DNA from: a bacterium
Lineage (GTDB): Bacteria; Hydrothermota; Tepidihabitantia; SM23-42; JAOAFX01
Reading direction: 5' to 3'
DNA: 64,000 nt
Assembly (NCBI GenBank): GCA_036382775.1
Contig: DASVHD010000006.1
Span: forward strand, 1 to 64,000
Each line of letters starts with the position of its first letter. The first letter of the stretch is position 1. The notes beneath the pieces were generated by a model, which worked only from the letters and a program-made list of their open reading frames with translations, did no database searches and was not told the origin of the DNA. Positions 1 to 64,000 of this stretch are shown in pieces. The translations under genes were made by a program, and so were the position numbers.

Positions 1-732
1 GACCAAACTCACGATCGCAAGAAGAATAAGCGTCGAGCGGATAGGCACTGAACCAAAGGCATAGTTGAATCCCATTTTCAGTTCCTGAAAAACATTTTGC
101 TGCGATCTTGCCGCCGAGCGGGGTGCTAACTTCATGGCTAAAAGCGCCGCGATCACCGCCAAGGAACTGACCGCGTTCAGAGTAAAGCAAAGACCCTCGC
201 CCACCGCCGCGATGATCACACCCGCGATAGAAGGGCCGATCAGGCGCGCGCTATTGAACATCGCGGAATTAAGCGCGATAGCGTTGCCCAGATCCTTTTT
301 ATCTTCGACCATTTCCACGATGAACGACTGCCGCGCCGGAATATCGAAGGCGTTCACCAGCGCGAGCACGGCCGTCAGGGCCACGACCCACCAAACCGTG
401 ATCGTGTTCGTGAAGATCAGAGCCGCGAGCACCACTGCCTGAAGCATCGCCAAAACCTGGGCGATAACCATGATCTTATGGCGATCGAATTTATCCGCCA
501 TGACGCCGGCGAACGGCGCCAGCACGAATGTCGGGAACTGGCTGAAGAAACCGGCTAGCCCGAGCATGGCCGGCGATTGCGTCAACCGGTACACGAGCCA
601 GCCGATCGCGATCCTCTGCATCCACGTCCCGATCAGCGATATGCCCTGGCCGCCGAAGAAAAGCCGGTAATTACGGTAGCGGAAAGCCCGGAACATCAGG
701 CGCCATGGACGCTGCTCGGTGGACAAGGCCAT
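1..732 (-). CDS. MFS exporter, EntS/MFS_3-like, 3' end outside window
   Basis: The reading frame starts at an ATG (732-730) and stays open to base 1, giving 244 codons without a stop, so the C-terminal half is cut off by the window edge. The N-terminus begins MALSTEQRPW and is followed by alternating hydrophobic helices. It carries the MFS loop 2-3 signature in the form GVMADKFDRHK and the ARQSFI stretch typical of enterobactin-exporter (EntS)-like permeases. It should be an inner-membrane drug or siderophore exporter with 12 helices when complete. The start codon shares one base with the TAA stop of the upstream MFS gene (TAATG), so the two are translationally coupled. Substrate is unknown. 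Confidence 0.85.
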   Translation of the reverse strand, partial: MALSTEQRPWRLMFRAFRYRNYRLFFGGQGISLIGTWMQRIAIGWLVYRLTQSPAMLGLAGFFSQFPTFVLAPFAGVMADKFDRHKIMVIAQVLAMLQAVVLAALIFTNTITVWWVVALTAVLALVNAFDIPARQSFIVEMVEDKKDLGNAIALNSAMFNSARLIGPSIAGVIIAAVGEGLCFTLNAVSSLAVIAALLAMKLAPRSAARSQQNVFQELKMGFNYAFGSVPIRSTLILLAIVSLV

Positions 733-2144
733 TATTGCACCCTGGTCTTTTCTGTGTCGTTTTCAGGTGCATTCTGGTGCACGGTGCCGCGCGACAAGGA
801 CGCAAAGATGCCGGCAAAGCATAGCGCGGCAAAAATGCCGAACAGAATCCTGAAACTGCTCATGAACTGCTGGTAATATGGTGGCGTGATCTCGACGCGT
901 CCGATGACCAGGGAAAATACGAGCATGGCGAATCCCATGCTCATCATCTGCCCGACGAGCCGCATCGTACCGAGCGTTCCCGATGCAACGCCGTAAAACC
1001 TTTTATCCACCGAGCTCATTACGGCGTTCGTGTTAGGTGATGAAAAGCACGCGAACCCCAATCCCATGAACAGCAAGCAGGCGAGCACAAAACCAAAAGG
1101 CGTACCGGTCCTTAGCATAGCCAGGGCAGCCAAGCCCAAAGTGCATATCGCCATGCCCAGCGACGATACGATGCGAGGCTCGATCCGGTCAGACAACCGG
1201 CCGGCCAACGGAGAAAATGCCGTCATGACCAGGGGCTGGGCAATAAGTATCAGCCCGGCGTTCTGCGGGCTAAGGTTCTTGATGAATTGCAGGTAAAGGC
1301 TTAAGAGAAAACTCACCGCGGACGTGGCGCTGTAATTTATCAGCGCCGCGATGTTGGAAAAAGCATAGACCCGGTTATTCTTGAACAAGTTTATATCGAT
1401 CAGTGGAAAATCCGCGCGAGTCTCCCAGAACGCAAATAGAACGATGGCGGCAATTCCCGCTATGATCAGAACAATCCCCCCTGCCCCGGGCAATTTTGAA
1501 AGGCCGAACATGGTCGCGAACAGCGCCGCGCCGTAGATCATGGCGCCGGCGATATCCATTTTTTCACCACCGGCTCCTGTCCATTCGCCTTTCATCTTCC
1601 AGACAATGCCTGCAATGATGAAAAGGCACAACGGGACATTGAACCAATAGACGCTGCGCCATCCCAGGTACTGCGTCAAAAAGCCGCCTAGTACCGGCCC
1701 CATTGAAAGACCAAGGTAAACTCCAGAGACATTGATCCCCAGCGCCTTCCCCCGCTCAGCCGGAGGAAATACTGTTGTCAGGATCGCTACGCCCGTACCA
1801 AAGATCATGGCGCCACCGATCCCTTCGATGATCCGAAACCCGATAAGCATTGCGCCTGAAACCGACAGGGCGCACAATACCGACGCCGCCAGGTAGACCG
1901 CGATACCAGCAAGGAAAATCCTTTTTCTGCCCCAGATATCAGCGATGCGGCCGATCGGCACCAAAAATATCGCTGCTGCCAGCATGTACGCAGCGGGCAC
2001 CCAGCCCAGAAGGACCGCGTTCATCCCGAATTCTTTGCCGATCGTGGGCAGCGCGATATTAACGGCCGACCCCATGAAAGGCGTCAGAAAAGACGCGATA
2101 GTCGTTATCGTCAATACTAAGTTCCGGGGAATTTGCTTGGACAT
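732..2144 (-). CDS. MFS transporter, EmrB/QacA (DHA2) type
   Basis: This is a multidrug-type major facilitator of about 470 residues with 13-14 predicted helices. It shows the DHA2 features: NIALPTIGKEF in helix 1, a GRIADIWGRKR loop 2-3 motif and a central GPVLGGFL (motif C, antiporter type). Such proteins export drugs or metabolites by proton antiport across the inner membrane. I chose the ATG at 2144 (MSKQIPRN). The upstream in-frame ATG at 2156 lies inside the -10 box TACAAT (2160-2155) and cannot be in the transcript. The gene is followed without a gap by a second MFS gene and is divergent from an Rrf2 regulator, which may control it (inference). Confidence 0.88.
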   Translation of the reverse strand: MSKQIPRNLVLTITTIASFLTPFMGSAVNIALPTIGKEFGMNAVLLGWVPAAYMLAAAIFLVPIGRIADIWGRKRIFLAGIAVYLAASVLCALSVSGAMLIGFRIIEGIGGAMIFGTGVAILTTVFPPAERGKALGINVSGVYLGLSMGPVLGGFLTQYLGWRSVYWFNVPLCLFIIAGIVWKMKGEWTGAGGEKMDIAGAMIYGAALFATMFGLSKLPGAGGIVLIIAGIAAIVLFAFWETRADFPLIDINLFKNNRVYAFSNIAALINYSATSAVSFLLSLYLQFIKNLSPQNAGLILIAQPLVMTAFSPLAGRLSDRIEPRIVSSLGMAICTLGLAALAMLRTGTPFGFVLACLLFMGLGFACFSSPNTNAVMSSVDKRFYGVASGTLGTMRLVGQMMSMGFAMLVFSLVIGRVEITPPYYQQFMSSFRILFGIFAALCFAGIFASLSRGTVHQNAPENDTEKTRVQ

Positions 2145-2154
2145 CTCAGACCAC

Positions 2155-2182
2155 ATTGTAGCAAATTATCGAGGACTGTCAA
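2155..2182 (-). promoter_or_regulatory. Sigma-70 promoter of the MFS pair
   Basis: On the minus strand TTGACA (2182-2177) is followed after 16 bp by TACAAT (2160-2155). Transcription should begin about 6-7 nt further on, leaving only a few bases before the ATG at 2144. This fixes the start codon of the MFS gene. There is no Shine-Dalgarno sequence. Confidence 0.75.
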
Positions 2183-2189
2183 TCACGGG

Positions 2190-2303
2190 GTCAACCCCGC
2201 ACTATTTTCTATGACACGAGGGTCAAGCGCGGCGTTTTTTCAGTAGTAAAATCGCATTTTCGCATGATCGTAAGCTTTCGACCGATAATAGCGCGGGGTT
2301 GAC
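2190..2303. repeat. Inverted pair of GCGGGGTTGAC in divergent promoter region
   Basis: The 11-mer GCGGGGTTGAC occurs at 2293-2303 on the plus strand, overlapping the -35 box of the Rrf2 gene. It occurs again at 2200-2190 on the minus strand, just upstream of the MFS promoter. The two copies face away from each other in the divergent intergenic region. Duplicate sites next to a regulator gene are a common operator layout, so an Rrf2 binding site is plausible but unproven. Confidence 0.45.
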
Positions 2304-2326
2304 ATAGGCTACTTTTTTGATATAAT
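2299..2326 (+). promoter_or_regulatory. Sigma-70 promoter of the Rrf2 gene, leaderless
   Basis: TTGACA (2299-2304), a 16-bp spacer and a perfect TATAAT (2321-2326) are followed by only six bases before the ATG at 2333. The expected +1 falls on the A of the start codon, so the mRNA should be leaderless. No Shine-Dalgarno is present. Confidence 0.85.
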
Positions 2327-2332
2327 AAACAC

Positions 2333-2761
2333 ATGCGACTAACTACCAAAACACGGTACGCGGTGCGTGCTATCTGCGAGTTGGCTGAACAGTCGGCAGA
2401 TACTCCAATTTCGCTGAAAAAGATCGCTAATAAGCAGGGCATAAAACTAAAATATCTGGAACAGATCTTCATAAATCTGCACAAAGCCGGACTGGTCAAG
2501 AGCCGTAAGGGACCCCATGGCGGATACGTGCTGGGGAAGAAACCGGCGAAGATCAAGCTGCTCGAGATCATGCAGGCGGTGGGCGAGACGACCGATCCGG
2601 TCTTCTGCGCCGACGAAAATACGCGCAAGTTCTGCCCCAGGATGAACACCTGCTCGGCCCGGCCATTTTGGCGCCGGATGAAGATAATGATCGACAAATT
2701 CCTTTCGTCACATTCGATCCGGGACCTTTGCGGGTGTCAGGGTCTGGAAGGACAAGAATAA
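2333..2761 (+). CDS. Rrf2-family transcriptional regulator with Fe-S cysteines
   Basis: The 142-residue protein has the Rrf2 winged-helix fold. MRLTTKTRYAVRA opens helix 1, the recognition segment includes KYLEQIFINLHKAGLVKS, and the wing is GPHGGY. Three cysteines at about 92, 101 and 107 match the position of the [2Fe-2S] ligands of IscR-type regulators, suggesting it senses iron-sulphur status, redox or NO (family knowledge). It is transcribed from its own leaderless promoter, divergently from two MFS exporters. A HypE-like gene follows 2 bp after its stop codon, so the two are co-transcribed. Direct neighbours do not include isc/suf genes, so the regulon is open. Confidence 0.9.
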   Translation: MRLTTKTRYAVRAICELAEQSADTPISLKKIANKQGIKLKYLEQIFINLHKAGLVKSRKGPHGGYVLGKKPAKIKLLEIMQAVGETTDPVFCADENTRKFCPRMNTCSARPFWRRMKIMIDKFLSSHSIRDLCGCQGLEGQE

Positions 2762-2763
2762 CC

Positions 2764-3834
2764 ATGATCAAATTGCCTGATATCGGGAAGATCTCACCCG
2801 AGGTCTTCAATGAACTGATCTTTCCCCGGCTGGGCGCTAAGTCCAAAAGCATTCTGGTGGGACCGCAGCATGGCGTGGACGTTGGCATCGTGAATATTAA
2901 CGGCAAGGCGGTCGCCATGACAAGCGATCCGGTCTTCATCGTTCCCGAATACGGATTCAAGCGCGCTGCCTGGTTCGCCACGCATATCCTGGCGTCCGAT
3001 ATTGTAACCTCGGGTTTGCCGCCGATGTATCTGACCATTGACCTGAACCTGCCGCTGAGCATGACCGAAGCCCAGTTGACCGAAGTCTGGCAGACGATCC
3101 ATGAAGAATCCACGAAGATGGGGATGGCGATAATCGGCGGGCATACGGCGCGTTATGACAACTGCAACTATCCAATGGTCGGTGGAGCCACGGTCATCGC
3201 GGTCGGCGACCTTGATCAGTACGTATCTCCCCGCTTTGCCCGGCCCGGTGACGTCATCATCATCACCAAAGGACCGGCGATCGAAGCAAGCGGGATATTC
3301 GCCACCATGTTCCCCCGCTTCCTGGCGCGGAAATTCGGCAATGCGTTTAGCCGGGCGGCTCAAAAGATATTTTACAAAATGTCAGTGGTTGACGACGCCA
3401 TGACCGCGGTCAAGGTCGGGGTACGCGACCGAGGCGTCACGTCAATGCACGATGCCACCGAATGCGGAATCTGGGGCGGAATATACGAAGTCGCTCAGGC
3501 CGCCGGTGTCGGTGCAAGAGTTGAAAAGGAAAAGATCGTCATGGAAGCAGGCGTGGAACGCATCTGCGAACTTTTCAACATCGATCCTTTCTCGTCGATC
3601 AGTGAGGGTACGCTGATCATAACCTGCCGCGAACGATATGCGGCTGCGGTCGTCGCCAAGTTGGCGGCCAGGAAGATCAAATCCTCGATCGTCGGTGAAC
3701 TCACACCCAAAAAGTCAGGCCTGATCCTGGCTGAGAACGGACGCGAGAAAAAATTGGTGCATCCGATCGTCGATCCGTTCTGGAGCGCGTTCTATAACGC
3801 TCTGCAGCAATACCGCAACCTGGAAACCGTCTAG
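2764..3834 (+). CDS. AIR synthase-related protein, HypE-like
   Basis: The 356-residue protein belongs to the PurM/HypE/SelD/ThiL ATP-binding superfamily. It has an N-terminal AIRS domain (TSDPVF and ASDIVTSGLPP, then GGHTARY) and a C-terminal AIRS_C domain (SMHDATECGIWGGIYE, SEGTLII). These enzymes activate a substrate by phosphoryl transfer from ATP. It lacks the C-terminal Pro-Arg-x-Cys tail that genuine HypE uses in cyanide-ligand synthesis, and lacks the N-terminal Cys/Sec motif of SelD, so its substrate is unknown. I chose the ATG at 2764 with GGAAGGA just upstream. An in-frame upstream extension would overlap the Rrf2 gene. Confidence 0.85.
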   Translation: MIKLPDIGKISPEVFNELIFPRLGAKSKSILVGPQHGVDVGIVNINGKAVAMTSDPVFIVPEYGFKRAAWFATHILASDIVTSGLPPMYLTIDLNLPLSMTEAQLTEVWQTIHEESTKMGMAIIGGHTARYDNCNYPMVGGATVIAVGDLDQYVSPRFARPGDVIIITKGPAIEASGIFATMFPRFLARKFGNAFSRAAQKIFYKMSVVDDAMTAVKVGVRDRGVTSMHDATECGIWGGIYEVAQAAGVGARVEKEKIVMEAGVERICELFNIDPFSSISEGTLIITCRERYAAAVVAKLAARKIKSSIVGELTPKKSGLILAENGREKKLVHPIVDPFWSAFYNALQQYRNLETV

Positions 3835-3849
3835 ATCAGCCGGTTTTAC

Positions 3850-4398
3850 TTACCAGTTGATATACCAGTTAAGACCGACCGTCGTCATTTCCACGCCGAT
3901 GCCCTGGTTTGAGCTTAGATAACGGTAATTGCAGTCGATCGAGATCGCCTTTCCGAGGTATAAAGAGACGCCGGCGAAACCCGATCCGAAAGTGCGGGCG
4001 GTTGCCGTTTCAATGTATTCGATCATCCGGTTTGATTGCAGCGCAGTATTGACATCCAGGTCGTCGTTATATAGAACGAGCATGCCTTCCACGCCAAAAA
4101 AGGGCGCCAGAAAGAATCGTCCAATGCGCGGCTGGATGTTCAATCTCAGTCCCATGCCAATTCCCGGACCAGCATACTGCGGATTATTCAGACAAACCAC
4201 AGCGGGCTCAATATAGCAATGCGGCAGTGCCTCGGCCTGAATGTGAAATTCGCCACCATAATAAATACCGGGCAGCTGCGCTATGGTCAATGTCTGGTAA
4301 TCGCAGGACTGCTGTCCCGAAACACTAGCCCCGATGCCTAGTCTTCCGGCAAAAGCAACGGAGGCGATGACACCGACTACTATTATTATTTGTCTCAT
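3850..4398 (-). CDS. Putative outer-membrane protein, unknown family
   Basis: The 182-residue product starts MRQIIIVVGVIASVAFA, a clear signal peptide. The mature part has alternating hydrophobic and polar residues of beta-strand type and ends in VGLNWYINW, an aromatic terminus like outer-membrane barrels. A good ribosome site (AGGAGAT) precedes the ATG at 4398; a longer in-frame start upstream would place that site inside the gene. I do not recognise a family. It stands alone, tail to tail with the HypE-like gene. Confidence 0.7.
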   Translation of the reverse strand: MRQIIIVVGVIASVAFAGRLGIGASVSGQQSCDYQTLTIAQLPGIYYGGEFHIQAEALPHCYIEPAVVCLNNPQYAGPGIGMGLRLNIQPRIGRFFLAPFFGVEGMLVLYNDDLDVNTALQSNRMIEYIETATARTFGSGFAGVSLYLGKAISIDCNYRYLSSNQGIGVEMTTVGLNWYINW

Positions 4399-4612
4399 GA
4401 TGATCTCCTGTCCTAATAATATGCAATTTCTATGCCTATATCTGCACACTTAAGTCTCGTAATAACATGGATAATCTGACCGCTTTATTTAATCGTATTG
4501 TACAAAAGTATAACATATGCTCTTTGTTAATAACAAATTTTGATTTAATTTCAGTGTTACTTTTCTATTGTTAGGGTATTTACATAATTTTGGATGTCAT
4601 TATAAATTTTTC

Positions 4613-6073
4613 TTATTCTAATTTAATGACCTTTGCAATACTTCTTTTACCATTGCTGAATATTGTAATAAAATAGACTCCGCCTGGCAACTGTTTGCCA
4701 GTACCATCATCTCCGAGCCAAACAATGCTTTTATTACTTGGCTCAATTCTGAAATTCTTCACTTCTTTTCCCGTAATATCAAAAATTGCGATTTTGATGA
4801 TTTCACCACCAGGTAAGGAATGCCAGTCAATCTTCAATTGCCGCGTAAATGGGTTAGGAATAGCAGAGATCCAAAACCTTTTTATTGCGCCCGGAATAAT
4901 TTGTTCCTCAATCTTAGTCTCATTCTCGCCGCGTTTGTAAAAGATATCTTCAGCTCCAACCCGCTGGTCCATCCAGTCCAAATGCAGGCGGTTGCTCATG
5001 TCAGCCGCAATCCGCGGCTCAGCGGGATACAGCGCAGGAGGTTGGTATACAATGGGCATAGGCGGTATCACATAATTACCATTGGTATCAAGCTTAGTAT
5101 ACACAATACCCCAAGGATCCATTTGCCGAGTCCAAACCACATGCAAATATTGTAATGAATCCATTGCCATCCGGACGCCGATATTCCCCTGAAAAGGATT
5201 GAGGGTCAGCGGTCCCACTAAGATATTCCCATATTGGTCAAGTTTTAAATACTCGATCGTGATCCCCGGCTCGGTCGGATTACGGTAAACCATATGGATA
5301 TTCTGGCTGTGATCCGCAATCATCGTAGGGCGACCCCCGTAACCAAAAAATTTATTGTCGATCAACACGTTACCAAACCAATCTAGCTTTGTATAGGCCA
5401 ACCGGTCTGCCGGACCGCTGTCCGCACGATAAGCCAGATGAACATTGGCAAAACTGTCCACCCCGATACCAGGCCAGTAAGAAAAAACGTTCGCCGGCGA
5501 CACCCGCATCCTGGCAATGATCGGATTACCCATTGAATCCAGCTTTGTGTAGCTTATTTGGTCGTAACCAGCCACATTATCGTTCCACGCCACATTGATC
5601 TCGTTGTAACGGTTCAAGACGATTTCAATGGGATAACCGCCGTTATTGCCGCTCACAGCCAGATGCGAAGGAACGATCACCGAACCGTCATGGGCCAGCC
5701 TTGCGTGCCATAGACCCCAGCCTAGTGGCGTATCATTAAGCCAGACAATCTGCAGATTATTGGATGCATCTACGGCGACGCGTGGGCCAAGCGAATACGA
5801 AGCATTGTTGGATACTGAAGTTTCCGCGAACAGGCATGCACCCAGGCTGTCACGCTTTGAAAACAATGCCTCACCGGTACCATTTACCCAGGTGGCGCTG
5901 TCCCAAACCGCCCAGACATAATGATGACCATCCACCGTAATATCCGGGTCTCCTCGATTCTTTACGTCCTCTGGTGTCAACAATATATCATCGGACCACC
6001 CGGCAGGATAAGCTGTCAATAGCATAATACTGCAAAATACCGCTAACAAACAAGAAATCATAGCATGTCGCAT
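4613..6073 (-). CDS. Secreted protein with C-terminal sorting domain (T9SS type A-like)
   Basis: The 486-residue protein has a signal peptide after the ATG at 6073 (AAAGGAG upstream). Most of the rest consists of repeated 40-50-residue units of the kind 'xKLDxxGN...HVVW', a beta-propeller-like repeat. The last 80 residues form a FlgD-like Ig/sorting domain: NPFTRQLKIDW, then FDITGKEV, then LPGGVYFITIF and a KVIKL end. Such domains direct export and surface anchoring by the type IX system in FCB bacteria (family knowledge). An earlier in-frame ATG at 6109 would place the ribosome site inside the gene and is less likely. The gene sits between AT-rich gaps. Confidence 0.82.
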   Translation of the reverse strand: MRHAMISCLLAVFCSIMLLTAYPAGWSDDILLTPEDVKNRGDPDITVDGHHYVWAVWDSATWVNGTGEALFSKRDSLGACLFAETSVSNNASYSLGPRVAVDASNNLQIVWLNDTPLGWGLWHARLAHDGSVIVPSHLAVSGNNGGYPIEIVLNRYNEINVAWNDNVAGYDQISYTKLDSMGNPIIARMRVSPANVFSYWPGIGVDSFANVHLAYRADSGPADRLAYTKLDWFGNVLIDNKFFGYGGRPTMIADHSQNIHMVYRNPTEPGITIEYLKLDQYGNILVGPLTLNPFQGNIGVRMAMDSLQYLHVVWTRQMDPWGIVYTKLDTNGNYVIPPMPIVYQPPALYPAEPRIAADMSNRLHLDWMDQRVGAEDIFYKRGENETKIEEQIIPGAIKRFWISAIPNPFTRQLKIDWHSLPGGEIIKIAIFDITGKEVKNFRIEPSNKSIVWLGDDGTGKQLPGGVYFITIFSNGKRSIAKVIKLE

Positions 6074-6510
6074 GAAAGCAACTCCTTTTTTTCTATGTCT
6101 ATAAAGCACTTATAGGCTCCTTATATTCATAATTGTACTTAACCCATAAATAACCGGACATTTCTTGCTTAGATAATAACCTAAATGATATCATCGATAC
6201 TTGATTAACCTGTTTACCACTAGACCGACTAACTGCTGCGGAATACGCGAAATTCGCATTGATGAATAATCGGGAAATGCTGATTATTAAAAAAGATCTT
6301 GTCTTGTAATTGTCTGAAATTATTTTAAGCATATAATGATTTATATACATAGTTTTATTATAATATTTTGTCGTTGTTTGTCAAGAGTCGGTGTGAATGA
6401 ACTATTTCGCCCTGTTTAATCATAATAATTACGATGGAGGCTGTGCTCGTATGTCGTCTTTTTAACAAATATCCGTACAACTACAGACTTTGCATACATT
6501 AATATACTTG

Positions 6511-6538
6511 TTGACTTCTGTATTATTTTATATATAAT
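6511..6538 (+). promoter_or_regulatory. Promoter of the rpsH-rplQ operon
   Basis: TTGACT (6511-6516), a 16-bp spacer and TATAAT (6533-6538) give a strong sigma-70-type promoter. It is about 90 nt upstream of rpsH, so the operon starts here and not from an upstream S10 operon. A second TTGACA at 6550-6555 lacks a convincing -10 box. Confidence 0.75.
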
Positions 6539-6573
6539 TAACGTCTATGTTGACAAAAAAAAGGCTACAAATT

Positions 6574-6604
6574 GGTTAAATGGCAACTGGTTAAACGGTT
6601 AAAA
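6574..6604 (+). repeat. Triple GGTTAAA repeat in the rpsH leader
   Basis: GGTTAAA occurs at 6574-6580, 6589-6595 and 6598-6604, within the presumed 5' leader of the ribosomal operon. It could be a protein-binding site for autoregulation or a chance feature of AT-rich DNA. Confidence 0.4.
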
Positions 6605-6630
6605 TATTTTATATATTAAACAGGAGATAA

Positions 6631-7020
6631 ATGGATCCAATAGCTAATATGCTGACCATAATAAGAAATGGCTGCCGCACGAGCAAGATGGAAGTGACTG
6701 TCCCCTACTCGCGGATAAAGGCCGAGATCTTGAGGATCTTGCTGGAAGAGGGTTTTATTAATAATTTCAGCCTGGATTCCGAGAAGAAGCCGAAAAAAAT
6801 ATCGATCATGCTCAAGTATTCAAAAGACGGCGAGTCGGTCATCCGGAACTTGACCAGGATATCTAAGTGTTCCCGGCGAGTCTACGTGCCAAAGAATGAA
6901 GTTCCAAAAGTCCTTGGCGGGCTCGGCATCGCTATCCTGACGACGCCTAAAGGCATCCTCAGCGACCGCGAAGCACGCCAGCAGAAGGTCGGCGGCGAAG
7001 TGCTCGCTTACATATATTGA
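6631..7020 (+). CDS. rpsH: 30S ribosomal protein S8
   Basis: The 129-residue product has normal length for S8. It binds 16S rRNA helix 21 and the central domain of the small subunit. DPIANMLTIIRNG is the conserved N-terminus, and GLGIAILTTPKGILSD with the VGGEVLAYIY end is the conserved C-terminal half. AGGAG lies 6 nt before the ATG. It is the first gene of the operon here. In most bacteria rplN, rplX, rplE and rpsN come directly before it, but these are absent, so the usual cluster is broken at this point. Confidence 0.97.
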   Translation: MDPIANMLTIIRNGCRTSKMEVTVPYSRIKAEILRILLEEGFINNFSLDSEKKPKKISIMLKYSKDGESVIRNLTRISKCSRRVYVPKNEVPKVLGGLGIAILTTPKGILSDREARQQKVGGEVLAYIY

Positions 7021-7036
7021 CCGTACAGGAGGATAA

Positions 7037-7606
7037 ATGGCAAAAAAACGTATGCGACCGATCATCGTTCCCAAGGACATAAAGGTCGCACGCTCAGGAT
7101 CATCGCTTAAGATCACCGGCCCCCTTGGCACCAACGAAGTCATTATCAGTGCCAAGACCGAGGTCGAGATCAAAGATAACCAGATCATGGTCAAGAACGT
7201 CGACGAGAGCACGGAAGCCGCGGCACAGCAGGGTACAATCAGAACGCTCATCCTCAACGCGATCGACGGCGTTACCAAGGGATTCATGAAAACGCTTATT
7301 GTCCAGGGAACTGGATACCGCGCGCAGCTTGGCAGTGGCGGCGTGCAGCTTTTTCTCGGTTACACCAAGCCGGTGACGATCGTATTCCCGAAGGAAATCA
7401 AATGCGAACTGAGCACCGTGAAAAGCGCGGATAAAGGCGATCTGACTTATATTACGATCAAAGGCAGTAACAAACAACAGATCGGTGACCTGGCGGCAGA
7501 GATCAGGGCTACCCGCGTTCCCGACCCCTACAAGCACAAAGGCGTGAGGTATGCCGACGAAGTATTGAGGAAAAAAGTCGGTAAACGGGCCGTCGTGCAG
7601 GCATAA
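7037..7606 (+). CDS. rplF: 50S ribosomal protein L6
   Basis: The 189-residue protein is slightly longer than the E. coli form. It shows the two-domain L6 pattern and ends with the rRNA-binding motif PDPYKHKGVRYADEVLRKK, matching the family consensus. L6 sits near the sarcin-ricin loop and the GTPase centre of the large subunit. AGGAGG is placed 5 bases before the ATG. It lies 16 bp after rpsH within the operon. Confidence 0.97.
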   Translation: MAKKRMRPIIVPKDIKVARSGSSLKITGPLGTNEVIISAKTEVEIKDNQIMVKNVDESTEAAAQQGTIRTLILNAIDGVTKGFMKTLIVQGTGYRAQLGSGGVQLFLGYTKPVTIVFPKEIKCELSTVKSADKGDLTYITIKGSNKQQIGDLAAEIRATRVPDPYKHKGVRYADEVLRKKVGKRAVVQA

Positions 7607-7636
7607 CATGGGAACCGGACAAGGAGTAAAAGCATT

Positions 7637-7981
7637 ATGAAGCTGATGGGCAGGTATAAAAGGCACAAACGGATCCGCAAATCGGTGATCGGCACTACCA
7701 AACGGCCGCGGCTTTGCGTTTTCCGAAGCAACCGCCATATATACGCGCAGATCGTGGATGACACCAGCGGCAAGGTGCTGTTTGGTTATTCTACCCAGAA
7801 CGACAAGAATATAATAAAAATGAAAAAAATGGCCGCCGCGCTGGAGGTTGGCAAGGGTCTTGCCAAACTGGCGCTGGAAAAAGGCATCACTGATATCGCC
7901 TTTGACCGCGGCGGTTATAAATACCACGGCCGCGTGAAGGCGCTGGCCGATGGCGCCCGTAAAGCGGGTTTGAAATTCTAA
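7637..7981 (+). CDS. rplR: 50S ribosomal protein L18
   Basis: The 114-residue protein carries the L18 features [20 protein letters not shown] and [24 protein letters not shown], ending with the canonical KF. L18 binds 5S rRNA and anchors it to the large subunit. It follows rplF by about 30 bp. An ATG four codons further in (MGRYKRHKR) is an alternative start. Confidence 0.96.
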
Positions 7982-8008
7982 CTTCCCATGAGATCGCAAG
8001 GAGGTAAA

Positions 8009-8545
8009 TTGCCAGACATCATGTCCGAATTTATTGAAAAACTTGTCGAATTGAAAAGGGTCTCGAAAGTCGTAAAAGGCGGTAAGCGGATGAAACTGTA
8101 CGCCTGCGTTGTGGCGGGCGACGGCAACGGAAGCGTGGGTATCGGTCATGCTAAATCGGCAGAAGTGGCGCCGGCGATCAAAAGAGCGACGGAAATAGCC
8201 AAGAAGAGCATGGTCAAGGTCGCTGTCCACGAGGGAACTATCCTGCATCAGGTGCTGGGAAAATTCTCAGCCAGCAAAGTGATCTTGAAACCGGCATTGC
8301 CGGGCAGCGGGATCATCGCTTCGAATGCGGTCCGTGCGGTCTGCGAAGCTGCCGGCATAAGAAATATCCTGTCCAAGGCGCTGGGTTCCAGGAACTCGAC
8401 CAATCTTGCGATGGCCACGATCATGGGATTGAAGTCGATAAGGACCGCTGCGGCCGTGGCGGAAATGCGAAACAAACCATTGGAATATTTTATCAGGAAA
8501 AGACATGAAAAAGATCAAAGTGACACTGAAAAAAAGCCCGATTGA
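8009..8545 (+). CDS. rpsE: 30S ribosomal protein S5
   Basis: S5 belongs to the decoding-fidelity centre with S4. The sequence shows FIEKLVELKRVSKVVKGGKR, the GDGNGSVGIGHAKSAEV loop and the central PGSGIIA motif. The start is uncertain. A strong AAGGAGG (7998-8004) sits 4 nt before a TTG (8009) and 16 nt before an ATG (8021). The ATG at 7988 precedes the ribosome site and is unlikely. I favour the TTG at 8009, with the ATG at 8021 as alternative. The 3' end overlaps rpmD by 41 bp. Confidence 0.94.
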   Translation: MPDIMSEFIEKLVELKRVSKVVKGGKRMKLYACVVAGDGNGSVGIGHAKSAEVAPAIKRATEIAKKSMVKVAVHEGTILHQVLGKFSASKVILKPALPGSGIIASNAVRAVCEAAGIRNILSKALGSRNSTNLAMATIMGLKSIRTAAAVAEMRNKPLEYFIRKRHEKDQSDTEKKPD

Positions 8546-8747
8546 CAAGATCTTAAGGCATAAATTGACGCTCAAAGCCCTGGGATTGACACGGATCGGC
8601 AAGAGTCGTGTTTACACGGACAGCCCGGCGCTGCGCGGGATGCTTAACCAGGTAAGCTACATGCTGCTCATCGAAGAAAACGCGGATACGACACCTGAGG
8701 CCAAACCAAAAGCGCGCAAGGAGAAAGGCGACCATGAAGCTAAATGA
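8505..8747 (+). CDS. rpmD: 50S ribosomal protein L30 with short C-terminal tail
   Basis: The first 60 residues match L30: [11 protein letters not shown], the [16 protein letters not shown] core and the [11 protein letters not shown] helix. About 20 charged residues follow, which most L30 proteins lack. L30 is a small protein on the solvent side of the large subunit. The start lies inside rpsE (41-bp overlap, different frame) and the end overlaps the start of rplO by 14 bp, so translation of the three genes is probably coupled. Confidence 0.95.
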
Positions 8748-9174
8748 AATTAAACCGCGAAAGGGTACGACGCATAAGAACAAACGCGTGGGATGCGGTC
8801 CGGGTTCTGGCCATGGAAAAACATCGACCCACGGACATAAGGGACACAAAGCCAGATCAGGTTACCGGGTGAAAATGGGATTTGAGGGCGGCCAGACGCC
8901 GTTGATCAGAAGACTCCCCAAACGGGGCTTTTTCAATATCTCAAAGATTGTTTATGAGGTCGTGAATCTATCCCGGCTCAACGGTTTTGACGCGAATGCC
9001 GAGGTCACGCCGGAAACCCTCAAACAAAAGGGCATTATCAAGGGTAAATCAAAGCTAAAGATATTGAGCCAGGGCGAGCTCTCCAAACCCCTTATCATCA
9101 AAGCTCACAGTTTCTCCAAGAAAGCGCTCGAGAAGATTGCCGGCGCGGGCGGACGGACCGAGAAAATCGCATGA
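8734..9174 (+). CDS. rplO: 50S ribosomal protein L15
   Basis: The 146-residue protein has the L15 glycine-rich N-terminus ([21 protein letters not shown]), the [17 protein letters not shown] block and a C-terminal domain with [14 protein letters not shown]. It is an early assembly protein of the large subunit. The ATG is preceded by AAGGAG inside rpmD. The stop overlaps the secY start by 4 bp (ATGA). Confidence 0.97.
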
Positions 9175-10493
9175 ACCAGGCGATCTCATCTTTCCAAAAC
9201 ATCTTCCGCGTTCCCGATCTCAAAAAGAAACTGGGATTCACGTTCCTGGCGGTCGCCATATACCGTCTGGGCGCACACCTCCCCCTGCCGGGCATTAATG
9301 CCCAGGCCCTGGGCATGCTGATGCAGCAGCTCAAACAGCAGGGTTCGGCTTTTGGCATGATGGATATCTTCGTGGGCGGCGCCCTGTCACGGGCAGCGAT
9401 CCTGTTCCTCGGAGTCATGCCGTATATCTCGGCGTCCATTATTTTCCAGCTGCTCGGTTCGGTATTCCCCCAGGTTGAAAAATTACAGCGGGACCAGGCT
9501 GGACGCCGGAAAATAACCCAGTATACGCGGTACCTCACCGTCGCGCTCGCGCTGTTCCAGGCGTACGGCATTTCCTTTTATCTTGAAAGCCAGAAATTCA
9601 CCGGCGCAGCCGGCATCATCCAGATCGTCTACACTCCGGGTTGGGCCTTCCGTTTAACCGCCATGCTCACGCTGACCTGCGGCGCCATCTTTGCCATGTG
9701 GATCGGCGAGCAGATCACGGAGAAAGGCATTGGCAATGGTATTTCGTTCATCATCTTCATCGGGTGTCTCGAGGAGTACCCGAGTTATTTCTTCAGGACC
9801 ATTCAGATGGTCCTGACCCAGGGGCTGTCGATCATCAACCTAATACTGGTGCTCGTCATAATGGTATTTATCGTCGCCGCGGTCATTGTCATGACCCAGG
9901 CGGTGCGAAAGATCCCGGTCCAGTACCCAAAGCGCATTGTCGGCCGGCGCATGTATGGGGGCCAATCCACCTTCCTGCCGATACGCGTCAATACTGCTGG
10001 TGTGATCCCCATTATTTTCGCGCAATCGCTGGTCGTTTTTCCCAGTACTGTTGCCGCCTATGTTCCCGCCCTGAAACAGCTCACCACGTCGTTCCGGCCC
10101 GGATTCTGGGGTTATGACATCATATTCTTCGCCCTGATCGTGTTCTTTACGTACTTTTACACATCGATCGTTTTCAACCCTGTGGAACTGGCGGACAATA
10201 TGAAGCGTTACGGCGGTTTCATCCCCGGCATCAGACCTGGGCCCAAGACTGCGGAATATGTCGACACCGTGCTCTCGCGGGTCACGATGCCCGGAGCCCT
10301 GTTCCTCGGTTTTATCGCCCTGGTGCCCTGGTATCTCATCAATTTCCTTAACATCCCGTTCTATTTCGGCGGCACCACCCTGCTGATCATCGTCGGCGTC
10401 GCCCTGGACACGCTGCAGCAGATCGAATCGCAGCTGATGATGTACCATTACGAAGGATTCATGAAGAAAGGAAAGATCCGGGGCCGTAGATGA
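9171..10493 (+). CDS. secY: Preprotein translocase subunit SecY
   Basis: The 440-residue protein has the ten-helix SecY pattern with PGIN near helix 1, the plug region with [20 protein letters not shown], and the cytosolic loop [14 protein letters not shown]. It forms the SecYEG channel for protein secretion and membrane insertion in the inner membrane. Its ATGA overlaps with rplO upstream and adk downstream show tight operon packing. The position between rplO and adk is the standard one. Confidence 0.97.
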
Positions 10494-11140
10494 TGTTCGT
10501 GCTGTTCGGTCCCCCGGGTGTCGGTAAAGGAACCCAGGCCGACCTGCTGACCAAGAACTTCAATCTGATCCGTTTCTCCATGGGTGACACGCTGCGCGAT
10601 GAAGTAAGCCTTAACACATCGATCGGTTCCCGCGTGAAACGCTATCTCGACCAGGGTACTCTCGCGCCCGACGACCTAATATTCGAGATCGTCGAGGACT
10701 TTCTGCGCGAACACCGCAACGAAGGCGTCCTGTTCGATGGTTATCCCCGAAATTTGAACCAAGCGCAGAACCTTGAGAAATCGCTGGCCCAGCTTGAACT
10801 GTCCATTACCGCCGCCATCGAACTGTCGCTCAATAACGACGAGATCATCAAGCGCATGACCAGTCGCCGCTTCTGCACGAACTGTGGTCGCATCTATAAC
10901 CTGCTCACCAACCCACCCGCCCGGGAAGGAGTCTGTGATATCTGCCATGGCCAGCTCGTAAAAAGATCGGACGATGAAGTCGATATCATAAACCGGCGGT
11001 TCCAGATCTATGAAGAACAAACCAAACCCCTTGTTGACTACTATAAAACTTTAAGCGTGTACAAGCGCATCGAGGCCTCCGGGTCACCGCAGGACGTCAA
11101 CGCCAAGATAGCAGCGGTCATCAATGCCGGTATTAAATGA
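10490..11140 (+). CDS. adk: Adenylate kinase with zinc-type LID
   Basis: The 216-residue enzyme interconverts ATP + AMP and 2 ADP in the cytoplasm. The P-loop is GPPGVGKGTQ, the AMP site includes DGYPRN, and the LID carries four cysteines (CTNC and CDIC), the zinc-binding form common in Gram-positives and many anaerobes. Length is normal for the long-LID class. It overlaps secY by 4 bp and map by 17 bp. Confidence 0.97.
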   Translation: MMFVLFGPPGVGKGTQADLLTKNFNLIRFSMGDTLRDEVSLNTSIGSRVKRYLDQGTLAPDDLIFEIVEDFLREHRNEGVLFDGYPRNLNQAQNLEKSLAQLELSITAAIELSLNNDEIIKRMTSRRFCTNCGRIYNLLTNPPAREGVCDICHGQLVKRSDDEVDIINRRFQIYEEQTKPLVDYYKTLSVYKRIEASGSPQDVNAKIAAVINAGIK

Positions 11141-11876
11141 CACGGCGATCAAAAATATTACCGTTGCCGGTAGTATCATCTATGAGATCTTTTCGATCGT
11201 TGACGGTATGAACCTTAAGGGCACAACGACATTGGCCTTGAATGACCGTATTGACGAGATCATCCGCGAGCATAACGCCATTCCGACCTTTCTGAACTAC
11301 CGCGGGTTCCCAAAAAGCTGCTGCATTTCCTTGAACAACGAGGTCGTGCACGGGATCCCGGATGAGCGGACGATCCGGGATGGCGACCTGGTAAAGGTCG
11401 ATATCGGCGTCACCTACAAAGGGTACATCGCCGATGCAGCCAGGACTTTCCCCGTGGGTAAGGTGGATCCGGCAGCGCTCGCACTTATTCGGGTAACAAG
11501 ACAAGCGCTCGCAAACGGCATCGCCTCGGCTCAGGCCGGTCACCGGATCGCGGACATATCACGGGCGGTCCAGAAGACGGCTGAGGCCGGCGGTTTCAGC
11601 GTGGTCCGTGAATTGACCGGGCATGGGGTCGGAGAAAATCTCCACGAGGAACCCATGATCCCTAACTATTTATGCGAGGGTTCTAGCCCGCCCATAAAAA
11701 AGGGAATGGCGCTGGCGATCGAACCAATGATAAATGCAGGCGGATACGATGTGGTTACGGCGGCGAACGGCTGGACGATCATCACGAAGGATAATTCTTT
11801 GTCCTGTCACTATGAAGATACCATCGTTGTTCTTGAGCACGGCAATCTCAACGTGACGCGGGTATTGGAGAACTAG
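11124..11876 (+). CDS. map: Methionine aminopeptidase type I
   Basis: The 250-residue enzyme removes N-terminal methionine from nascent proteins. Metal ligands are visible: D in [18 protein letters not shown] in [13 protein letters not shown] in AIEPMINAG and the E of [17 protein letters not shown] carries the conserved substrate histidine. The N-terminus is a few residues shorter than E. coli Map. The ATG at 11124 overlaps adk by 17 bp and no later ATG would keep the first helix. Confidence 0.96.
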
Positions 11877-11878
11877 CA

Positions 11879-12097
11879 ATGGCAAGAAAAGACCTGATCC
11901 AGACGGAAGGCACGATTATCGAAACATTGCCCAATGCCATGTTCCGGGTCGAGCTTGATAATGGGCACAAAGTTCTGGCACACGTTTCCGGCAAGATGAG
12001 GATGAGCTACATCAAGATCTTACCCGGTGACCGCGTGCTCCTAGAATTGTCTCCCTATGACCTGTCACGTGGCAGGATCGTCTGGCGCTATAAATAG
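11879..12097 (+). CDS. infA: Translation initiation factor IF-1
   Basis: The 72-residue OB-fold protein matches IF-1 along its length ([44 protein letters not shown]). It occupies the ribosomal A site during initiation. It begins 2 bp after map with no clear ribosome site of its own, so it depends on translational coupling. Confidence 0.97.
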
Positions 12098-12170
12098 TAT
12101 TATATTGGGCATGCAGAAAGGTCTTGATTTTTCGGTAATATTATGTATAATAAGTGTTTAAGGAGAAAAA

Positions 12171-12284
12171 GTGAAAGTTAAAGCTTCGATAAAAAAAAGA
12201 TGCTCCGCATGTCGGATCATTAAAAGAAAAGGTGTCGTGATGGTCATCTGCAAGAACCCGCGGCACAAGCAGCGTCAGGGATAA
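12171..12284 (+). CDS. rpmJ: 50S ribosomal protein L36
   Basis: A 37-codon frame opening with GTG at 12171 (AAGGAG 6 nt upstream) encodes a full L36: [23 protein letters not shown] and [10 protein letters not shown]. It keeps the zinc ligands Cys11, Cys14, Cys27 and His32, so it is the C+ form. It lies between infA and rpsM in the standard order. Confidence 0.96.
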
Positions 12285-12293
12285 AGGAGGTCT

Positions 12294-12680
12294 ATGCCCA
12301 GGATTGCAGGTGTTGATCTGCCGATGAACAAACGCATTGAGCATGGTTTGACCGCGATTTATGGCATCGGTTTGCCGACGGCCAAGAAAATAGTCACCAA
12401 TTGCGGTCTCGATCCTTTAAAGAAAATAAAGGACTTGACCGAAGAAGAAGTTACCAAGATCAGGAAGCTGATCGAATCCGATTACAAGGTTGAGGGAGCA
12501 CGGCGAGCCGATATCGCCGCTGATATCAAAAGGCTTATCGATATTGGTTCTTACCGTGGTCACAGACATAAGATTGGATTGCCGGTTAGAGGACAGCGTA
12601 CACGCACGAACGCCCGGACCAGGAAAGGCAAACGTAAGACTGTGGCTGTGATCAAGGCGACAACAACGGAGAAAAAATGA
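12294..12680 (+). CDS. rpsM: 30S ribosomal protein S13
   Basis: The 128-residue protein has the conserved start PRIAGVDLP, the IYGIG(L)PTAKKI helix-hairpin-helix and the [23 protein letters not shown] tail that reaches the tRNAs in A and P sites. AAAGGAGG precedes the ATG. It overlaps rpsK by 4 bp. Confidence 0.97.
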
Positions 12681-13066
12681 TAAAAAAGAAGATCGTTAGA
12701 CATAAGAAAGGCGTACGCGCCGAACAAATGGGGATCGCTAATATCTTCGCCAGTTTCAATAATACGATCGTGTCGCTCTGCGATTTTAAAGGGAACGTCC
12801 TGTGCTGGTCCAGCGCCGGCCGTCTGGGGTTCAAAGGTACGAAAAAAGGCACCGCGTATGCGGCACAGCAGTCAGCTACGACCGTGGGCAAAGAAGCGCT
12901 CGCGATGGGTGTCAAGAAGATCGAGGTCCGGGTTAAGGGTCCCGGTCCTGGTCGCGAGGCCGCGATCAGGACGCTTCAGACCGTCGGGTTGACGATAACG
13001 ACGATCAAAGACGTCACGCCGCTACCTCACAATGGCTGCCGCCCACCCCGTCGAAGGAGAGTCTAA
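12677..13066 (+). CDS. rpsK: 30S ribosomal protein S11
   Basis: The 129-residue protein carries the S11 core: [50 protein letters not shown] and the [18 protein letters not shown] end. It sits on the platform of the small subunit near the mRNA exit. The order rpsM-rpsK-rpsD-rpoA-rplQ is the alpha operon order. Confidence 0.97.
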
Positions 13067-13068
13067 CC

Positions 13069-13698
13069 GTGGCCCGCTACATTGGTCCTAAATGCAAGAT
13101 CTGCCGCCGTGAGAGCGAGAAACTTTTTCTGCGCGGCAGCCGGTGTTATACGGATAAGTGTGCTTTTACGCGCCGTGGTTATCCTCCGGGCACTCATGGC
13201 AAGGTCGGCCGGAGAAAACTTACTTCCTATGCGATCCAGTTGCGGGAGAAACAAAAAGTGAAATCAATGTACGGTCTGCTGGAAGCCCAGTTCCGCAAGA
13301 CGTTCGCGGAGGCGGTAAAACAGGCCGGTTCGCCGGGCGAGAACCTTCTGGTCGCCCTTGAGCGGAGGATCGACAATACGATCTACCAGGTCGGGATCGC
13401 ATCGTCAAGGACCCAGGCACGCCAGCTTGTCAGGCATGGTCACATATTAGTCGATGGCAAGAAAACAAGCATTCCGTCGTACCAGGTGAAAGTGAACCAG
13501 ACGATCTCGGTATCGGAGCCGCTGAAGAAAAATCCGTTCGTCAAAAGGTCCCTTGAGGAACGCGATCCGGAAAAGATCGTGGGCTGGCTGAAACTGAACA
13601 AAGAGAATATCACCGCGACCGTTGTACGATTGCCAAAACGCGAGGATATCACTTTCCCTATTCAGGAAAATTTGATCGTGGAGCTGTTCTCTAAGTAA
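13069..13698 (+). CDS. rpsD: 30S ribosomal protein S4
   Basis: The 209-residue S4 starts with GTG at 13069. The N-terminus has four cysteines (CKIC, then C26 and C31), the zinc-binding C+ form. The S4 RNA-binding domain follows (RRIDNTIYQVGIASSRTQARQLVRHGHILVDGKK). S4 nucleates small-subunit assembly and often autoregulates the alpha operon. No obvious leader pseudoknot is seen before rpsM. The 2-bp gap to rpsK suggests coupling. Confidence 0.97.
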   Translation: MARYIGPKCKICRRESEKLFLRGSRCYTDKCAFTRRGYPPGTHGKVGRRKLTSYAIQLREKQKVKSMYGLLEAQFRKTFAEAVKQAGSPGENLLVALERRIDNTIYQVGIASSRTQARQLVRHGHILVDGKKTSIPSYQVKVNQTISVSEPLKKNPFVKRSLEERDPEKIVGWLKLNKENITATVVRLPKREDITFPIQENLIVELFSK

Positions 13699-13706
13699 GG
13701 AGCACT

Positions 13707-14777
13707 ATGACACTCAAACCGCTGGTGATGCCAAAAGGCATAGAGATTGATAAAGAAGCAACTGTCGATACGTTCGGACGGTTCACATTAAGCCCGCTGG
13801 AGCGAGGCTATGGTGTGACGCTGGGCAATGCTCTTCGAAGATTCCTGCTGTCATCAATCCAGGGCGCGGCCATAACCAAGGTACGGATCGGCGATATCCT
13901 GCAAGAATTTTCCACGGTCACGGGCGTGTATGAAGACGTGGTCGAGATCGTCCTGAACCTGAAGCGGATCCGCGTCAAACTGCTCAGCGATGAACCGACG
14001 ACGTTGACCTTGAAAATAAAAGGCAAAAAAGAATACTTGGCAGAGGATTTCGAAAAAAATCCGCTCGTCATCATTACCAACCCCAAGCAGAAGATCTTGA
14101 CCGTAACCGACACCAAGGTGAACCTGACCATGGAAACCACGGTCGAATTGGGCCGCGGATTCGTTCCGGCCGAGATCCTGAAGCGAGGCGACGCACCGAT
14201 CGGCACGATCTTCCTGGACGCCGTGTTCTCACCGGTCCTATCCGTGAATTTCGACGTGCAAAATACCCGCGTGGGCACCCGTACCGATTACGACAACCTT
14301 ATGCTTGAGATCAAAACCGACGGCACGGTCACGCCGGTAGAAGCCCTGGTCGAGGCGGCCAGTTTGCTCAAGCAGCACCTGACATACATCACCGAGCTGG
14401 GCAAGGGTTTGATGACCCTGGAAGACCCGATCCAGAAAACGTACAACGATCTTAAAACGGCGTTGAGCGAAAAGGGTCTGAACCTGCTGATCGAACCTCA
14501 ATACACGACCAAGGAACAGCTTGACGCAGAACACCGGCGCATTCGCGAGATCCTCAAGCGGAGCATCGACGAACTGGAGATCTCCGTGAGAACCTCCAAC
14601 TGTCTGAAAGGCCGGAATATCCAGAGCATCGGCGACCTGGTGAAGAAAACGGGCAAGGAATTGCTCACCTATGATAATTTCGGACGCAAGTCGTTGAAGG
14701 AATTGGAAAAGATCCTCGGTAAAATGGGCCTGCATTTGGAAATGGACGTCGACCGCTATCTCAAGGAAGACATTTGA
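13707..14777 (+). CDS. rpoA: RNA polymerase subunit alpha
   Basis: The 356-residue protein has the dimerising N-terminal domain (FTLSPLERGYGVTLGNALRRFLLSS) and the C-terminal DNA- and activator-binding domain (RTSNCLKGRNIQSIGDLV, NFGRKSLKELEKIL). It is slightly longer than usual, with an extended linker at about 240-290. AAGGAGC precedes the ATG. It sits between rpsD and rplQ as in most bacteria. Confidence 0.97.
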   Translation: MTLKPLVMPKGIEIDKEATVDTFGRFTLSPLERGYGVTLGNALRRFLLSSIQGAAITKVRIGDILQEFSTVTGVYEDVVEIVLNLKRIRVKLLSDEPTTLTLKIKGKKEYLAEDFEKNPLVIITNPKQKILTVTDTKVNLTMETTVELGRGFVPAEILKRGDAPIGTIFLDAVFSPVLSVNFDVQNTRVGTRTDYDNLMLEIKTDGTVTPVEALVEAASLLKQHLTYITELGKGLMTLEDPIQKTYNDLKTALSEKGLNLLIEPQYTTKEQLDAEHRRIREILKRSIDELEISVRTSNCLKGRNIQSIGDLVKKTGKELLTYDNFGRKSLKELEKILGKMGLHLEMDVDRYLKEDI

Positions 14778-14822
14778 TCCAACCGGATCTGAAGCGATCG
14801 CCAGCAAAGGAACGGTAACGGC

Positions 14823-15443
14823 ATGAGACATGGAAATAAAGTAAAAAAATTGGGCAGGAAGGCGGCGCACCGTTTGGCACTGTTAAAGAACCTTTGCCGC
14901 GCGCTGTTCATCCACGAAAGGATCAGAACCACACTGCAAAAGGCCAAGGAAGCACGGCGTCTTGCAGAACGCCTTATCGAATTTGCCAAGCATAACGATC
15001 TCGCGGGCAAGCGTCATGTTTATCGCTATATTCCCGATCATAAACTAGTCAAGATCATCTGCGGCGAGATCGCACCCAAGTTCGCGGAAAGAAAGGGCGG
15101 TTATACGCGCATTTATAAACTCGGACCCAGGACCGGCGACGGCGCGGAAATGGTCCTCCTTGAACTTGTCGAGCGGAGCGATGATAACGTCCTGGACCTG
15201 CGCCGCAAGCTGATCGAACGCCGGCACGGTGCCGAGGAAAAAGTGAAAAAGGAAAAGGCGAAAAAAGACAAAGAACAGCCGAAGAAAAAAGAAGAAGGCA
15301 TTAAAGAAAAATCAAAACCGGACAAACACCAGAAAGAACGCGCGGATATTGACCGTAACAAAGAAAAAGAGAAAAATAAGGAAAAGGACAAAAAGAACAA
15401 GAACGACAAGACCCAAAAACAGCAACCGTTAAAGAAAAAATAA
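14823..15443 (+). CDS. rplQ: 50S ribosomal protein L17 with long lysine-rich tail
   Basis: Residues 1-120 are a standard L17: MRHGNKVKKLGRKAAHRLALLKNL, then IRTTLQKAKEARRLAE, then GYTRIYKLGPRTGDGAEM. About 70-80 further residues, nearly all Lys, Glu, Asp, Asn and Gln, form a low-complexity tail with no hydrophobic core. Such tails on ribosomal proteins usually are disordered and touch rRNA (inference). It closes the operon. Confidence 0.93.
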   Translation: MRHGNKVKKLGRKAAHRLALLKNLCRALFIHERIRTTLQKAKEARRLAERLIEFAKHNDLAGKRHVYRYIPDHKLVKIICGEIAPKFAERKGGYTRIYKLGPRTGDGAEMVLLELVERSDDNVLDLRRKLIERRHGAEEKVKKEKAKKDKEQPKKKEEGIKEKSKPDKHQKERADIDRNKEKEKNKEKDKKNKNDKTQKQQPLKKK

Positions 15444-15511
15444 GAACTTGCGCCGAAAAAATTCATACTTTCCCCCAAACCGCCGAGCGCGATAGAATAC
15501 ATATAAACCGC

Positions 15512-15536
15512 AGACCACAGGCGAAATCCGTGGTCT
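15512..15536 (+). terminator. Hairpin downstream of rplQ
   Basis: AGACCAC (15512-15518) pairs with GTGGTCT (15530-15536), with a possible inner GG/CC. No uridine run follows, so termination is uncertain. The location, about 70 bp after the last ribosomal gene, fits an operon end. Confidence 0.35.
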
Positions 15537-15540
15537 ATGA

Positions 15541-15691
15541 ATAAATCTAAATCAAGTACGAAATTCTAATATCGAAATTCCAACCCCCGTTAGACAATAA
15601 ACGTCTAACGGGGCAGGCAAATCCAAAATTCAAATGTTCAAAAAGTTTTGGATTTCGAGAATTAGTGCTTTGATATTGTTTAGGATTTAAT
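15541..15691. repeat. Interspersed AT-rich repeat with central palindrome
   Basis: This intergenic block begins with AATCTAAATC-like words, contains a perfect 11-bp hairpin (CCCCGTTAGAC at 15585-15595 with its complement at 15603-15613), then AATTCAAATGTTCAAAA, and ends in GATATTGTTTAGGATTTA. The last two words recur, nearly or exactly, in the livK-livH gap at 37.1-37.3 kb. Both copies lie outside genes. The arrangement looks like a dispersed non-coding repeat of this genome. Confidence 0.6.
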
Positions 15692-15698
15692 ATTTTTT

Positions 15699-16688
15699 TC
15701 AAGGTATCTCTTCCAGATCTTCTCTCGCCACCGCGTCAATGTTAAGGTTTGAACCGCCGAACCTCTTGTAGCGCCGCGCGCCGGCCATGGCGATCATCGC
15801 GCCATTGTCAGTGCAGTATTCTCTGTCGGGGACGTGGATCTGGCAGCCGGTTTCTTGTCCGAGTTTTAGTAGCTTGTTCTGCAACGTCTGGTTTGCCGAA
15901 ACACCACCAACAAGGCCCACATCCTTGACCCCCAGGTCTAAAACCGCTTTTTTCGTCACCTGCACGAGTTGCGACAGCGCGGATTCCTGAAAATTGGCTG
16001 CAATATCGGCCAGCCTACTGTTCCCATACTGTTGAACGTAATAGAGAACGGCTGTCTTCAAACCGGCGTAGCTGAAATCGTATCGACCCGCCTTCGGAAC
16101 CGGAAATCGGATCGCACCGAGTTGACCTTTAAGCGCGTACTTTTCAATGTAGGGACCACCCGGATACGGCAGGCCGATCAACTTAGCCACCTTGTCGAAC
16201 GCCTCGCCGCAGGCGTCATCCACGGTCCGGCCGATAGTTACATAATTGAATTCTTTTTTTACCAACACCAGCTCGGTATGCCCACCGGAGACGAGCAGCA
16301 CCAGATATGGATACGCCGGTCCTTTACCCCCGACGTGAAGCGTATAGATATGGCCTTCAAGGTGGTTTGTGCCGATAAACGGCTTTTTCAACGCAACCGC
16401 GAGGGCTTTGGCATACGACAATCCCACCAGCAGGGAACCCATCAGACCTGGTCCCCTGGTCACGCTGATCAAGCCGATATCCCGCAGACCGCACCCGGCG
16501 ATCTCGAGGGCGACATTGACCAGCGGCACGATGACCTTGATGTGGTTCCGTGCGGCAAGTTCCGGGACCACGCCGCCATATTTTGTATGAACGATCTGGC
16601 TTGAAACGACGTTCGAGCGCACCCTGCGGTCTTCGAGGATGCCGATGGCGGTTTCATCGCACGACGTTTCAATGCCGAGCGTTATCAT
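15699..16688 (-). CDS. tsaD: tRNA threonylcarbamoyladenosine transferase TsaD
   Basis: The 329-residue protein is the Kae1/TsaD subunit that transfers threonylcarbamoyl to A37 of ANN-decoding tRNAs with TsaB and TsaE. It has GIETSCDETA at the start, the metal-binding NHLEGH, the SGGHTELV phosphate loop, DDACGEAFDK and GGVSAN. Length is normal. The gene is convergent with rplQ. Its promoter places the +1 at or next to the start codon. Confidence 0.97.
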   Translation of the reverse strand: MITLGIETSCDETAIGILEDRRVRSNVVSSQIVHTKYGGVVPELAARNHIKVIVPLVNVALEIAGCGLRDIGLISVTRGPGLMGSLLVGLSYAKALAVALKKPFIGTNHLEGHIYTLHVGGKGPAYPYLVLLVSGGHTELVLVKKEFNYVTIGRTVDDACGEAFDKVAKLIGLPYPGGPYIEKYALKGQLGAIRFPVPKAGRYDFSYAGLKTAVLYYVQQYGNSRLADIAANFQESALSQLVQVTKKAVLDLGVKDVGLVGGVSANQTLQNKLLKLGQETGCQIHVPDREYCTDNGAMIAMAGARRYKRFGGSNLNIDAVAREDLEEIP

Positions 16689-16695
16689 ATCATAT

Positions 16696-16723
16696 ATTGT
16701 ATCTGGAAAATATGATAAATCAA
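16696..16723 (-). promoter_or_regulatory. tsaD promoter, leaderless or nearly so
   Basis: On the minus strand TTGATT (16723-16718), 16 bp and TACAAT (16701-16696) are followed by seven bases and the ATG at 16688. The expected start of transcription coincides with the start codon. No Shine-Dalgarno is visible. Confidence 0.65.
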
Positions 16724-16785
16724 CCGTGACGGAATATGAATGCGCGCCTTGACACGGGCTTTATTTTGGTTAACCTAAATAATCC

Positions 16786-17478
16786 ATGGCCCTGATACTC
16801 CTGCTAGTTGCACTGGCGCCCGGTTTCTTCCTTCTCTGGTATTTCTGGCACCGCGACCGGTACGAACCGGAACCAAAGAAAAAGATCATCCTCACTTTTA
16901 TCCTGGGCGCGGTCATGGTGATCCCGGCGATATTGATCGAGGTCTTGCTGGAACGCGGCGCAAACGCCCTGGCTGCCGGAGTACTCAATATTTTTCTGGT
17001 TTCGTTCATTGTAGTTGCGCCGACCGAAGAACTGCTTAAATTTTTCGTCATCAAGCAATGGGTATACAATTCAGTAGAGTTCGATGAAGTGATGGACGGC
17101 ATTGTCTACGCCGTATCGACATCTCTTGGTTTTGCCACACTGGAAAATATCTTTTACGTATTTCAACACGGTATCAGCACCGGCATAATCCGGGCGTTCC
17201 TGGCCGTCCCCGGACACGCGTTTTACGCCGCGATCATGGGATATTATCTTGGCCTTGCCAAGTTCGCGCCGTGCAAAAAAGGGCGGCTCATATTAACCGG
17301 CATCTTATTGGCAATATTTTTTCATGGCTTATACGATTTTCTGTTATTCACGAAGACCGCGCTGGCTGTGCTGGTCATACCTTTGATCATCGCGCTTGGT
17401 TTTATCGTAAGAAAGAACGTAAAAACCGCTGAAGTCCAGAGCAAGACGCGGCTGGATGAAGAAAATAAATGCTCATGA
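16786..17478 (+). CDS. PrsW-family intramembrane metalloprotease-like protein
   Basis: The 230-residue membrane protein has 6-7 hydrophobic segments. It carries the PrsW motifs: RYEPEPK after helix 1, the APTEELLKF glutamate pair, GFATLENIFY, and histidines in VPGHAFYAAIMGYYLG and FHGLYDFLL. PrsW cleaves an anti-sigma factor in Bacillus; here the substrate is unknown. No anti-sigma gene is adjacent. A TTGACA at 16749-16754 with a weak -10 precedes it and there is no ribosome site. folD follows 30 bp downstream. Confidence 0.85.
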   Translation: MALILLLVALAPGFFLLWYFWHRDRYEPEPKKKIILTFILGAVMVIPAILIEVLLERGANALAAGVLNIFLVSFIVVAPTEELLKFFVIKQWVYNSVEFDEVMDGIVYAVSTSLGFATLENIFYVFQHGISTGIIRAFLAVPGHAFYAAIMGYYLGLAKFAPCKKGRLILTGILLAIFFHGLYDFLLFTKTALAVLVIPLIIALGFIVRKNVKTAEVQSKTRLDEENKCS

Positions 17479-17508
17479 CCAACTTTTATTAAAAAAGAGG
17501 AGAAATTG

Positions 17509-18396
17509 ATGGCAAAATTATTGAACGGCAAGGAAACATCCGAAAAGATGCGCAGCGAAATGAAGGTGGAAGTCGCCAGGCTCAAGGAAAAATACAACCT
17601 CACCCCCGGGCTTGCGGTCATCCTGGTAGGTGATCATCCGCCTTCGGTCTCATACGTCAAATCAAAGGAACAGGCATGCGCCGATATCGGGGTGCTCTCC
17701 AAGAAATACAAGTTCGCTGCCGATTATCCCCAAACCGATCTGCTGAAGCTCATCGATGATCTCAACCGCGATCCTTCGGTCCACGGCATACTGGTGCAAG
17801 TCCCTTTGCCCGGTCACGTCGACGAGAAAAAAGTTCTTTACGCCATTGACCCGGCCAAGGATGTCGATGGTTTTCATCCCGTCAATATCGGGAAAATGAT
17901 GATCGGCGGCGACTGTTTTCTGCCCTGCACGCCTTTCGGCATCCAGCAGCTGATGCTGCAGAACGGGATCGACGTTGGCGGTAAACATGTTGTCATCGTG
18001 GGCCGTAGCAATATCGTCGGCAAACCACTGGCGATGATGCTGATCCAGAAAAAAAGGGGAGCGAATGCTACGGTCACAATATGCCACACCGGCACGAAAG
18101 ATCTGGCGCGGCATGTAGGGCAGGCGGATATCCTGGTGCTGGCGGCAGGTAAACCAAACACCGTGACCGCGGACATGATCAGCGATGGCGCCGTCGTTAT
18201 CATCGTCGGCCAAAACTGGATCGAGGACAAGACCAAAAAAAGCGGTTTCCGGGTCATCGGCGACGTGGATTTCGAAGCAGCCAGTCACAAGGCCAGTGCG
18301 ATCACCCCGGTGCTCGGCGGTGTCGGTCCGATGACGATCACCATGCTCATGCACAACACGATCCTGTCGGCAAAACGGCACGCCGGCATAGATTGA
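17509..18396 (+). CDS. folD: Bifunctional methylene-THF dehydrogenase/cyclohydrolase FolD
   Basis: The 295-residue enzyme oxidises 5,10-methylene-THF and hydrolyses methenyl-THF to 10-formyl-THF. Motifs: VGDHPPSVSYVKSKEQAC with the catalytic Lys, HGILVQVPLPGHVD, PCTPFGIQQLM, the VVIVGRSNIVGKPLA Rossmann loop and PVLGGVGPMT. I chose the ATG at 17509, six bases after GAGGAG; the TTG at 17506 is too close to that site. It supplies formyl-THF, which Fmt (encoded at 30.2 kb) uses. Confidence 0.97.
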   Translation: MAKLLNGKETSEKMRSEMKVEVARLKEKYNLTPGLAVILVGDHPPSVSYVKSKEQACADIGVLSKKYKFAADYPQTDLLKLIDDLNRDPSVHGILVQVPLPGHVDEKKVLYAIDPAKDVDGFHPVNIGKMMIGGDCFLPCTPFGIQQLMLQNGIDVGGKHVVIVGRSNIVGKPLAMMLIQKKRGANATVTICHTGTKDLARHVGQADILVLAAGKPNTVTADMISDGAVVIIVGQNWIEDKTKKSGFRVIGDVDFEAASHKASAITPVLGGVGPMTITMLMHNTILSAKRHAGID

Positions 18397-18409
18397 AAAC
18401 TGCGGCGCG

Positions 18410-19444
18410 ATGGGTCCTGGAATCAAGACCATCAGCTACAGCGCGACCCGGAATGAGATAATCGTTCTCGACCAGACCCGGCTTCCCGGCCGCGTATCGT
18501 TCGTCGCATTAAGAACTCCCGAAGATGTCTTCCAGGCCATCCGTAAACTCATGGTCAGGGGAGCGCCTTTGATCGGCGTGGCTGCCGCCTACGGCGTTGT
18601 CCTCGCGGCCAAAAAAGGAAACCTCAGGGAAATCCTGCATGCCGCCGACCTTATAAGATCGGCTCGGCCCACGGCGGTCAATCTGTCCTGGGCCATCGAA
18701 AGGATGAAGACCGCAGCCATGGCATCTCTCAGTCCTGGAAAAAATAGGGGATCGGTCTCCACCATGCTGCTGCAGGAAGCCCGAAACATTGAGAACGAGG
18801 ATAAAACTGCCTGCCGGCGGATCGGCAGATTTGGAGCCCGGTTGATCAAGAACGGTATGAAGGTCATGGTTTACTGTAATGCCGGTGCCCTCGCGACATC
18901 CGGTATTGGCACGGCGCTGGGCGTGCTTTATACTGCGCGGAGGCAGCGCAAACGGTTTTCGGTCTATGCCTGCGAGACCAGGCCGCTGCTCCAGGGCGCC
19001 CGCTTAACGACATGGGAATTGAACCGCGCCGCGATCGAGGCGTTTTGCATCTGCGACAACATGGCGGCAGCATTCATGCCCCAGATCGGCTGTATTCTTG
19101 TCGGCGCTGACCGCGTCGCGGCCAACGGCGACACCGCCAACAAGATCGGGACCCGCGGACTTGCGATCATAGCGAAATACCACCGGGTGCCGATATACGT
19201 CGTCGCGCCGGTTTCGAGCTTCGATCTTCATACTGCTTGCGGCTGCGGCATTCCCATCGAACAGAGACCGGAGGAGGAGATCACGACCATTAATGATGCC
19301 CGGATCACAGCCGCAGGAACTCATATCCGCAACCCAGCGTTCGATATAACGCCCGCTTCGCTCATCACTGCCTTTGTATCGGACCGGGGAATTATATCGC
19401 CGCCTTTTAGAAAGAACATAAAACAGCGTCTGAGCCGCACCTGA
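18410..19444 (+). CDS. mtnA: S-methyl-5-thioribose-1-phosphate isomerase family protein (MtnA/aIF2B-like)
   Basis: The 344-residue protein has the MtnA signature set: VRGAPLIGVAAAYG, the CNAGALAT loop with the catalytic Cys, ETRPLLQGARLT, GADRVAANGDTANKIGT with the catalytic Asp, and NPAFDITP. MtnA isomerises 5-methylthioribose-1-phosphate in methionine salvage; some anaerobes use it in a 5'-deoxynucleoside shunt. No other salvage gene is adjacent, so the exact substrate is not certain. It starts 13 bp after folD and is probably co-transcribed. Confidence 0.93.
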   Translation: MGPGIKTISYSATRNEIIVLDQTRLPGRVSFVALRTPEDVFQAIRKLMVRGAPLIGVAAAYGVVLAAKKGNLREILHAADLIRSARPTAVNLSWAIERMKTAAMASLSPGKNRGSVSTMLLQEARNIENEDKTACRRIGRFGARLIKNGMKVMVYCNAGALATSGIGTALGVLYTARRQRKRFSVYACETRPLLQGARLTTWELNRAAIEAFCICDNMAAAFMPQIGCILVGADRVAANGDTANKIGTRGLAIIAKYHRVPIYVVAPVSSFDLHTACGCGIPIEQRPEEEITTINDARITAAGTHIRNPAFDITPASLITAFVSDRGIISPPFRKNIKQRLSRT

Positions 19445-19450
19445 GATGCC

Positions 19451-20722
19451 ATGCTGATGTTCGCCGCGCTGCTGATCACGTTTATCCCGGATGACAACCT
19501 GCCGCCGCTGCCCGATCCGACGCAGGTCGTGTTCCCCGAACCACCCGTATTCATTGAACCGGAACCCGGCTATTTATGCCTGTTTGGATTGGCTGGCAAC
19601 CGCTATACTGCCGGATGCACAGCCAGTGTGCGTGGTCTTGTAACCAGCATCTCTTTCGACCAGCATGATCTGTGGTCATTGTGCCGGACCGAAGCCGCGG
19701 CGGCGTCATACTCGTCATCGGTCACGCACTTTTACTTCAAGCCGGCAATCCGGTACTTCCGGGAAGCCCTTGTGGACACTACGAGTCTGACCCGGCCGAT
19801 GCTTGATCTGTATCTTATGGCGCCACGGTTCGTGACATATGGAAACATCGCAGCCAGCCGCTGGAAGATCAATGGCAATAACTACAATGAAAACAACGGC
19901 AGGCTGGGCATGGTCTTTGACCGCACCATCTATTTACCATCACTAGACATCGCCATTTGGCAATCCGGCACGACCGTGAAATCAAGCTGGACAGGATCGA
20001 TCAACATCAACCGTCTTCATGCTGGCGTTGAGTCTCCCCTGCCCTATGGTTTTCCGTCGCCGCGCCTGTTCATCGCCTACCGCCAGCCGGCCATGAAACT
20101 GCAGGCTTCAGTTAAGTCCGGGATCGATATTAGATCGCTCAATGATCTATATGAACCGGAGCGCCCTTTTCACCTGCCCTATCCGGTGCCGGACGAAAGC
20201 CTTAGGATACGTGCCGACCTTGAATGTACATTTGATTACATCCAACAACGTATGCAGCTCGGTATGACGTATCGGAACAACAAAACCCGGCTTGTGGTCC
20301 AAGGCGACATGTCCTACAGAACCATTTGTATGATCGAAGAAATCGCTGCCTTTGTCAAAACCGAGAACAAACTGACCGCTGGCATCTTCACTGGCCGGAA
20401 CTTACTGACGGGACGCTATGCGTGGACTTCATTTCCGGTCCTCTACCAGCCGCGATTTGAGCTCAACGATCAGATAGAATTACGCTGCGGACCTGCTTTT
20501 GTGCGTACCGTGGTATCCCTGCTTCTGGCAAGAAGAGGCGTGAACGCGACACTTCCAGACCTGCTTTTGCTTGACCTGCGGCAGTGCGGTTTTACATACC
20601 ATTGGATGACCGTATACGCAGCCGTGGATAACGTAACAGACATAAGTAAAAACCTCTATGATGGTTATGGGTTATCGCCGCGAAGCTATGCCGGCGGTAT
20701 TGATATCAATTTTTGGTTCTAA
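19451..20722 (+). CDS. TonB-receptor-like outer-membrane beta-barrel
   Basis: The 423-residue protein has a short N-terminal hydrophobic segment, a proline-rich stretch at about 14-36, then many amphipathic strand-like segments. The last 25 residues (NVTDISKNLYDGYGLSPRSYAGGIDINFWF) follow the pattern of TonB-dependent receptor C-termini, including the terminal aromatic. No plug domain is seen, so it may be a plugless barrel. It begins 6 bp after mtnA. Its stop overlaps the stop of the convergent phosphatase gene by 4 bp. Confidence 0.6.
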   Translation: MLMFAALLITFIPDDNLPPLPDPTQVVFPEPPVFIEPEPGYLCLFGLAGNRYTAGCTASVRGLVTSISFDQHDLWSLCRTEAAAASYSSSVTHFYFKPAIRYFREALVDTTSLTRPMLDLYLMAPRFVTYGNIAASRWKINGNNYNENNGRLGMVFDRTIYLPSLDIAIWQSGTTVKSSWTGSININRLHAGVESPLPYGFPSPRLFIAYRQPAMKLQASVKSGIDIRSLNDLYEPERPFHLPYPVPDESLRIRADLECTFDYIQQRMQLGMTYRNNKTRLVVQGDMSYRTICMIEEIAAFVKTENKLTAGIFTGRNLLTGRYAWTSFPVLYQPRFELNDQIELRCGPAFVRTVVSLLLARRGVNATLPDLLLLDLRQCGFTYHWMTVYAAVDNVTDISKNLYDGYGLSPRSYAGGIDINFWF

Positions 20723-21519
20723 GACCTTAACACGCGCATCATTTGCCGGTGGATCAGTCCGTTCGTTCCCAGTACTTCATTTCCATAGATATTGAAGGAC
20801 CGGCCTTTGAAATCGGAGATGTGGCCGCCCGATTCCCTCAGGATCAGGCTGCCGGCGGCCTGGTCCCATGGTGACAACTTAAGCTCCCAATACCCATCGA
20901 ACCTTCCGCAGGCCGTATAACAGAGGTCCAGGGCAGCCGAACCCAACCGGCGCACGGCCTGGGCTCGGACGGCAAAACGGGCGAAATGGTCCAGGTTATT
21001 GATCCGACTACGCCGCACGTCGTATGGAAAACCGGTCACCAACAGGCTTTGTTCCAGTCGCCGCGTCGACGAGACATGGATCCTTTTGCCGTTCAGATAT
21101 GCACCGCCGTGACGGATCGCCGAAAACAGCTCATTCCTGGTTGGATCGTAAACAATACCGATCACGATCTCACTTTCTATCTCCAGCCCAACCGAAAGTG
21201 CCCAGATCGGCAGGTTATGGGCGAAATTGGTCGTGCCGTCCAAGGGATCGATTACCCACCGGATCGCGGATGAACCTTTAATGTCGATCGCTTCCTCGCT
21301 CAACACGCCGAAACCCGGAAATCGGTGCCTTAACTCTGTGAGCAGCATCGTTTGCGATCTACGGTCGAACTGGGTTACGAGATCGACTTCACTTTTATAA
21401 CGGATCGTCTTTTGTTCGGACGATGCGCGCCGGATCAAATCACCGGTTCGGCGCACAATGAGGCATGCCGCTTCGCGGATCGGACGCAGAGAGCGTCTAT
21501 CGGTCCTGAACCGGGTCAT
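20719..21519 (-). CDS. Inositol monophosphatase family protein
   Basis: The 266-residue protein shows the family's metal sites: SEE at the first motif, DPLDGTTNF at the second and WDQAAGSLIL at the third. It hydrolyses inositol-1-phosphate or a related sugar phosphate with Mg2+. SuhB-type members also bind rRNA antitermination complexes, but this cannot be told from sequence alone. Its 5' end overlaps the 3' end of the upstream TPR gene by 23 bp, so it may be the last gene of the signalling operon. Confidence 0.93.
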   Translation of the reverse strand: MTRFRTDRRSLRPIREAACLIVRRTGDLIRRASSEQKTIRYKSEVDLVTQFDRRSQTMLLTELRHRFPGFGVLSEEAIDIKGSSAIRWVIDPLDGTTNFAHNLPIWALSVGLEIESEIVIGIVYDPTRNELFSAIRHGGAYLNGKRIHVSSTRRLEQSLLVTGFPYDVRRSRINNLDHFARFAVRAQAVRRLGSAALDLCYTACGRFDGYWELKLSPWDQAAGSLILRESGGHISDFKGRSFNIYGNEVLGTNGLIHRQMMRVLRS

Positions 21520-22378
21520 CGCGTTGGTTTTTCTTCAACAGGATCTCCGGTTTTATCAGAGGCCTTATCTTATCCGCTTCCTCTTTGGCCATCCTGCCGT
21601 ATCTTGAGTTAATATCGATCTTCATACAATTTTCGAAATGCTGGACCGCCTTTTCGAATTCGTACCTTTTCATTTCCGTGCAACCCATATAGTAATGGGC
21701 TTCCTGTAGGTTCGACCCCAGCTTGAGCGCCTGTTCGAAGAAACGGACCGCGTCCGTGTACATGGTCCGCTCATAGTAAACCAACCCCAGGTAAAAATTG
21801 GCGTACAAGGACGCCATTTTGTCCTTTTTCTGCTTGGCGGCCTTGGTCAGGTGTTCGATCGCCTCGCCCCAGATGCCCTTTTTGTAGCATATGTATCCCA
21901 GGTTATTCAGGGCGAAAGCATTTTCCGGATCACCGGTAATGACCTGCTGAAAATACATCATCGCCTGGTCATATTTTTCTTTATTCATCAAAATAAGACC
22001 CATCAAGCCAAGCGCGCGGATATTCTTGGGATCGATCCCGAGGGCTTGCTGCAGGACCTTGCCTGCTTCCTCGTAATCCTCGATGCAGATAAGGTTCCAA
22101 CCTCGGTCCAGCAGCGTCGCCATGTCCAATTCCGCCGATGTGCGTGATTTGACGAACGAATAGAATTTCGCCACATCACCGCTTGCCGACTTGCGGTTCT
22201 TAAACTCGGTGGCGATCTTTTTCAGCTGTTCCTGGCTAGCCGTAAGGCTCTTGATCGCGCTGGCAACATCGATGAAAAGCCTCTTTATCTCCTCACGAAT
22301 AGCATTTTCCTGATCCGGACCGCCGGTTTTGATCAGCTGCTGCAGGGCTTCAATGCGCTTTTTCAGATCATCACTCAT
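21497..22378 (-). CDS. TPR-repeat protein of the chemotaxis-like operon
   Basis: The 293-residue protein has a coiled N-terminal third (KKRIEALQQLIK, SLTASQEQLKKIA) and at least four TPR units between about 90 and 270. No signal peptide or enzyme domain is visible. It overlaps cheB by 8 bp and belongs to the same transcript. A scaffold role in the signalling complex is likely but inferred. Confidence 0.85.
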   Translation of the reverse strand: MSDDLKKRIEALQQLIKTGGPDQENAIREEIKRLFIDVASAIKSLTASQEQLKKIATEFKNRKSASGDVAKFYSFVKSRTSAELDMATLLDRGWNLICIEDYEEAGKVLQQALGIDPKNIRALGLMGLILMNKEKYDQAMMYFQQVITGDPENAFALNNLGYICYKKGIWGEAIEHLTKAAKQKKDKMASLYANFYLGLVYYERTMYTDAVRFFEQALKLGSNLQEAHYYMGCTEMKRYEFEKAVQHFENCMKIDINSRYGRMAKEEADKIRPLIKPEILLKKNQRDDPVQDR

Positions 22379-23387
22379 GATGGATCAGCTCCATGATCTT
22401 TTTAGGAATCAACTCCAGTGGCAGGATGAAATCAACCGTTCCCTGGTCGATCGCGGCTTGAGGCATGCTCTGGATCGCAGCCTGACGCGGGTCCTGAACG
22501 ATCGTGATGCCGCCCTGATCTTTGATCTTTTTCAGCCCGGCGGCGCCATCGTGACCCATACCCGTGAGTACGATGCCGATCGCGCGTTTACCAAGAACGG
22601 CGGCCATAGAATCAAAAAGAATGTCGGCCGAAGGTTTGACGCCATGAATCGTCGGTTCATCGGTAAGCTGCACCGATTCCCCGTCGCGCGTAATCCTGAG
22701 ATGCATGCCGCCTGGCGCGACCAGCACCTCATCGGGCAGCAAGGCATCTCCGCTGCTGGCTTCTTTGACCACAAAACTCGCCCGTTCGTTGAGGTGCGCG
22801 GCTAGCGTGGCGGTGAAAAATTTCGGCATGTGTTGAACAATAAGGATCCTCAGGCCGCTCTTCTCCGGTAATGACGGGATCAGATAATTCAAAGCACGCA
22901 CGCCACCCGTTGACGCTGCCACGCCAACGATGTATCGGCTCTGTTTCTCGATGCGGACCACAGCGGCACGGTCGCCGAGAACGGGTACCTTCGCATCCGC
23001 TACGGTCCTGAGTTTCTGGACCAGGATATCGCGGTACTGATAGATGTCGATGGAGATCGGTCCGCTGGGTTTGGTGAAAAAATCGACCGCGCCCATAGCC
23101 AGCGACCTGATTGTCAATTCCGCTCCCTCCTTGGTGTGCGCGGACAGCATAAGGATGGGCACGGAATAGGACTGCATGATCTTCGTCAGCAAAACCAGCC
23201 CGTTTTCACCCGGTAACTCGTAGTCCAGCGTCACAATATCCGGTTTCGTTTTTATGAATTTTGCCCAGCCCTCGGTAACGTCGCGAGCGTAACCGCATAC
23301 TTCAAAATCATCACATGTGTTTATGATGTCACCGATCACGCGCTGCATCAAGATCGAATCCTCGACGATGAGAACCTTCTTCTTCAT
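22371..23387 (-). CDS. cheB: Chemotaxis protein-glutamate methylesterase CheB
   Basis: The 338-residue protein has a receiver domain (VEDSILMQRV, phospho-acceptor Asp55 in LDYELPGENG) and a C-terminal methylesterase/deamidase domain. The catalytic triad region is visible: GVAASTGGVRALNYL (Ser), VQHMPKFFTATLA (His) and TGMGHDGAAGL (Asp). CheB removes methyl groups from chemoreceptors in response to CheA phosphorylation. No CheA or receptor gene is in the window. It is separated from cheD by an 88-bp gap with small repeats. Confidence 0.95.
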   Translation of the reverse strand: MKKKVLIVEDSILMQRVIGDIINTCDDFEVCGYARDVTEGWAKFIKTKPDIVTLDYELPGENGLVLLTKIMQSYSVPILMLSAHTKEGAELTIRSLAMGAVDFFTKPSGPISIDIYQYRDILVQKLRTVADAKVPVLGDRAAVVRIEKQSRYIVGVAASTGGVRALNYLIPSLPEKSGLRILIVQHMPKFFTATLAAHLNERASFVVKEASSGDALLPDEVLVAPGGMHLRITRDGESVQLTDEPTIHGVKPSADILFDSMAAVLGKRAIGIVLTGMGHDGAAGLKKIKDQGGITIVQDPRQAAIQSMPQAAIDQGTVDFILPLELIPKKIMELIHHE

Positions 23388-23394
23388 AGGCTCC

Positions 23395-23470
23395 GAATGG
23401 TGCGAATGATAGCTAATACTACGAATGAAATATCATTCGGCCTATTCGCTGTCATTCGTCCGTATTCGTG
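23395..23470. repeat. Cluster of GAAT(G)/ATTCG words with hairpin between cheB and cheD
   Basis: The short gap contains repeated CGAAT/ATTCG words and a perfect stem CGAATGA (23422-23428) / TCATTCG (23433-23439) with a 4-nt loop. It looks like an inserted small palindromic repeat inside an operon. Confidence 0.45.
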
Positions 23471-23475
23471 TTTTT

Positions 23476-23961
23476 TCATAAGACCTTTTCCCCATGCCGG
23501 TACGATTTCACGGTCACGGTCCCAGTCCCGATATTGAACAGAACTGTCCTCCCCCAGCTGCCCAGAACATCTTCCGCGACGATCGGGATATTAGCTTTCT
23601 TGAGCTCATCGCGCGTCTCATTAACGTTCCGCTTTCCGATCGCTTGTTTTAGGAAATTCTCGAACATGGTCGCACCGCCCACGATCTTCGCAACCGCTTC
23701 ACTGGCACTAACGCCGAACCGGCCGAATCCCCTGATTAATTCCATTACCGCTCCCCGCGGATATTTCCAGCTGTGATCATTGCCAGCCGGCAACAATACG
23801 TGTGCCAGGCCTCCCACGCGCTTTTGTTCATTGTAAAGGATGATCACGACGCACGATCCCACGCCGTACGCGGTCAGGACGATATCCCCCTGTTCGACCT
23901 TCACGTCTCCGATCCCTACCCTCTTCTCAATCATGGCTGTCAATGTTCTTTTTGTAGACAT
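23476..23961 (-). CDS. cheD: Chemoreceptor glutamine deamidase CheD
   Basis: The 161-residue protein carries the CheD catalytic residues: Cys in YGVGSCVVIILY and His in GGLAHVLLP. The C-terminal WGRTVLFNIGTGTV block also matches. CheD deamidates receptor glutamines and, in many bacteria, binds CheC. It overlaps cheR by 35 bp. Confidence 0.94.
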   Translation of the reverse strand: MSTKRTLTAMIEKRVGIGDVKVEQGDIVLTAYGVGSCVVIILYNEQKRVGGLAHVLLPAGNDHSWKYPRGAVMELIRGFGRFGVSASEAVAKIVGGATMFENFLKQAIGKRNVNETRDELKKANIPIVAEDVLGSWGRTVLFNIGTGTVTVKSYRHGEKVL

Positions 23962-24721
23962 GCTCGGAGCGGCTGACCACCGTGAACAGCCGTACTTCGG
24001 GGACGCCTATCAACAGCTCGACTTTGCCGATAACGAGGTAACCGTCCTCCCGTAGCTGGTCATAGAAATTACGCATGACCGCGGACTGACCTTTGCGGTC
24101 AAGATAGATAAGGACGTTCCGACACATGATTATGTCACAGCGCCCGAAATCGGGTTTTTCAAAAAGGTCGAGGTGTTTGAAGTCGACCAGCGACCGCAGC
24201 GATCCGTCGATCGTATAAGATTGTTTCTCCTCCTGAAAATATTTCCGTCTGATATCGGGAGCCATATACTGGAACGCTGAGACAGAGAATTTCCCAAGCC
24301 TTGCTTTAGCCAGGACACCGTCGTCGATATCAGTACCGTGGATCCTTACGCGGTCCTGCATATGGACCTCGGTAGCAATGATCGCAAGAGAATAGGCTTC
24401 CTCACCCTGCGCGCACCCCGCGCTCCAGAAGGTAAGACCGTGCCGGCCACCGAACTCAGACACGATCAGCTGCCTTACGTATTCAAAGGTCTCGGGATTG
24501 CGGAAAAAATATGAAAGATTGATGGTCAGTGCGTCCTTGAGCAGCGCAAACTCGTTTTCATGGTTGATAAGATAACTGTGATAGTCACTGAATGATTCCA
24601 GCCCCAGTAATCTCATCCGTGCCTTCAGGCGGCGTGCCAGTGGTCGTTCTTTGTAGCTTTGAAGATGAAATGCGGTTTTTTTCTCAATAAATTTTATGAG
24701 CGCGTAGAAACTGTCTTCCAC
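23927..24721 (-). CDS. cheR: Chemotaxis protein methyltransferase CheR
   Basis: CheR methylates receptor glutamates with S-adenosylmethionine. The N-terminal helical domain (ERPLARRLKARMRLLGLESFSDY) and the SAM-binding domain (FWSAGCAQGEEAYSLAI, HGTDIDDGVLAKARLG, CDIIMCRNVLIYLD) are complete. The start is uncertain. The frame is open upstream to 24826, inside the preceding gene, but the family's homology begins at the GTG at 24721, which gives 264 residues, a normal length. No clear ribosome site marks it. Confidence 0.93.
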   Translation of the reverse strand: MEDSFYALIKFIEKKTAFHLQSYKERPLARRLKARMRLLGLESFSDYHSYLINHENEFALLKDALTINLSYFFRNPETFEYVRQLIVSEFGGRHGLTFWSAGCAQGEEAYSLAIIATEVHMQDRVRIHGTDIDDGVLAKARLGKFSVSAFQYMAPDIRRKYFQEEKQSYTIDGSLRSLVDFKHLDLFEKPDFGRCDIIMCRNVLIYLDRKGQSAVMRNFYDQLREDGYLVIGKVELLIGVPEVRLFTVVSRSEHVYKKNIDSHD

Positions 24722-24729
24722 CGTTGGGA

Positions 24730-26328
24730 TTAATTGCCCCCGGCCGTTTCTCGGGATTTTTTCAATATCTCGATGTTTTTTTGGATCACCGGCTGCTGAG
24801 GATTCAGATGCTGAGCCTGTTCCCATAAGCTGAGCGCTGAATCAGCATCGCCCTGTCGGAGAGCAATATTGCCCATTTTGAATAAGGCGTCCCAATCCCG
24901 TTTATCCGCGGGGATCCGCTCGTATAATTCCCGTGCCGCGCCGAGGATCTGCGCTTCATAATAGAAATCCGCCAGGTTCCGGACCAATTGAACGGCATCG
25001 GGATTTTCCTCCAGTGCCTGACGGTAAAGTTTTTCCGCTTCTTCCGGCTTGGCCATCGCCTCCAGGAACACGGCAAGGTTGTTCTTGAACGCTGCCGTGC
25101 GCGGGAATTTATCGATCGCCTCATGCAGCAGTATGGCCGCTTTCGGCATGTCATGCTGCTTCGCGCGGGTCAGGGATAGATAAATATACGGTGTTATATA
25201 TTCCGGCGCTTTTTCCAGCACTTGCATAAATACCTGTTCTGCCTGCGCATAATTGCCTTTTCCGTAGTACGCGATGCCCAGGTTGCAGTTGACCTTGTTA
25301 TTAGCGACCGCCATTTCCCTGGCCGCGCTCAGATGCGCGATCGCTTCGTCATAGAGCGCCAGCTTGCAGCAAACATAACCGAGGTTATTAAGGATCGACG
25401 GACGTTTATCGATCGCTACGGCTTTTTCCAGCAGATCCTTTGCTTGATCATAGTTGACCCGCCGGGCTTCAATTAGTCCGCGGTACAGCAGCGCTTCGGC
25501 GTTGGCCGGATCGATCTCCAGAATTTTATTGAACTCACGTTCGGCCTCGTCGTACATCTCCGTCTTGAAGAACGCAAATCCAAGGTTTTTGAACTCGGCG
25601 ATGTCACCGGTGGTCTTCTGAGCGGTCAAAGGTTTTTCGGGCTTCTCCAGCAGGCCAGCCGAGATCAAACCATAGATCGTGCGGCAGGTCTCAAAGAAAT
25701 CGTATTCGGACAGCTTCAAGATCTCATCTATGTTCCTCGCGCCGTTGATGAGCTGGACTATTTTCTGCTCCTGCTCGGTTAACGGAACCACGCTGCAGTC
25801 ACCCTTTGAAACCAGCACCGTTTCGAACGGCGGCAGTTTGTTCTCGATCTTTCGCCACTCGTCGATCCGCCGTGCCCCCTCGAGCAAAACACCCTGGGGC
25901 GATAATTCAACGGTGAATTCCTCTTCGCCCGGCAGCAGGTCGGCTTCAAAGTTGAAATAACCCGTGTCCCAGGTCAGCATGGTGAAAATGGTTTCAATGA
26001 TCTGTTCCTTGAGCTCTTCTTCCAGAATGGTGGTCGTGATGATACCGGTTTCGACGAGCACTTCACCGATCCTCTTTTTTCTTTCTTTCTGAAGTACCAG
26101 CGCTTTTTCGAGCTCCGCTGAGGTTATTTTCTGTTTCGCTACCAATATATCCCCGATGCGATCCTTGCGGTTCAACAGGGTGGCGAATATTACCTTGCCG
26201 TTCTTGATGAAGATGTTGCCGAAATTCCTTCCATCGGTAACCGACAAACACCCGGCTTTCTGCGAATAGCCGAGCAGCTGGATCACATCGGGTAGAGACG
26301 CTTCAGACAGGGAACCTTTGATCGCCAT
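24730..26328 (-). CDS. DUF4388 (PATAN-like) and TPR protein
   Basis: The 532-residue protein opens with a DUF4388 domain (IKGSLSEASLPDVIQLLGYSQKAGCLSV...GKVIFA), continues with a GspE-N/PATAN-like helical part (RIGDILVAKQKITSAELEKAL, RIGEVLVETGIIT) and ends with about eight TPR repeats (from roughly 240). DUF4388 proteins often accompany roadblock/MglA and response regulator genes in motility or polarity systems (family knowledge). Here it lies between the DnaA-like ATPase and cheR. Confidence 0.85.
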   Translation of the reverse strand: MAIKGSLSEASLPDVIQLLGYSQKAGCLSVTDGRNFGNIFIKNGKVIFATLLNRKDRIGDILVAKQKITSAELEKALVLQKERKKRIGEVLVETGIITTTILEEELKEQIIETIFTMLTWDTGYFNFEADLLPGEEEFTVELSPQGVLLEGARRIDEWRKIENKLPPFETVLVSKGDCSVVPLTEQEQKIVQLINGARNIDEILKLSEYDFFETCRTIYGLISAGLLEKPEKPLTAQKTTGDIAEFKNLGFAFFKTEMYDEAEREFNKILEIDPANAEALLYRGLIEARRVNYDQAKDLLEKAVAIDKRPSILNNLGYVCCKLALYDEAIAHLSAAREMAVANNKVNCNLGIAYYGKGNYAQAEQVFMQVLEKAPEYITPYIYLSLTRAKQHDMPKAAILLHEAIDKFPRTAAFKNNLAVFLEAMAKPEEAEKLYRQALEENPDAVQLVRNLADFYYEAQILGAARELYERIPADKRDWDALFKMGNIALRQGDADSALSLWEQAQHLNPQQPVIQKNIEILKKSRETAGGN

Positions 26329-26352
26329 TTATTGCCTTTGGTTTTGGTCCTT

Positions 26353-28470
26353 TCAATAATTCTCTTCGATCAGCTCGCCGGGGATCTCGGGGATGATAAG
26401 ACGTTCCTCTTTAACCGTCTTCAACTGCACGCTAGCCGCATCGGGCTGAATTTCCGCGACTATCGGTTTGGCCGGGACAACGGCTGGCGGTGTCGCTGCT
26501 GCCGCCGTACTGACTTCGGTCACCATGTCATGCACCATACCGGCTATTCCCCCTGGTTCCGGCAGTTCAGCAGCAGCCGGTACCGGTTCCTCACCGGGCA
26601 AACCGAGATTCACGAGCGAATCCGCCGAAGGCTCAGAAACCGACGGCTCGCTGACTGCAGCTGCCACTTCCTCCGTGGGTTGTGATCCCGCTTCGCCCTT
26701 TGTCGTTACCGATTCTGCCGGTCCGACTGGTTCCAAATCAGGGGCGGGCTTTTCCGGCGACAGCGATTTCACAAAATCGACAAGCGATGAAAATCTCTCG
26801 AAATCCGGCAAACCGGTCTTGATAACCTGTTCAGCCCAGGTACCCGGCAGGCTCTTTCTGATATAAACCTCGGCGATGTCGAGTCCGGGTGGATTCACCA
26901 CCACTTCCATGCCCAGTTCAAACAGCATTCTTTCTTCGTCCGTAAATCGATCATCGTTCGTGGCCAGCTCCGAACTCATAATGATTTCTTTGTCCCCTTT
27001 GATACGATCGTTCAAGAGATCTAACCAATCTCTCCGCATAATGGGTTTGAAGTCCCAGAGTGCAGTTAGGTTGTCGATGATCAGGACTTCAGTATTACTT
27101 AATCCGCTGTCCATTATTGACGGCGCCTGTTCGAGGTCGACCAATACGGCTGCAATACGACGGGATAAAAGATCACTGCATATTGCCTCCAACAAATGGG
27201 TCTTGCCATTACCCTCGCCGCCGATGATAATAAACGGGTTGAATTTGGTGCCCGGGTTGGTGACGATGCTGTCATAGTAAAAATCACGGACTGCCTTGTT
27301 GCTCTTGCCGATTATATAAGTATCGAAAGTCCGCAGCGGCTTGGCTGCCTCAGCGATCGCCGGCGCTGCAGGCGGAGGAACGACGACTTTTCCCGGCACC
27401 GCAACTATCGGCGCTGTCGCGGTGACCGGTGGCGGGATCGGCGCTCCGCGTTTCATCTTTTCGATCAGCGTTTCGATCTCCGAGATCTTACCGGGCGAGA
27501 AGAGCATGGACTCGATCCTCATCGCGTCATCCGGATTTTCATTGGTGTCGACCGTACCGAATATTTTTTGTAGCTCGATCAGCCGTTCTACCTTTTTGAT
27601 AAAATCGTTATAGGCCGAGGCGAGCGCCGTGACGTCACCATCCAGGAGCGGTTTTAGCAAGGAAGTGTCAAATCCTTTCATTTCCCATATGTAGATCCTT
27701 TCGCGGTATTCCTCGCGCATATCGATCTTTTCCGTGACTTCCTGGAGCACCTCGGTGGCATTCTTTTTCAATTCTTCAAGCAAGCTGGAAACAGGACTGT
27801 ACAACCCCTTGGGATAGAAATCTTTGAGGATCATGCGAATACTGTTCAGGTCAACGTTTAAATTCCCCAATGAGGAATATGCCACCAGCCGGTTGACCAT
27901 GCCTTCGATGGCGCGGAAAGAACCGGCTGAAAGCTGCGCTAGTTCCAGGGCGATTTCATCCGGCAGGATTATGCTCATTTCGGTGGACTTCTTTTTAATA
28001 ATATCAACCAGCGCCATTTCTTTGGGCGGCTGGATATCGCATACCAAACCGCCCTCCAGTCTCGACACCAGTTTGTGATTGAAATTATTGAGATCGCGCG
28101 GCGCGATCGTACCGGAAAAACAGATTTGCTTTCCAGCCGTCAGATAGGAATCGATCACCTCGAGAAATATCGGTTGATACTTGTCCGCGATGGTGTAAAT
28201 ATCATCCACGACGAGCAGCGAGCTGTGATCGCGCGCCTCATCGAGATACCGTTCAAAATCTTTGCCCGTGAAAAATGTCGCGGGATACTTTTTGTTAAGC
28301 TCGGTATAAAGCGCCCATAAAAGGTGGGTCTTTCCCAAACCGGTACCGCTGTAAACATAGAGCGGGTTGAAGATCTCCCCCGGGAACTGCACGATCTTCT
28401 GGGCGGCGAGGTAGGCGACACGGTTACCGTCGTACACATAGAAGTTCTCAAAGGAAAAAACCTTTTTCAT
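26353..28470 (-). CDS. Tandem DnaA-type AAA+ ATPase without DNA-binding domain
   Basis: The 705-residue protein has two DnaA/Hda-like AAA+ modules. Module 1: FSFENFYVYDGNRVAY, Walker A GTGLGKTH (42-49), Walker B LLVVDD (89-90), lid helices to about 220. Module 2: TFDTYIIGKSNKAVRDFYY, Walker A GEGNGKTH (Lys423), Walker B VLIIDNL. Between them lies a helical and then Pro/Ala-rich linker, and the last 150 residues are Pro/Glu/Ala-rich. The DnaA domain IV helix-turn-helix is absent, so it is not the replication initiator. It sits between a roadblock protein and a DUF4388 protein in a che operon. Role unknown; a switch or scaffold of the signalling system is my inference. Confidence 0.85.
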   Translation of the reverse strand: MKKVFSFENFYVYDGNRVAYLAAQKIVQFPGEIFNPLYVYSGTGLGKTHLLWALYTELNKKYPATFFTGKDFERYLDEARDHSSLLVVDDIYTIADKYQPIFLEVIDSYLTAGKQICFSGTIAPRDLNNFNHKLVSRLEGGLVCDIQPPKEMALVDIIKKKSTEMSIILPDEIALELAQLSAGSFRAIEGMVNRLVAYSSLGNLNVDLNSIRMILKDFYPKGLYSPVSSLLEELKKNATEVLQEVTEKIDMREEYRERIYIWEMKGFDTSLLKPLLDGDVTALASAYNDFIKKVERLIELQKIFGTVDTNENPDDAMRIESMLFSPGKISEIETLIEKMKRGAPIPPPVTATAPIVAVPGKVVVPPPAAPAIAEAAKPLRTFDTYIIGKSNKAVRDFYYDSIVTNPGTKFNPFIIIGGEGNGKTHLLEAICSDLLSRRIAAVLVDLEQAPSIMDSGLSNTEVLIIDNLTALWDFKPIMRRDWLDLLNDRIKGDKEIIMSSELATNDDRFTDEERMLFELGMEVVVNPPGLDIAEVYIRKSLPGTWAEQVIKTGLPDFERFSSLVDFVKSLSPEKPAPDLEPVGPAESVTTKGEAGSQPTEEVAAAVSEPSVSEPSADSLVNLGLPGEEPVPAAAELPEPGGIAGMVHDMVTEVSTAAAATPPAVVPAKPIVAEIQPDAASVQLKTVKEERLIIPEIPGELIEENY

Positions 28471-28880
28471 CAGGCCACTGCTTTAAGCACACTTTGCGCA
28501 GCCAGTGAGAATTCATCTGAAGCCACCTTGACCACGCCCGGGATAGTCCGGTCATCAAACAGCGAAACCAGCAGGTAATTTTCGCTGACGGTGCTGTAAA
28601 ATATGCTCGCTGCTTTTCCTTCCTGAAGGAATTTATGGAAATTCTTCTCACCAATGATGTGTGCCAGCTCCATCGTGGAGTTGAAGACCCCGCTGGCCAA
28701 AGCGCTGATCGTCAGGACATCGAAAGAATAAACGAACCCCCGCTGGACCAGCAAGTGACCTGAGCTGCTGACCAGGATCGCCCAGACGGTCTTGGCCTGG
28801 CTGCAGAAAGTGCTCAAAAGCTCTTCCAGTTTGTTGATCTTATCCTCGGTCAGCCTGATCGTGCCGCTTTTGTTAAGCAT
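28470..28880 (-). CDS. Roadblock/LC7 domain protein
   Basis: The 136-residue protein matches the roadblock/LC7 fold: helix, then VWAILVSSSGHLLVQRG, then a long helix with ISALASGVFNSTMELAHIIGE, then strands ending in VVKVASDEF. MglB-type members act on the small GTPase MglA, but no GTPase gene is adjacent. It is the first gene of the operon and its promoter makes a leaderless mRNA. Its stop overlaps the start of the DnaA-like gene by one base. Confidence 0.88.
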   Translation of the reverse strand: MLNKSGTIRLTEDKINKLEELLSTFCSQAKTVWAILVSSSGHLLVQRGFVYSFDVLTISALASGVFNSTMELAHIIGEKNFHKFLQEGKAASIFYSTVSENYLLVSLFDDRTIPGVVKVASDEFSLAAQSVLKAVA

Positions 28881-28885
28881 AGTGA

Positions 28886-28914
28886 ATTATAATAGAAAAA
28901 TAAACTAAAGTCAA
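28886..28914 (-). promoter_or_regulatory. Promoter of the signalling operon, leaderless
   Basis: On the minus strand TTGACT (28914-28909), a 17-bp spacer and a perfect TATAAT (28891-28886) precede the ATG at 28880 by only five bases. The +1 should be at or just inside the start codon. A weak stem (GCCGA/TCGGC) just upstream may end the rsmB transcript. Confidence 0.85.
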
Positions 28915-28940
28915 GCCGAATGCTAACTCGGCCTTGGCGA

Positions 28941-30197
28941 TTATCGTTTTTTTCTTAAGCGCGCGCCGAACATGCCGTCAGTGTTATACTCGCCCGGCAG
29001 GACTTTAAGATATTGGTCGCCCACGGGCACGAATTCTTTGGCCGGTTCAATCTCGAATTCCGGATAATCCTTGATGAATTCCTCGATGACTTCCTCGTTC
29101 TCCCGAGGCAATATGCTGCACGTGGAATAAACCAGGATCCCCCCTGGCTTCAGAAAAGTACCCGCATTTACCAACAGGTCGTACTGGAGCCGGGCCAGCC
29201 GGGCAACGACCTTTTTGTTGACCCGGTCCTTTACTTCCGGTCTCTTTGCCACCACGCCGGAATTTGTGCAGGGCGCATCAACGAGGACTTTATCCATACC
29301 GTTGACCCGATACCGGCGTCCATCAGCCAGAACCGACGTGATGATCGAGATGCCGAGACGCTCCGCGTTTTCCCCAACGAGACGCAGCCGCGATGCCGAT
29401 ACTTCCCCGGCAATGATCCGACCTTGATTACGCATCATTTCCGCCATATAGGTGGATTTGCTGCCCGGCGCCGAACAGACGTCAACAATCCTGTCGCCGG
29501 GCTGGGGGTCAACGAGATGGCATACCAATCCCTGCGCTTCGTCATGGATCGATATCAACCCCCGTTTCATCAGGGGATTGTTGATCAATGTTCCCAACCT
29601 GCTGGCGGTCCGGAATTCTTTATACCAGTTGCCCGGTGCCAGGTCTAGTCCGACCTCCCTGAGTTTCTTCTCGACCGTTTCCACGTCGTATTTGTACATG
29701 TTTATCCGGATATATGGCGTGGGCCGGTTCTTGAACGATTCGATGATCTTTTCGCCCTCCACCGGGTAAGCCTCTAAGATCTTCCTGAAGACCCACACCT
29801 TGGGTTCTCTCAAGGATTGCACCTTCTTGTTGCGCATGATCGATCTCAGCACAGCGTTGATCAGTGCCTTTTCCTTGATAGTCCGGCCCATATTCACGGC
29901 TTCATTGACGATGGCATATACCGGGATCCGGTCTAAGAACAGGTACTGGTAAACCGCGACCCGTAGGATGTTCTTTATAACGATGTCAGAATTGACGAAA
30001 TCGCCCACAAAGGTTTCCCTGATGATCAGGTCGATCTCCTCGCGATGCCTTAATGTGCCGAAGGCTATTTCGTTGGCAAGGGACCGGTCATCATCGGTCA
30101 GTTCATCTTTCTCGAATATTTTGCCCAGAGCATCCTTGAGGTTTATCCCCTCATCGACTTCGCATAATGCGCTGAGCGAGACCTCGCGTGCGTTCAT
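28941..30197 (-). CDS. rsmB: 16S rRNA m5C967 methyltransferase RsmB-like
   Basis: The 418-residue protein has the NusB-like RNA-binding N-domain (AREVSLSALCEVDEG...) and a SAM-dependent RNA m5C methyltransferase domain. CSAPGSKSTYMAEMM is the SAM loop, DAPCTNSGVVAKRPEVK holds one active Cys and YSTCSILPRENEEV the nucleophile. It methylates C967 of 16S rRNA (family knowledge). It overlaps fmt by 4 bp; fmt-rsmB is a common pair. Confidence 0.94.
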   Translation of the reverse strand: MNAREVSLSALCEVDEGINLKDALGKIFEKDELTDDDRSLANEIAFGTLRHREEIDLIIRETFVGDFVNSDIVIKNILRVAVYQYLFLDRIPVYAIVNEAVNMGRTIKEKALINAVLRSIMRNKKVQSLREPKVWVFRKILEAYPVEGEKIIESFKNRPTPYIRINMYKYDVETVEKKLREVGLDLAPGNWYKEFRTASRLGTLINNPLMKRGLISIHDEAQGLVCHLVDPQPGDRIVDVCSAPGSKSTYMAEMMRNQGRIIAGEVSASRLRLVGENAERLGISIITSVLADGRRYRVNGMDKVLVDAPCTNSGVVAKRPEVKDRVNKKVVARLARLQYDLLVNAGTFLKPGGILVYSTCSILPRENEEVIEEFIKDYPEFEIEPAKEFVPVGDQYLKVLPGEYNTDGMFGARLRKKR

Positions 30198-31111
30198 CCC
30201 AGTTTTTCTCCTTCCTGGACTCGAAATCCATTAAGGAAATCCAATCCCGAGATCTTTTTCTTGTTCTCCGGTTTGATTTCGGTCAATATCACTGAGCCGT
30301 CCTGAGTTCCAACGTGGATATTTTTACCCACGATGTGACACGCAGCCGGCGCAAACCTTTTATCCGAAGGTTGGGCGTAGATCACGGTCAGGTCCTGATC
30401 CCGGAACCTTGTTTTGGCGCCCGGGCTTGGTGACAAAGACCGGATCAGATTGAAGACCGTCCTGGTGTTGTCGCTCCAGTTGATGACGGTCTCCTCTTTT
30501 TGGACCTTAGGCGCGTATATCTTGGACTGCTCGTCCTGCCGGATGCAGTGGCAGGTGCCCTGTTCGATCGACTTGATCACCGCGGGCAGCATGGAAACCG
30601 CCAGCAATGACAGCCGTTCGGACAATGAACCATAAGTGTCGGTCAGTTCAATGTGCAATGATTCCTGCGCAATGATCTCGCCATGGTCGATCTTTTCGTC
30701 CATGAAAAAGATCGTCACTCCCGTGATCTCCTCGCCCGCCATGATAGCACGCTGGATGGGCGCTGCCCCCCGGTACTTGGGAAGCAATGACGGGTGGATA
30801 TTGATGCCGCCGTAGCGCGGCACTTTCAGCAGATCACCGTTCAGGATATGACCGTATGCCGATAATATGAACAGATCCGGCTTGAGCGCCTTCATCTCCT
30901 GGATGAAAGATTGGTCGTTCGGGTCCTCGGGATCAAATACCCGTATCGACTGCTTTGTTGCCCACTCCGCGACCGATGGCAGGGTCACCTTTAATCCCCT
31001 ACCCTTTGGCTTCGGCTTGACGATCACGACGCCAGTGACATCGCAATGCCCCGCGACCCCCTGGAGAACGGGCTGCGAGAAGATGGTGGACCCGAAGAAT
31101 ATAGTTTTCAT
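30194..31111 (-). CDS. fmt: Methionyl-tRNA formyltransferase
   Basis: The 305-residue enzyme formylates initiator Met-tRNA with 10-formyl-THF. Motifs: MKTIFFGSTIFSQPVL, LSAYGHIL, NIHPSLLPKYRGAAPIQRAI and the DEKIDHGEII active-site block, followed by the C-terminal OB domain. It lies between def and rsmB, the classic def-fmt-rsmB order. Confidence 0.97.
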   Translation of the reverse strand: MKTIFFGSTIFSQPVLQGVAGHCDVTGVVIVKPKPKGRGLKVTLPSVAEWATKQSIRVFDPEDPNDQSFIQEMKALKPDLFILSAYGHILNGDLLKVPRYGGINIHPSLLPKYRGAAPIQRAIMAGEEITGVTIFFMDEKIDHGEIIAQESLHIELTDTYGSLSERLSLLAVSMLPAVIKSIEQGTCHCIRQDEQSKIYAPKVQKEETVINWSDNTRTVFNLIRSLSPSPGAKTRFRDQDLTVIYAQPSDKRFAPAACHIVGKNIHVGTQDGSVILTEIKPENKKKISGLDFLNGFRVQEGEKLG

Positions 31112-31159
31112 TTCAAATCAGTTCAAGATGCTTAGTTGTCCCGCACATAACCGGATAGC

Positions 31160-31684
31160 CTAAGGAGATGCCGGCGATACTCGCAAGTTATTAACATATT
31201 CAGAGACCTTGGCCGATTCCTCAGACTTGACGTGGTCAATGAACAAAACGCCATTGAGGTGTTCGATCTCGTGCAAAACCGCTCGCGCCAGGAAATCCTC
31301 AGCTTCGAAGACAAGCCGTTCATTATACAAATTTTGCATGCTGATCCGCACCTTCCTGGCTCTCGGGATGTGCAGGTACAATTTAGGGAAACTCAGACAG
31401 CCTTCTTCCTCGTCTACTATACCATCCGTATCGATCACCGCCGGATTGATCACGGTCATCGGCATTGATTTGTCTTCAAAGGGCGTAGTATTGATGATAA
31501 AAAGCCGGACTAAAACGCCGACTTGAGTAGCCGCCAGGCCTAAACCGTCATGTTCCAGCATTAGCGCGGTCATTTGATCGCTAAGTTCGAATATTTCCTC
31601 AGTGATCTTATCAACCGGTCGTGCGATTTTTCTCAAAATTTCATCCGGATAACGCACGATCTTTAGCGTTTCAGTCTTGATCAT
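31160..31684 (-). CDS. def: Peptide deformylase
   Basis: The 174-residue metalloenzyme removes the formyl group from nascent proteins. The three motifs are GLGLAATQVG, EEGCLSFP (metal Cys) and HEIEH (two metal His and the catalytic Glu). HEIEH in place of the usual HE(I/L)DH is a conservative change. It stands in the order yajC-def-fmt-rsmB on the minus strand. Confidence 0.97.
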   Translation of the reverse strand: MIKTETLKIVRYPDEILRKIARPVDKITEEIFELSDQMTALMLEHDGLGLAATQVGVLVRLFIINTTPFEDKSMPMTVINPAVIDTDGIVDEEEGCLSFPKLYLHIPRARKVRISMQNLYNERLVFEAEDFLARAVLHEIEHLNGVLFIDHVKSEESAKVSEYVNNLRVSPASP

Positions 31685-31702
31685 AGAGGTGTGTTGTGCA
31701 TT

Positions 31703-32032
31703 CTACTTTGTCGGCTCGGCTTTTTGAGCTTCGATCTTGCCAGAAATGTGCCCCTTGTCAAAATCTACCTTTACGCCGTCAGCGATAACCACAGAAATAA
31801 CATGATCCTTAACATTGGCTACCACTCCGTATATACCGCTTGATGTTATTACCCGATCGCCCTTTTGAAGTGAATTCATGAGCTTTTGATGCTGTTTCTG
31901 CTTTCTCTGCTGGGGCATGATCAATAAGAAATAAAATATGACGAAAATAACAACTAACGGTAGCAAGCTCACCAGTGGATTGCTACCCGTCTGCTGTCCC
32001 TGTCCCGCTGCTTGACCAAACAAAAATTCCAT
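31703..32032 (-). CDS. yajC: Preprotein translocase subunit YajC
   Basis: The 109-residue protein has one N-terminal membrane helix (VSLLPLVVIFVIFYFLLIMPQ), the conserved QRKQKQHQKLMNSLQKGDRVITSSGIYG and a short soluble tail. YajC associates with SecDF. I chose the ATG at 32032 because AAGGAGATG lies just before it; the upstream in-frame ATG at 32047 would put this site inside the gene. Confidence 0.95.
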   Translation of the reverse strand: MEFLFGQAAGQGQQTGSNPLVSLLPLVVIFVIFYFLLIMPQQRKQKQHQKLMNSLQKGDRVITSSGIYGVVANVKDHVISVVIADGVKVDFDKGHISGKIEAQKAEPTK

Positions 32033-32206
32033 TACATCTCCTTTCAAAAATTTTTATCTAATCTATTATCTAATAATTAGTATCTATCTCCTAGCACCTT
32101 ACGCCTGCTATATTATACATTGATTTAGACAAAAGTCAATACATTTAAGTTTACTTTGCTCCCGTCAGGGATAACAGAAACCCACGATTTTACGGCATAA
32201 TTCAGG

Positions 32207-32794
32207 CTATATTTCCGATCTGCCTTCAAGCGCCCGAGCAACGGTTGTATCATCGGCCAGGTCAAGATCGCTTCCCATGGGCAAACCACGGGCGATCCGC
32301 GTCACCTTGATACCAAGGGATTTTAGAGTCTTGGCAATATACAAAGCTGTCACATCGCCTTCGGTCGTGGGGTTAGTTGCGATGATCACTTCCGATATGT
32401 GTTGTTTTTTGACGCGTTCGATCAGTGAATTGATCCTCAAATCCTCAGGAGCGACATCATTGATCGGCGAAACAACGCCGTGCAGGACATGGTAAACGCC
32501 CTTGTATTCGCTTAGCCTCTCCACGACCATCACATCTGATGGCTGCTCGACCACACAGATCTTATCGGTCTCACGGTTCGGGTTCACGCAGATATCACAG
32601 GGATCCTTCTCTGCCAGGTTGTGACAGATGCCGCACTCTTTTAGGCCGGTCCGGGCACGGATAATGGCGTCGGTGAGTTCCTGGACTTTTGCCTTTTCAA
32701 GTTTTTGCAGGTAAAAGGCTATCCGCTGGGCGGATTTACGACCGATCCCGGGCAGCCACTGGAGTTTTTCGATCAGGTCGGCAAGCAGGGGCAT
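32207..32794 (-). CDS. recR: Recombination mediator RecR
   Basis: The 195-residue protein has the N-terminal helix-hairpin-helix (LQWLPGIGRKSAQRIAFYL), the zinc motif (CGICHNLAEKDPCDIC), a Toprim domain (ICVVEQPSDVMVVE) and the C-terminal ARGLPMGSDL block. RecR works with RecO/RecF to load RecA at gaps. Its usual partner genes dnaX and ybaB are not here. The promoter suggests a leaderless message. Confidence 0.97.
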   Translation of the reverse strand: MPLLADLIEKLQWLPGIGRKSAQRIAFYLQKLEKAKVQELTDAIIRARTGLKECGICHNLAEKDPCDICVNPNRETDKICVVEQPSDVMVVERLSEYKGVYHVLHGVVSPINDVAPEDLRINSLIERVKKQHISEVIIATNPTTEGDVTALYIAKTLKSLGIKVTRIARGLPMGSDLDLADDTTVARALEGRSEI

Positions 32795-32799
32795 GGATA

Positions 32800-32827
32800 A
32801 TATTATTCAAAACGTTAGTCAAGTCAA
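32800..32827 (-). promoter_or_regulatory. recR promoter, leaderless
   Basis: On the minus strand TTGACT (32827-32822), 16 bp and TAATAT (32805-32800) are followed by five bases and the ATG at 32794. The predicted +1 is at the start codon and no ribosome site exists. Confidence 0.65.
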
Positions 32828-32863
32828 TAAGTTATTCCTCTTGACTTTTCCAACGGTCGCTGA

Positions 32864-33181
32864 ATGCTAACACGTGTAAATAAGGCGCGAGAGATCCAGC
32901 TTGAAAAATTTTCCGAGAAGGAAAAGGGTAAAAAGATCTACTGTAATGCCCACATGGAATCCAAGGCGATCCGGAAATACTGCCCGATCGACGATGAATC
33001 CCAGAATCTATTAAAGACCGCGATCGAGAAATTCGGGCTTTCGGCCCGGGCTTACGACAAGATCCTCAAAGTCGGCCGAACCATCGCGGACCTGGAGAAC
33101 ACAAGCAACATCAAGATCCAGCACATCGCCGAGGCGATACAGTACCGGAGTCTGGACATAGACGTCTGGCAGAAATTGTAA
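32864..33181 (+). pseudogene. ComM (Mg-chelatase-like ATPase) C-terminal fragment
   Basis: The 105-residue frame matches only the C-terminal domain of the ComM/YifB family: VNKAREIQLEKF, CNAHMESK, GLSARAYDKILKVGRTIADLE and HIAEAIQYRSLD. A full ComM is about 500 residues with an N-terminal Lon-like domain and an AAA+ ATPase core, both absent. A TGA stop lies directly before the ATG and nothing upstream resembles the missing part. It is best read as a remnant of a deleted gene; a stand-alone small protein is less likely. Confidence 0.75.
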
Positions 33182-33369
33182 ATATACAATTTCTTGGATG
33201 GATGACAGCTATAAACAATAGATAACAGTGATGAGTGTAATGATTACAGTTATGCAATCCTTATAATAACTTGAACAAAATCAAAAGTATTATCATTTTA
33301 TAAAATACTTTAAACTAAAAAATAACTCCTGCAATTTCAGAAGAAAATAGGCATAAAAGTATAAAAAGT

Positions 33370-33630
33370 ATGGCAGGTCAATTTTGTCCCACGCATACGG
33401 TAAAATCACTGTCCATCAAATACACACTGCCACAAACAGGAAAGGTGAGAATCTCGCTATATGACGTCTCGGGCAGGTTGGTGAAGAATCTGGTTGATGA
33501 CGTTCAGAAACCGGGCGCATATACACGAAGCTGTGACACCGGTGATCTCGGCTTATCCAGGGGTGTATATTTTGTACGACTGGAGACAGATGACCGGGCG
33601 CTCGTTCAAAAGGCGATCGTGGTAAGGTAA
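33370..33630 (+). pseudogene. Orphan sorting-domain fragment of a secreted protein
   Basis: The 86-residue frame contains only a FlgD-like/type-A sorting domain: SLSIKYTLPQTGKVRISLYDVSGRLV, then LSRGVYFVRLE and a VQKAIVVR end. It has no signal peptide, no ribosome site and no upstream coding continuation. A strong terminator follows 30 bp downstream, as expected at the end of a former complete gene. It is most likely the 3' remnant of a deleted surface protein gene. Confidence 0.75.
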
Positions 33631-33659
33631 AGTTTCAATACACGACGAATAAAGACCCT

Positions 33660-33702
33660 TATCCTCCCATCCTTCACGAAAAGGATGGGAGGATATTTTT
33701 TT
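33660..33702 (+). terminator. Rho-independent terminator
   Basis: A perfect 15-bp stem (33660-33674 with 33681-33695, core CCTCCCATCCTT) with a 6-nt loop is followed by a run of T's. It lies just after the sorting-domain fragment and before the promoter of the MBL gene. Confidence 0.9.
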
Positions 33703-33743
33703 ATATTTGAAGACTCCATTCTAAACTAGAGAAGGATTCTGTC

Positions 33744-33771
33744 TTGATTTTTCGATTAATTTCATTATAAT
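33744..33771 (+). promoter_or_regulatory. Promoter of the MBL-fold gene
   Basis: TTGATT (33744-33749), 16 bp and TATAAT (33766-33771), about 30 nt upstream of the ATG at 33801. AAGGAG precedes that ATG, so this mRNA has a normal short leader. Confidence 0.75.
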
Positions 33772-33800
33772 TATCAGCTTAAATTCAACAAGGAGCGCGT

Positions 33801-34448
33801 ATGATAATCACTTTCCTGGGTCATGCCGCCTTCCTGATCACCTCGGAAAGCGGGGCAAAGATAGTAACCGATCCATACAAGTCTGGCTGTTTTAACGGAG
33901 GTATCCAATATACAGCGATCACGGAAACCGTCGACATCGTTACGATTTCGCATGAGCATGATGATCACAATGATACAACACTAAAAGGAAAACCCAAATA
34001 CATCCGGGGACCGGGCAAGCATGAGGTCAAAGGTATCACTATAAACGGCACCGAAGTCTTCCACGATACAAGCTCCGGGAAAGAGCGCGGTAAGAACACG
34101 GTATTCAACATGCTGGTCGACAGCGTGCATGTCGTGCACCTGGGCGACCTCGGTCACAAGCTATCTCAGGCCGATGTTGACAAGATCGGCAAAGCCGATA
34201 TTTTGCTGATCCCGGTGGGCGGTTACTTTACCATCGATGCCAAAACGGCCTGGGATGTCATCAATGCACTCAAACCAAAGATCGTCATTCCGATGCATTA
34301 CAAAACCGATAAATGCGGATTCCCAATCGCACCGGTGGACGACTTTATCACTGGCAGGGACGTGGTTTCGATCGACAAGGAGTTGAAGATCGACCATTCA
34401 AGGCTTCCCGAGTCGATGACGGTCTATGTCCTTAAGCCAACCAAATAA
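33801..34448 (+). CDS. MBL-fold metal-dependent hydrolase, UlaG-like
   Basis: The 215-residue protein belongs to the metallo-beta-lactamase superfamily. Metal ligands appear in GHAAFLI, the HEHDDHND motif, HLGDLGH and IPMHYKT. Close relatives are annotated as UlaG-like or UPF0173 hydrolases of unknown substrate. AAGGAG stands 7 nt before the ATG. The fumarase genes follow 40 bp downstream, probably on the same transcript. Confidence 0.9.
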   Translation: MIITFLGHAAFLITSESGAKIVTDPYKSGCFNGGIQYTAITETVDIVTISHEHDDHNDTTLKGKPKYIRGPGKHEVKGITINGTEVFHDTSSGKERGKNTVFNMLVDSVHVVHLGDLGHKLSQADVDKIGKADILLIPVGGYFTIDAKTAWDVINALKPKIVIPMHYKTDKCGFPIAPVDDFITGRDVVSIDKELKIDHSRLPESMTVYVLKPTK

Positions 34449-34488
34449 GATCAGTTAAAGGATAAAAATTTAAAATGAAGGAGGACAA

Positions 34489-35328
34489 GTGAGAGAAATA
34501 CAACCAAGCGCGATCACCGACACCGTCACCAGATTATGCAAGGACGCGAATTATTTCCTTGGTGATGATGTTTACAACGCGTTGAAACAGGGATTAAGCA
34601 AGGAAGAATCGCCGACCGGCAAGGATATTCTCAATCAGCTGCTCAAAAACGCGGACATCGCGAAAACCGAACAGATACCGATCTGCCAGGACTGCGGTTT
34701 CGCGGTCATCTTCCTTGAGATCGGTCAGGACGCCTGGGTTAAAGGCAATGTCATCGAAGCGATAAATGAAGGCGTGCGCCGCGGCTATACCGACGGATAC
34801 CTTCGGAAATCGATCCTTGCCGATCCGATCCAGGGAAAAAACACCAATGACAACACGCCCGCCATCATCCACACGACTTTCGTCCCCGGCGACAAGATCA
34901 AGATCACGGTCGCACCCAAGGGCGGCGGCAGTGAAAATATGAGCGAGGTCAAGATGGGTGCGCCGGCCGACGGTATTGAGGGCGTGAAGAAATTCGTTAT
35001 CGATAAGGTCGTTCGCTCCAGCGCAAACCCCTGTCCCCCGGTAGTAGTGGGCGTAGGCATCGGCGGCAACTTTGAATACTGCGCGTTCCTCGCCAAAAAA
35101 GCCCTCCTGCGCAACATCGGCGACCGTAACCCGAACCCGTTCTACGCCGATGTGGAAAAAGAACTGGTGGAAAAGATCAACAAAACCGGGATCGGCCCAA
35201 TGGGGCTGGGCGGAAGGGTCACCGCGCTGGACGTGTTCATCGAGGTCTACCCGCGGCACATTGCATCGTTCCCGGCCGCCGTTAACATCAACTGCCACGC
35301 GGCACGGCACAAGACCGCGATCATATAA
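34489..35328 (+). CDS. Fumarate hydratase class I, alpha subunit (TtdA-like)
   Basis: The 279-residue protein is the Fe-S domain of two-subunit class I fumarases. Cysteines in PICQDCGFAV, NPCPPVVVGVGIGG and INCHAARH are in the positions of the [4Fe-4S] ligands and active site. It hydrates fumarate to malate in the cytoplasm and is oxygen-sensitive. It starts with GTG at 34489, five bases after AAGGAGG. The L-tartrate dehydratase activity of the same family cannot be excluded. Confidence 0.93.
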   Translation: MREIQPSAITDTVTRLCKDANYFLGDDVYNALKQGLSKEESPTGKDILNQLLKNADIAKTEQIPICQDCGFAVIFLEIGQDAWVKGNVIEAINEGVRRGYTDGYLRKSILADPIQGKNTNDNTPAIIHTTFVPGDKIKITVAPKGGGSENMSEVKMGAPADGIEGVKKFVIDKVVRSSANPCPPVVVGVGIGGNFEYCAFLAKKALLRNIGDRNPNPFYADVEKELVEKINKTGIGPMGLGGRVTALDVFIEVYPRHIASFPAAVNINCHAARHKTAII

Positions 35329-35337
35329 GGAGATAAA

Positions 35338-35895
35338 ATGGCTGACGCAATAAAAATAAATACGCCTTTAACGGATGAAGTTGTCGCGAAGCTTAAGATC
35401 GGCGACAGCGTGCTGATAACCGGCAAGATCTTTACGGCGCGCGACGCCGCCCATAAACGGATGTTTGACGCGGCCAACAGCAACCAGCCGCTGCCCATCG
35501 ATATCAAGGGACAGATCATCTATTACGCGGGACCGGCGCCGGCAAAACCGGGGTACGTCATCGGCCCGGTCGGCCCCACGACCGCGGGGAGATGCGATAC
35601 CTACACGCCGAAACTCCTATCGCTCGGCCTCAAAGGCATGATCGGCAAAGGCCTTCGCTCAAAGGACGTCAAAGATGCGATGAAGAAAAATGTCGCAGTC
35701 TATTTCGCGGCCACGGGCGGAGCCGCCGCGCTCATTGCCAAGAACGTGAAAGCGGCCAAGGTCATCGCCTATGATGACCTCGGAGCCGAAGCGATAAGGG
35801 AACTGGAAGTGGAGAATTTCCCGGTAATCGTCGCGATCGATGCCAACGGCAATGACCTCTACGAAGAAGGCAGCAAGAAGTACAAGAAAGAATAG
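35338..35895 (+). CDS. Fumarate hydratase class I, beta subunit (TtdB-like)
   Basis: The 185-residue partner subunit has KIGDSVLITGKIFTARDAAHKR, IYYAGPAPAKPGYVIGPVGPTTAGRCDTYTP and MIGKG, all conserved in fumarase beta domains. It begins 10 bp after the alpha subunit with AAGGAG. Together they form the anaerobic-type fumarase. Confidence 0.93.
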   Translation: MADAIKINTPLTDEVVAKLKIGDSVLITGKIFTARDAAHKRMFDAANSNQPLPIDIKGQIIYYAGPAPAKPGYVIGPVGPTTAGRCDTYTPKLLSLGLKGMIGKGLRSKDVKDAMKKNVAVYFAATGGAAALIAKNVKAAKVIAYDDLGAEAIRELEVENFPVIVAIDANGNDLYEEGSKKYKKE

Positions 35896-35952
35896 GGCAA
35901 TTGAAGGTAAATCAGGACACTTGAAGGCTAGCTCTATTAGTGAGGAGGTAAC

Positions 35953-37083
35953 TTGAAAATACTATCAGCGGTAGTTCTCGTGTTGCTTGTACTATCTTGC
36001 GCGCCGCAGGAGAATGTCATAAAGATCGGTCTCGTCGCGCCATTGACCGGTGATGTCAAAACGTTCGGGGAATCGACCAAGAACGGATTCCTACTGGCCA
36101 TCAACGAGGCCAACGCTGCCGGCGGTATAAACGGCAAGATGATAAAATACTATATTCTTGATGACCGCAATGACCCGACCGAAGCGACCAACGCCGGCAG
36201 CAAGCTGATAAACCAGGACGGCGTGAAGTTCATCGTCGGCTCGGTTTCGTCAAAATGCTCGATCCCGCTGTCCGAAGTATGCCAGGCATCGACCGCGGTC
36301 ATGATCACGCCGACCTCCACGAACCCCAAGGTTACGGTTAAAGACGACGGCACGAGAAAAGATTTCGTTTTCCGGGCGTGTTTCATCGATCCTTTCCAGG
36401 GCCGGGTGGCGGCAAAATTCGCGCTTGAAAACCTGAAGTGCAAGACCGCCGCGGTCCTGTACGATGTCGGCAACGATTATGTCAAGGGACTGGCCGAGTT
36501 TTACCGCGACAATTTCACAGTCGGCGGCGGCAAGATCATCGTGTACGAATCCTACCAGAAAGATGACGCCGATTTCTCGGCATTACTGACCAAGGTCAAG
36601 CAGGCCAATCCCGATATGCTCTATGTCCCCGATTACTACAACAAGGTCGGATTGATCGCCAAACAGGCGCGGCAGATAGGTATCAAAGCGGTGCTCATGG
36701 GCGGCGACGGCTGGGACTCGCCGGACATGATAAAGATCGCCGGCGACGCGATCGACGGCGGTTATTTTACGAACCACTATTCTCCCGATGACCCGCGCCC
36801 CGAAGTCCAGGAATGGGTTAAAAAATATACTGCGACCTACGGCTCAAAACCTGATGCGTTGGCGACACTGGCTTATGACGCGACCACGCTGCTGTTGAAA
36901 GCGATCCAGGCGGCGAATTCCGCTAAACCCGAGGATGTCCGCAAGGCGTTGCAGGGTTTCCAGGACGTCAGCTCGGTATCCGGCAATATATCGTACGACG
37001 AAATGGGCAACCCGATCAAGAACGCGGTCATCCTTAAATATACCAAGACCGGCCAGGAATACGTCGCGACCGTAGCACCATGA
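35953..37083 (+). CDS. livK: Branched-chain amino acid ABC transporter, substrate-binding lipoprotein
   Basis: The 376-residue protein has a lipoprotein signal (LVLSC; Cys17) followed by a type I periplasmic binding fold: IKIGLVAPLTGDVKTFGE, INGKMIKYYILDD, NQDGVKFIVGSVSS. It starts with TTG at 35953, behind GAGGAGG. It delivers Leu/Ile/Val or related amino acids or amides to LivHM. The rest of the transporter follows after a 260-bp gap that contains an interspersed repeat. Confidence 0.93.
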   Translation: MKILSAVVLVLLVLSCAPQENVIKIGLVAPLTGDVKTFGESTKNGFLLAINEANAAGGINGKMIKYYILDDRNDPTEATNAGSKLINQDGVKFIVGSVSSKCSIPLSEVCQASTAVMITPTSTNPKVTVKDDGTRKDFVFRACFIDPFQGRVAAKFALENLKCKTAAVLYDVGNDYVKGLAEFYRDNFTVGGGKIIVYESYQKDDADFSALLTKVKQANPDMLYVPDYYNKVGLIAKQARQIGIKAVLMGGDGWDSPDMIKIAGDAIDGGYFTNHYSPDDPRPEVQEWVKKYTATYGSKPDALATLAYDATTLLLKAIQAANSAKPEDVRKALQGFQDVSSVSGNISYDEMGNPIKNAVILKYTKTGQEYVATVAP

Positions 37084-37084
37084 G

Positions 37085-37335
37085 AAAAATAAATTCTAAA
37101 TCACAAATCCTAAATTCCGCTTCGTGTCGAATACTCAGCATGAGGCATAAACAAATTCGAATGTTCAAAATACAAAATGTCCCCCCTCCCTACCCTACCC
37201 CTCGAGGGCAACGTGGAAAAAGATCTTTTACAATTACTGGTGTCCCTGTGGGAGTGAGGATAAAGGCGGGGGTGGTCCGTAGTTTTGAGAATTTGAATTT
37301 TGATATTGTTTAGGATTTAGAAATTCGGATTTAAC
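37085..37335. repeat. Interspersed AT-rich repeat between livK and livH
   Basis: The gap opens with AAATTCTAAATCACAAATCC, has AATTCGAATGTTCAAAA in the middle, a C-rich then G-rich inner segment, and ends GATATTGTTTAGGATTTAG. The outer parts are roughly inverted copies of each other, and the last word matches the block at 15.5-15.7 kb. It splits the liv operon without disrupting a gene. Confidence 0.6.
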
Positions 37336-37343
37336 ATCTTGCC

Positions 37344-38228
37344 ATGAGTTACTTCCTCCAGCAGCTGATCAACGGCCTGCAACTGGGTTTTGTTTACGCC
37401 CTGATCGCGCTCGGCTACACCATGGTATACGGAATCGTGCGGTTGATCAATTTTGCCCACGGTGACGTCTTCATGGTGGGCGCTTATCTCGGGTATTTTG
37501 CCATTGTTTATTTCCATCTGCCCTTCCCCATCGCCATTATCTGCGCGATGATCGGCTGCGCGATCCTCGGCATCGCGATCGAACGGCTCGCGTACAAGCC
37601 CCTGCGGACCGCACCCCGGATCGCAGCGCTCATCACGGCCATGGGCGTATCGCTCTTTCTCGAATACTTCTGCAGCCTTAAATTCGTCTTCAGCCCCAAT
37701 TACCTCGCGTATCCCCGTCCCTTCCAGGTCACGACCTACCAGATCGGCGGCCTGTGCATATCAACGATCCAGATCATCGTTTTCTCGGTCGCGATCCTGC
37801 TGCTTTTCATCCTTCAGTACTTCGTGCAGAAAACAAAGATGGGAATGGCCATGCGCGCCGTATCGTTCGACAAGGAAACGGCACGGCTTATGGGCATAAA
37901 CATCGACCTTGTGATCTCGCTTACCTTCGGCATCGGTTCTGCCCTGGCCGCGGCCGGCGGCGTGCTCTTCGGCATCGCATATCCCCAGATCAATCCTTTC
38001 ATGGGCATCATGCCGGGACTGAAGGCTTTCGTCGCGGCCGTGCTTGGCGGCATCGGCAGTATCCCCGGCGCTGTGCTCGGGGCCGTGATCATGGGAACGG
38101 TCGAGACCATGAGTTCCGCCTTCATATCATCCACTCTCCGCGACGCCATCGCGTTCTCGATCTTGATCCTCGTGCTTATCTTTAAACCGACCGGCCTGCT
38201 GGGCAGGAAGGGAACGGAGAAAGTGTGA
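37344..38228 (+). CDS. livH: Branched-chain amino acid ABC transporter permease LivH
   Basis: The 294-residue membrane protein has about eight helices, GFVYALIALGYTMVYGIVRLINFAHGD at the start and GSALAAAGGVLFGI and AVLGGIGSIPGAVLGAVIMG in the C-terminal half, all LivH hallmarks. It forms the inner-membrane channel with LivM. No ribosome site is obvious before the ATG at 37344. Confidence 0.95.
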   Translation: MSYFLQQLINGLQLGFVYALIALGYTMVYGIVRLINFAHGDVFMVGAYLGYFAIVYFHLPFPIAIICAMIGCAILGIAIERLAYKPLRTAPRIAALITAMGVSLFLEYFCSLKFVFSPNYLAYPRPFQVTTYQIGGLCISTIQIIVFSVAILLLFILQYFVQKTKMGMAMRAVSFDKETARLMGINIDLVISLTFGIGSALAAAGGVLFGIAYPQINPFMGIMPGLKAFVAAVLGGIGSIPGAVLGAVIMGTVETMSSAFISSTLRDAIAFSILILVLIFKPTGLLGRKGTEKV

Positions 38229-38350
38229 CCAAATGGTTTGACGTTGAACGGCATGGCTGCCCGTCTGGTTTTTCCGACGTGGTCAAGGGTAATTACGTAC
38301 AACCATAAACGAATGACGATACGAGCAGCGATGCCGAAAAACCTCTGGCG

Positions 38351-39322
38351 ATGACTAATATTTATCGAAAGCTTATACCTTATTTTGTCATTGTCTGCGC
38401 CTTCCTTATATTGCAACTGCTCATGTCGCTCCGCATCCTAAATCCCTACTGGCAGCAGATCATACAGTTTGCCGGCATCATAACGATCTCCGCTTTAGGC
38501 CTTAACCTGATCTATGGTTATACCGGTCAGTTTTCCCTGGGCCATGCCGCTTTTTACGGCATCGGTGCTTATACTTCGGCCCTGATCACGAAACTCATAC
38601 CCCAGGGCGGTATCGCTTCGCTTTTGATCGCGATCGTGGCGGCTTCCGCGGTCGTTGCCCTGGTCGCGTTCCTCATCGGCATGCCCATTCTCCGCTTAAA
38701 GTCAGATTATCTGGGGATCGCGACGCTCGGCTTCGGGATCATCATCAAGGTCATTTTCGACAATGCCGATGCCGTCATCCCGTCCATGGGTGGATCGCGC
38801 GGCATGCTCGGGATCCCAAAGCTGACCAGTTTCCCGGTCGTTTATGCAGGCGTGATCGCGACCGTGCTCGTCATCCGGAACTTCGTATCCTCGAGCCTGG
38901 GCCGCGCCTGCATCTCGATCCGCGAAGACGAGATCGCCGCCGAATCAGTCGGCATAAACACGACAAAATACAAAACGCTGGGCTTTGTCCTGGGATCGGT
39001 CTTTGCCGGGGTCGCCGGTGCACTCTATGCGCATCTTTACACGTTCCTTCATCCGATGAATTTTGACTTTCTCAAATCGATCGACGTTTTGCTGATCGTG
39101 GTCCTGGGCGGTCTGGGAAGCATCTCTGGAACGATCATCGCAGCGGTTTCGTGGACATTCCTGCTCGAAGGCCTTCGCGTCATCCTGCCGCCGGACATTC
39201 TGGACTGGCGGCTGGTCATTTATCCGCTGCTGCTGATCATCGTCATGATCCTCAAACCGAAGGGACTGCTGGGCGGCCTGGAATTCGGCTTTTTAAAGCA
39301 AAAAGCCGAGCAAGGTGATTAG
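38351..39322 (+). CDS. livM: Branched-chain amino acid ABC transporter permease LivM
   Basis: The 323-residue membrane protein has LNLIYGYTGQFSLGHAAFYGIGAYTSAL, RLKSDYLGIATLGFG, GSRGMLGIP and VLGGLGSISGTI, matching LivM. It pairs with LivH. The 122-bp gap from livH has no clear feature. livG starts 4 bp after its stop. Confidence 0.95.
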   Translation: MTNIYRKLIPYFVIVCAFLILQLLMSLRILNPYWQQIIQFAGIITISALGLNLIYGYTGQFSLGHAAFYGIGAYTSALITKLIPQGGIASLLIAIVAASAVVALVAFLIGMPILRLKSDYLGIATLGFGIIIKVIFDNADAVIPSMGGSRGMLGIPKLTSFPVVYAGVIATVLVIRNFVSSSLGRACISIREDEIAAESVGINTTKYKTLGFVLGSVFAGVAGALYAHLYTFLHPMNFDFLKSIDVLLIVVLGGLGSISGTIIAAVSWTFLLEGLRVILPPDILDWRLVIYPLLLIIVMILKPKGLLGGLEFGFLKQKAEQGD

Positions 39323-39325
39323 ACA

Positions 39326-40093
39326 ATGGGATCCGTGCTGCAGCTGAAAAACATTACCAAGTACTTTGGCGGTCTTAAAGCCGTATCCGGGTTTGACCTC
39401 GAGATCGAACCCCGCGCTCTGGTCGGCCTGATTGGGCCGAACGGTGCCGGTAAAACGACTATCTTCAACCTGATCACAAGCATATACCGCCCCGAACAGG
39501 GCGATATCCTGTTCAAACAAATGTCATTGCTGGACTCAAAGCCGTTCCAGATCGCCAGCCGCGGCATTGCCCGGACCTTTCAGAATATCAGGCTGTTCAA
39601 CGACCTTTCCGTACTTGATAATGTCCGGATCGCATATCATATGCATGTGAAATATGGTTTTGCGTCGGCGATCTTGCGAAACCGGGTATTCCAGCATGAA
39701 GAGAAAAGCATCATTGACCGCGCCCGGGAAGTGCTTTCGATCTTTAATCTTGACAACCGCCGGCATGAAACCGCCCGCAACCTGCCGTACGGAGAACAAC
39801 GCCGGCTTGAGATCGCACGCGCCCTTGCAACCGATCCCACGCTGCTGCTCCTGGATGAACCAGCGGCCGGCATGAATCCCCAGGAGATCGGAAAACTCAT
39901 GGAGCTTATCCGGTTCATCAGGGAGCGGTACAAGCTGACGATCCTGCTGATCGAGCATCATATGCGTGTCGTCATGTCCATATGCGAGCGTATTGCAGTC
40001 ATGGATTTCGGCGAAAAGATCGCCGAAGGAAAGCCGGCTGATGTTCAGTCCGATCCTAAAGTCATCGAAGCCTATCTGGGCGAGGAGTGCTGA
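39326..40093 (+). CDS. livG: Branched-chain amino acid ABC transporter ATPase LivG
   Basis: The 255-residue ATPase has Walker A GPNGAGKTT, the LivG-specific GIARTFQNIRLFNDLSVLDNV, an altered signature LPYGEQRRLEIARAL and Walker B LLLLDEPAAGM, then IEHHMRVVM. It powers LivHM with LivF. It is 7 bp from livF. Confidence 0.95.
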   Translation: MGSVLQLKNITKYFGGLKAVSGFDLEIEPRALVGLIGPNGAGKTTIFNLITSIYRPEQGDILFKQMSLLDSKPFQIASRGIARTFQNIRLFNDLSVLDNVRIAYHMHVKYGFASAILRNRVFQHEEKSIIDRAREVLSIFNLDNRRHETARNLPYGEQRRLEIARALATDPTLLLLDEPAAGMNPQEIGKLMELIRFIRERYKLTILLIEHHMRVVMSICERIAVMDFGEKIAEGKPADVQSDPKVIEAYLGEEC

Positions 40094-40100
40094 TCACGCC

Positions 40101-40829
40101 ATGAAAACGAACCGCGGCCGAACGCTGCTTGAGATCAGGAATCTTGACGTGTACTATGACACGATCCATGCGCTCCATTCGATAAGTCTGGAAGTATGCC
40201 AGGGCGAGATCGTCGCCCTGATCGGCGCCAACGGGGCCGGTAAAAGTACCACTTTGAAAGCGATCTCGGGGCTGGTCCGTTCACGCGGCGGCGCGGTCGT
40301 GTTTGAAGGCAGGGACATTACCAATCTTGCCGGTCACAAGGTCGTAAACCTTGGTATCGCGCACGTACCCGAAGGCCGGAAACCGTTCGCCAACATGACG
40401 GTCTATGAAAACCTGAGGATGGGAGCTTACCGCATCAACGATAAGCAACAGATCAAAACATCCATGGAACGCGTGTTCAAATCCTTCCCGCGCATGCGCG
40501 AGCGTTTGTCACAACCGGCCGGCACGCTTTCAGGCGGCGAGCTCCAGATGCTGGCGATGGGAAGGGGCTTAATGTGCCAACCGCGGCTTCTAATGCTCGA
40601 TGAGCCTTCAATGGGGCTCTCCCCGATCCTCGTGAACGAGATATTTTCAATAATCAAAGAGATCAACGCGCAAGGTACCAGTATCCTGCTGGTCGAACAA
40701 AATGCTAACAAAGCTCTATCCATCGCCAACTACGGATACGTCCTGGAAACCGGTAGTATTACACTATCCGGGACCGGCACGGAACTGCACGACGATCCCC
40801 AGGTAGTTGAAGCATATCTGGGAACATGA
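40101..40829 (+). CDS. livF: Branched-chain amino acid ABC transporter ATPase LivF
   Basis: The 242-residue ATPase has Walker A GANGAGKST, HVPEGRKPFANMTVYENL, signature LSGGELQMLAMGRGL, Walker B LMLDEPSMGLSP and VEQNANKAL, typical of LivF. I chose the ATG at 40101; the frame is open upstream inside livG but the family begins here. It closes the liv operon. Confidence 0.95.
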   Translation: MKTNRGRTLLEIRNLDVYYDTIHALHSISLEVCQGEIVALIGANGAGKSTTLKAISGLVRSRGGAVVFEGRDITNLAGHKVVNLGIAHVPEGRKPFANMTVYENLRMGAYRINDKQQIKTSMERVFKSFPRMRERLSQPAGTLSGGELQMLAMGRGLMCQPRLLMLDEPSMGLSPILVNEIFSIIKEINAQGTSILLVEQNANKALSIANYGYVLETGSITLSGTGTELHDDPQVVEAYLGT

Positions 40830-40855
40830 TCATATTTCGTATCGCCCGGTTATCC

Positions 40856-40883
40856 TTGACTTTCAACAGATTTTGACTATAAT
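40856..40883 (+). promoter_or_regulatory. Promoter of the CpgS-like/ppdK operon
   Basis: TTGACT (40856-40861), 16 bp and TATAAT (40878-40883) lie 180 bp upstream of the ATG at 41064. This leaves a leader of about 170 nt, by far the longest among the promoters readable in this window. Confidence 0.8.
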
Positions 40884-40886
40884 TGA

Positions 40887-41008
40887 AGTCGGTGTCCTAC
40901 CAAAGCGGGCCGCTGTAGGGCAAGGCTTTCCTTCAGAACCAGTGGTTTTTACGGAACCTAAGGTCAGCCTTGCAGTAAAAACATGCAAACCTAAAGGTTT
41001 GCCCGACA
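40887..41008 (+). ncRNA. Structured 5' leader, riboswitch or dispersed palindromic repeat
   Basis: The leader can fold into a three-stem element closed by GTCGG (40887-40891) with CCGAC (41004-41008). Stem 1: CCTAC/GTAGG around AGCG/CGCT. Stem 2: GCAAGGCT with AGCCTTGC, enclosing AACC/GGTT. Stem 3: GCAAACC (40985-40991), loop TAAA, GGTTTGC (40996-41002). An alternative outer pairing, TGTAGGGC with GCCCGACA (one mismatch), is the layout of dispersed palindromic repeats. It matches no riboswitch class that I recognise. Confidence 0.45.
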
Positions 41009-41063
41009 TATGAAAAACAATAAAATATCAGCCATCAGGCATGTGCAATATTAAGGAGGTTTT

Positions 41064-42380
41064 ATGCGGAAAGTTCTGATCATGGGTGCAGCCGGCAGGG
41101 ATTTTCATAATTTCAACGTATTTTTCAGACAAAACCGATCATATAAAGTCGTTTGTTTTACGGCCACACAGATCCCCAATATTGAGGATCGCAGATATCC
41201 GAAAGAGCTGTCCGGACCTCTTTATCCGAATGGTATTTCGATATATCCTGAAAGTCAGTTGACGTATTTGATCAAGAGACATAAAATCAACGTTGTGGTA
41301 TTTTCTTATTCGGATATTTCACATAATCTTGTGATGCACAAGGCATCGGAAGCCATTGCGGCCGGCGCCGATTTTTGGTTCCTGGGACCAGAATCATCAA
41401 TGATCCGATCCAGGAAAAAAGTGATCTCAGTATGCGCATCGCGGACCGGTTCAGGGAAAAGCCAGACAACGCGCCGTATCTGCGAGATCTTAAAAGATAA
41501 TAATATAAGTTTTTCAGTGATCCGGCATCCCATGCCGTACGGCGATCTCCGGAAGCAGATTGTTCAGAAATTCAAGACTTATTCCGATCTTGAAAAACAT
41601 CATTGTACTATTGAAGAACGGGAAGAGTATGAACCTTACATAAAAATGGGGCATGCCATTTATGCCGGCGTTGACTACGGCCTAATTCTAAAAGAAGCCG
41701 AAAAGAATTCACAAGTAATTCTATGGGACGGCGGCAATAATGATCTGCCTTTTTATACACCGGACCTTCATATTGTCGTCGTTGATCCTCTGCGCACGGG
41801 GAATGAAAGCACATACCACCCGGGAGAAGCGAACGTACGCATGGCAGATATCGTAATAATCAATAAAGTTGATTCTGCACCGCGAAAAAATGTTGAAATA
41901 TTGAGAGATAATGTAAAAAGATTAAACAAACACGCGATCATTATTGAAGCCGCATCTCCGACCATTGCAGACAAGCCTCAATTGATAAAGAATAAACGGG
42001 TGGTGGTGGTTGAAGACGGCCCTACCCTGACCCATGGCGAGATGTCGTTCGGCGCGGGCGTCGTCGCGTCAAAGCGCTACAAGGCAAAAACCATCGTCGA
42101 TCCGAGAAAATATATTGTCGGCTCTATCCGGAAAGCGTTCGTCAAATATCCTCAGATCGGAGCGCTTATTCCGGCACTGGGGTATAGCCCAAAGCAGATC
42201 AGAGAGCTTGAAAAAAGCATTAATAGCACACCCGCGGATTCCATTGTAATGGCAACTCCGATCGACCTGCGGCGGTTCATGAAGTTTAACAAACCCGTCG
42301 CGAAAATTGAATATGCATTAAGGGAAAAAAACCGAGCCTTGTTCGAAAAAACCGTGTTGCATTGTTTGAAGTCTAGATAG
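41064..42380 (+). CDS. Cyclic 2,3-diphosphoglycerate synthetase-like GTPase
   Basis: The 438-residue protein starts with a Rossmann-like part (VLIMGAAGRDFHNFNVFFR), then has a P-loop SRTGSGKSQ (126-134) and a nucleotide-binding domain (ILWDGGNNDLPF, DIVIINKVDSA with the NKxD motif). This family is often annotated as cyclic 2,3-diphosphoglycerate synthetase after the methanogen enzyme, but most bacterial members are uncharacterised. AAGGAGG precedes the ATG. ppdK follows 27 bp downstream. A link to 3-carbon phosphate metabolism is suggested by context only. Confidence 0.82.
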   Translation: MRKVLIMGAAGRDFHNFNVFFRQNRSYKVVCFTATQIPNIEDRRYPKELSGPLYPNGISIYPESQLTYLIKRHKINVVVFSYSDISHNLVMHKASEAIAAGADFWFLGPESSMIRSRKKVISVCASRTGSGKSQTTRRICEILKDNNISFSVIRHPMPYGDLRKQIVQKFKTYSDLEKHHCTIEEREEYEPYIKMGHAIYAGVDYGLILKEAEKNSQVILWDGGNNDLPFYTPDLHIVVVDPLRTGNESTYHPGEANVRMADIVIINKVDSAPRKNVEILRDNVKRLNKHAIIIEAASPTIADKPQLIKNKRVVVVEDGPTLTHGEMSFGAGVVASKRYKAKTIVDPRKYIVGSIRKAFVKYPQIGALIPALGYSPKQIRELEKSINSTPADSIVMATPIDLRRFMKFNKPVAKIEYALREKNRALFEKTVLHCLKSR

Positions 42381-42407
42381 CAGATCGAAAGAACGCAAAG
42401 GAGAAAC

Positions 42408-45161
42408 ATGAAAAAATTAGTCTATAATTTTGGCGGAAAAAAGGCTGACGGATCAGCGGCCATGAAAAGCCTGCTGGGCGGAAAAGGAGCCAACCTTGCC
42501 GAAATGACCAACATCGGCATACCCGTACCTCCCGGTTTCACGATCACCAGCGAAGTGTGCAATTATTTTTATGCCAATCGCCGAAAACTACCTAAGGAAT
42601 TGAAGGCTCAAGTTAAAAAAGCGATGCTGCGGACCGAAACCATCATGAACAGAAAATTCGGCGACCCGGATAGCCCCTTGCTCATATCGGTCCGGTCGGG
42701 CGCCCGCGCCTCGATGCCGGGCATGATGGAAACCGTCTTGAATATCGGTCTGACCGAAAAGACCATACCCGGTCTCGTCCGGCAAAGCCAGGACAGCCGG
42801 TTCGTTTTCGATGCGTACCGCAGGCTCATCATGATGTACTCGGACGTGGTTATGGAAAAGGCAGCCGGTATAGAACCTCATGATGACGAATCGGGCATCC
42901 GCAAGCAGCTTGAAAAAATAATGTCTACCATGAAGCAGGAAAAGGGTTGCAAGAGCGATACCGACCTAACCGCCGAGGACCTGAAAAAATTGTGCGGCTT
43001 GTTCAAACAACGCATCCGTGATGTTCTAAAGAAAGAGTTCCCAGATGACACCGAGGAACAGCTTTGGGGAGGCATTGGCGCCGTATTTGCCTCATGGCAG
43101 GGCAAACGCGCGGTCAGCTACCGACGGATCGAAGGGATCCCTGACGAATGGGGAACGGCGTGCAGCGTGCAGACGATGGTCTTCGGCAACATGGGCAAAT
43201 CGTCGGGCACAGGTGTTGCTTTCACGCGGAACCCGGGTAACGGCGAGAACCAGTTCTACGGCGAATACTTGATCAATGCCCAGGGTGAAGATGTCGTCGC
43301 CGGCATAAGGACGCCGGCGCCGCTCAATGAATATTCAAAATCAGAGCAGAACAAAGATCTGCTGACCATGGAAAAAGGCATGCCCGAACTTTACCAGGAA
43401 CTGGTCGGTTACCGGAATAAACTAGAAAAACATTACCGCGACATGCAGGATGTCGAGTTCACGATTGAAAAAGGACTGCTTTGGATGCTTCAGTGCCGGG
43501 TTGGAAAAAGGAACGGACCAGCAGCCGTGCGAATGGCGATGGATATGTTGAAAGAAAGATTGATCGCGAAAACCGATGCGGTCATGCGCGTGAGCCCGCC
43601 TCAGCTGGATGAACTCCTTCACCCGATGATCGACCCGAAGGCGGAAATGGGACTGAAACCCCTGGCCAAAGGGCTGCCGGCTGGTCCGGGCGGCGCGACG
43701 GGTCAGATCGTGATGACGTCGGCCGATGCCGTGGCCTGGGCAAAGCTGGGTAAGAAGGTCATCCTGGTCCGCGAAGAGACAAATCCGGAAGACGTGGAAG
43801 GAATGAGAGCCGCCCGGGCCGTACTCACGGCGCGCGGCGGCATGACATCGCATGCCGCCCTTGTTGCCCGGGGCTGGGGCAAATGCTGCATCGTGGGTTG
43901 CAGCGGCGTCAAGATCGATTACGAGCATAAAAAAGCGTTCATCGGAGAAAAAACGTTCAACGAAGGTGACTGGATAACGCTCAATGGCACCAAAGGCAAT
44001 GTTTACGAAGGCCAACTCAAGATGACGGAATCGGCCGAAGAGAACGTTTTGCTGCATGAATTCCTCAAAGTCTGCGATGCCGTGCGTAAACTCGGGGTAA
44101 GAACCAATGCTGATACGCCGGCGGATGCTAAGCGCGCGCGCAGTTTCGGCGCCGAGGGCATTGGGCTGCTCAGGACCGAACACATGTTCTATGGCAAAGG
44201 TGCGGACCAGCCGCTCTTCCTGCTGCGGAAGATGATAATTTCCAAAACTGTAGCTGAACGCCGGAAAGCCCTGGAAGAGCTCTTCCCTTATGTGAAGAAC
44301 GACGTCAAAGGCACACTGGAAGCGATGGACGGCTACCCCGTGGTAATAAGACTGCTTGACCCGCCCCTGCATGAATTCGTTCCCCGGGAAAAGGAGAAAC
44401 TGGAAAAGCTCGCTTTGGAACTCAATATTTCAATGCAGGAACTGGAAGACCGGGCGGAGAACCTGCACGAATCCAACCCCATGATGGGCCACCGCGGCGT
44501 GCGCCTGGGCATTACCTACCCTGAGATCAGCGAAATGCAGGTAAGGGCCATCTTCGAAGCCGCGGCCGAACTGATCAACGAAGGCAAACACCCTTATCCT
44601 GAGATCATGGTGCCGGTCGTGGGCGAGGTCAAGGAACTCGAAAACCAGGTTATTATTGTCCAGCGCGTGTACAAGGAAGTGCTGGCAAAATACGCGCTCA
44701 AAAAGATAAAGTACCTGTATGGTACGATGATCGAGATCCCGCGGGCATGTATCGTAGCCGACCAGATCGCTGAAGTTACCCAGTTTTTTTCTTACGGTAC
44801 GAACGACCTTACCCAGATGGGATTCGGGTTCTCGAGGGATGATATCGGCGGATTCCTGCCTGACTATCTTAAAAAATCGATCCTGCCTGGCGATCCGTTC
44901 CAGTCGATCGATCAGCGCGGTATCGGCGAGCTCATCAAGATCGGTATTGAACGCGGCCGTAAAACCCGGCCGGAACTTGAAGTGGGGATCTGCGGCGAGC
45001 ATGGCGGTGATCCGAGATCCATCCATTTCTGCCACCGGGTCGGCATGGACTACGTTTCCTGCTCGCCTTTCAGGGTCCCGATCGCGCGTCTGTCAGCAGC
45101 GCATGCCGCTCTGCTCTATCCAGCGGGGAAAAAGAAAACAAGCAAAAAAAGAAAGAGATAA
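42408..45161 (+). CDS. ppdK: Pyruvate, phosphate dikinase
   Basis: The 917-residue enzyme interconverts pyruvate + ATP + Pi and PEP + AMP + PPi. The ATP-grasp domain (GGKGANLAEMTNIGIPVPPGFTI), the phosphohistidine swivel (GGMTSHAALVARGWGKCCIVG) and the TIM-barrel C-terminal domain (GTMIEIPRACI, GTNDLTQ, CGEHGG) are all complete. A lysine-rich tail of 12 residues follows. In anaerobes it can run glycolytically, saving ATP through pyrophosphate. Co-transcribed with the CpgS-like gene. Confidence 0.97.
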   Translation: MKKLVYNFGGKKADGSAAMKSLLGGKGANLAEMTNIGIPVPPGFTITSEVCNYFYANRRKLPKELKAQVKKAMLRTETIMNRKFGDPDSPLLISVRSGARASMPGMMETVLNIGLTEKTIPGLVRQSQDSRFVFDAYRRLIMMYSDVVMEKAAGIEPHDDESGIRKQLEKIMSTMKQEKGCKSDTDLTAEDLKKLCGLFKQRIRDVLKKEFPDDTEEQLWGGIGAVFASWQGKRAVSYRRIEGIPDEWGTACSVQTMVFGNMGKSSGTGVAFTRNPGNGENQFYGEYLINAQGEDVVAGIRTPAPLNEYSKSEQNKDLLTMEKGMPELYQELVGYRNKLEKHYRDMQDVEFTIEKGLLWMLQCRVGKRNGPAAVRMAMDMLKERLIAKTDAVMRVSPPQLDELLHPMIDPKAEMGLKPLAKGLPAGPGGATGQIVMTSADAVAWAKLGKKVILVREETNPEDVEGMRAARAVLTARGGMTSHAALVARGWGKCCIVGCSGVKIDYEHKKAFIGEKTFNEGDWITLNGTKGNVYEGQLKMTESAEENVLLHEFLKVCDAVRKLGVRTNADTPADAKRARSFGAEGIGLLRTEHMFYGKGADQPLFLLRKMIISKTVAERRKALEELFPYVKNDVKGTLEAMDGYPVVIRLLDPPLHEFVPREKEKLEKLALELNISMQELEDRAENLHESNPMMGHRGVRLGITYPEISEMQVRAIFEAAAELINEGKHPYPEIMVPVVGEVKELENQVIIVQRVYKEVLAKYALKKIKYLYGTMIEIPRACIVADQIAEVTQFFSYGTNDLTQMGFGFSRDDIGGFLPDYLKKSILPGDPFQSIDQRGIGELIKIGIERGRKTRPELEVGICGEHGGDPRSIHFCHRVGMDYVSCSPFRVPIARLSAAHAALLYPAGKKKTSKKRKR

Positions 45162-45191
45162 GATTCGCATCGCTTTATTCAACAGCCATCG

Positions 45192-45210
45192 GCGTGCTTT
45201 TAAGGCACGC
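45192..45210 (+). other. Hairpin downstream of ppdK
   Basis: GCGTGC pairs with GCACGC over a 7-nt loop about 30 bp after the ppdK stop. No T-run follows, so it is only a weak terminator candidate. The rest of the 158-bp gap to the MFS gene shows nothing clear. Confidence 0.3.
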
Positions 45211-45319
45211 AGTGCCATGAGTCCAGCGCTGTATGACGACAGCGTCAGAGTGATCCTATCACCTCGGCTTCTCTTCATCTCTGCTCCTCCGCTTGATGGC
45301 TTCCCTTCATAAATCATAA

Positions 45320-46552
45320 ATGAGATCATTCATCCCGCGCGGTTTTTCCCGCGACATCTGGGCGCTTTTTACAACCAATATCATCAGCTCGATCGGTTTT
45401 TCCGTAACCATGCCGTATATGAGCTTGTACCTCCACAATGTGCTTCATGTACCGATGACTATCGTAGGTGTTATTTTGATGACTACGCTTCTTATCGGGT
45501 CGACCCTTGGCTTGTATGGCGGTGAACTCAGCGACCGTCTGGGAAGAAAGTACATCATGGTCCGTTCCCTCTCCGTCCGGTTCTTTGTTTTTCTCCTGTT
45601 GGGCATCGCCATTATGCTTTTTCCCCACGTATTGATCATCGCCGGGCTCATGCTGTTGAATTCCATACTTTTCTCCTTCTATGGCCCGGCGTCGCAGGCA
45701 TACATCGCCGACCTTACCAATGAAGAAAAGAGAATATCGGCGTACGGCCTGCTGCGCATGGGCGGCAATCTCGGCTGGGCATTGGGACCGGCATTGGGCG
45801 GACTGATCGCGGCATTCGATTATTCATATCTTTTTTTCTTCACTGCTTTCTGCATGGCGGTCGCGGTCTTTGTCCTCACCCGATACAGCCGCGAATCATT
45901 GGACCGGACGCATGTCGTGCGTCATGACGAGACAACGGTCCAAAGTATCTTTTCGGTCGTCAGGGACACCCAGTATTTTGTTTTCGCGCTCATCTGTCTT
46001 ATCATCTTCACGGTCTGGGGGCAGCTGGTCTCTCCCATTTCGGTCTACAGCGTCAACTGCGTGGGCATTTCAAAAATTCAGGTGGGATTTCTCTTTTCCA
46101 TTAACGGCTTCATGGTAGCGGCCCTTCAGTATTTCATCACGAGCATGATCCGGCGGAACCGGGAACTTGACGCGCTCTGGATCGGCTCATTGATCTACGC
46201 CGCTGGTTATCTCACGGTTGGCTTCGCGACTAATTTTTTCATGCTGGCGCTGTCAATGGTCGTTATTACGGTCGCGGAAATGGTGATAACACCGGCCACG
46301 CAAAGCTACGCTTCGATCATTGCCGACCCCCGTCACCGGGGACGCTATATGGGCGTTTTAAACCTGTCACAGACCATGGGCTGGGCGATTGGCCCGCTTC
46401 TGGGCGGCATCATGCTCGATATCTTCCCGGGCAGGAATTTCTATAGCTGGTCGATCATCGCCGGTATCGCGGTGTGCGCTTGTTTTGGGTTCATCTTCTT
46501 CAAGAACAAGTATCGGTCATCATGTCTCCAGGCACCGGCATCTTCGCGATAA
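45320..46552 (+). CDS. MFS transporter, multidrug-type (DHA1)
   Basis: The 410-residue protein has 12 hydrophobic segments, the loop 2-3 motif GGELSDRLGRKYIM and the motif GGNLGWALGPALGGLI. It is probably an inner-membrane exporter; substrate unknown. No ribosome site precedes the ATG at 45320. The end overlaps the lipid kinase gene by 31 bp. Confidence 0.9.
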   Translation: MRSFIPRGFSRDIWALFTTNIISSIGFSVTMPYMSLYLHNVLHVPMTIVGVILMTTLLIGSTLGLYGGELSDRLGRKYIMVRSLSVRFFVFLLLGIAIMLFPHVLIIAGLMLLNSILFSFYGPASQAYIADLTNEEKRISAYGLLRMGGNLGWALGPALGGLIAAFDYSYLFFFTAFCMAVAVFVLTRYSRESLDRTHVVRHDETTVQSIFSVVRDTQYFVFALICLIIFTVWGQLVSPISVYSVNCVGISKIQVGFLFSINGFMVAALQYFITSMIRRNRELDALWIGSLIYAAGYLTVGFATNFFMLALSMVVITVAEMVITPATQSYASIIADPRHRGRYMGVLNLSQTMGWAIGPLLGGIMLDIFPGRNFYSWSIIAGIAVCACFGFIFFKNKYRSSCLQAPASSR

Positions 46553-47457
46553 TCAACCCGCGGGCCGCATCGAACCGTGCCCGCCATCAATGGCAGCGCA
46601 TCCAGCAGCGCATGATCGATCAGGGATTCAGCGTGACGCTCCGGTTCACGGAAAAAAAATCCCATGCGGTCGCACTGACCCAGGAAGCCGTGCAGGCGGG
46701 AGTGCGCTACATCGTGGGCATTGGCGGCGACGGAACATTCAACGAGATCATCAACGGATACATGAACACGGGCGTCTGCGCCGACCGGCTGCCTGAACTC
46801 GGTCTGATCGCAGCGGGCACCGGATCGGACCTCATCCGGACTTTCAATATCCCGGTCGATCCGTGCCGGGCGGTCGACACCATACTGAACGGCAGAACCC
46901 AAGCCATGGACATCGGCAAAGTGCTGTTCCATGATGGTCACCGGACCTGGACCCGTTACTTTGCCAATGTGTTCGATGTCGGCCTCGGCGGCATGGTCGT
47001 TCGCATCGCCAATTCCCTCCCCAAGTCGCTGGGCGGATTCCTGACATTTTTCCTCTCCAGCGTCGCCGGGCTCGTGCTTTTCAAACCTCAGCCCTTGCGT
47101 CTTCGCGCGGATGGGAGAACGATCGATACTGGGCCCATGAATATCGTGGGCGTCGCCAACTGCCGCTATTTCGGTGGCGGCATGGATATTGCGCCCATGG
47201 CGCGGTTCGATGATGGAGTGCTGGAACTGCTGTATGTCAAGAATACCAACTTGTTCAAATTCCTGAGCCGCGTATTGCTGCCGGTCTATGAAGCAAAACA
47301 CCTCGCCTACGAACATCTTTATCATCGCGCCGTGCAAAAGATCGAAGTAAGCGGCGACCGGTTGTTTTTAGCGGATATTGACGGTGAGGAAGAAAAAGCG
47401 CTCAGCGCTGAAGTGTCAGTGATCCCCAACGCGATAAGGATCCGCACACCGCGTTAG
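46522..47457 (+). CDS. Diacylglycerol kinase-like lipid kinase (YegS/DagK family)
   Basis: The 311-residue protein has FAIINPRAASNRA, the catalytic loop GIGGDGTFNEIINGY, GLIAAGTGSDLIRT and FANVFDVGLGGMV, typical of the DAGK_cat family. It phosphorylates a lipid (diacylglycerol or similar) at the inner membrane. I use the ATG at 46522 (MSPGTGIFAIINP); the frame extends upstream to 46474 but homology begins at the later ATG. Confidence 0.9.
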   Translation: MSPGTGIFAIINPRAASNRARHQWQRIQQRMIDQGFSVTLRFTEKKSHAVALTQEAVQAGVRYIVGIGGDGTFNEIINGYMNTGVCADRLPELGLIAAGTGSDLIRTFNIPVDPCRAVDTILNGRTQAMDIGKVLFHDGHRTWTRYFANVFDVGLGGMVVRIANSLPKSLGGFLTFFLSSVAGLVLFKPQPLRLRADGRTIDTGPMNIVGVANCRYFGGGMDIAPMARFDDGVLELLYVKNTNLFKFLSRVLLPVYEAKHLAYEHLYHRAVQKIEVSGDRLFLADIDGEEEKALSAEVSVIPNAIRIRTPR

Positions 47458-47600
47458 TTCTCTTTAACAGCTTTTCTGGCAATAATACCCTCTCCATGTT
47501 TGAGCATGATAAAATAAACACCTGGGCTAAGTGTTCTTTGATCATTGTCTGGTGGCCACCAGGTCCATGCCTTCTGAACCATTTGGTTAAATACTGCCTG
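47454..47600 (-). pseudogene. Remnant of a sorting-domain C-terminus
   Basis: On the minus strand the bases between the lipid kinase stop and the next promoter read QKAWTWWPPDNDQR, then LSPGVYFIMLKHGEG, then ARKAVKEN and a TAA at 47456-47454. This is the end of a FlgD-like/type-A sorting domain, with its LSPGVYF hallmark. No gene body lies upstream; the rest has been lost or replaced by the following promoter. It is too short to be functional. Confidence 0.65.
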
Positions 47601-47615
47601 GTGGGCGATCGGACA

Positions 47616-47643
47616 TTGACATATGCACAATTATCTATATACT
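47616..47643 (+). promoter_or_regulatory. Promoter of the 47.7-kb membrane-protein gene
   Basis: TTGACA (47616-47621), 16 bp, TATACT (47638-47643); the ATG at 47677 is preceded by AAGGAG. Confidence 0.7.
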
Positions 47644-47676
47644 ACAATGATTGTATAAAAAATAAAAGGAGAAAAA

Positions 47677-48999
47677 ATGAAAAAAATTCTACTCTGTCTA
47701 TCCTTAATAATGCTGATCACCCTTTCGGCTCAAACTCAGGTCTTGAAAAAGATCAAAATCGACCGAAAAATAGAAACACAACTGGTTTCGTTGTTCGACA
47801 AAAAACCGCAGCATATAGAATTGTATGCTACCGAGGATAATGCCTACGTTGTTGAGGCTTCGTACGAGGACTTGAAACTCACCAAGCAACTGTCCGCCGA
47901 AGAATACAAGGCGATAATGGAAAGACAAGTGGACAAGCTCGCGATCCTGGAGAATGCCCGCGTGCCGCACCTGATCGGTCAGAGTTTTTCGGGAATAGCG
48001 ATATACATGTGGTCCCTTCCCATTACAATTTTTGATAACACCACCGATAATAGCACTGCTGCGCTAGCGGTAGGCTTGTTCACTCCTTTTGTCTATACCG
48101 GTGCCCAGTTCTTGTTCACTAGCCACGCCAATATATCATCGGGAACGGCATATGGATCTTTTTTGGGTAGTATAGAAGGAGCCGCTCATGGTGTTGTCGG
48201 ATTCCAATCTGTACGAACGATATTCCCCGTGAGCCTCGTGGAAAATATGACGGATTTCACGCTCGGCCAGACAATGGGTTTCACGCCCGCAATGTTCCAC
48301 CGCAAATTCAACCACGTGGTATACGGCTACTATCATTATTTCGCCATAAAAGATCTTATCAATGGTGACCTTGGTATGGATAATAATATGGACGACATCG
48401 ACGCGGGTCTCGCCACGCTTTCTTCAGTCTTAGAGGGCTATGGATCCTTGTTCCTGTCGCGCAACAGTGAATACCTTTCATTTGGTGATGCGCTCTTTGA
48501 AATGCGAACCGGCATTATCGGCGGGCAGACCATACCTCTTATTTTGTTAAGTTTCGATCTTTATAACGGCCGCGAGAGTTCATTCAATGATCGGATCTAT
48601 GCTGCGACATCGCTTGCTGGATTTGCCGTCGGTTCTTACATCGGACTGCAGTCGTCTAAAGTGAACAACCTGTCAGCGGCTTCGGGAGTATTCACATATG
48701 TAATACCCTATCTTGCCCATGGTCTGACGGCAGGTATTGGAGTGCTGATGGAATCCGATCCCTCTTCCGAAGCCAACTGGTATTGGCGCGCCTACCCCAT
48801 CACTTTCAGCGTCCTTGATATAGGCATGACGTATTATATTTATAAGGCGTTTGCGAAAAAAGAAATGACGGGTATGAAGCATGATCGCCACGATCAGGAA
48901 AAAATGGGATTGAATTTCTATCTAAATCCCGCGCCGCTTTTTTACAGGAACGAATTCATACGCAAAATGCCGGTCGCAGGACTATCCTGGAATTTCTAA
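47677..48999 (+). CDS. Exported or membrane protein of unknown family
   Basis: The 440-residue protein has a signal peptide (MKKILLCLSLIMLITLSAQT), a charged region to about 100, then several weakly hydrophobic glycine/alanine-rich segments (AGFAVGSYIGLQSS, ALAVGLFTPFVYTGAQFLF). It ends PVAGLSWNF with a terminal Phe. It could be an outer-membrane barrel or a multi-helix membrane protein; I do not recognise it. It has its own promoter and ribosome site and appears to be a single-gene unit. Confidence 0.75.
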   Translation: MKKILLCLSLIMLITLSAQTQVLKKIKIDRKIETQLVSLFDKKPQHIELYATEDNAYVVEASYEDLKLTKQLSAEEYKAIMERQVDKLAILENARVPHLIGQSFSGIAIYMWSLPITIFDNTTDNSTAALAVGLFTPFVYTGAQFLFTSHANISSGTAYGSFLGSIEGAAHGVVGFQSVRTIFPVSLVENMTDFTLGQTMGFTPAMFHRKFNHVVYGYYHYFAIKDLINGDLGMDNNMDDIDAGLATLSSVLEGYGSLFLSRNSEYLSFGDALFEMRTGIIGGQTIPLILLSFDLYNGRESSFNDRIYAATSLAGFAVGSYIGLQSSKVNNLSAASGVFTYVIPYLAHGLTAGIGVLMESDPSSEANWYWRAYPITFSVLDIGMTYYIYKAFAKKEMTGMKHDRHDQEKMGLNFYLNPAPLFYRNEFIRKMPVAGLSWNF

Positions 49000-49109
49000 A
49001 GATCCTGCGGATCTTCGATGACCCCGTTCTTCGTAACAGAATTCAAAAATGATGGAACGGGACGCACAAATCAGCGCAGTGATAATAGGATAGATCACAG
49101 CCGTTTGTC

Positions 49110-49137
49110 TTGACATATCAGCGTTCGTCATTATAAT
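49110..49137 (+). promoter_or_regulatory. Promoter of the C25 protease gene
   Basis: TTGACA (49110-49115), 16 bp, TATAAT (49132-49137). The ATG at 49157 has AAGGAG 7 nt upstream. This is one of the strongest promoters in the window. Confidence 0.85.
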
Positions 49138-49156
49138 TAGGCAACAAGGAGCTGAT

Positions 49157-52100
49157 ATGATCCTTCGCGCTCTGGCGCTTTTCATCGTCATCATAAGTTT
49201 ACTGTCGGCCGGTGTCATAACCGAGACCATAGAATTTACACCTGCTGATTTCCAGTTTTCCACTCAAAATGGATACGACGTCGTAACTTTGCAAGGACAG
49301 TTTTCTACAACCGAAAAGGGGCGTCCTTTTTTACCGGCGGTCACTTATTACTATCTCATCCCGCCTACGGCTGAGATCACTTCCGTAGAGATTATTTCTT
49401 CTTCCATACAGGATTTTACGGGTAAGTATACCCCATATCCCGTACAGACCATCAGGCCTTTCTCAACGAACCGCATCATTCCCTTTGTCGAACCTGACGC
49501 CGGCGTTTATGGATCGGCCAAACCTTATCCCCGCGAGATCGTCGAGGCAATTCCCAGCGGTTGTCTATCCGGATACCGCTTGGCTGGTGTGATGCTTTAC
49601 CCGGTGCAGTTTATCCCGGCTGAAAAAAAGCTGCGCCTGTATAAAAGCATCACTCTTAAGATAAATTATACTGTAGGGCGCCATCCAACGATCCCGCTTA
49701 CCAAAAGCCAGGCCGACCTTTTTGGCGCGGAAGTAAAGAGCCTGGTGCGTAATCCAGAGACTATTGAATACTGGCGCCCGAGCGAATACAACGCGCGTGC
49801 CGGCGAGATCGACATGGTTATCATTACCAGTACAGGCCAGGCAGCCAACTGGAACGCTTTGAAAACCTGGAAGACCAAGAAAGGCATCAACACCGCGGTC
49901 ATAAGCACCGACTCGGTCTACGCACAGTACGCGGGCCGTGACAATCAGGAAAAGATTAGAAATTTTATCCGTGATTATTGGCAGACCAAAGGGCTGAAAT
50001 ACGTCATTCTCGGCGGCGACGACATGATAATACCCGACCGCAAGACGACTCTTTGGGTCGAAGAGAGCACGATCGTTGGCGACATCCCGACCGATATGTA
50101 CTATGCAGACCTGCAATGGTCATGGGATGGCAATCACAATGACCTCTTCGGTGAAATGGAAGACACCGTGGATCTCTTCCACGATGTCTATATCGGCCGG
50201 GCGCCGGTCGACAACGCCACCAACATAGCGACGTTCACGCGCAAGGACACGGTGTTCGAAAAACATCCCGATACGACCTATATGAAAACTTTGTTGCTTC
50301 CTTCAGAAATGCTGTTCGACCCGTATCACGGCAAGTATCCCAACAATATCATTGCCAGCTATTTCCCGGGTACCTGGAAGATCTCGAGGCTCGAAGATCC
50401 GTCATACAATCAAACCCGTGATTCGCTCAATAAGGGTTTCCAGCTGTGTCATGTCGCAGACCATGGCAGCCCCTGGTCTCTTGGCGTCCTTGACATAGAA
50501 CAGGTATCCACCCTGACCAACGGTATAAAATACGACATCTTAAACGGCATGAACTGCGATTGCGGCAGTTTTGACGGTATGGACTGCATCGCGGAAAGTT
50601 TGGTGAACATCCCCAACGGCGGCTGCGTCGCGACCATGCTCAATTCGCGTTACGGCCTGGGATATCCTCCCGGTCTTGGCCCATCCGAGATCCTCGATAT
50701 TGAGATCTTTAAGAGTTTTATCGTCGCCGGAGCTCTGGAATTTGGAGCTGCACACGGGCGGGCAAAAAATTTCTGCCGGGCTATGGCCATGTCACAGTCA
50801 CCGACCCGCTGGTGCGTGTACGAGAACACGCTGTTCGGCGATCCATCGCTCGCCGCGTACGCGACAAAACCGCAGCATATGACCGTCACGTACGCATCGT
50901 CAATACAGGCCGGGCCGCAGGCATTCCGCGTAATGGCAAGTATTACCGGTGTACCTATCAAGAGCGCGCTGATTTGCGCGATGAAGGGTACGGAAGTGTA
51001 TGCAACGGGCCGCACGAATGCACTGGGCTGGGTCGACCTGTTCGTGAACCCCTCCACCGGCACCATGAACGTGACGGTCACGTCAGAGAACTGCCTGCCC
51101 TTTGAAGGCACCTGCACCGTGACCGCCGGCTCACCAAGACCATGTATTACCTACTGGGCCCATCACGTCAATGACGCATCAGGTAATAATAACGGACGCA
51201 TGGATCCGGGCGAGACCGTTGATCTGGTCATAACGCTTAAAAATCAGGGCAATGCGACCGCGACGAATGTATCGGGAAAGCTCAGGACGACGTGTCCTTA
51301 TATAACATTTATTGATTCGACGGCGATATACGGTACTGTTCCAGCCGGTGACACTTCGACCGGCGCCGGCGATATCTACCGGCTGCAGGTTTCGAGCACC
51401 GCGCCCCAGGGTACGGAAGCAGAATTCATCGTTTTTTCCCAGGCCGGTGAAGGCACCTGGGAGCCTTTCTTCATTGATATCATCGGTACTATTCCCCAAC
51501 CGGGGCTGGTCTGGGCAGACCATGATACGGGTGCGTGCGTGCTTTCGGTCACGACCTTCGGCGGATTCGGGACAACCTATCCTCATGGCGAAGGTTCGGG
51601 CTTTAAATACTCAAAGATCGTTTCTAACGGTTCATTGTATTACGGAAGCATGGTCTGCGGAACCAGCTCTTCGTATATCGTTGACCGCTTCTACGGACCG
51701 CCATCTTCCTCCACGATCAACTATGATTTCAATATCCTCGATACGCTCAAGCCCGTCCTGCCGCCGCGCGCAGCATGCGAAGAGTATGAAGCGGTCTATA
51801 GCGATTCGGGCCATGCCAGCCCAAAGGGGCTGATCGTCACGCAGTGGAGCCTGATGAATTCACAGCCTGGTTATGATGACTGGGCTATCGTGTGCTTCGA
51901 TTATTTCAATTCCGGATCAACGTCGATCACCAACTTCTATTCGGGCATGATGTTCGACTTTGATTTATATAATACCACGGACAATATCGTGAGGTCCGAC
52001 ACGGTCCGCAGGTTCACGTACATGATGCAGCCTTACTCCATGTACCCTACCTGCGGGGTCAGGCTCATTGAACCGATAACAGCGCGCAATCTGTCCGCGA

Positions 52101-52642
52101 TCGACCACCTTTATTATGTCGAACCTGCGACCATGATGACCGAAGCGGTAAAAGACTCATTTTTAAAGGGTCTACTGCAACTGCGTAACAGCACCAGGAC
52201 TGATAATTATTCGATCTGCGTCTCGGCTGGCCCCTATACTATCACTCCGGGCGGAAACGCGCGTGCCGTGTACGCGGTCGTTGGCGGCAATGATTCCACG
52301 CTCGCAAAGATCAACTCGGACAGCGCCCAGTCATGGTGGGACCAACACAGCGGCGCGGTCGAAAACCGTCAAGCCGCGCACATGCGGCGAGCCGTATTAC
52401 AGCTGGTCCAAAACCCGGCCCGTCATCACATCGGGATCGCCTATCAACTGAACAAAAATGAAACGGTGGCGATCGATCTTTACGATGCTACCGGCCAGCG
52501 CCGTACGCGGATCTTTGAGGGCACGCTTACTGGAAAGGGTGTGCTTAACTGGACCCCCGCGCACCTTGCGCCGGGCGTCTATTTCGTCAGGCTGCAGCAG
52601 TCAACCGGCGATTCCATTGAAAAAGTCCTGTACTTGAGGTAA
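49157..52642 (+). CDS. Gingipain-type C25 cysteine protease with C-terminal sorting domain
   Basis: The 1161-residue secreted protease has a signal peptide, a propeptide to about 210, and the C25 catalytic domain: the IITSTGQAANWNALKTWKTKKG start, His436 in HVADHG and Cys467 in NCDCGSFD match the gingipain dyad. A long middle part has Ig-like segments (GNNNGRMDPGETVDLVITLKNQGNATATNVSG). The last 80 residues are a sorting domain (NPARHHIGIAYQL, LYDATGQR, LAPGVYFVRLQ, KVLYLR), implying type IX-like secretion. It is an extracellular protein degrader. Confidence 0.93.
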   Translation: MILRALALFIVIISLLSAGVITETIEFTPADFQFSTQNGYDVVTLQGQFSTTEKGRPFLPAVTYYYLIPPTAEITSVEIISSSIQDFTGKYTPYPVQTIRPFSTNRIIPFVEPDAGVYGSAKPYPREIVEAIPSGCLSGYRLAGVMLYPVQFIPAEKKLRLYKSITLKINYTVGRHPTIPLTKSQADLFGAEVKSLVRNPETIEYWRPSEYNARAGEIDMVIITSTGQAANWNALKTWKTKKGINTAVISTDSVYAQYAGRDNQEKIRNFIRDYWQTKGLKYVILGGDDMIIPDRKTTLWVEESTIVGDIPTDMYYADLQWSWDGNHNDLFGEMEDTVDLFHDVYIGRAPVDNATNIATFTRKDTVFEKHPDTTYMKTLLLPSEMLFDPYHGKYPNNIIASYFPGTWKISRLEDPSYNQTRDSLNKGFQLCHVADHGSPWSLGVLDIEQVSTLTNGIKYDILNGMNCDCGSFDGMDCIAESLVNIPNGGCVATMLNSRYGLGYPPGLGPSEILDIEIFKSFIVAGALEFGAAHGRAKNFCRAMAMSQSPTRWCVYENTLFGDPSLAAYATKPQHMTVTYASSIQAGPQAFRVMASITGVPIKSALICAMKGTEVYATGRTNALGWVDLFVNPSTGTMNVTVTSENCLPFEGTCTVTAGSPRPCITYWAHHVNDASGNNNGRMDPGETVDLVITLKNQGNATATNVSGKLRTTCPYITFIDSTAIYGTVPAGDTSTGAGDIYRLQVSSTAPQGTEAEFIVFSQAGEGTWEPFFIDIIGTIPQPGLVWADHDTGACVLSVTTFGGFGTTYPHGEGSGFKYSKIVSNGSLYYGSMVCGTSSSYIVDRFYGPPSSSTINYDFNILDTLKPVLPPRAACEEYEAVYSDSGHASPKGLIVTQWSLMNSQPGYDDWAIVCFDYFNSGSTSITNFYSGMMFDFDLYNTTDNIVRSDTVRRFTYMMQPYSMYPTCGVRLIEPITARNLSAIDHLYYVEPATMMTEAVKDSFLKGLLQLRNSTRTDNYSICVSAGPYTITPGGNARAVYAVVGGNDSTLAKINSDSAQSWWDQHSGAVENRQAAHMRRAVLQLVQNPARHHIGIAYQLNKNETVAIDLYDATGQRRTRIFEGTLTGKGVLNWTPAHLAPGVYFVRLQQSTGDSIEKVLYLR

Positions 52643-52668
52643 AAGAAAGGTATTCCTTCCCCGACCTC

Positions 52669-54333
52669 ATGAAATTGGCAAGTAAGATCTATATCCTCGT
52701 GACCGGCACGGTAGCGGTATTCACGCTGCTGATCGCAGTCGGAGCCGGTTATGTGAGCATCAGGCAGGCGTATAATAGCGTGGAAAAAAGAGGCCAGATC
52801 ATGAGTAAAAATCTGGCCCACAATAGCCAGTTCGGAGTTCTCTTCTCTGATCAGGAATCGCTCATTCCGTTGATCGAAGGCATGATGCTGGAAAGCGATC
52901 TTTTGTACGCACGCGTCATGGACCGAAAAGGATTCGTCATCGCCGAGAAATCGCGGGCCATGGGCGGCGAACCACTGAAGGAATTCATTGCACCCATTAT
53001 CATCGACACGCTGTCACCGTACCAAGAAGAGCTGGAACTATTCAAACTGGCACCGAACGGCAAGGAAAACATCCCGATCGGCAAAGTTTATATCGCCATG
53101 TCGCTTAAGACCGTCATCAAGGAAACAAGGAATTTTATCCTGATCCTGTTGACCATTATCATTGTCACCGCTCTTATCAGCTACCTCGGGCTCGCCCTCA
53201 TACTGAGATCGGTATTCGTGCAGCCGATTCAGCAGCTTGAAAACGCATCCCGGAAGATCGCTTCCGGCAACCTGAATTTCAAGATCTCAATGACTTCGAA
53301 CGACGAGCTCGGTTCGCTCGCAGCGGCGATCAATAAAATGACCGAAGACCTCAGGGAAAAAACCGTGTCCAAAGAGTATATGGACAATATATTCATGTCC
53401 ACTACGATCAGTCTGATCGTCACGGATACGCGCGGGAAAATGAGAACCGTGAACAAAGCCACCGAAGAGATGCTGGGCTATAAAACCGAGGAGCTTATCG
53501 GCAGCCCTATTTCCATGATCGTTGGCGATGAAGCCATTCACCGCTGGAGCGTGGTCAGTAATTTCAAAGGCGTCGACGTTATCAGGAACGTGGAAGGAAT
53601 TTATCTTAACAAAAGCAAAACCGCGATCCCCGTTCTTTTTGCCAGCGCTTTGATGAAGGACGGCAATCAGCAGGTGATCGGTCTTGTCTGCTCAGCGCGC
53701 GATATCACCGAGCGAAAGCAGACCGAAGAGGAACTCAAGAGAAATTACGTGAAAATGCAGAAGATGATGTCGCAGACGGTCGTATCCCTGGCATCGGCCG
53801 TTGAGATGAGGGATCCCTATACGGCCGGTCATCAGCGCCGTGTCGGCCAGCTGGCGACCGCGCTGGCAAAAGAAATGAAGCTATCGGATGACGATGTTCA
53901 GGGTATTAACATGGCGGCGTTAATCCATGATATCGGGAAATTGCAGGTGCCGGCGGAGATATTGAGCCGTCCCAGTGCCCTGAGCGACCACGAATACAAC
54001 CTTGTCAAGCTGCACAGCGTCATGGGATACGAAATCTTGAAATCGATCGATTTCCCCTGGCCGGTCGCGGAGATAATCTATCAGCACCATGAACGGCTGA
54101 ACGGTTCGGGATATCCCCGCGGCCTCAAAGGAGATGTCATATTGCCGCAGGCCAAGGTACTTATCGTCGCCGATGTCGTGGAGGCGATGATCTCGCACCG
54201 TCCATACCGGCCCGCCAAGAGCATCAAGGACGCGCTGAACGAGATCACCAAATACAAGGGCATGCTGTATGAACCGGTCGTCGTCGATGCCTGTGTCGTG
54301 CTGTTCAAGGAAAAAGGACTGAAACTGGATTGA
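52669..54333 (+). CDS. Membrane HAMP-PAS-HD-GYP signalling protein
   Basis: The 554-residue protein has a transmembrane helix at 8-28, an extracytoplasmic sensor domain, a second helix at about 156-178, a HAMP domain, a PAS domain (MDNIFMSTTISLIVTDTRGK...) and an HD-GYP domain. His420-Asp421 (HDIGK), the HH pair (YQHHERLNGSGYP) and GYP are intact, so cyclic-di-GMP phosphodiesterase activity is expected. It starts 27 bp after the protease gene and may share its transcript. Confidence 0.93.
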   Translation: MKLASKIYILVTGTVAVFTLLIAVGAGYVSIRQAYNSVEKRGQIMSKNLAHNSQFGVLFSDQESLIPLIEGMMLESDLLYARVMDRKGFVIAEKSRAMGGEPLKEFIAPIIIDTLSPYQEELELFKLAPNGKENIPIGKVYIAMSLKTVIKETRNFILILLTIIIVTALISYLGLALILRSVFVQPIQQLENASRKIASGNLNFKISMTSNDELGSLAAAINKMTEDLREKTVSKEYMDNIFMSTTISLIVTDTRGKMRTVNKATEEMLGYKTEELIGSPISMIVGDEAIHRWSVVSNFKGVDVIRNVEGIYLNKSKTAIPVLFASALMKDGNQQVIGLVCSARDITERKQTEEELKRNYVKMQKMMSQTVVSLASAVEMRDPYTAGHQRRVGQLATALAKEMKLSDDDVQGINMAALIHDIGKLQVPAEILSRPSALSDHEYNLVKLHSVMGYEILKSIDFPWPVAEIIYQHHERLNGSGYPRGLKGDVILPQAKVLIVADVVEAMISHRPYRPAKSIKDALNEITKYKGMLYEPVVVDACVVLFKEKGLKLD

Positions 54334-54355
54334 TAAACCACCAGCGTTGCCGCCC

Positions 54356-54383
54356 TTGACAAATCCGACATTTATAGTATAAT
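54356..54383 (+). promoter_or_regulatory. Promoter of the putative selenoprotein gene
   Basis: TTGACA (54356-54361), 16 bp, TATAAT (54378-54383). The ATG at 54421 follows AAAGGGGGTG, a strong ribosome site. An intact promoter and start argue that the gene is expressed despite its internal UGA. Confidence 0.85.
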
Positions 54384-54420
54384 AATATAAGATTTCAGAA
54401 TAACCCATAAAGGGGGTGTT

Positions 54421-55443
54421 ATGAAGCTTAAACTACTTTGTGTTTTGGGTTTGGTCCTGGCATTCAACATGGTTTACGCTGCGACCAGGGTTGTGATGTG
54501 TGAAGAGTACTACATGGCGACTTGAGCAACCTGCCCTTATTCCAGCAGTCTGCTGGACACCGTCTGTATTCTACAGTATCCCACCGCGACTACGCTGATC
54601 GAGTTGCACTCAGTATCCGGTAATTTTGGTTATTTCGCTGAAGCCGCTGCACGCACGAGTTTCTACACTTTTTACGGCTACCCGTCGCTATTCAGAGACG
54701 GCAAGGACATCTGGAGCGGGTCGTCACCATCTGATTGGCGTGATTCGGTCGTTGCTCGCATGGCTAAGCCATCGCCCATGACCCTGACCATTACCGGGTC
54801 ATATAACGCGGGGGCAAACACGGGCACCATCAGTGCTTCCTACCGCAATGATTCTTCAGCATCGGTGACCGCCCGGTTCTATTTCGTCGTCACCGAAGAT
54901 AGCCTGTATAACGTTGATCCCAATGGCCATGCGTGGCATAACCACATGGGCCGCGATTTCCTGCCTGACCAAACCGGCGAGCAAGTAACGATCGCGGCGG
55001 GCGCGACCGCGACCAGAAGCCGGAATTTCACGATCAGCGGCTCCTGGAACGAGAACCGCTGCGCCATCGCGACCTGGCTTCAATACGACGCGCCTTCCCG
55101 TGATGTCCTGCAATCAGGGCACGTGAACATCATGAACCTGGTGGGCGTGGACGAAGGCAAATCGGTCGCCGCCGACTTACCTTTTGCCCGGCAGGTCAAT
55201 AACCCATGTTCCCGATCCGCTAATTTCATCATCCATGTCCTGGAAAGATCAGAATACACGGTATCCTTCTTTGACATTACCGGACGCCGGCTGCGGATGC
55301 TGTCGGGGATCGCATTGCCCGGTAACAATGATGTGTCCTGGGATCTGCGGGATATGAACGGGAACCGTGTCAGCGCCGGGATCTACCTGTACCGGATAAC
55401 GAACCCGAACATAAACAAAACCGGGAAATTGATCGTGCGATAA
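54421..55443 (+). CDS. Omp28-like thioredoxin-fold protein, putative selenoprotein (in-frame UGA, U35xxC38)
   Basis: The frame from ATG 54421 runs to 55443 with a single internal TGA (54523-54525, codon 35), giving 340 residues. A signal peptide (KLKLLCVLGLVLAFNMVYA) is followed by VVMCEEYYMAT-U-ATCPYSSS, where the TGA and Cys38 form the CxxC site of Omp28-type proteins. The thioredoxin cis-Pro loop (YGYPSLFRDG) lies downstream. The C-terminus is a FlgD-like sorting domain (FFDITGRRLRML, VSAGIYLYRI). A hairpin placed like a SECIS follows the UGA. It probably acts as an exported redox or selenoprotein. A nonsense mutation is the alternative. Confidence 0.8.
54541..54557 (+). promoter_or_regulatory. 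Candidate bacterial SECIS hairpin
   Basis: TCCAGCA (54541-54547), loop GTC (54548-54550) and TGCTGGA (54551-54557) form a perfect 7-bp stem. The loop begins 22 nt after the UGA and starts with G-U, as required for SelB binding in known bacterial SECIS elements (apical G in the first loop positions, 16-37 nt from the UGA). It lies fully inside the coding sequence. Confidence 0.65.
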
Positions 55444-55463
55444 TTAACTTATACGCGAATAGT

Positions 55464-55502
55464 AATAACGGGCAGTAAGCGAACTTACTGCCCGTTATTT
55501 TT
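55464..55502 (+). terminator. Rho-independent terminator
   Basis: A perfect 16-bp stem (AATAACGGGCAGTAAG, 55464-55479, with 55484-55499) and tetraloop CGAA are followed by a short T-run. It lies 20 bp after the Omp28-like gene. It may serve both strands, since the nucleotidyltransferase gene ends at 55521. Confidence 0.85.
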
Positions 55503-55520
55503 GTACAAATTTTGAACTTT

Positions 55521-56297
55521 TCAGGTAAACAATGAGGGCTTTTTGTCCAACTCTTTAACCGTTTCCCAAAACCATTTTTGCGCTTTTTTTTGGGCTTTTT
55601 TGATCTCATCAATACTATCGAGCAGATATAGCGATCGCAGACGTTCCACCACTTCCCTCGGCAGTTCGTGATACAAGTATGCCGTGAAAAAATCAAAATG
55701 GATCGGGTTGTACTTCATCCTCAGGGCCATGACAAGCGGCCGGAAAGTATGCGCGATATAAAAACTGTAGGCATGGATGTCGTTGCCGCGATTCAGTTCC
55801 TTTTCCGTGAGGACCTGGAAGAGTTCGAACGTCGCCTTCATGGCTGCCAACCGGTTCTTTAGTTTCTTTTCGAATACGCTTTTATCCACCGGTTCGTTCT
55901 TGATCACGCCCGTCTTGTCAAAATGAACCACCGGTTCGCCATGGATCTCGTACTGCAGGAATTTATCTTTGCTCGATCGTTTCATTACTACCAGGTCAAA
56001 GAATAAAAAAGGGCTGGCGCTTTTCAGCCGCCAGAAGACCTGGGCATGGCCGTGCCATGTCGGTTCGGGCAGCCGGTATTTGATAGCCAACCCTGAAAGC
56101 GCGGTGAGGGACTTTTCGGCCGCCGTCAGCGTGTCTTCGACTTTGTCGTCACCGCATACCAGCATCAGGTCGATGTCCGACCACTGGTCCAGCCGGTTGA
56201 AGCTCGCCGACCCCATTTCCCACATGGCGTGTATGTATTCCAGCGGCTTAAGATCGGAGATCAAGGTCTCGATGATCTTTTTTCGATCAAGCAACAT
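55521..56297 (-). CDS. Nucleotidyltransferase-domain protein (pol-beta superfamily)
   Basis: The 258-residue protein has an N-terminal pol-beta nucleotidyltransferase motif (GSASFNRLDQWSDIDLMLV, with the two Asp) and a helical C-terminal half. It resembles aminoglycoside adenylyltransferase-like proteins but the substrate cannot be told. I chose the ATG at 56297 with GGAG upstream; the frame is open to 56363 and overlaps the preceding gene. Confidence 0.78.
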   Translation of the reverse strand: MLLDRKKIIETLISDLKPLEYIHAMWEMGSASFNRLDQWSDIDLMLVCGDDKVEDTLTAAEKSLTALSGLAIKYRLPEPTWHGHAQVFWRLKSASPFLFFDLVVMKRSSKDKFLQYEIHGEPVVHFDKTGVIKNEPVDKSVFEKKLKNRLAAMKATFELFQVLTEKELNRGNDIHAYSFYIAHTFRPLVMALRMKYNPIHFDFFTAYLYHELPREVVERLRSLYLLDSIDEIKKAQKKAQKWFWETVKELDKKPSLFT

Positions 56298-56359
56298 GGT
56301 TCTCTCCTTCATCCTTTCATCCCTGCTTCCTTGGGTTTTATTGTGTATCTGCTGCTCTC

Positions 56360-57301
56360 TCATTCTTCATAAATATGAATGTCATCAAAGTACGCCGTGC
56401 CGTCATTGCCCCATTGGGTTTCCAGGGCGAATATCTGAGTGGTATCCCGCGGCGCGGCCGTGAGATCGCTCGCGATCAACAATGTGTCTTCAAGCCAGAC
56501 ATCCATCAGCAGGCTGTCGTAATCCAGTTCTACCTTGACCGCGTACCACGTATCGTACGCCCACGTGTACCCGGTGCCCTGCCCGGCAATGCCTGTCGCG
56601 TAGATCTGAAAATCGCTCGTTGAAAAAGTGACGAAATTCACGTCCCGGCTTTCACTACTGGATATAAACATAAAAAATCCGGTATTGGCACCGCCCGCGC
56701 TGCCGCTGGGGATCATTATCGCGTACTCGTACACGAGCCGGCGTACGTCCCTTGCTACAAGTGGCAGATCTATGCCGTCGGCCCGCACCCAACTTGAAAA
56801 TCCATTGATCACGAAACCCATTGACCCGCCGTGAGATATCCCGCTCTCCACCCATGCATAGTTGCCGCTCCATAATTCATACCACCCCCTGGCTGAGGGA
56901 TATTCATAAAAAGCGTAGGATTCAAAATCATCATGGAAATCCAATGGTCCTATTGTCACGGTCACGGTTATGGTCTCGGACTTGCCCTGATGACCGTCAT
57001 AATCGTACGCAATAGCGTAGATTTCATGCTGGGAGCTGTCAGGCAGCATCGTAGTATTCCACGTGTAGACGTATGGCGCGATCGTATCCTGACAGACCAG
57101 GAGGGAATCATCAATGAAAAGATCAACGCGCAATACCGCTTCAACGTCGGTCGCCTCGATCACGATATCAACAAAACCCGTGACCGTAGCCCCGTCGGTG
57201 GGGCTGGTTATCTCGGCCGTCGGAATGTTCTTTTCACAACCCGATCCGGTCAAGAAGACAATGCTCGCGGTCGCCAATACAATCAATTGAAGGTTTTTCA
57301 T
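56360..57301 (-). CDS. Lipoprotein with Ig-like and jelly-roll-like domains
   Basis: The 313-residue protein has a lipoprotein signal (lipobox GSGC, Cys22), then an Ig-like domain (PTAEITSPTDGATVTGFVDIVIEATD), and a C-terminal concanavalin-like domain (DDFESYAFYEYPSARGWYELW... YFDDIHIYEE). It resembles glycan-binding surface lipoproteins. Ribosome site GGAGG precedes the ATG. It lies between the SIMPL gene and the nucleotidyltransferase gene. Confidence 0.8.
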   Translation of the reverse strand: MKNLQLIVLATASIVFLTGSGCEKNIPTAEITSPTDGATVTGFVDIVIEATDVEAVLRVDLFIDDSLLVCQDTIAPYVYTWNTTMLPDSSQHEIYAIAYDYDGHQGKSETITVTVTIGPLDFHDDFESYAFYEYPSARGWYELWSGNYAWVESGISHGGSMGFVINGFSSWVRADGIDLPLVARDVRRLVYEYAIMIPSGSAGGANTGFFMFISSSESRDVNFVTFSTSDFQIYATGIAGQGTGYTWAYDTWYAVKVELDYDSLLMDVWLEDTLLIASDLTAAPRDTTQIFALETQWGNDGTAYFDDIHIYEE

Positions 57302-57327
57302 TTTTCCTCCGTAAAATTATTTATGCT

Positions 57328-58104
57328 TTATTTCAATTCAAAACTGACCGACACTCTGGCGTTGACCGTAATCTGGCCCGGCGCGATCGCGCTTTCATCT
57401 GACGCGGTACCACTGCCTCCACCGGCATTCTGTACGACGTTCTGCGACATGCCTCCGCCGTAAGAGCGACCCCAATAACCGCCGCCGTACCAGGACCACC
57501 AGTTAGAATACTCCTCTTTTATTGACTGAGGTTTGCCTATTTCCAAACCAAGTTCGCCAGCCAGTGCAGTCGCTTTCTCTTTTGCAGCTTTGATCGCCAG
57601 GGCGCGGGCCGTATCCCTGTGCTTGCGAAGCTCGGTCGTGCGGAACTGTATGCCGTGAACATAGGTTACGCCGGATTCAAGCACCGCGGTCAGCAGATCC
57701 TCGAATTTAGGAACATCCCGCAGGGTAACAACTATCGTCTTCCATACCGAGTAGCCGTCGATATTCGTCGTCCGTTCATCAAAATAATCAGGATACGTCG
57801 GGTTGATCGTGAAGTACTCGGTTTTTAAGTGCTTAGCTTCGATCCCAAACGATTCGATCGTTTTTATCGTTTTTTTCACGATATCTTCATTCGACTGTTC
57901 TGCGATATCCAGCTTGGCGTTCCAGGTATGGACACCCAAGGTGATGATCACCTCGTCCGGCACGACCATAACATCCGCGTCGCCGGTCACCGTAACCAGC
58001 CGCGCGTCCTTGTCATTGCCGCCGTCATCATCAGCGTAAATTGTTGGTATGATCACAAAAAGCGCAACTATAATAACAAAGAATTGCACGGTGCTTTTTA
58101 ACAT
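57328..58104 (-). CDS. SIMPL (DUF541) domain periplasmic protein
   Basis: The 258-residue protein has a signal peptide from the ATG at 58104 and a SIMPL domain: VTVTGDADVMVVPDEVIITLGVHTW, then YSVWKTIVVTLRDVPKFEDLL and a KAATALAGELGLEIGKPQSI-type segment. Near the C-terminus there is a glycine/tyrosine/tryptophan-rich loop (SNWWSWYGGGYWGRSYGGG). Relatives are periplasmic; the function is poorly known. I chose the ATG at 58104 behind AATGGAGG. Confidence 0.9.
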   Translation of the reverse strand: MLKSTVQFFVIIVALFVIIPTIYADDDGGNDKDARLVTVTGDADVMVVPDEVIITLGVHTWNAKLDIAEQSNEDIVKKTIKTIESFGIEAKHLKTEYFTINPTYPDYFDERTTNIDGYSVWKTIVVTLRDVPKFEDLLTAVLESGVTYVHGIQFRTTELRKHRDTARALAIKAAKEKATALAGELGLEIGKPQSIKEEYSNWWSWYGGGYWGRSYGGGMSQNVVQNAGGGSGTASDESAIAPGQITVNARVSVSFELK

Positions 58105-58123
58105 ATGGCCTCCATTGTGGATA

Positions 58124-58151
58124 ATTATATCCACGGCCATCACCCGGTCAA
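58124..58151 (-). promoter_or_regulatory. Promoter of the SIMPL gene
   Basis: On the minus strand TTGACC (58151-58146), 16 bp, TATAAT (58129-58124). About 20 nt lead to the ATG at 58104 with a GGAGG ribosome site. Confidence 0.75.
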
Positions 58152-58180
58152 GACGCGATAATAACCGGTAACGCCTGATA

Positions 58181-58208
58181 TTGACTAAAATAACGGCATA
58201 ACTATAAT
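58181..58208 (+). promoter_or_regulatory. Orphan promoter before a degraded gene
   Basis: TTGACT (58181-58186), 16 bp, TATAAT (58203-58208), divergent from the SIMPL promoter. The nearest ATG gives only six codons. No intact gene follows, only the TPR remnant. Confidence 0.7.
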
Positions 58209-58370
58209 AGCTATGGTATATTTGGTTATTTAGCCTTGTTCAAAATGGACACTCTCAACGATGAATAAACGAAAGACCCAAGTCTTAAGTTGTGAAAAAA
58301 TAATAGATATCTTACGCAATCGTGCTGCGGTGTTGAACATGGATCCCTGTCAGGACATGGTGACGCCTTA

Positions 58371-58622
58371 TTGCTGCAGGCGAGAGTGGGCATGGCGCAG
58401 TCAGGAAGGGAACAACCAATGGTTGGCTGCGACGATCCTGAAAAAAAGTTCATTGAAGCCATAGCTATTTATGAGAAATTGAGCCAGCCTTATAACCTAG
58501 CAAGGGCGTACTATTACTATGCACGGTGGCTCAAGTTTCGAGGTTTGACCGAAGAATCAAAAAATTATTATACAAAATCCCGCGAAATCTGCGAAAAAAT
58601 CGGCGTGAAATTTTTTAGATAA
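58371..58622 (+). pseudogene. TPR-domain C-terminal remnant
   Basis: The frame ends with DPEKKFIEAIAIYEKLSQPYNLA, AYYYYARWLKFRGL and YYTKSREICEKIGVK, the C-terminal TPR helices of larger signalling or AAA-TPR proteins. The preceding 40 residues look random and there is no ribosome site. The promoter at 58181-58208 with no intact frame after it suggests an internal deletion of a larger gene. Confidence 0.6.
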
Positions 58623-58666
58623 CATGGTAACGGCAATCTACTTAACAAAGTATTTACCGTCTTATT

Positions 58667-60025
58667 CTATTTTACTTTTATCACCTTGACGCAACTGCCG
58701 TTGGCTGCCGTTTTTGCCCTAACAAAGTAAACGCCCGCGCCCAGCTTCGAGCAATCATAATAACCGTTACGGGTCATACCGATCAAACCGCCTGAAGCAT
58801 CATAAACATAGGCCTCGTTGCCTTCAAAATAATCACGCAGCTCAATGGCATTCGTGACGACCGTCGACTTGAGCAGGGACATCCGGCTGGCATTACCCGA
58901 CCCCTCCTCGATGCCTACTTCTACATCGATATTTCCATAGATGTCATAAGTGGATCGCGTTTCACACCAGACATTCAGGCAGCGATCATTAGCACCCGGG
59001 ATCACGTCACCGTAGTAGCAATTATAGGTAGAATTGGATATCTTAAAGGCGGTCTCAATGGGCATGCCTGATGCACTGTAAAATATTCCGTAGACCTGGT
59101 AAACACTGCCATCCATGATACTGTAGGTGACAATGAAGTTATAACCATCAAATGCAAGCCCCATTGAATTATAATAATAAATACCGGTAGCGATCGTGAA
59201 TGGACCACTGATCCGTGCGCCATTGCTGTCCAGCACCACGCCTTTTATTGCGTAATCAGAACCAGTATATTCTACCCACGCCACAAAGTAATTTGCTCCA
59301 TTAGAAGCCAGGCGGGTACCGAATATGTATCCGCCGGGAACCGCTACCACCAACGTATCACCAAGTGTGCCGGTCGTGTCAATGAACCTGCCCATGATCT
59401 GATAAGGGCTGGTTCCGTAAGTCCAGACCGCCAAGAACCTGGTGCCGCCGAATGCCACGGACGGGTAATACTGGAAAAAGGTGTTGTTTGGTCCTACAAG
59501 CATGCCGCTCGGTTCCATCACGCTGCCGCCGGGCGTTACCCGGGCACCAAAGATCTGGTAATAAGGGACGGTCCTGCCGTCACTCCACACGACCATATAG
59601 TAGCCGCCGCCGAACGCTACGTCAGGACTGTACTGGATATTCGGGGCATTGGAAATAACAACCGAGTTGATTGTATCGCAGTTCGAAGTGACACGCACTC
59701 CGTAAATATCGCCGTAACTTCAGCAGCCGTTGCGGAAAACAGCCATGATATTGGTGCCGTCAAAAGCCACTTCGGCCTTTGCTTTGACCGTGTCGGCGAA
59801 AAGCCATTTTCCGCCGGGGTCCAGTACCGTACCGTCGGCCGTTATTCTCGCGCCGTACAGGACATATATGTAGGACATGGCGCCAAAACGGTAATCGGGC
59901 CAGAAGACATAATACTGACCATTGGCGAAGATCGGCGTGGGATCGATCTGCATATCAACATCAGTACAAACAGGGAAATCTGCGTTGAACAAGCAAACTG
60001 AGAACAACAACGAAATAATATCCAT
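58667..60025 (-). CDS. Secreted beta-propeller-like protein with one in-frame UGA (selenoprotein or pseudogene)
   Basis: From the ATG at 60025 (ATGGAGGA upstream) the frame runs 452 codons to 58667 with one internal TGA at codon 102 (59722-59720), directly after Cys101 (RNGC-U-SYGDIYG). The protein has a short signal-like start and repeats of the form 'YYxVxWxDxR...IYGARxTxxG' that resemble a propeller. The C-terminus is a sorting domain (VYDASGGLIGM, LGAGVYFVRAK, CVKVIKVK). A 6-bp hairpin lies 24 nt after the UGA. In other repeats the UGA position falls in a variable loop. A CGA-to-TGA nonsense mutation is equally possible. Confidence 0.6.
59685..59701 (-). promoter_or_regulatory. Weak candidate SECIS hairpin
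   Basis: On the minus strand GGAGTG (59701-59696) pairs with CACTTC (59690-59685), including one G-U pair, around a CGTGT loop. The loop starts 24 nt after the UGA and has G as its second base. The geometry fits, but a 6-bp stem can arise by chance. Confidence 0.35.
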
Positions 60026-60042
60026 GTATCCTCCATTTGATT

Positions 60043-60070
60043 ATTATATTAATAATTAAAAATATGTCAA
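60043..60070 (-). promoter_or_regulatory. Promoter of the propeller-like protein gene
   Basis: On the minus strand TTGACA (60070-60065), 16 bp, TATAAT (60048-60043), with a GGAGG ribosome site before the ATG at 60025. The intact start region argues against long decay of this gene. Confidence 0.85.
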
Positions 60071-60109
60071 TAGCCCTAAACCTGCAGATAACCACCGGAT
60101 AAACCATTC

Positions 60110-60150
60110 AAAATCATACACATCAAGACTGTCTGGTTTTGTATGATTTT
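60110..60150. repeat. REP hairpin, left side of RAYT gene
   Basis: AAAATCATACA (60110-60120) pairs with TGTATGATTTT (60140-60150). The central 31 bp matches the inverted right hairpin at 28 of 31 positions. It probably is the recognition target of the adjacent transposase. Confidence 0.8.
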
Positions 60151-60174
60151 GCCACATATTACTGTTTGTTTCAG

Positions 60175-60957
60175 TTACTTAAGCATATCATATAAGGTAC
60201 ATCTTTGTATTTTCAAGAAAGCTGCCACTTCACATAGCTTCACATTGTATCTATGAATCAATATTTTCACGAACTCATAACGCCCAGTCTTCTCATAATG
60301 TCCTTTTGGAAAGAAAAGCGCATCTCTGCTGATTTTCAACTCATTACACACGTGTTCGCATATCACATTTAAATCAAAAACCGTCTTTCTTTCACTCCAT
60401 ATAATGGGATCGTCTACAATATCAAGCACAAATTTCTTATAATTATTTATAGCACTCGACCCATCACCGAACTGTTCCAATATAATATCAGGTCTTACCC
60501 AATTGCACTTCACGATACCAATGTATATACCATAGCTTGTCCATTCATAATCAATTGGATCGGTGACTATTCCACCTTCCACCGCTTGTCGGTGGATATA
60601 TCTTGATAACCATTTTCCATACAGATTCGCTTGTACGATTTTATTATTAAAACGTTCTCCGAACACATGACTCGTCCTGTTATTTACACGGTTAAAATAT
60701 TTTGCATAATCACCATGCAATTTCTTCATAAACTCTGAGATATTTTTGTCACGATCATAAACAAAAAGATGCACGTGATATTCCATTAACGCATAAGCAA
60801 CAACAAAAACTGATAGATTATGCGAGTACTTTGCAAGTAGGCTTAAATATTTTGTGTAGTGCGCTCGCGCTTTGAAAATTGGATGGCGATCATTTCCCCA
60901 GGCATATACATGATGATATTGTTCTTCTCCACAGACTCTTGGTTTCCACACCATCAA
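60175..60957 (-). mobile_element. REP-associated tyrosine transposase (RAYT, Y1_Tnp)
   Basis: The 260-residue protein is of the TnpA_REP/RAYT type: the N-terminal YHVYAWGNDRHPIFK, the HUH motif MEYHVHLFVYD, and the tyrosine helix WLSRYIHRQAVEGG. The C-terminal quarter is a helix-turn-helix-like segment (LCEVAAFLKIQRCTLYDMLK). RAYTs are single-strand DNA transposases that act on REP palindromes. Here both flanks carry such palindromes, so the unit 60110-61033 is a candidate mobile or domesticated REP element. Confidence 0.88.
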
Positions 60958-61002
60958 AACCTCCCTACAATTGAAATAAAATAATTAGTAATTTCTTAAA
61001 AC

Positions 61003-61033
61003 CATACAAAACAAGACAGTCTGGATTTGTATG
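61003..61033. repeat. REP hairpin, right side of RAYT gene
   Basis: CATACAAA (61003-61010) pairs with TTTGTATG (61026-61033), inverted relative to the left hairpin. It abuts the stop codon of the ABC permease gene (61036-61034), so it could also act as its transcription end. Confidence 0.8.
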
Positions 61034-61807
61034 CTAGCCTTTTTTTGCCGACCACTGCCTTACCATGACCAGCGCGAGGATCCCGGAAACAATAAAATAC
61101 GCCAAGAGGACCAAAAACGAAATGTAGTTTTTCCCGATATATTCCGCCGTCGGGCAATTCAACAGCGCCGGCCTTATAAGATTCGTTGCATGAGTCAAGG
61201 GATTGGCGGCGATCGCGTATTTCAATAACCCCGGCGCGGTCATGACCGGATAATAGATATTTGATAGGAACGTTAGGGGCAGGGCGAGGAACTGCATGAC
61301 GATATCACGGGCATCCTCGGTCTTGATGACCAAACCGAGGATGAACCCCACGCAGAACCAAATGAATGTGCTGATCACGAATACGACCAGTGCTATCACA
61401 ATGCCTGCCACGCCGGCTGATATCATGTGCATCATGGAAACCGCTACGACCCACAGGATCATGGCCTTGACCAAGGCTAAAACCTGAATGCTGATCATCC
61501 TGCCTGAAAAATACTCATGGAAACTCGTTGCCGTCATGTGGATCATGTCGATTATCTTCACCCTGCGATCGAGATTGACCAGCGACAGCGCGTATGGCAG
61601 GGTCAAAAAGGATTGCATTACGATCAGGCCGGGGATAAAGAAATGAAGATACGAAATATTTCTGTTCTCGAATGCTACTTTTTGAAAAACCGCGGAAAAC
61701 AGGTATCCGAAGAACAAGAGGTAGAAAAAAGGCGGCATGAAATTCGACACCAGCCAATATGCCTTTGAATAGTGCAAACGGATCTCACGCCAGATTATCG
61801 CCCGCAT
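61034..61807 (-). CDS. ABC-2 type transporter permease
   Basis: The 257-residue membrane protein has six helices and begins MRAIIWREIRLHYSKAYWLVSN, with LPLTFLSNIYYPV near the fifth helix as in ABC-2 drug or polysaccharide exporters. I use the ATG at 61807 with GGAG upstream. It overlaps the ATPase gene by 23 bp. Context with a radical-SAM enzyme suggests export of a modified peptide. Confidence 0.9.
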   Translation of the reverse strand: MRAIIWREIRLHYSKAYWLVSNFMPPFFYLLFFGYLFSAVFQKVAFENRNISYLHFFIPGLIVMQSFLTLPYALSLVNLDRRVKIIDMIHMTATSFHEYFSGRMISIQVLALVKAMILWVVAVSMMHMISAGVAGIVIALVVFVISTFIWFCVGFILGLVIKTEDARDIVMQFLALPLTFLSNIYYPVMTAPGLLKYAIAANPLTHATNLIRPALLNCPTAEYIGKNYISFLVLLAYFIVSGILALVMVRQWSAKKG

Positions 61808-62543
61808 CTTCCACTCCCATCTTCCTGAATACATCATTCAACGTGGCTTGCCCGGCGTCGATCGATCGCTTTAGGTTTTGCGGCGTATCGACCGCCAGGA
61901 TCCTGCCATTGAATAAGAACGCGATGCGGTCGCTTAAGACCTCGGCTTCGTTCAGGTCATGCGTATTCAGGAAAATGGTCAGACCATCCCTTTTCATGTC
62001 ATTGAAAATGGACCATAGCCTGTTCTTGAACAGGATATCAATACCCGAAGTTGGTTCGTCCATGAACAATATGTCGCCGGGCTTCAAGAATGCGCGCGCC
62101 ACCAGAAGCCGCTGCACCTCCCCGCCAGAAGCATGAAATGTCACCTGGTTCCGAATTTGACTGAGGGAAAACAGTTCAAGCAGTTTATCGATCTGGACCC
62201 GCAGGACCCGGCCAGGGATTTTCTGGAGCATGCCATAGAACACGAGGTTCTCGGCAATCGTAAGAAAAGGATCAAGGGTCGGCTGCTGAGGTATGATATT
62301 GATCCTTCCCTTAAGATACTGAGAACATGCGCCCACATCCCTGCCGAGCACCTCGATACGACCCGAATCAGGCCTTTCAAAACCGGTGATTATTTTGACG
62401 ATCGTCGTCTTCCCCGCCCCATTGGGCCCTAACAAACAGAAGCACTCGCCTTTACCTACTTCAAGGTCGATGGTGTTCAGGACCTTCCTCCCATTGTAGC
62501 ACTTTACCAGTTTGCTAACGCCGATCATTTTTTGTCGCTGCAC
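61785..62543 (-). CDS. ABC transporter ATP-binding protein
   Basis: The 252-residue ATPase has Walker A GPNGAGKTT, a degenerate signature ASGGEVQRLLVARAF, Walker B ILFMDEPTSGID and the H-loop NTHDLNEAE. It is the CcmA/ABC-2 exporter type. The likely start is a GTG at 62543, seven bases after GGAG; the ATG five codons on is the alternative. It lies 20 bp after the radical-SAM gene and is probably in the same operon. Confidence 0.93.
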   Translation of the reverse strand: MQRQKMIGVSKLVKCYNGRKVLNTIDLEVGKGECFCLLGPNGAGKTTIVKIITGFERPDSGRIEVLGRDVGACSQYLKGRINIIPQQPTLDPFLTIAENLVFYGMLQKIPGRVLRVQIDKLLELFSLSQIRNQVTFHASGGEVQRLLVARAFLKPGDILFMDEPTSGIDILFKNRLWSIFNDMKRDGLTIFLNTHDLNEAEVLSDRIAFLFNGRILAVDTPQNLKRSIDAGQATLNDVFRKMGVEDAGDNLA

Positions 62544-62563
62544 TTCTCAACTCCGTTGGATCA

Positions 62564-63991
62564 TCATGTAAACCTGTTGCCCGGTGGACTTTTCGGACAA
62601 AAGGGATCAGGCCTTAGTGCATCGCCGTGCGACTGTAGGGCCCGGACATAACATTTTCCCCTGATCGTATAACAACCGATCAATTGATCACAACGCTCGC
62701 ATTCCTCCCGGGCCAGGTATTTGTACCCGCTCGTAGCAAAATCAGTCCGCCTTGGTGAATTCCAGATGCTGCTCAGTTTCTCATTTTTGATATTGCCAAT
62801 GATAAAATCCTCGATATAGTATAGCACTTCACAGACCGTTACCGATCCATCAGGCAATATCACCAAGCCGTTCCTCCCGGCGTTACATACCGGTCGGTTT
62901 TTGTAAAATTCCATTTTTTCCTGCCACGACATGAACAGCGGATCTTTTATTTTCTTAAAATAGATGTTCACTGGCTTCAGGTATTTTTTCAAACTGGGGA
63001 TCATTGCTTCAAGACTATCAAGATCACCAGGCTGACAGAACAGGGCATCGTTGTGAAAAAATCTGGACCGGGAATACTGGGATAGTGTTATTTGTTTCAC
63101 CCCCCATTTCGCGAAATCCCGGACTGACATTTCTATTGAACGGATGTTATACGATGTCAGAACGCTGTTTATATTGACCGTCAAGCCCTCTGAAACCATA
63201 TCTTTTATTGACTTGACGATAGAATCGAAATAATTGTTCTTTCCGACCAGATACTCAGCGATATCCTTGTCTGACGAATCAATACTCACCTGCATCTCCC
63301 CCATGCCAAGCCCTTTAAGGCGCTGTATTGTCTTGGTGGACAACGGGGTTTTCGTAGCCAGCACGGGACGCACATCATTATCGACACATGCTTTGATCAT
63401 ATCCATGATATGGGTGTGACTAAAAGGGTCACCCCCAGAAAAAATGAGCGACGGTATTTGCATGTCTTTCATCTGAACCGTCAGGCACTTCACGTCATGC
63501 AGTGCCAGCTCTTGCAAAAATCGATGCCTGGGAGCATAACAATACCGGCAGTGACAATCGCATGAAAAGGTCGGAATGAGCATAATCAACTCGGGGACCG
63601 ATGGACCGCTGGATCGAGGACAGTATTGATTCCCCGGAAGAATAAAATCCTCAGGTCTATACTTCACGACATTCCTGACATTGGTATCGTCAACGAAGAT
63701 CAGATGGTCCTTGAACTTGTTCAGGCAATTTACTACTATTTTTGCGGCCACCTTTTCATCAACGCGCAGGATATTGGAAATCGCATGTTTGACCTCGCTG
63801 ACAGTTCTCTCACCATTGCATAGTGCCAGTAGGACCGCTTCAGGTGAACTAATGACTAACCGGCGGTTTTCCTTTTGATTAACAAATGGGTTCCTCGGGA
63901 ATATGTGGATGTTGTCTTTTTCGTTGCGCATGCAGTATTCAGGATCAAGCGCCACAATGCGCTGTTCAAGATCGATCACTGAAATATCCAT
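62564..63991 (-). CDS. Radical SAM/SPASM peptide maturase with N-terminal PqqD-like domain
   Basis: The 475-residue protein has an N-terminal PqqD-like (RRE) region at about 40-105, then a radical SAM domain: Cys ligands in CDCHCRYC, the GGDPFSHT SAM motif and VSIDSSDK. A SPASM-like C-terminal domain follows: CNAGRNGLVILPDGSVTVCEVL, IGNIKNEKLSSIW and four later Cys (CERCDQLIGC, GKC). It probably modifies a ribosomal peptide. No precursor gene is seen in the window; it could lie beyond base 64000. The ATG at 63991 is the only start visible, nine bases from the window edge. Confidence 0.85.
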   Translation of the reverse strand: MDISVIDLEQRIVALDPEYCMRNEKDNIHIFPRNPFVNQKENRRLVISSPEAVLLALCNGERTVSEVKHAISNILRVDEKVAAKIVVNCLNKFKDHLIFVDDTNVRNVVKYRPEDFILPGNQYCPRSSGPSVPELIMLIPTFSCDCHCRYCYAPRHRFLQELALHDVKCLTVQMKDMQIPSLIFSGGDPFSHTHIMDMIKACVDNDVRPVLATKTPLSTKTIQRLKGLGMGEMQVSIDSSDKDIAEYLVGKNNYFDSIVKSIKDMVSEGLTVNINSVLTSYNIRSIEMSVRDFAKWGVKQITLSQYSRSRFFHNDALFCQPGDLDSLEAMIPSLKKYLKPVNIYFKKIKDPLFMSWQEKMEFYKNRPVCNAGRNGLVILPDGSVTVCEVLYYIEDFIIGNIKNEKLSSIWNSPRRTDFATSGYKYLAREECERCDQLIGCYTIRGKCYVRALQSHGDALRPDPFCPKSPPGNRFT

Positions 63992-64000
63992 TTTATGCTA

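What the first reader, a model, noticed from the sequence alone, without database searches (positions are those of the whole stretch)
54421..55443. Putative selenoprotein of the Omp28/thioredoxin-fold family: in-frame UGA makes a U-x-x-C site
Seen: a single TGA at codon 35 of an otherwise open 340-codon frame, with signal peptide, promoter, strong ribosome site and downstream cis-Pro loop (GYPSLF) all intact. It gives EEYYMAT-U-ATC, placing U exactly at the first Cys of the CxxC redox site. A 7-bp stem with a GTC loop begins 22 nt downstream, in bacterial SECIS geometry. Known: thioredoxin-fold CxxC sites are the commonest places for Sec in bacteria. Inferred: a secreted, sorting-domain-bearing redox selenoprotein, an unusual combination.
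Basis: partly seen in the sequence, partly recalled or inferred. Interest (0 to 1): 0.92.

Follow-up and report, generated by a model that had tools for sequence, protein, structure and literature searches.

The report
Exported Omp28-type selenoprotein, UGA read-through
This gene's internal UGA almost certainly encodes selenocysteine in an exported thioredoxin-like protein; the protein family was already known to include selenoproteins, but here it is one of seven such copies in a genome that also carries two further, apparently undescribed, families of exported selenoproteins.

Summary
A single TGA (54523-54525) interrupts an otherwise open 340-codon frame, and the interpretation passes every test available here. 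The genome carries selA, selB, a tRNA-Sec with anticodon UCA, and two selD genes. In 66 homologues with an in-frame TGA, the TGA aligns exactly with U35; in 27 of 28 homologues without it the residue is Cys (one is Ser). Genomes of the phylum with the TGA form have selA in 49 of 54 cases; genomes listed with only Cys forms have it in 0 of 18. The hairpin after the UGA meets the bacterial SECIS model, is retained in most TGA genes and is lost in Cys homologues. The kind is known: GOS_C / NF045500 'Omp28-related selenoprotein' (UxxC). This protein scores 51.7 bits against that model's cut-off of 200, and no genome of the phylum reaches it: a distinct, type IX-tailed branch. New here: seven paralogues in one genome; conserved adjacency to an apparently undescribed selenoprotein family (HTC-U-GA) beside selC; and a third, unnamed UGA family with a member in this window (58670-60025, minus). 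The enzymatic role, probably extracytoplasmic thiol/selenol oxidoreductase, is inferred and untested.

The parts
54356..54383 (+). sigma-70-like promoter, TTGACA-16-TATAAT
   Evidence: 12 of 12 consensus match; consensus match only
54409..54416 (+). ribosome-binding site AAAGGGGG
   Evidence: read from sequence
54421..55443 (+). selenoprotein gene: signal peptide, thioredoxin-like/Omp28 domain with U-x-x-C, C-terminal sorting domain (340 aa)
54421..54480 (+). putative signal peptide (MKLKLLCVLGLVLAFNMVYA)
   Evidence: inferred from sequence; no signal-peptide program available
54523..54525 (+). UGA codon 35, read as selenocysteine; first position of U-x-x-C (C38 at 54532-54534)
   Evidence: aligned with UGA in 66 homologues and with Cys in 27 of 28 others
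54541..54557 (+). bSECIS hairpin: 7-bp stem, GUC loop at 54548-54550 (22 nt after the UGA)
   Evidence: model constraints from PMC13188914
54682..54684 (+). Pro88, invariant, at the cis-Pro position of a thioredoxin fold (GYPSLF)
   Evidence: invariant in 38 homologues, precedes strand 89-92 in the model; cis geometry not checked
55201..55440 (+). type IX type A C-terminal sorting domain (residues 261-340)
   Evidence: TIGR04183 31.5 bits, cut-off 23
55467..55502 (+). intrinsic-terminator-like hairpin with T tail
   Evidence: read from sequence

Best explanation
The gene encodes an exported selenoprotein. SelB carrying Sec-tRNA(UCA) reads UGA 54523 as selenocysteine, directed by the hairpin whose loop lies 22 nt downstream (inferred from genes and structure, not shown biochemically). 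The protein has a signal peptide, an Omp28-type thioredoxin-like domain with a U35-x-x-C38 redox pair facing Pro88, a beta-sandwich domain, and a type IX sorting tail that probably delivers it to the cell surface. The most likely function is a cell-surface or periplasmic thiol/selenol-disulfide oxidoreductase (reductase, isomerase or peroxidase-like), with Sec as the attacking nucleophile and Cys38 as the resolving residue. In this lineage it has multiplied to seven paralogues and works alongside other exported selenoproteins. The stated confidence is for Sec insertion in an exported Omp28-type protein; I put the oxidoreductase role at about 0.7.
For: selA above cut-off; selB adjacent to selA with SelB winged-helix domains; tRNA-Sec 80.4 bits and anticodon UCA by ARAGORN; two selD genes that themselves carry an in-frame TGA. 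Own genome: seven Omp28-type paralogues, each with exactly one TGA, all at the U35 column. Phylum: 54 genomes with TGA forms, 49 with selA; 18 listed genomes with only non-TGA forms, 0 with selA; Fisher 8e-13, uncorrected for relatedness. The five exceptions are incomplete or have fragmentary selA hits. UGA/Cys exchange in 66 and 27 of 28 sequences. Hairpin: pair 23-29, which joins two third codon positions, is C-G in 26 and T-A in 25 of 65 and standard-paired in 92%, against 36% in Cys homologues; Fisher 4e-10 uncorrected. UGA as ordinary stop: 21 of 51 long ORFs in the window end in TGA. Fold: mean pLDDT 91.8, order E25-31, H38-52, E57-63, H73-81, E89-92, H103-114; profile matches to solved thioredoxins. 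SprA translocon homologue in the genome.
Against: No expression, selenium-labelling or mass-spectrometry data exist here. After correction for phylogeny the covariation is only suggestive (about 5 of 7 independent contrasts agree, at most 1 disagrees, median p 0.22). In the most distant TGA homologues (for example L046, L047, L077-L085 in part) the hairpin does not sit in the same register. Foldseek against PDB returned mainly beta-sandwich matches with low TM-scores rather than thioredoxins, so the thioredoxin fold rests on secondary-structure order, motif and weak profile matches. Catalytic role, partners and location are inferred.
Confidence: 0.93

Rival explanations
1. A pseudogene or sequencing error: a Cys codon (TGT/TGC) has mutated or been misread as TGA, leaving a broken gene.
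For: One base separates TGA from TGT/TGC, and the window genome is a fragmented assembly (51 contigs).
Against: The same TGA recurs in about 54 genomes and in all seven paralogues of this genome; the frame downstream stays open for 305 codons and conserved; the promoter is intact.
Confidence: 0.01
2. The organism reads UGA as an ordinary sense codon (for example Trp or Gly, as in some uncultured lineages).
For: An in-frame TGA within a conserved protein is the usual first sign.
Against: 21 of 51 long ORFs in the window end in TGA; only one TGA per gene, always at a Cys position; full Sec genes including tRNA-Sec(UCA).
Confidence: 0.01
3. UGA is decoded in the Sec context but Cys (or a Sec/Cys mixture) is inserted, so the mature protein is a CxxC oxidoreductase.
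For: Nothing in the DNA separates the two; Cys homologues look functional at the same site.
Against: selA and two selD genes, specific to selenium, are kept, and selA tracks the TGA forms across genomes.
Confidence: 0.04
4. It is a selenoprotein, but the sorting-tail protein has a structural or binding role at the surface, the U-x-x-C serving for metal or selenium binding rather than redox catalysis.
For: I know of no established enzymatic activity for Omp28 and its relatives; some paralogues sit next to carbohydrate-binding-module-like proteins that also carry a UGA.
Against: U-x-x-C before a helix with an invariant facing Pro is the classic thioredoxin-type catalytic arrangement.
Confidence: 0.2

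Closest known systems
GOS_C selenoprotein / NCBIfam NF045500 'Omp28-related selenoprotein' (Zhang and Gladyshev 2008, PMC2398784; listed in PMC13188914 Table 1)
   Same: Omp28/thioredoxin-like domain, one Sec in a U-x-x-C motif, Cys homologues, SECIS-like hairpin downstream
   Different: Scores 51.7 bits against a cut-off of 200; no genome of this phylum reaches the cut-off. Carries a type IX sorting tail and is multiplied to seven copies
Omp28 family (PF11551; lipoprotein subfamily NF033782)
   Same: Same domain, above the Pfam gathering score (52.9 against 34.9)
   Different: Sec in place of the first Cys; below the NF033782 lipoprotein cut-off (37.1 against 150)
Bacterial thioredoxin selenoproteins (U-x-x-C)
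   Same: Redox motif and predicted strand/helix order
   Different: Exported, with extra beta-sandwich and sorting domains; only distant sequence similarity
Type IX secretion type A cargo (TIGR04183)
   Same: C-terminal sorting domain above cut-off, SprA homologue in the genome
   Different: Cargo carries selenocysteine; a literature search for selenoprotein plus type IX secretion found no relevant paper

Membership tests
Bacterial selenoprotein | SelA, SelB, SelC and SelD genes in the genome | tested here: met
Bacterial selenoprotein | in-frame UGA aligned with Cys in homologues | tested here: met
   66 UGA, 27 of 28 others Cys
Bacterial selenoprotein | bSECIS: loop 3-9 nt with G in its first two positions, upper stem 4-16 bp, loop 16-37 nt after UGA (PMC13188914) | tested here: met
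   loop GUC, 7 bp, 22 nt
Bacterial selenoprotein | selenium incorporated at the UGA | not testable with these tools
   needs 75Se labelling or mass spectrometry
NF045500 Omp28-related selenoprotein (GOS_C) | whole-protein score at or above 200 bits | tested here: not met
   51.7 bits; 0 of 147 genomes of the phylum over the cut-off
NF045500 Omp28-related selenoprotein (GOS_C) | U-x-x-C with one Sec | tested here: met
   U35-A-T-C38; motif of the family from PMC13188914 Table 1
Omp28 (PF11551) | score above the gathering threshold | tested here: met
   52.9 against 34.9 bits
Type IX secretion cargo (TIGR04183) | C-terminal sorting domain above cut-off | tested here: met
   31.5 against 23 bits
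Type IX secretion cargo (TIGR04183) | SprA translocon in the same genome | tested here: met
   308.5 bits with neighbouring matches in the frame, cut-off 200; other components not searched
Type IX secretion cargo (TIGR04183) | actual export to the surface | not testable with these tools
   needs fractionation
Thioredoxin fold | beta-alpha-beta-alpha-beta order with the redox pair before the helix and a facing cis-Pro | tested here: inconclusive
   order and invariant Pro88 present, profile matches to solved thioredoxins at E about 1e-3, but Foldseek top matches were beta-sandwich proteins; cis geometry not measured

The most novel reading that the evidence does not exclude
The gene is one component of an exported, type IX-addressed selenoprotein system. 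Besides the Omp28-type proteins it comprises at least two selenoprotein families absent from the 2026 inventory consulted here: the HTC-U-GA proteins encoded beside selC and next to Omp28-type genes, and the GC-U proteins, one in this window. Together they would form an extracellular selenium-based redox chain at the cell surface.
Probability: 0.4. Interest if true: 0.85.

Novelty: new variant of a known kind. Interest (0 to 1): 0.62.

Why it matters
As far as I know, most catalogued bacterial selenoproteins are not surface-displayed. A lineage that exports many of them through what looks like type IX secretion, with some of the genes clustered beside selABC, suggests a dedicated extracytoplasmic use of selenium. 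Practically, ordinary annotation cuts these genes at the UGA: the focal gene would be called as a 279-residue fragment starting at 54604, with its signal peptide and redox motif removed. The UGA/Cys pairs and the compact hairpins make the system directly testable.

Tried and rejected
Rfam scan of the window at gathering thresholds: no match. Literature for Omp28 with selenoprotein: none; the link to GOS_C came from Table 1 of PMC13188914 and PMC2398784. Haft and Tolstoy 2025 is not held, so its families were seen only as rows of that table. Foldseek on the focal model was uninformative. Considered and rejected: pseudogene or sequencing error, code reassignment.

Full report
OBSERVATION. The frame 54421-55443 (+) encodes 340 residues with a single TGA at codon 35. 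A 12-of-12 promoter match lies at 54356-54383, a G-rich ribosome site precedes the ATG, and a terminator-like hairpin starts at 55467. About 1% of all TGA triplets in the window have an equally good hairpin, so this alone would not be convincing.

SELENOCYSTEINE MACHINERY. The genome has selA, selB adjacent to it (637 aa, EF-Tu-type GTPase plus SelB winged-helix domains), a tRNA-Sec with anticodon UCA (80.4 bits) and two selD genes which each contain an in-frame TGA of their own (CPG-U-AS / CAG-U-AS).

HOMOLOGUES. In 147 genomes of the same phylum 134 have a match, many of full length with exactly one internal TGA. I aligned 94 homologues (the window gene's own copy included): 66 have TGA, all at the U35 column, and 28 do not; of these 27 have Cys and one Ser. 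The typical Cys form reads TATWC-x-YCPG, a thioredoxin-like active site. Of 54 genomes with TGA forms 49 have selA above the model cut-off; of 18 listed genomes with only non-TGA forms none has (Fisher 8e-13, not corrected for relatedness). The listing was truncated, so these are counts of listed genomes. The exceptions are 53-83% complete bins, or have only fragmentary selA hits (G075, G131).

HAIRPIN. In the TGA homologues the hairpin positions are conserved. Pair 23-29 (counted from the U of UGA as 0) joins two third codon positions and is C-G in 26 and T-A in 25 of 65; it is a standard pair in 92%, against 36% in Cys homologues, and pair 22-30 in 82% against 21%. The tree needs at least nine changes of each base. 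In independent contrasts about 5 of 7 agree and at most 1 disagrees, which is suggestive but underpowered. The model limits come from PMC13188914.

PROTEIN. Pfam: Omp28 (52.9 bits, cut-off 34.9). NCBIfam: NF045500 Omp28-related selenoprotein 51.7 bits (cut-off 200), TIGR04183 type A sorting domain 31.5 (cut-off 23). Invariant residues in 38 homologues include U/C35, C38, H63, P88, D93, G94. The AlphaFold model has mean pLDDT 91.8 and the strand/helix order of a thioredoxin-like domain followed by beta-sandwich domains. Profile search against the PDB finds a PorU chain and sorting-domain chains, and weakly thioredoxins. A SprA homologue is present, and the gene at 49157-52642, close upstream, is a C25-family peptidase with a sorting tail.

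WHAT IS KNOWN. Table 1 of PMC13188914 equates NF045500 with 'hypothetical protein GOS_C' (UxxC), first predicted in marine metagenomes with a thioredoxin-like fold (PMC2398784). The finding therefore belongs to a known kind, but falls far below the curated cut-off, as does every genome in its phylum, and adds the sorting tail. I call it a new variant.

WIDER SYSTEM. The genome has seven Omp28-type TGA genes. Two of them follow two ~640-residue genes with motif HTC-U-GA, just beyond selC in a contig that also holds selA, selB and one selD. HTC-U homologues carry one TGA at the same place across many genomes, with a nearly invariant hairpin GGCGAA-GGTC-TTCGCC. They have no Pfam or NCBIfam match except in the sorting-tail region; their N-domain model (mean pLDDT 71) gives Foldseek matches that include carbohydrate-binding modules. 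HTC-U and Omp28-type TGA genes lie within 2 kb of each other in 17 genomes, in 16 of them on the same strand. A third family, with GC-U, has a member in this window at 58670-60025 (-) and three paralogues in the genome plus homologues in G013, G014 and G016, all with TGA at the same codon. None of the entries in the inventory matches these two families by my reading; that is a reading of one table, not a database search.

MECHANISM. Shown by computation: machinery, UGA/Cys exchange, hairpin, domains. Inferred: actual Sec insertion, export, and redox catalysis by U35/C38. I consider Sec insertion near-certain and a thiol/selenol oxidoreductase role likely but unproven.

Noticed in passing
L011:13921-15834 and 15970-17892 (G000:C48, beside selC); also L154, L155: A family of exported proteins (two of ~640 aa here) with an in-frame UGA in the motif HTC-U-GA and a near-invariant hairpin GGCGAA-GGTC-TTCGCC; one TGA in each of many homologues in the phylum, no family match besides the sorting tail, conserved next to Omp28-type UGA genes. 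Looks like an undescribed selenoprotein family.
   Followed up: partly
window 58670-60025 (-), TGA at 59722-59720: A second selenoprotein candidate within the window: RNGC-U-SYGDIYG in a 452-residue repeat protein, split by ordinary ORF calling (58667-59698 and 59720-60025). Three own-genome paralogues and homologues in other genomes have TGA at the same codon; the non-TGA relatives checked have T, N or E there, not Cys.
   Followed up: partly
G000:C48:27797-28702 and G000:C16:27653-28558: Two selD genes, both with an in-frame TGA (CPG-U-AS / CAG-U-AS).
   Followed up: partly
window 49157-52642 (+): C25-family peptidase (gingipain/PorU-like) with propeptide and type IX sorting tail.
   Followed up: no
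L045 (G000:C41), L046 and L047 (G000:C23): Omp28-type UGA domains in longer open frames of about 630-790 residues.
   Followed up: no
L011:1202-6982 (G000:C48): Upstream of selA: RACo-type reactivator, HGD-D-type protein and a URO-D family protein, suggesting corrinoid-dependent methyl transfer genes.
   Followed up: no
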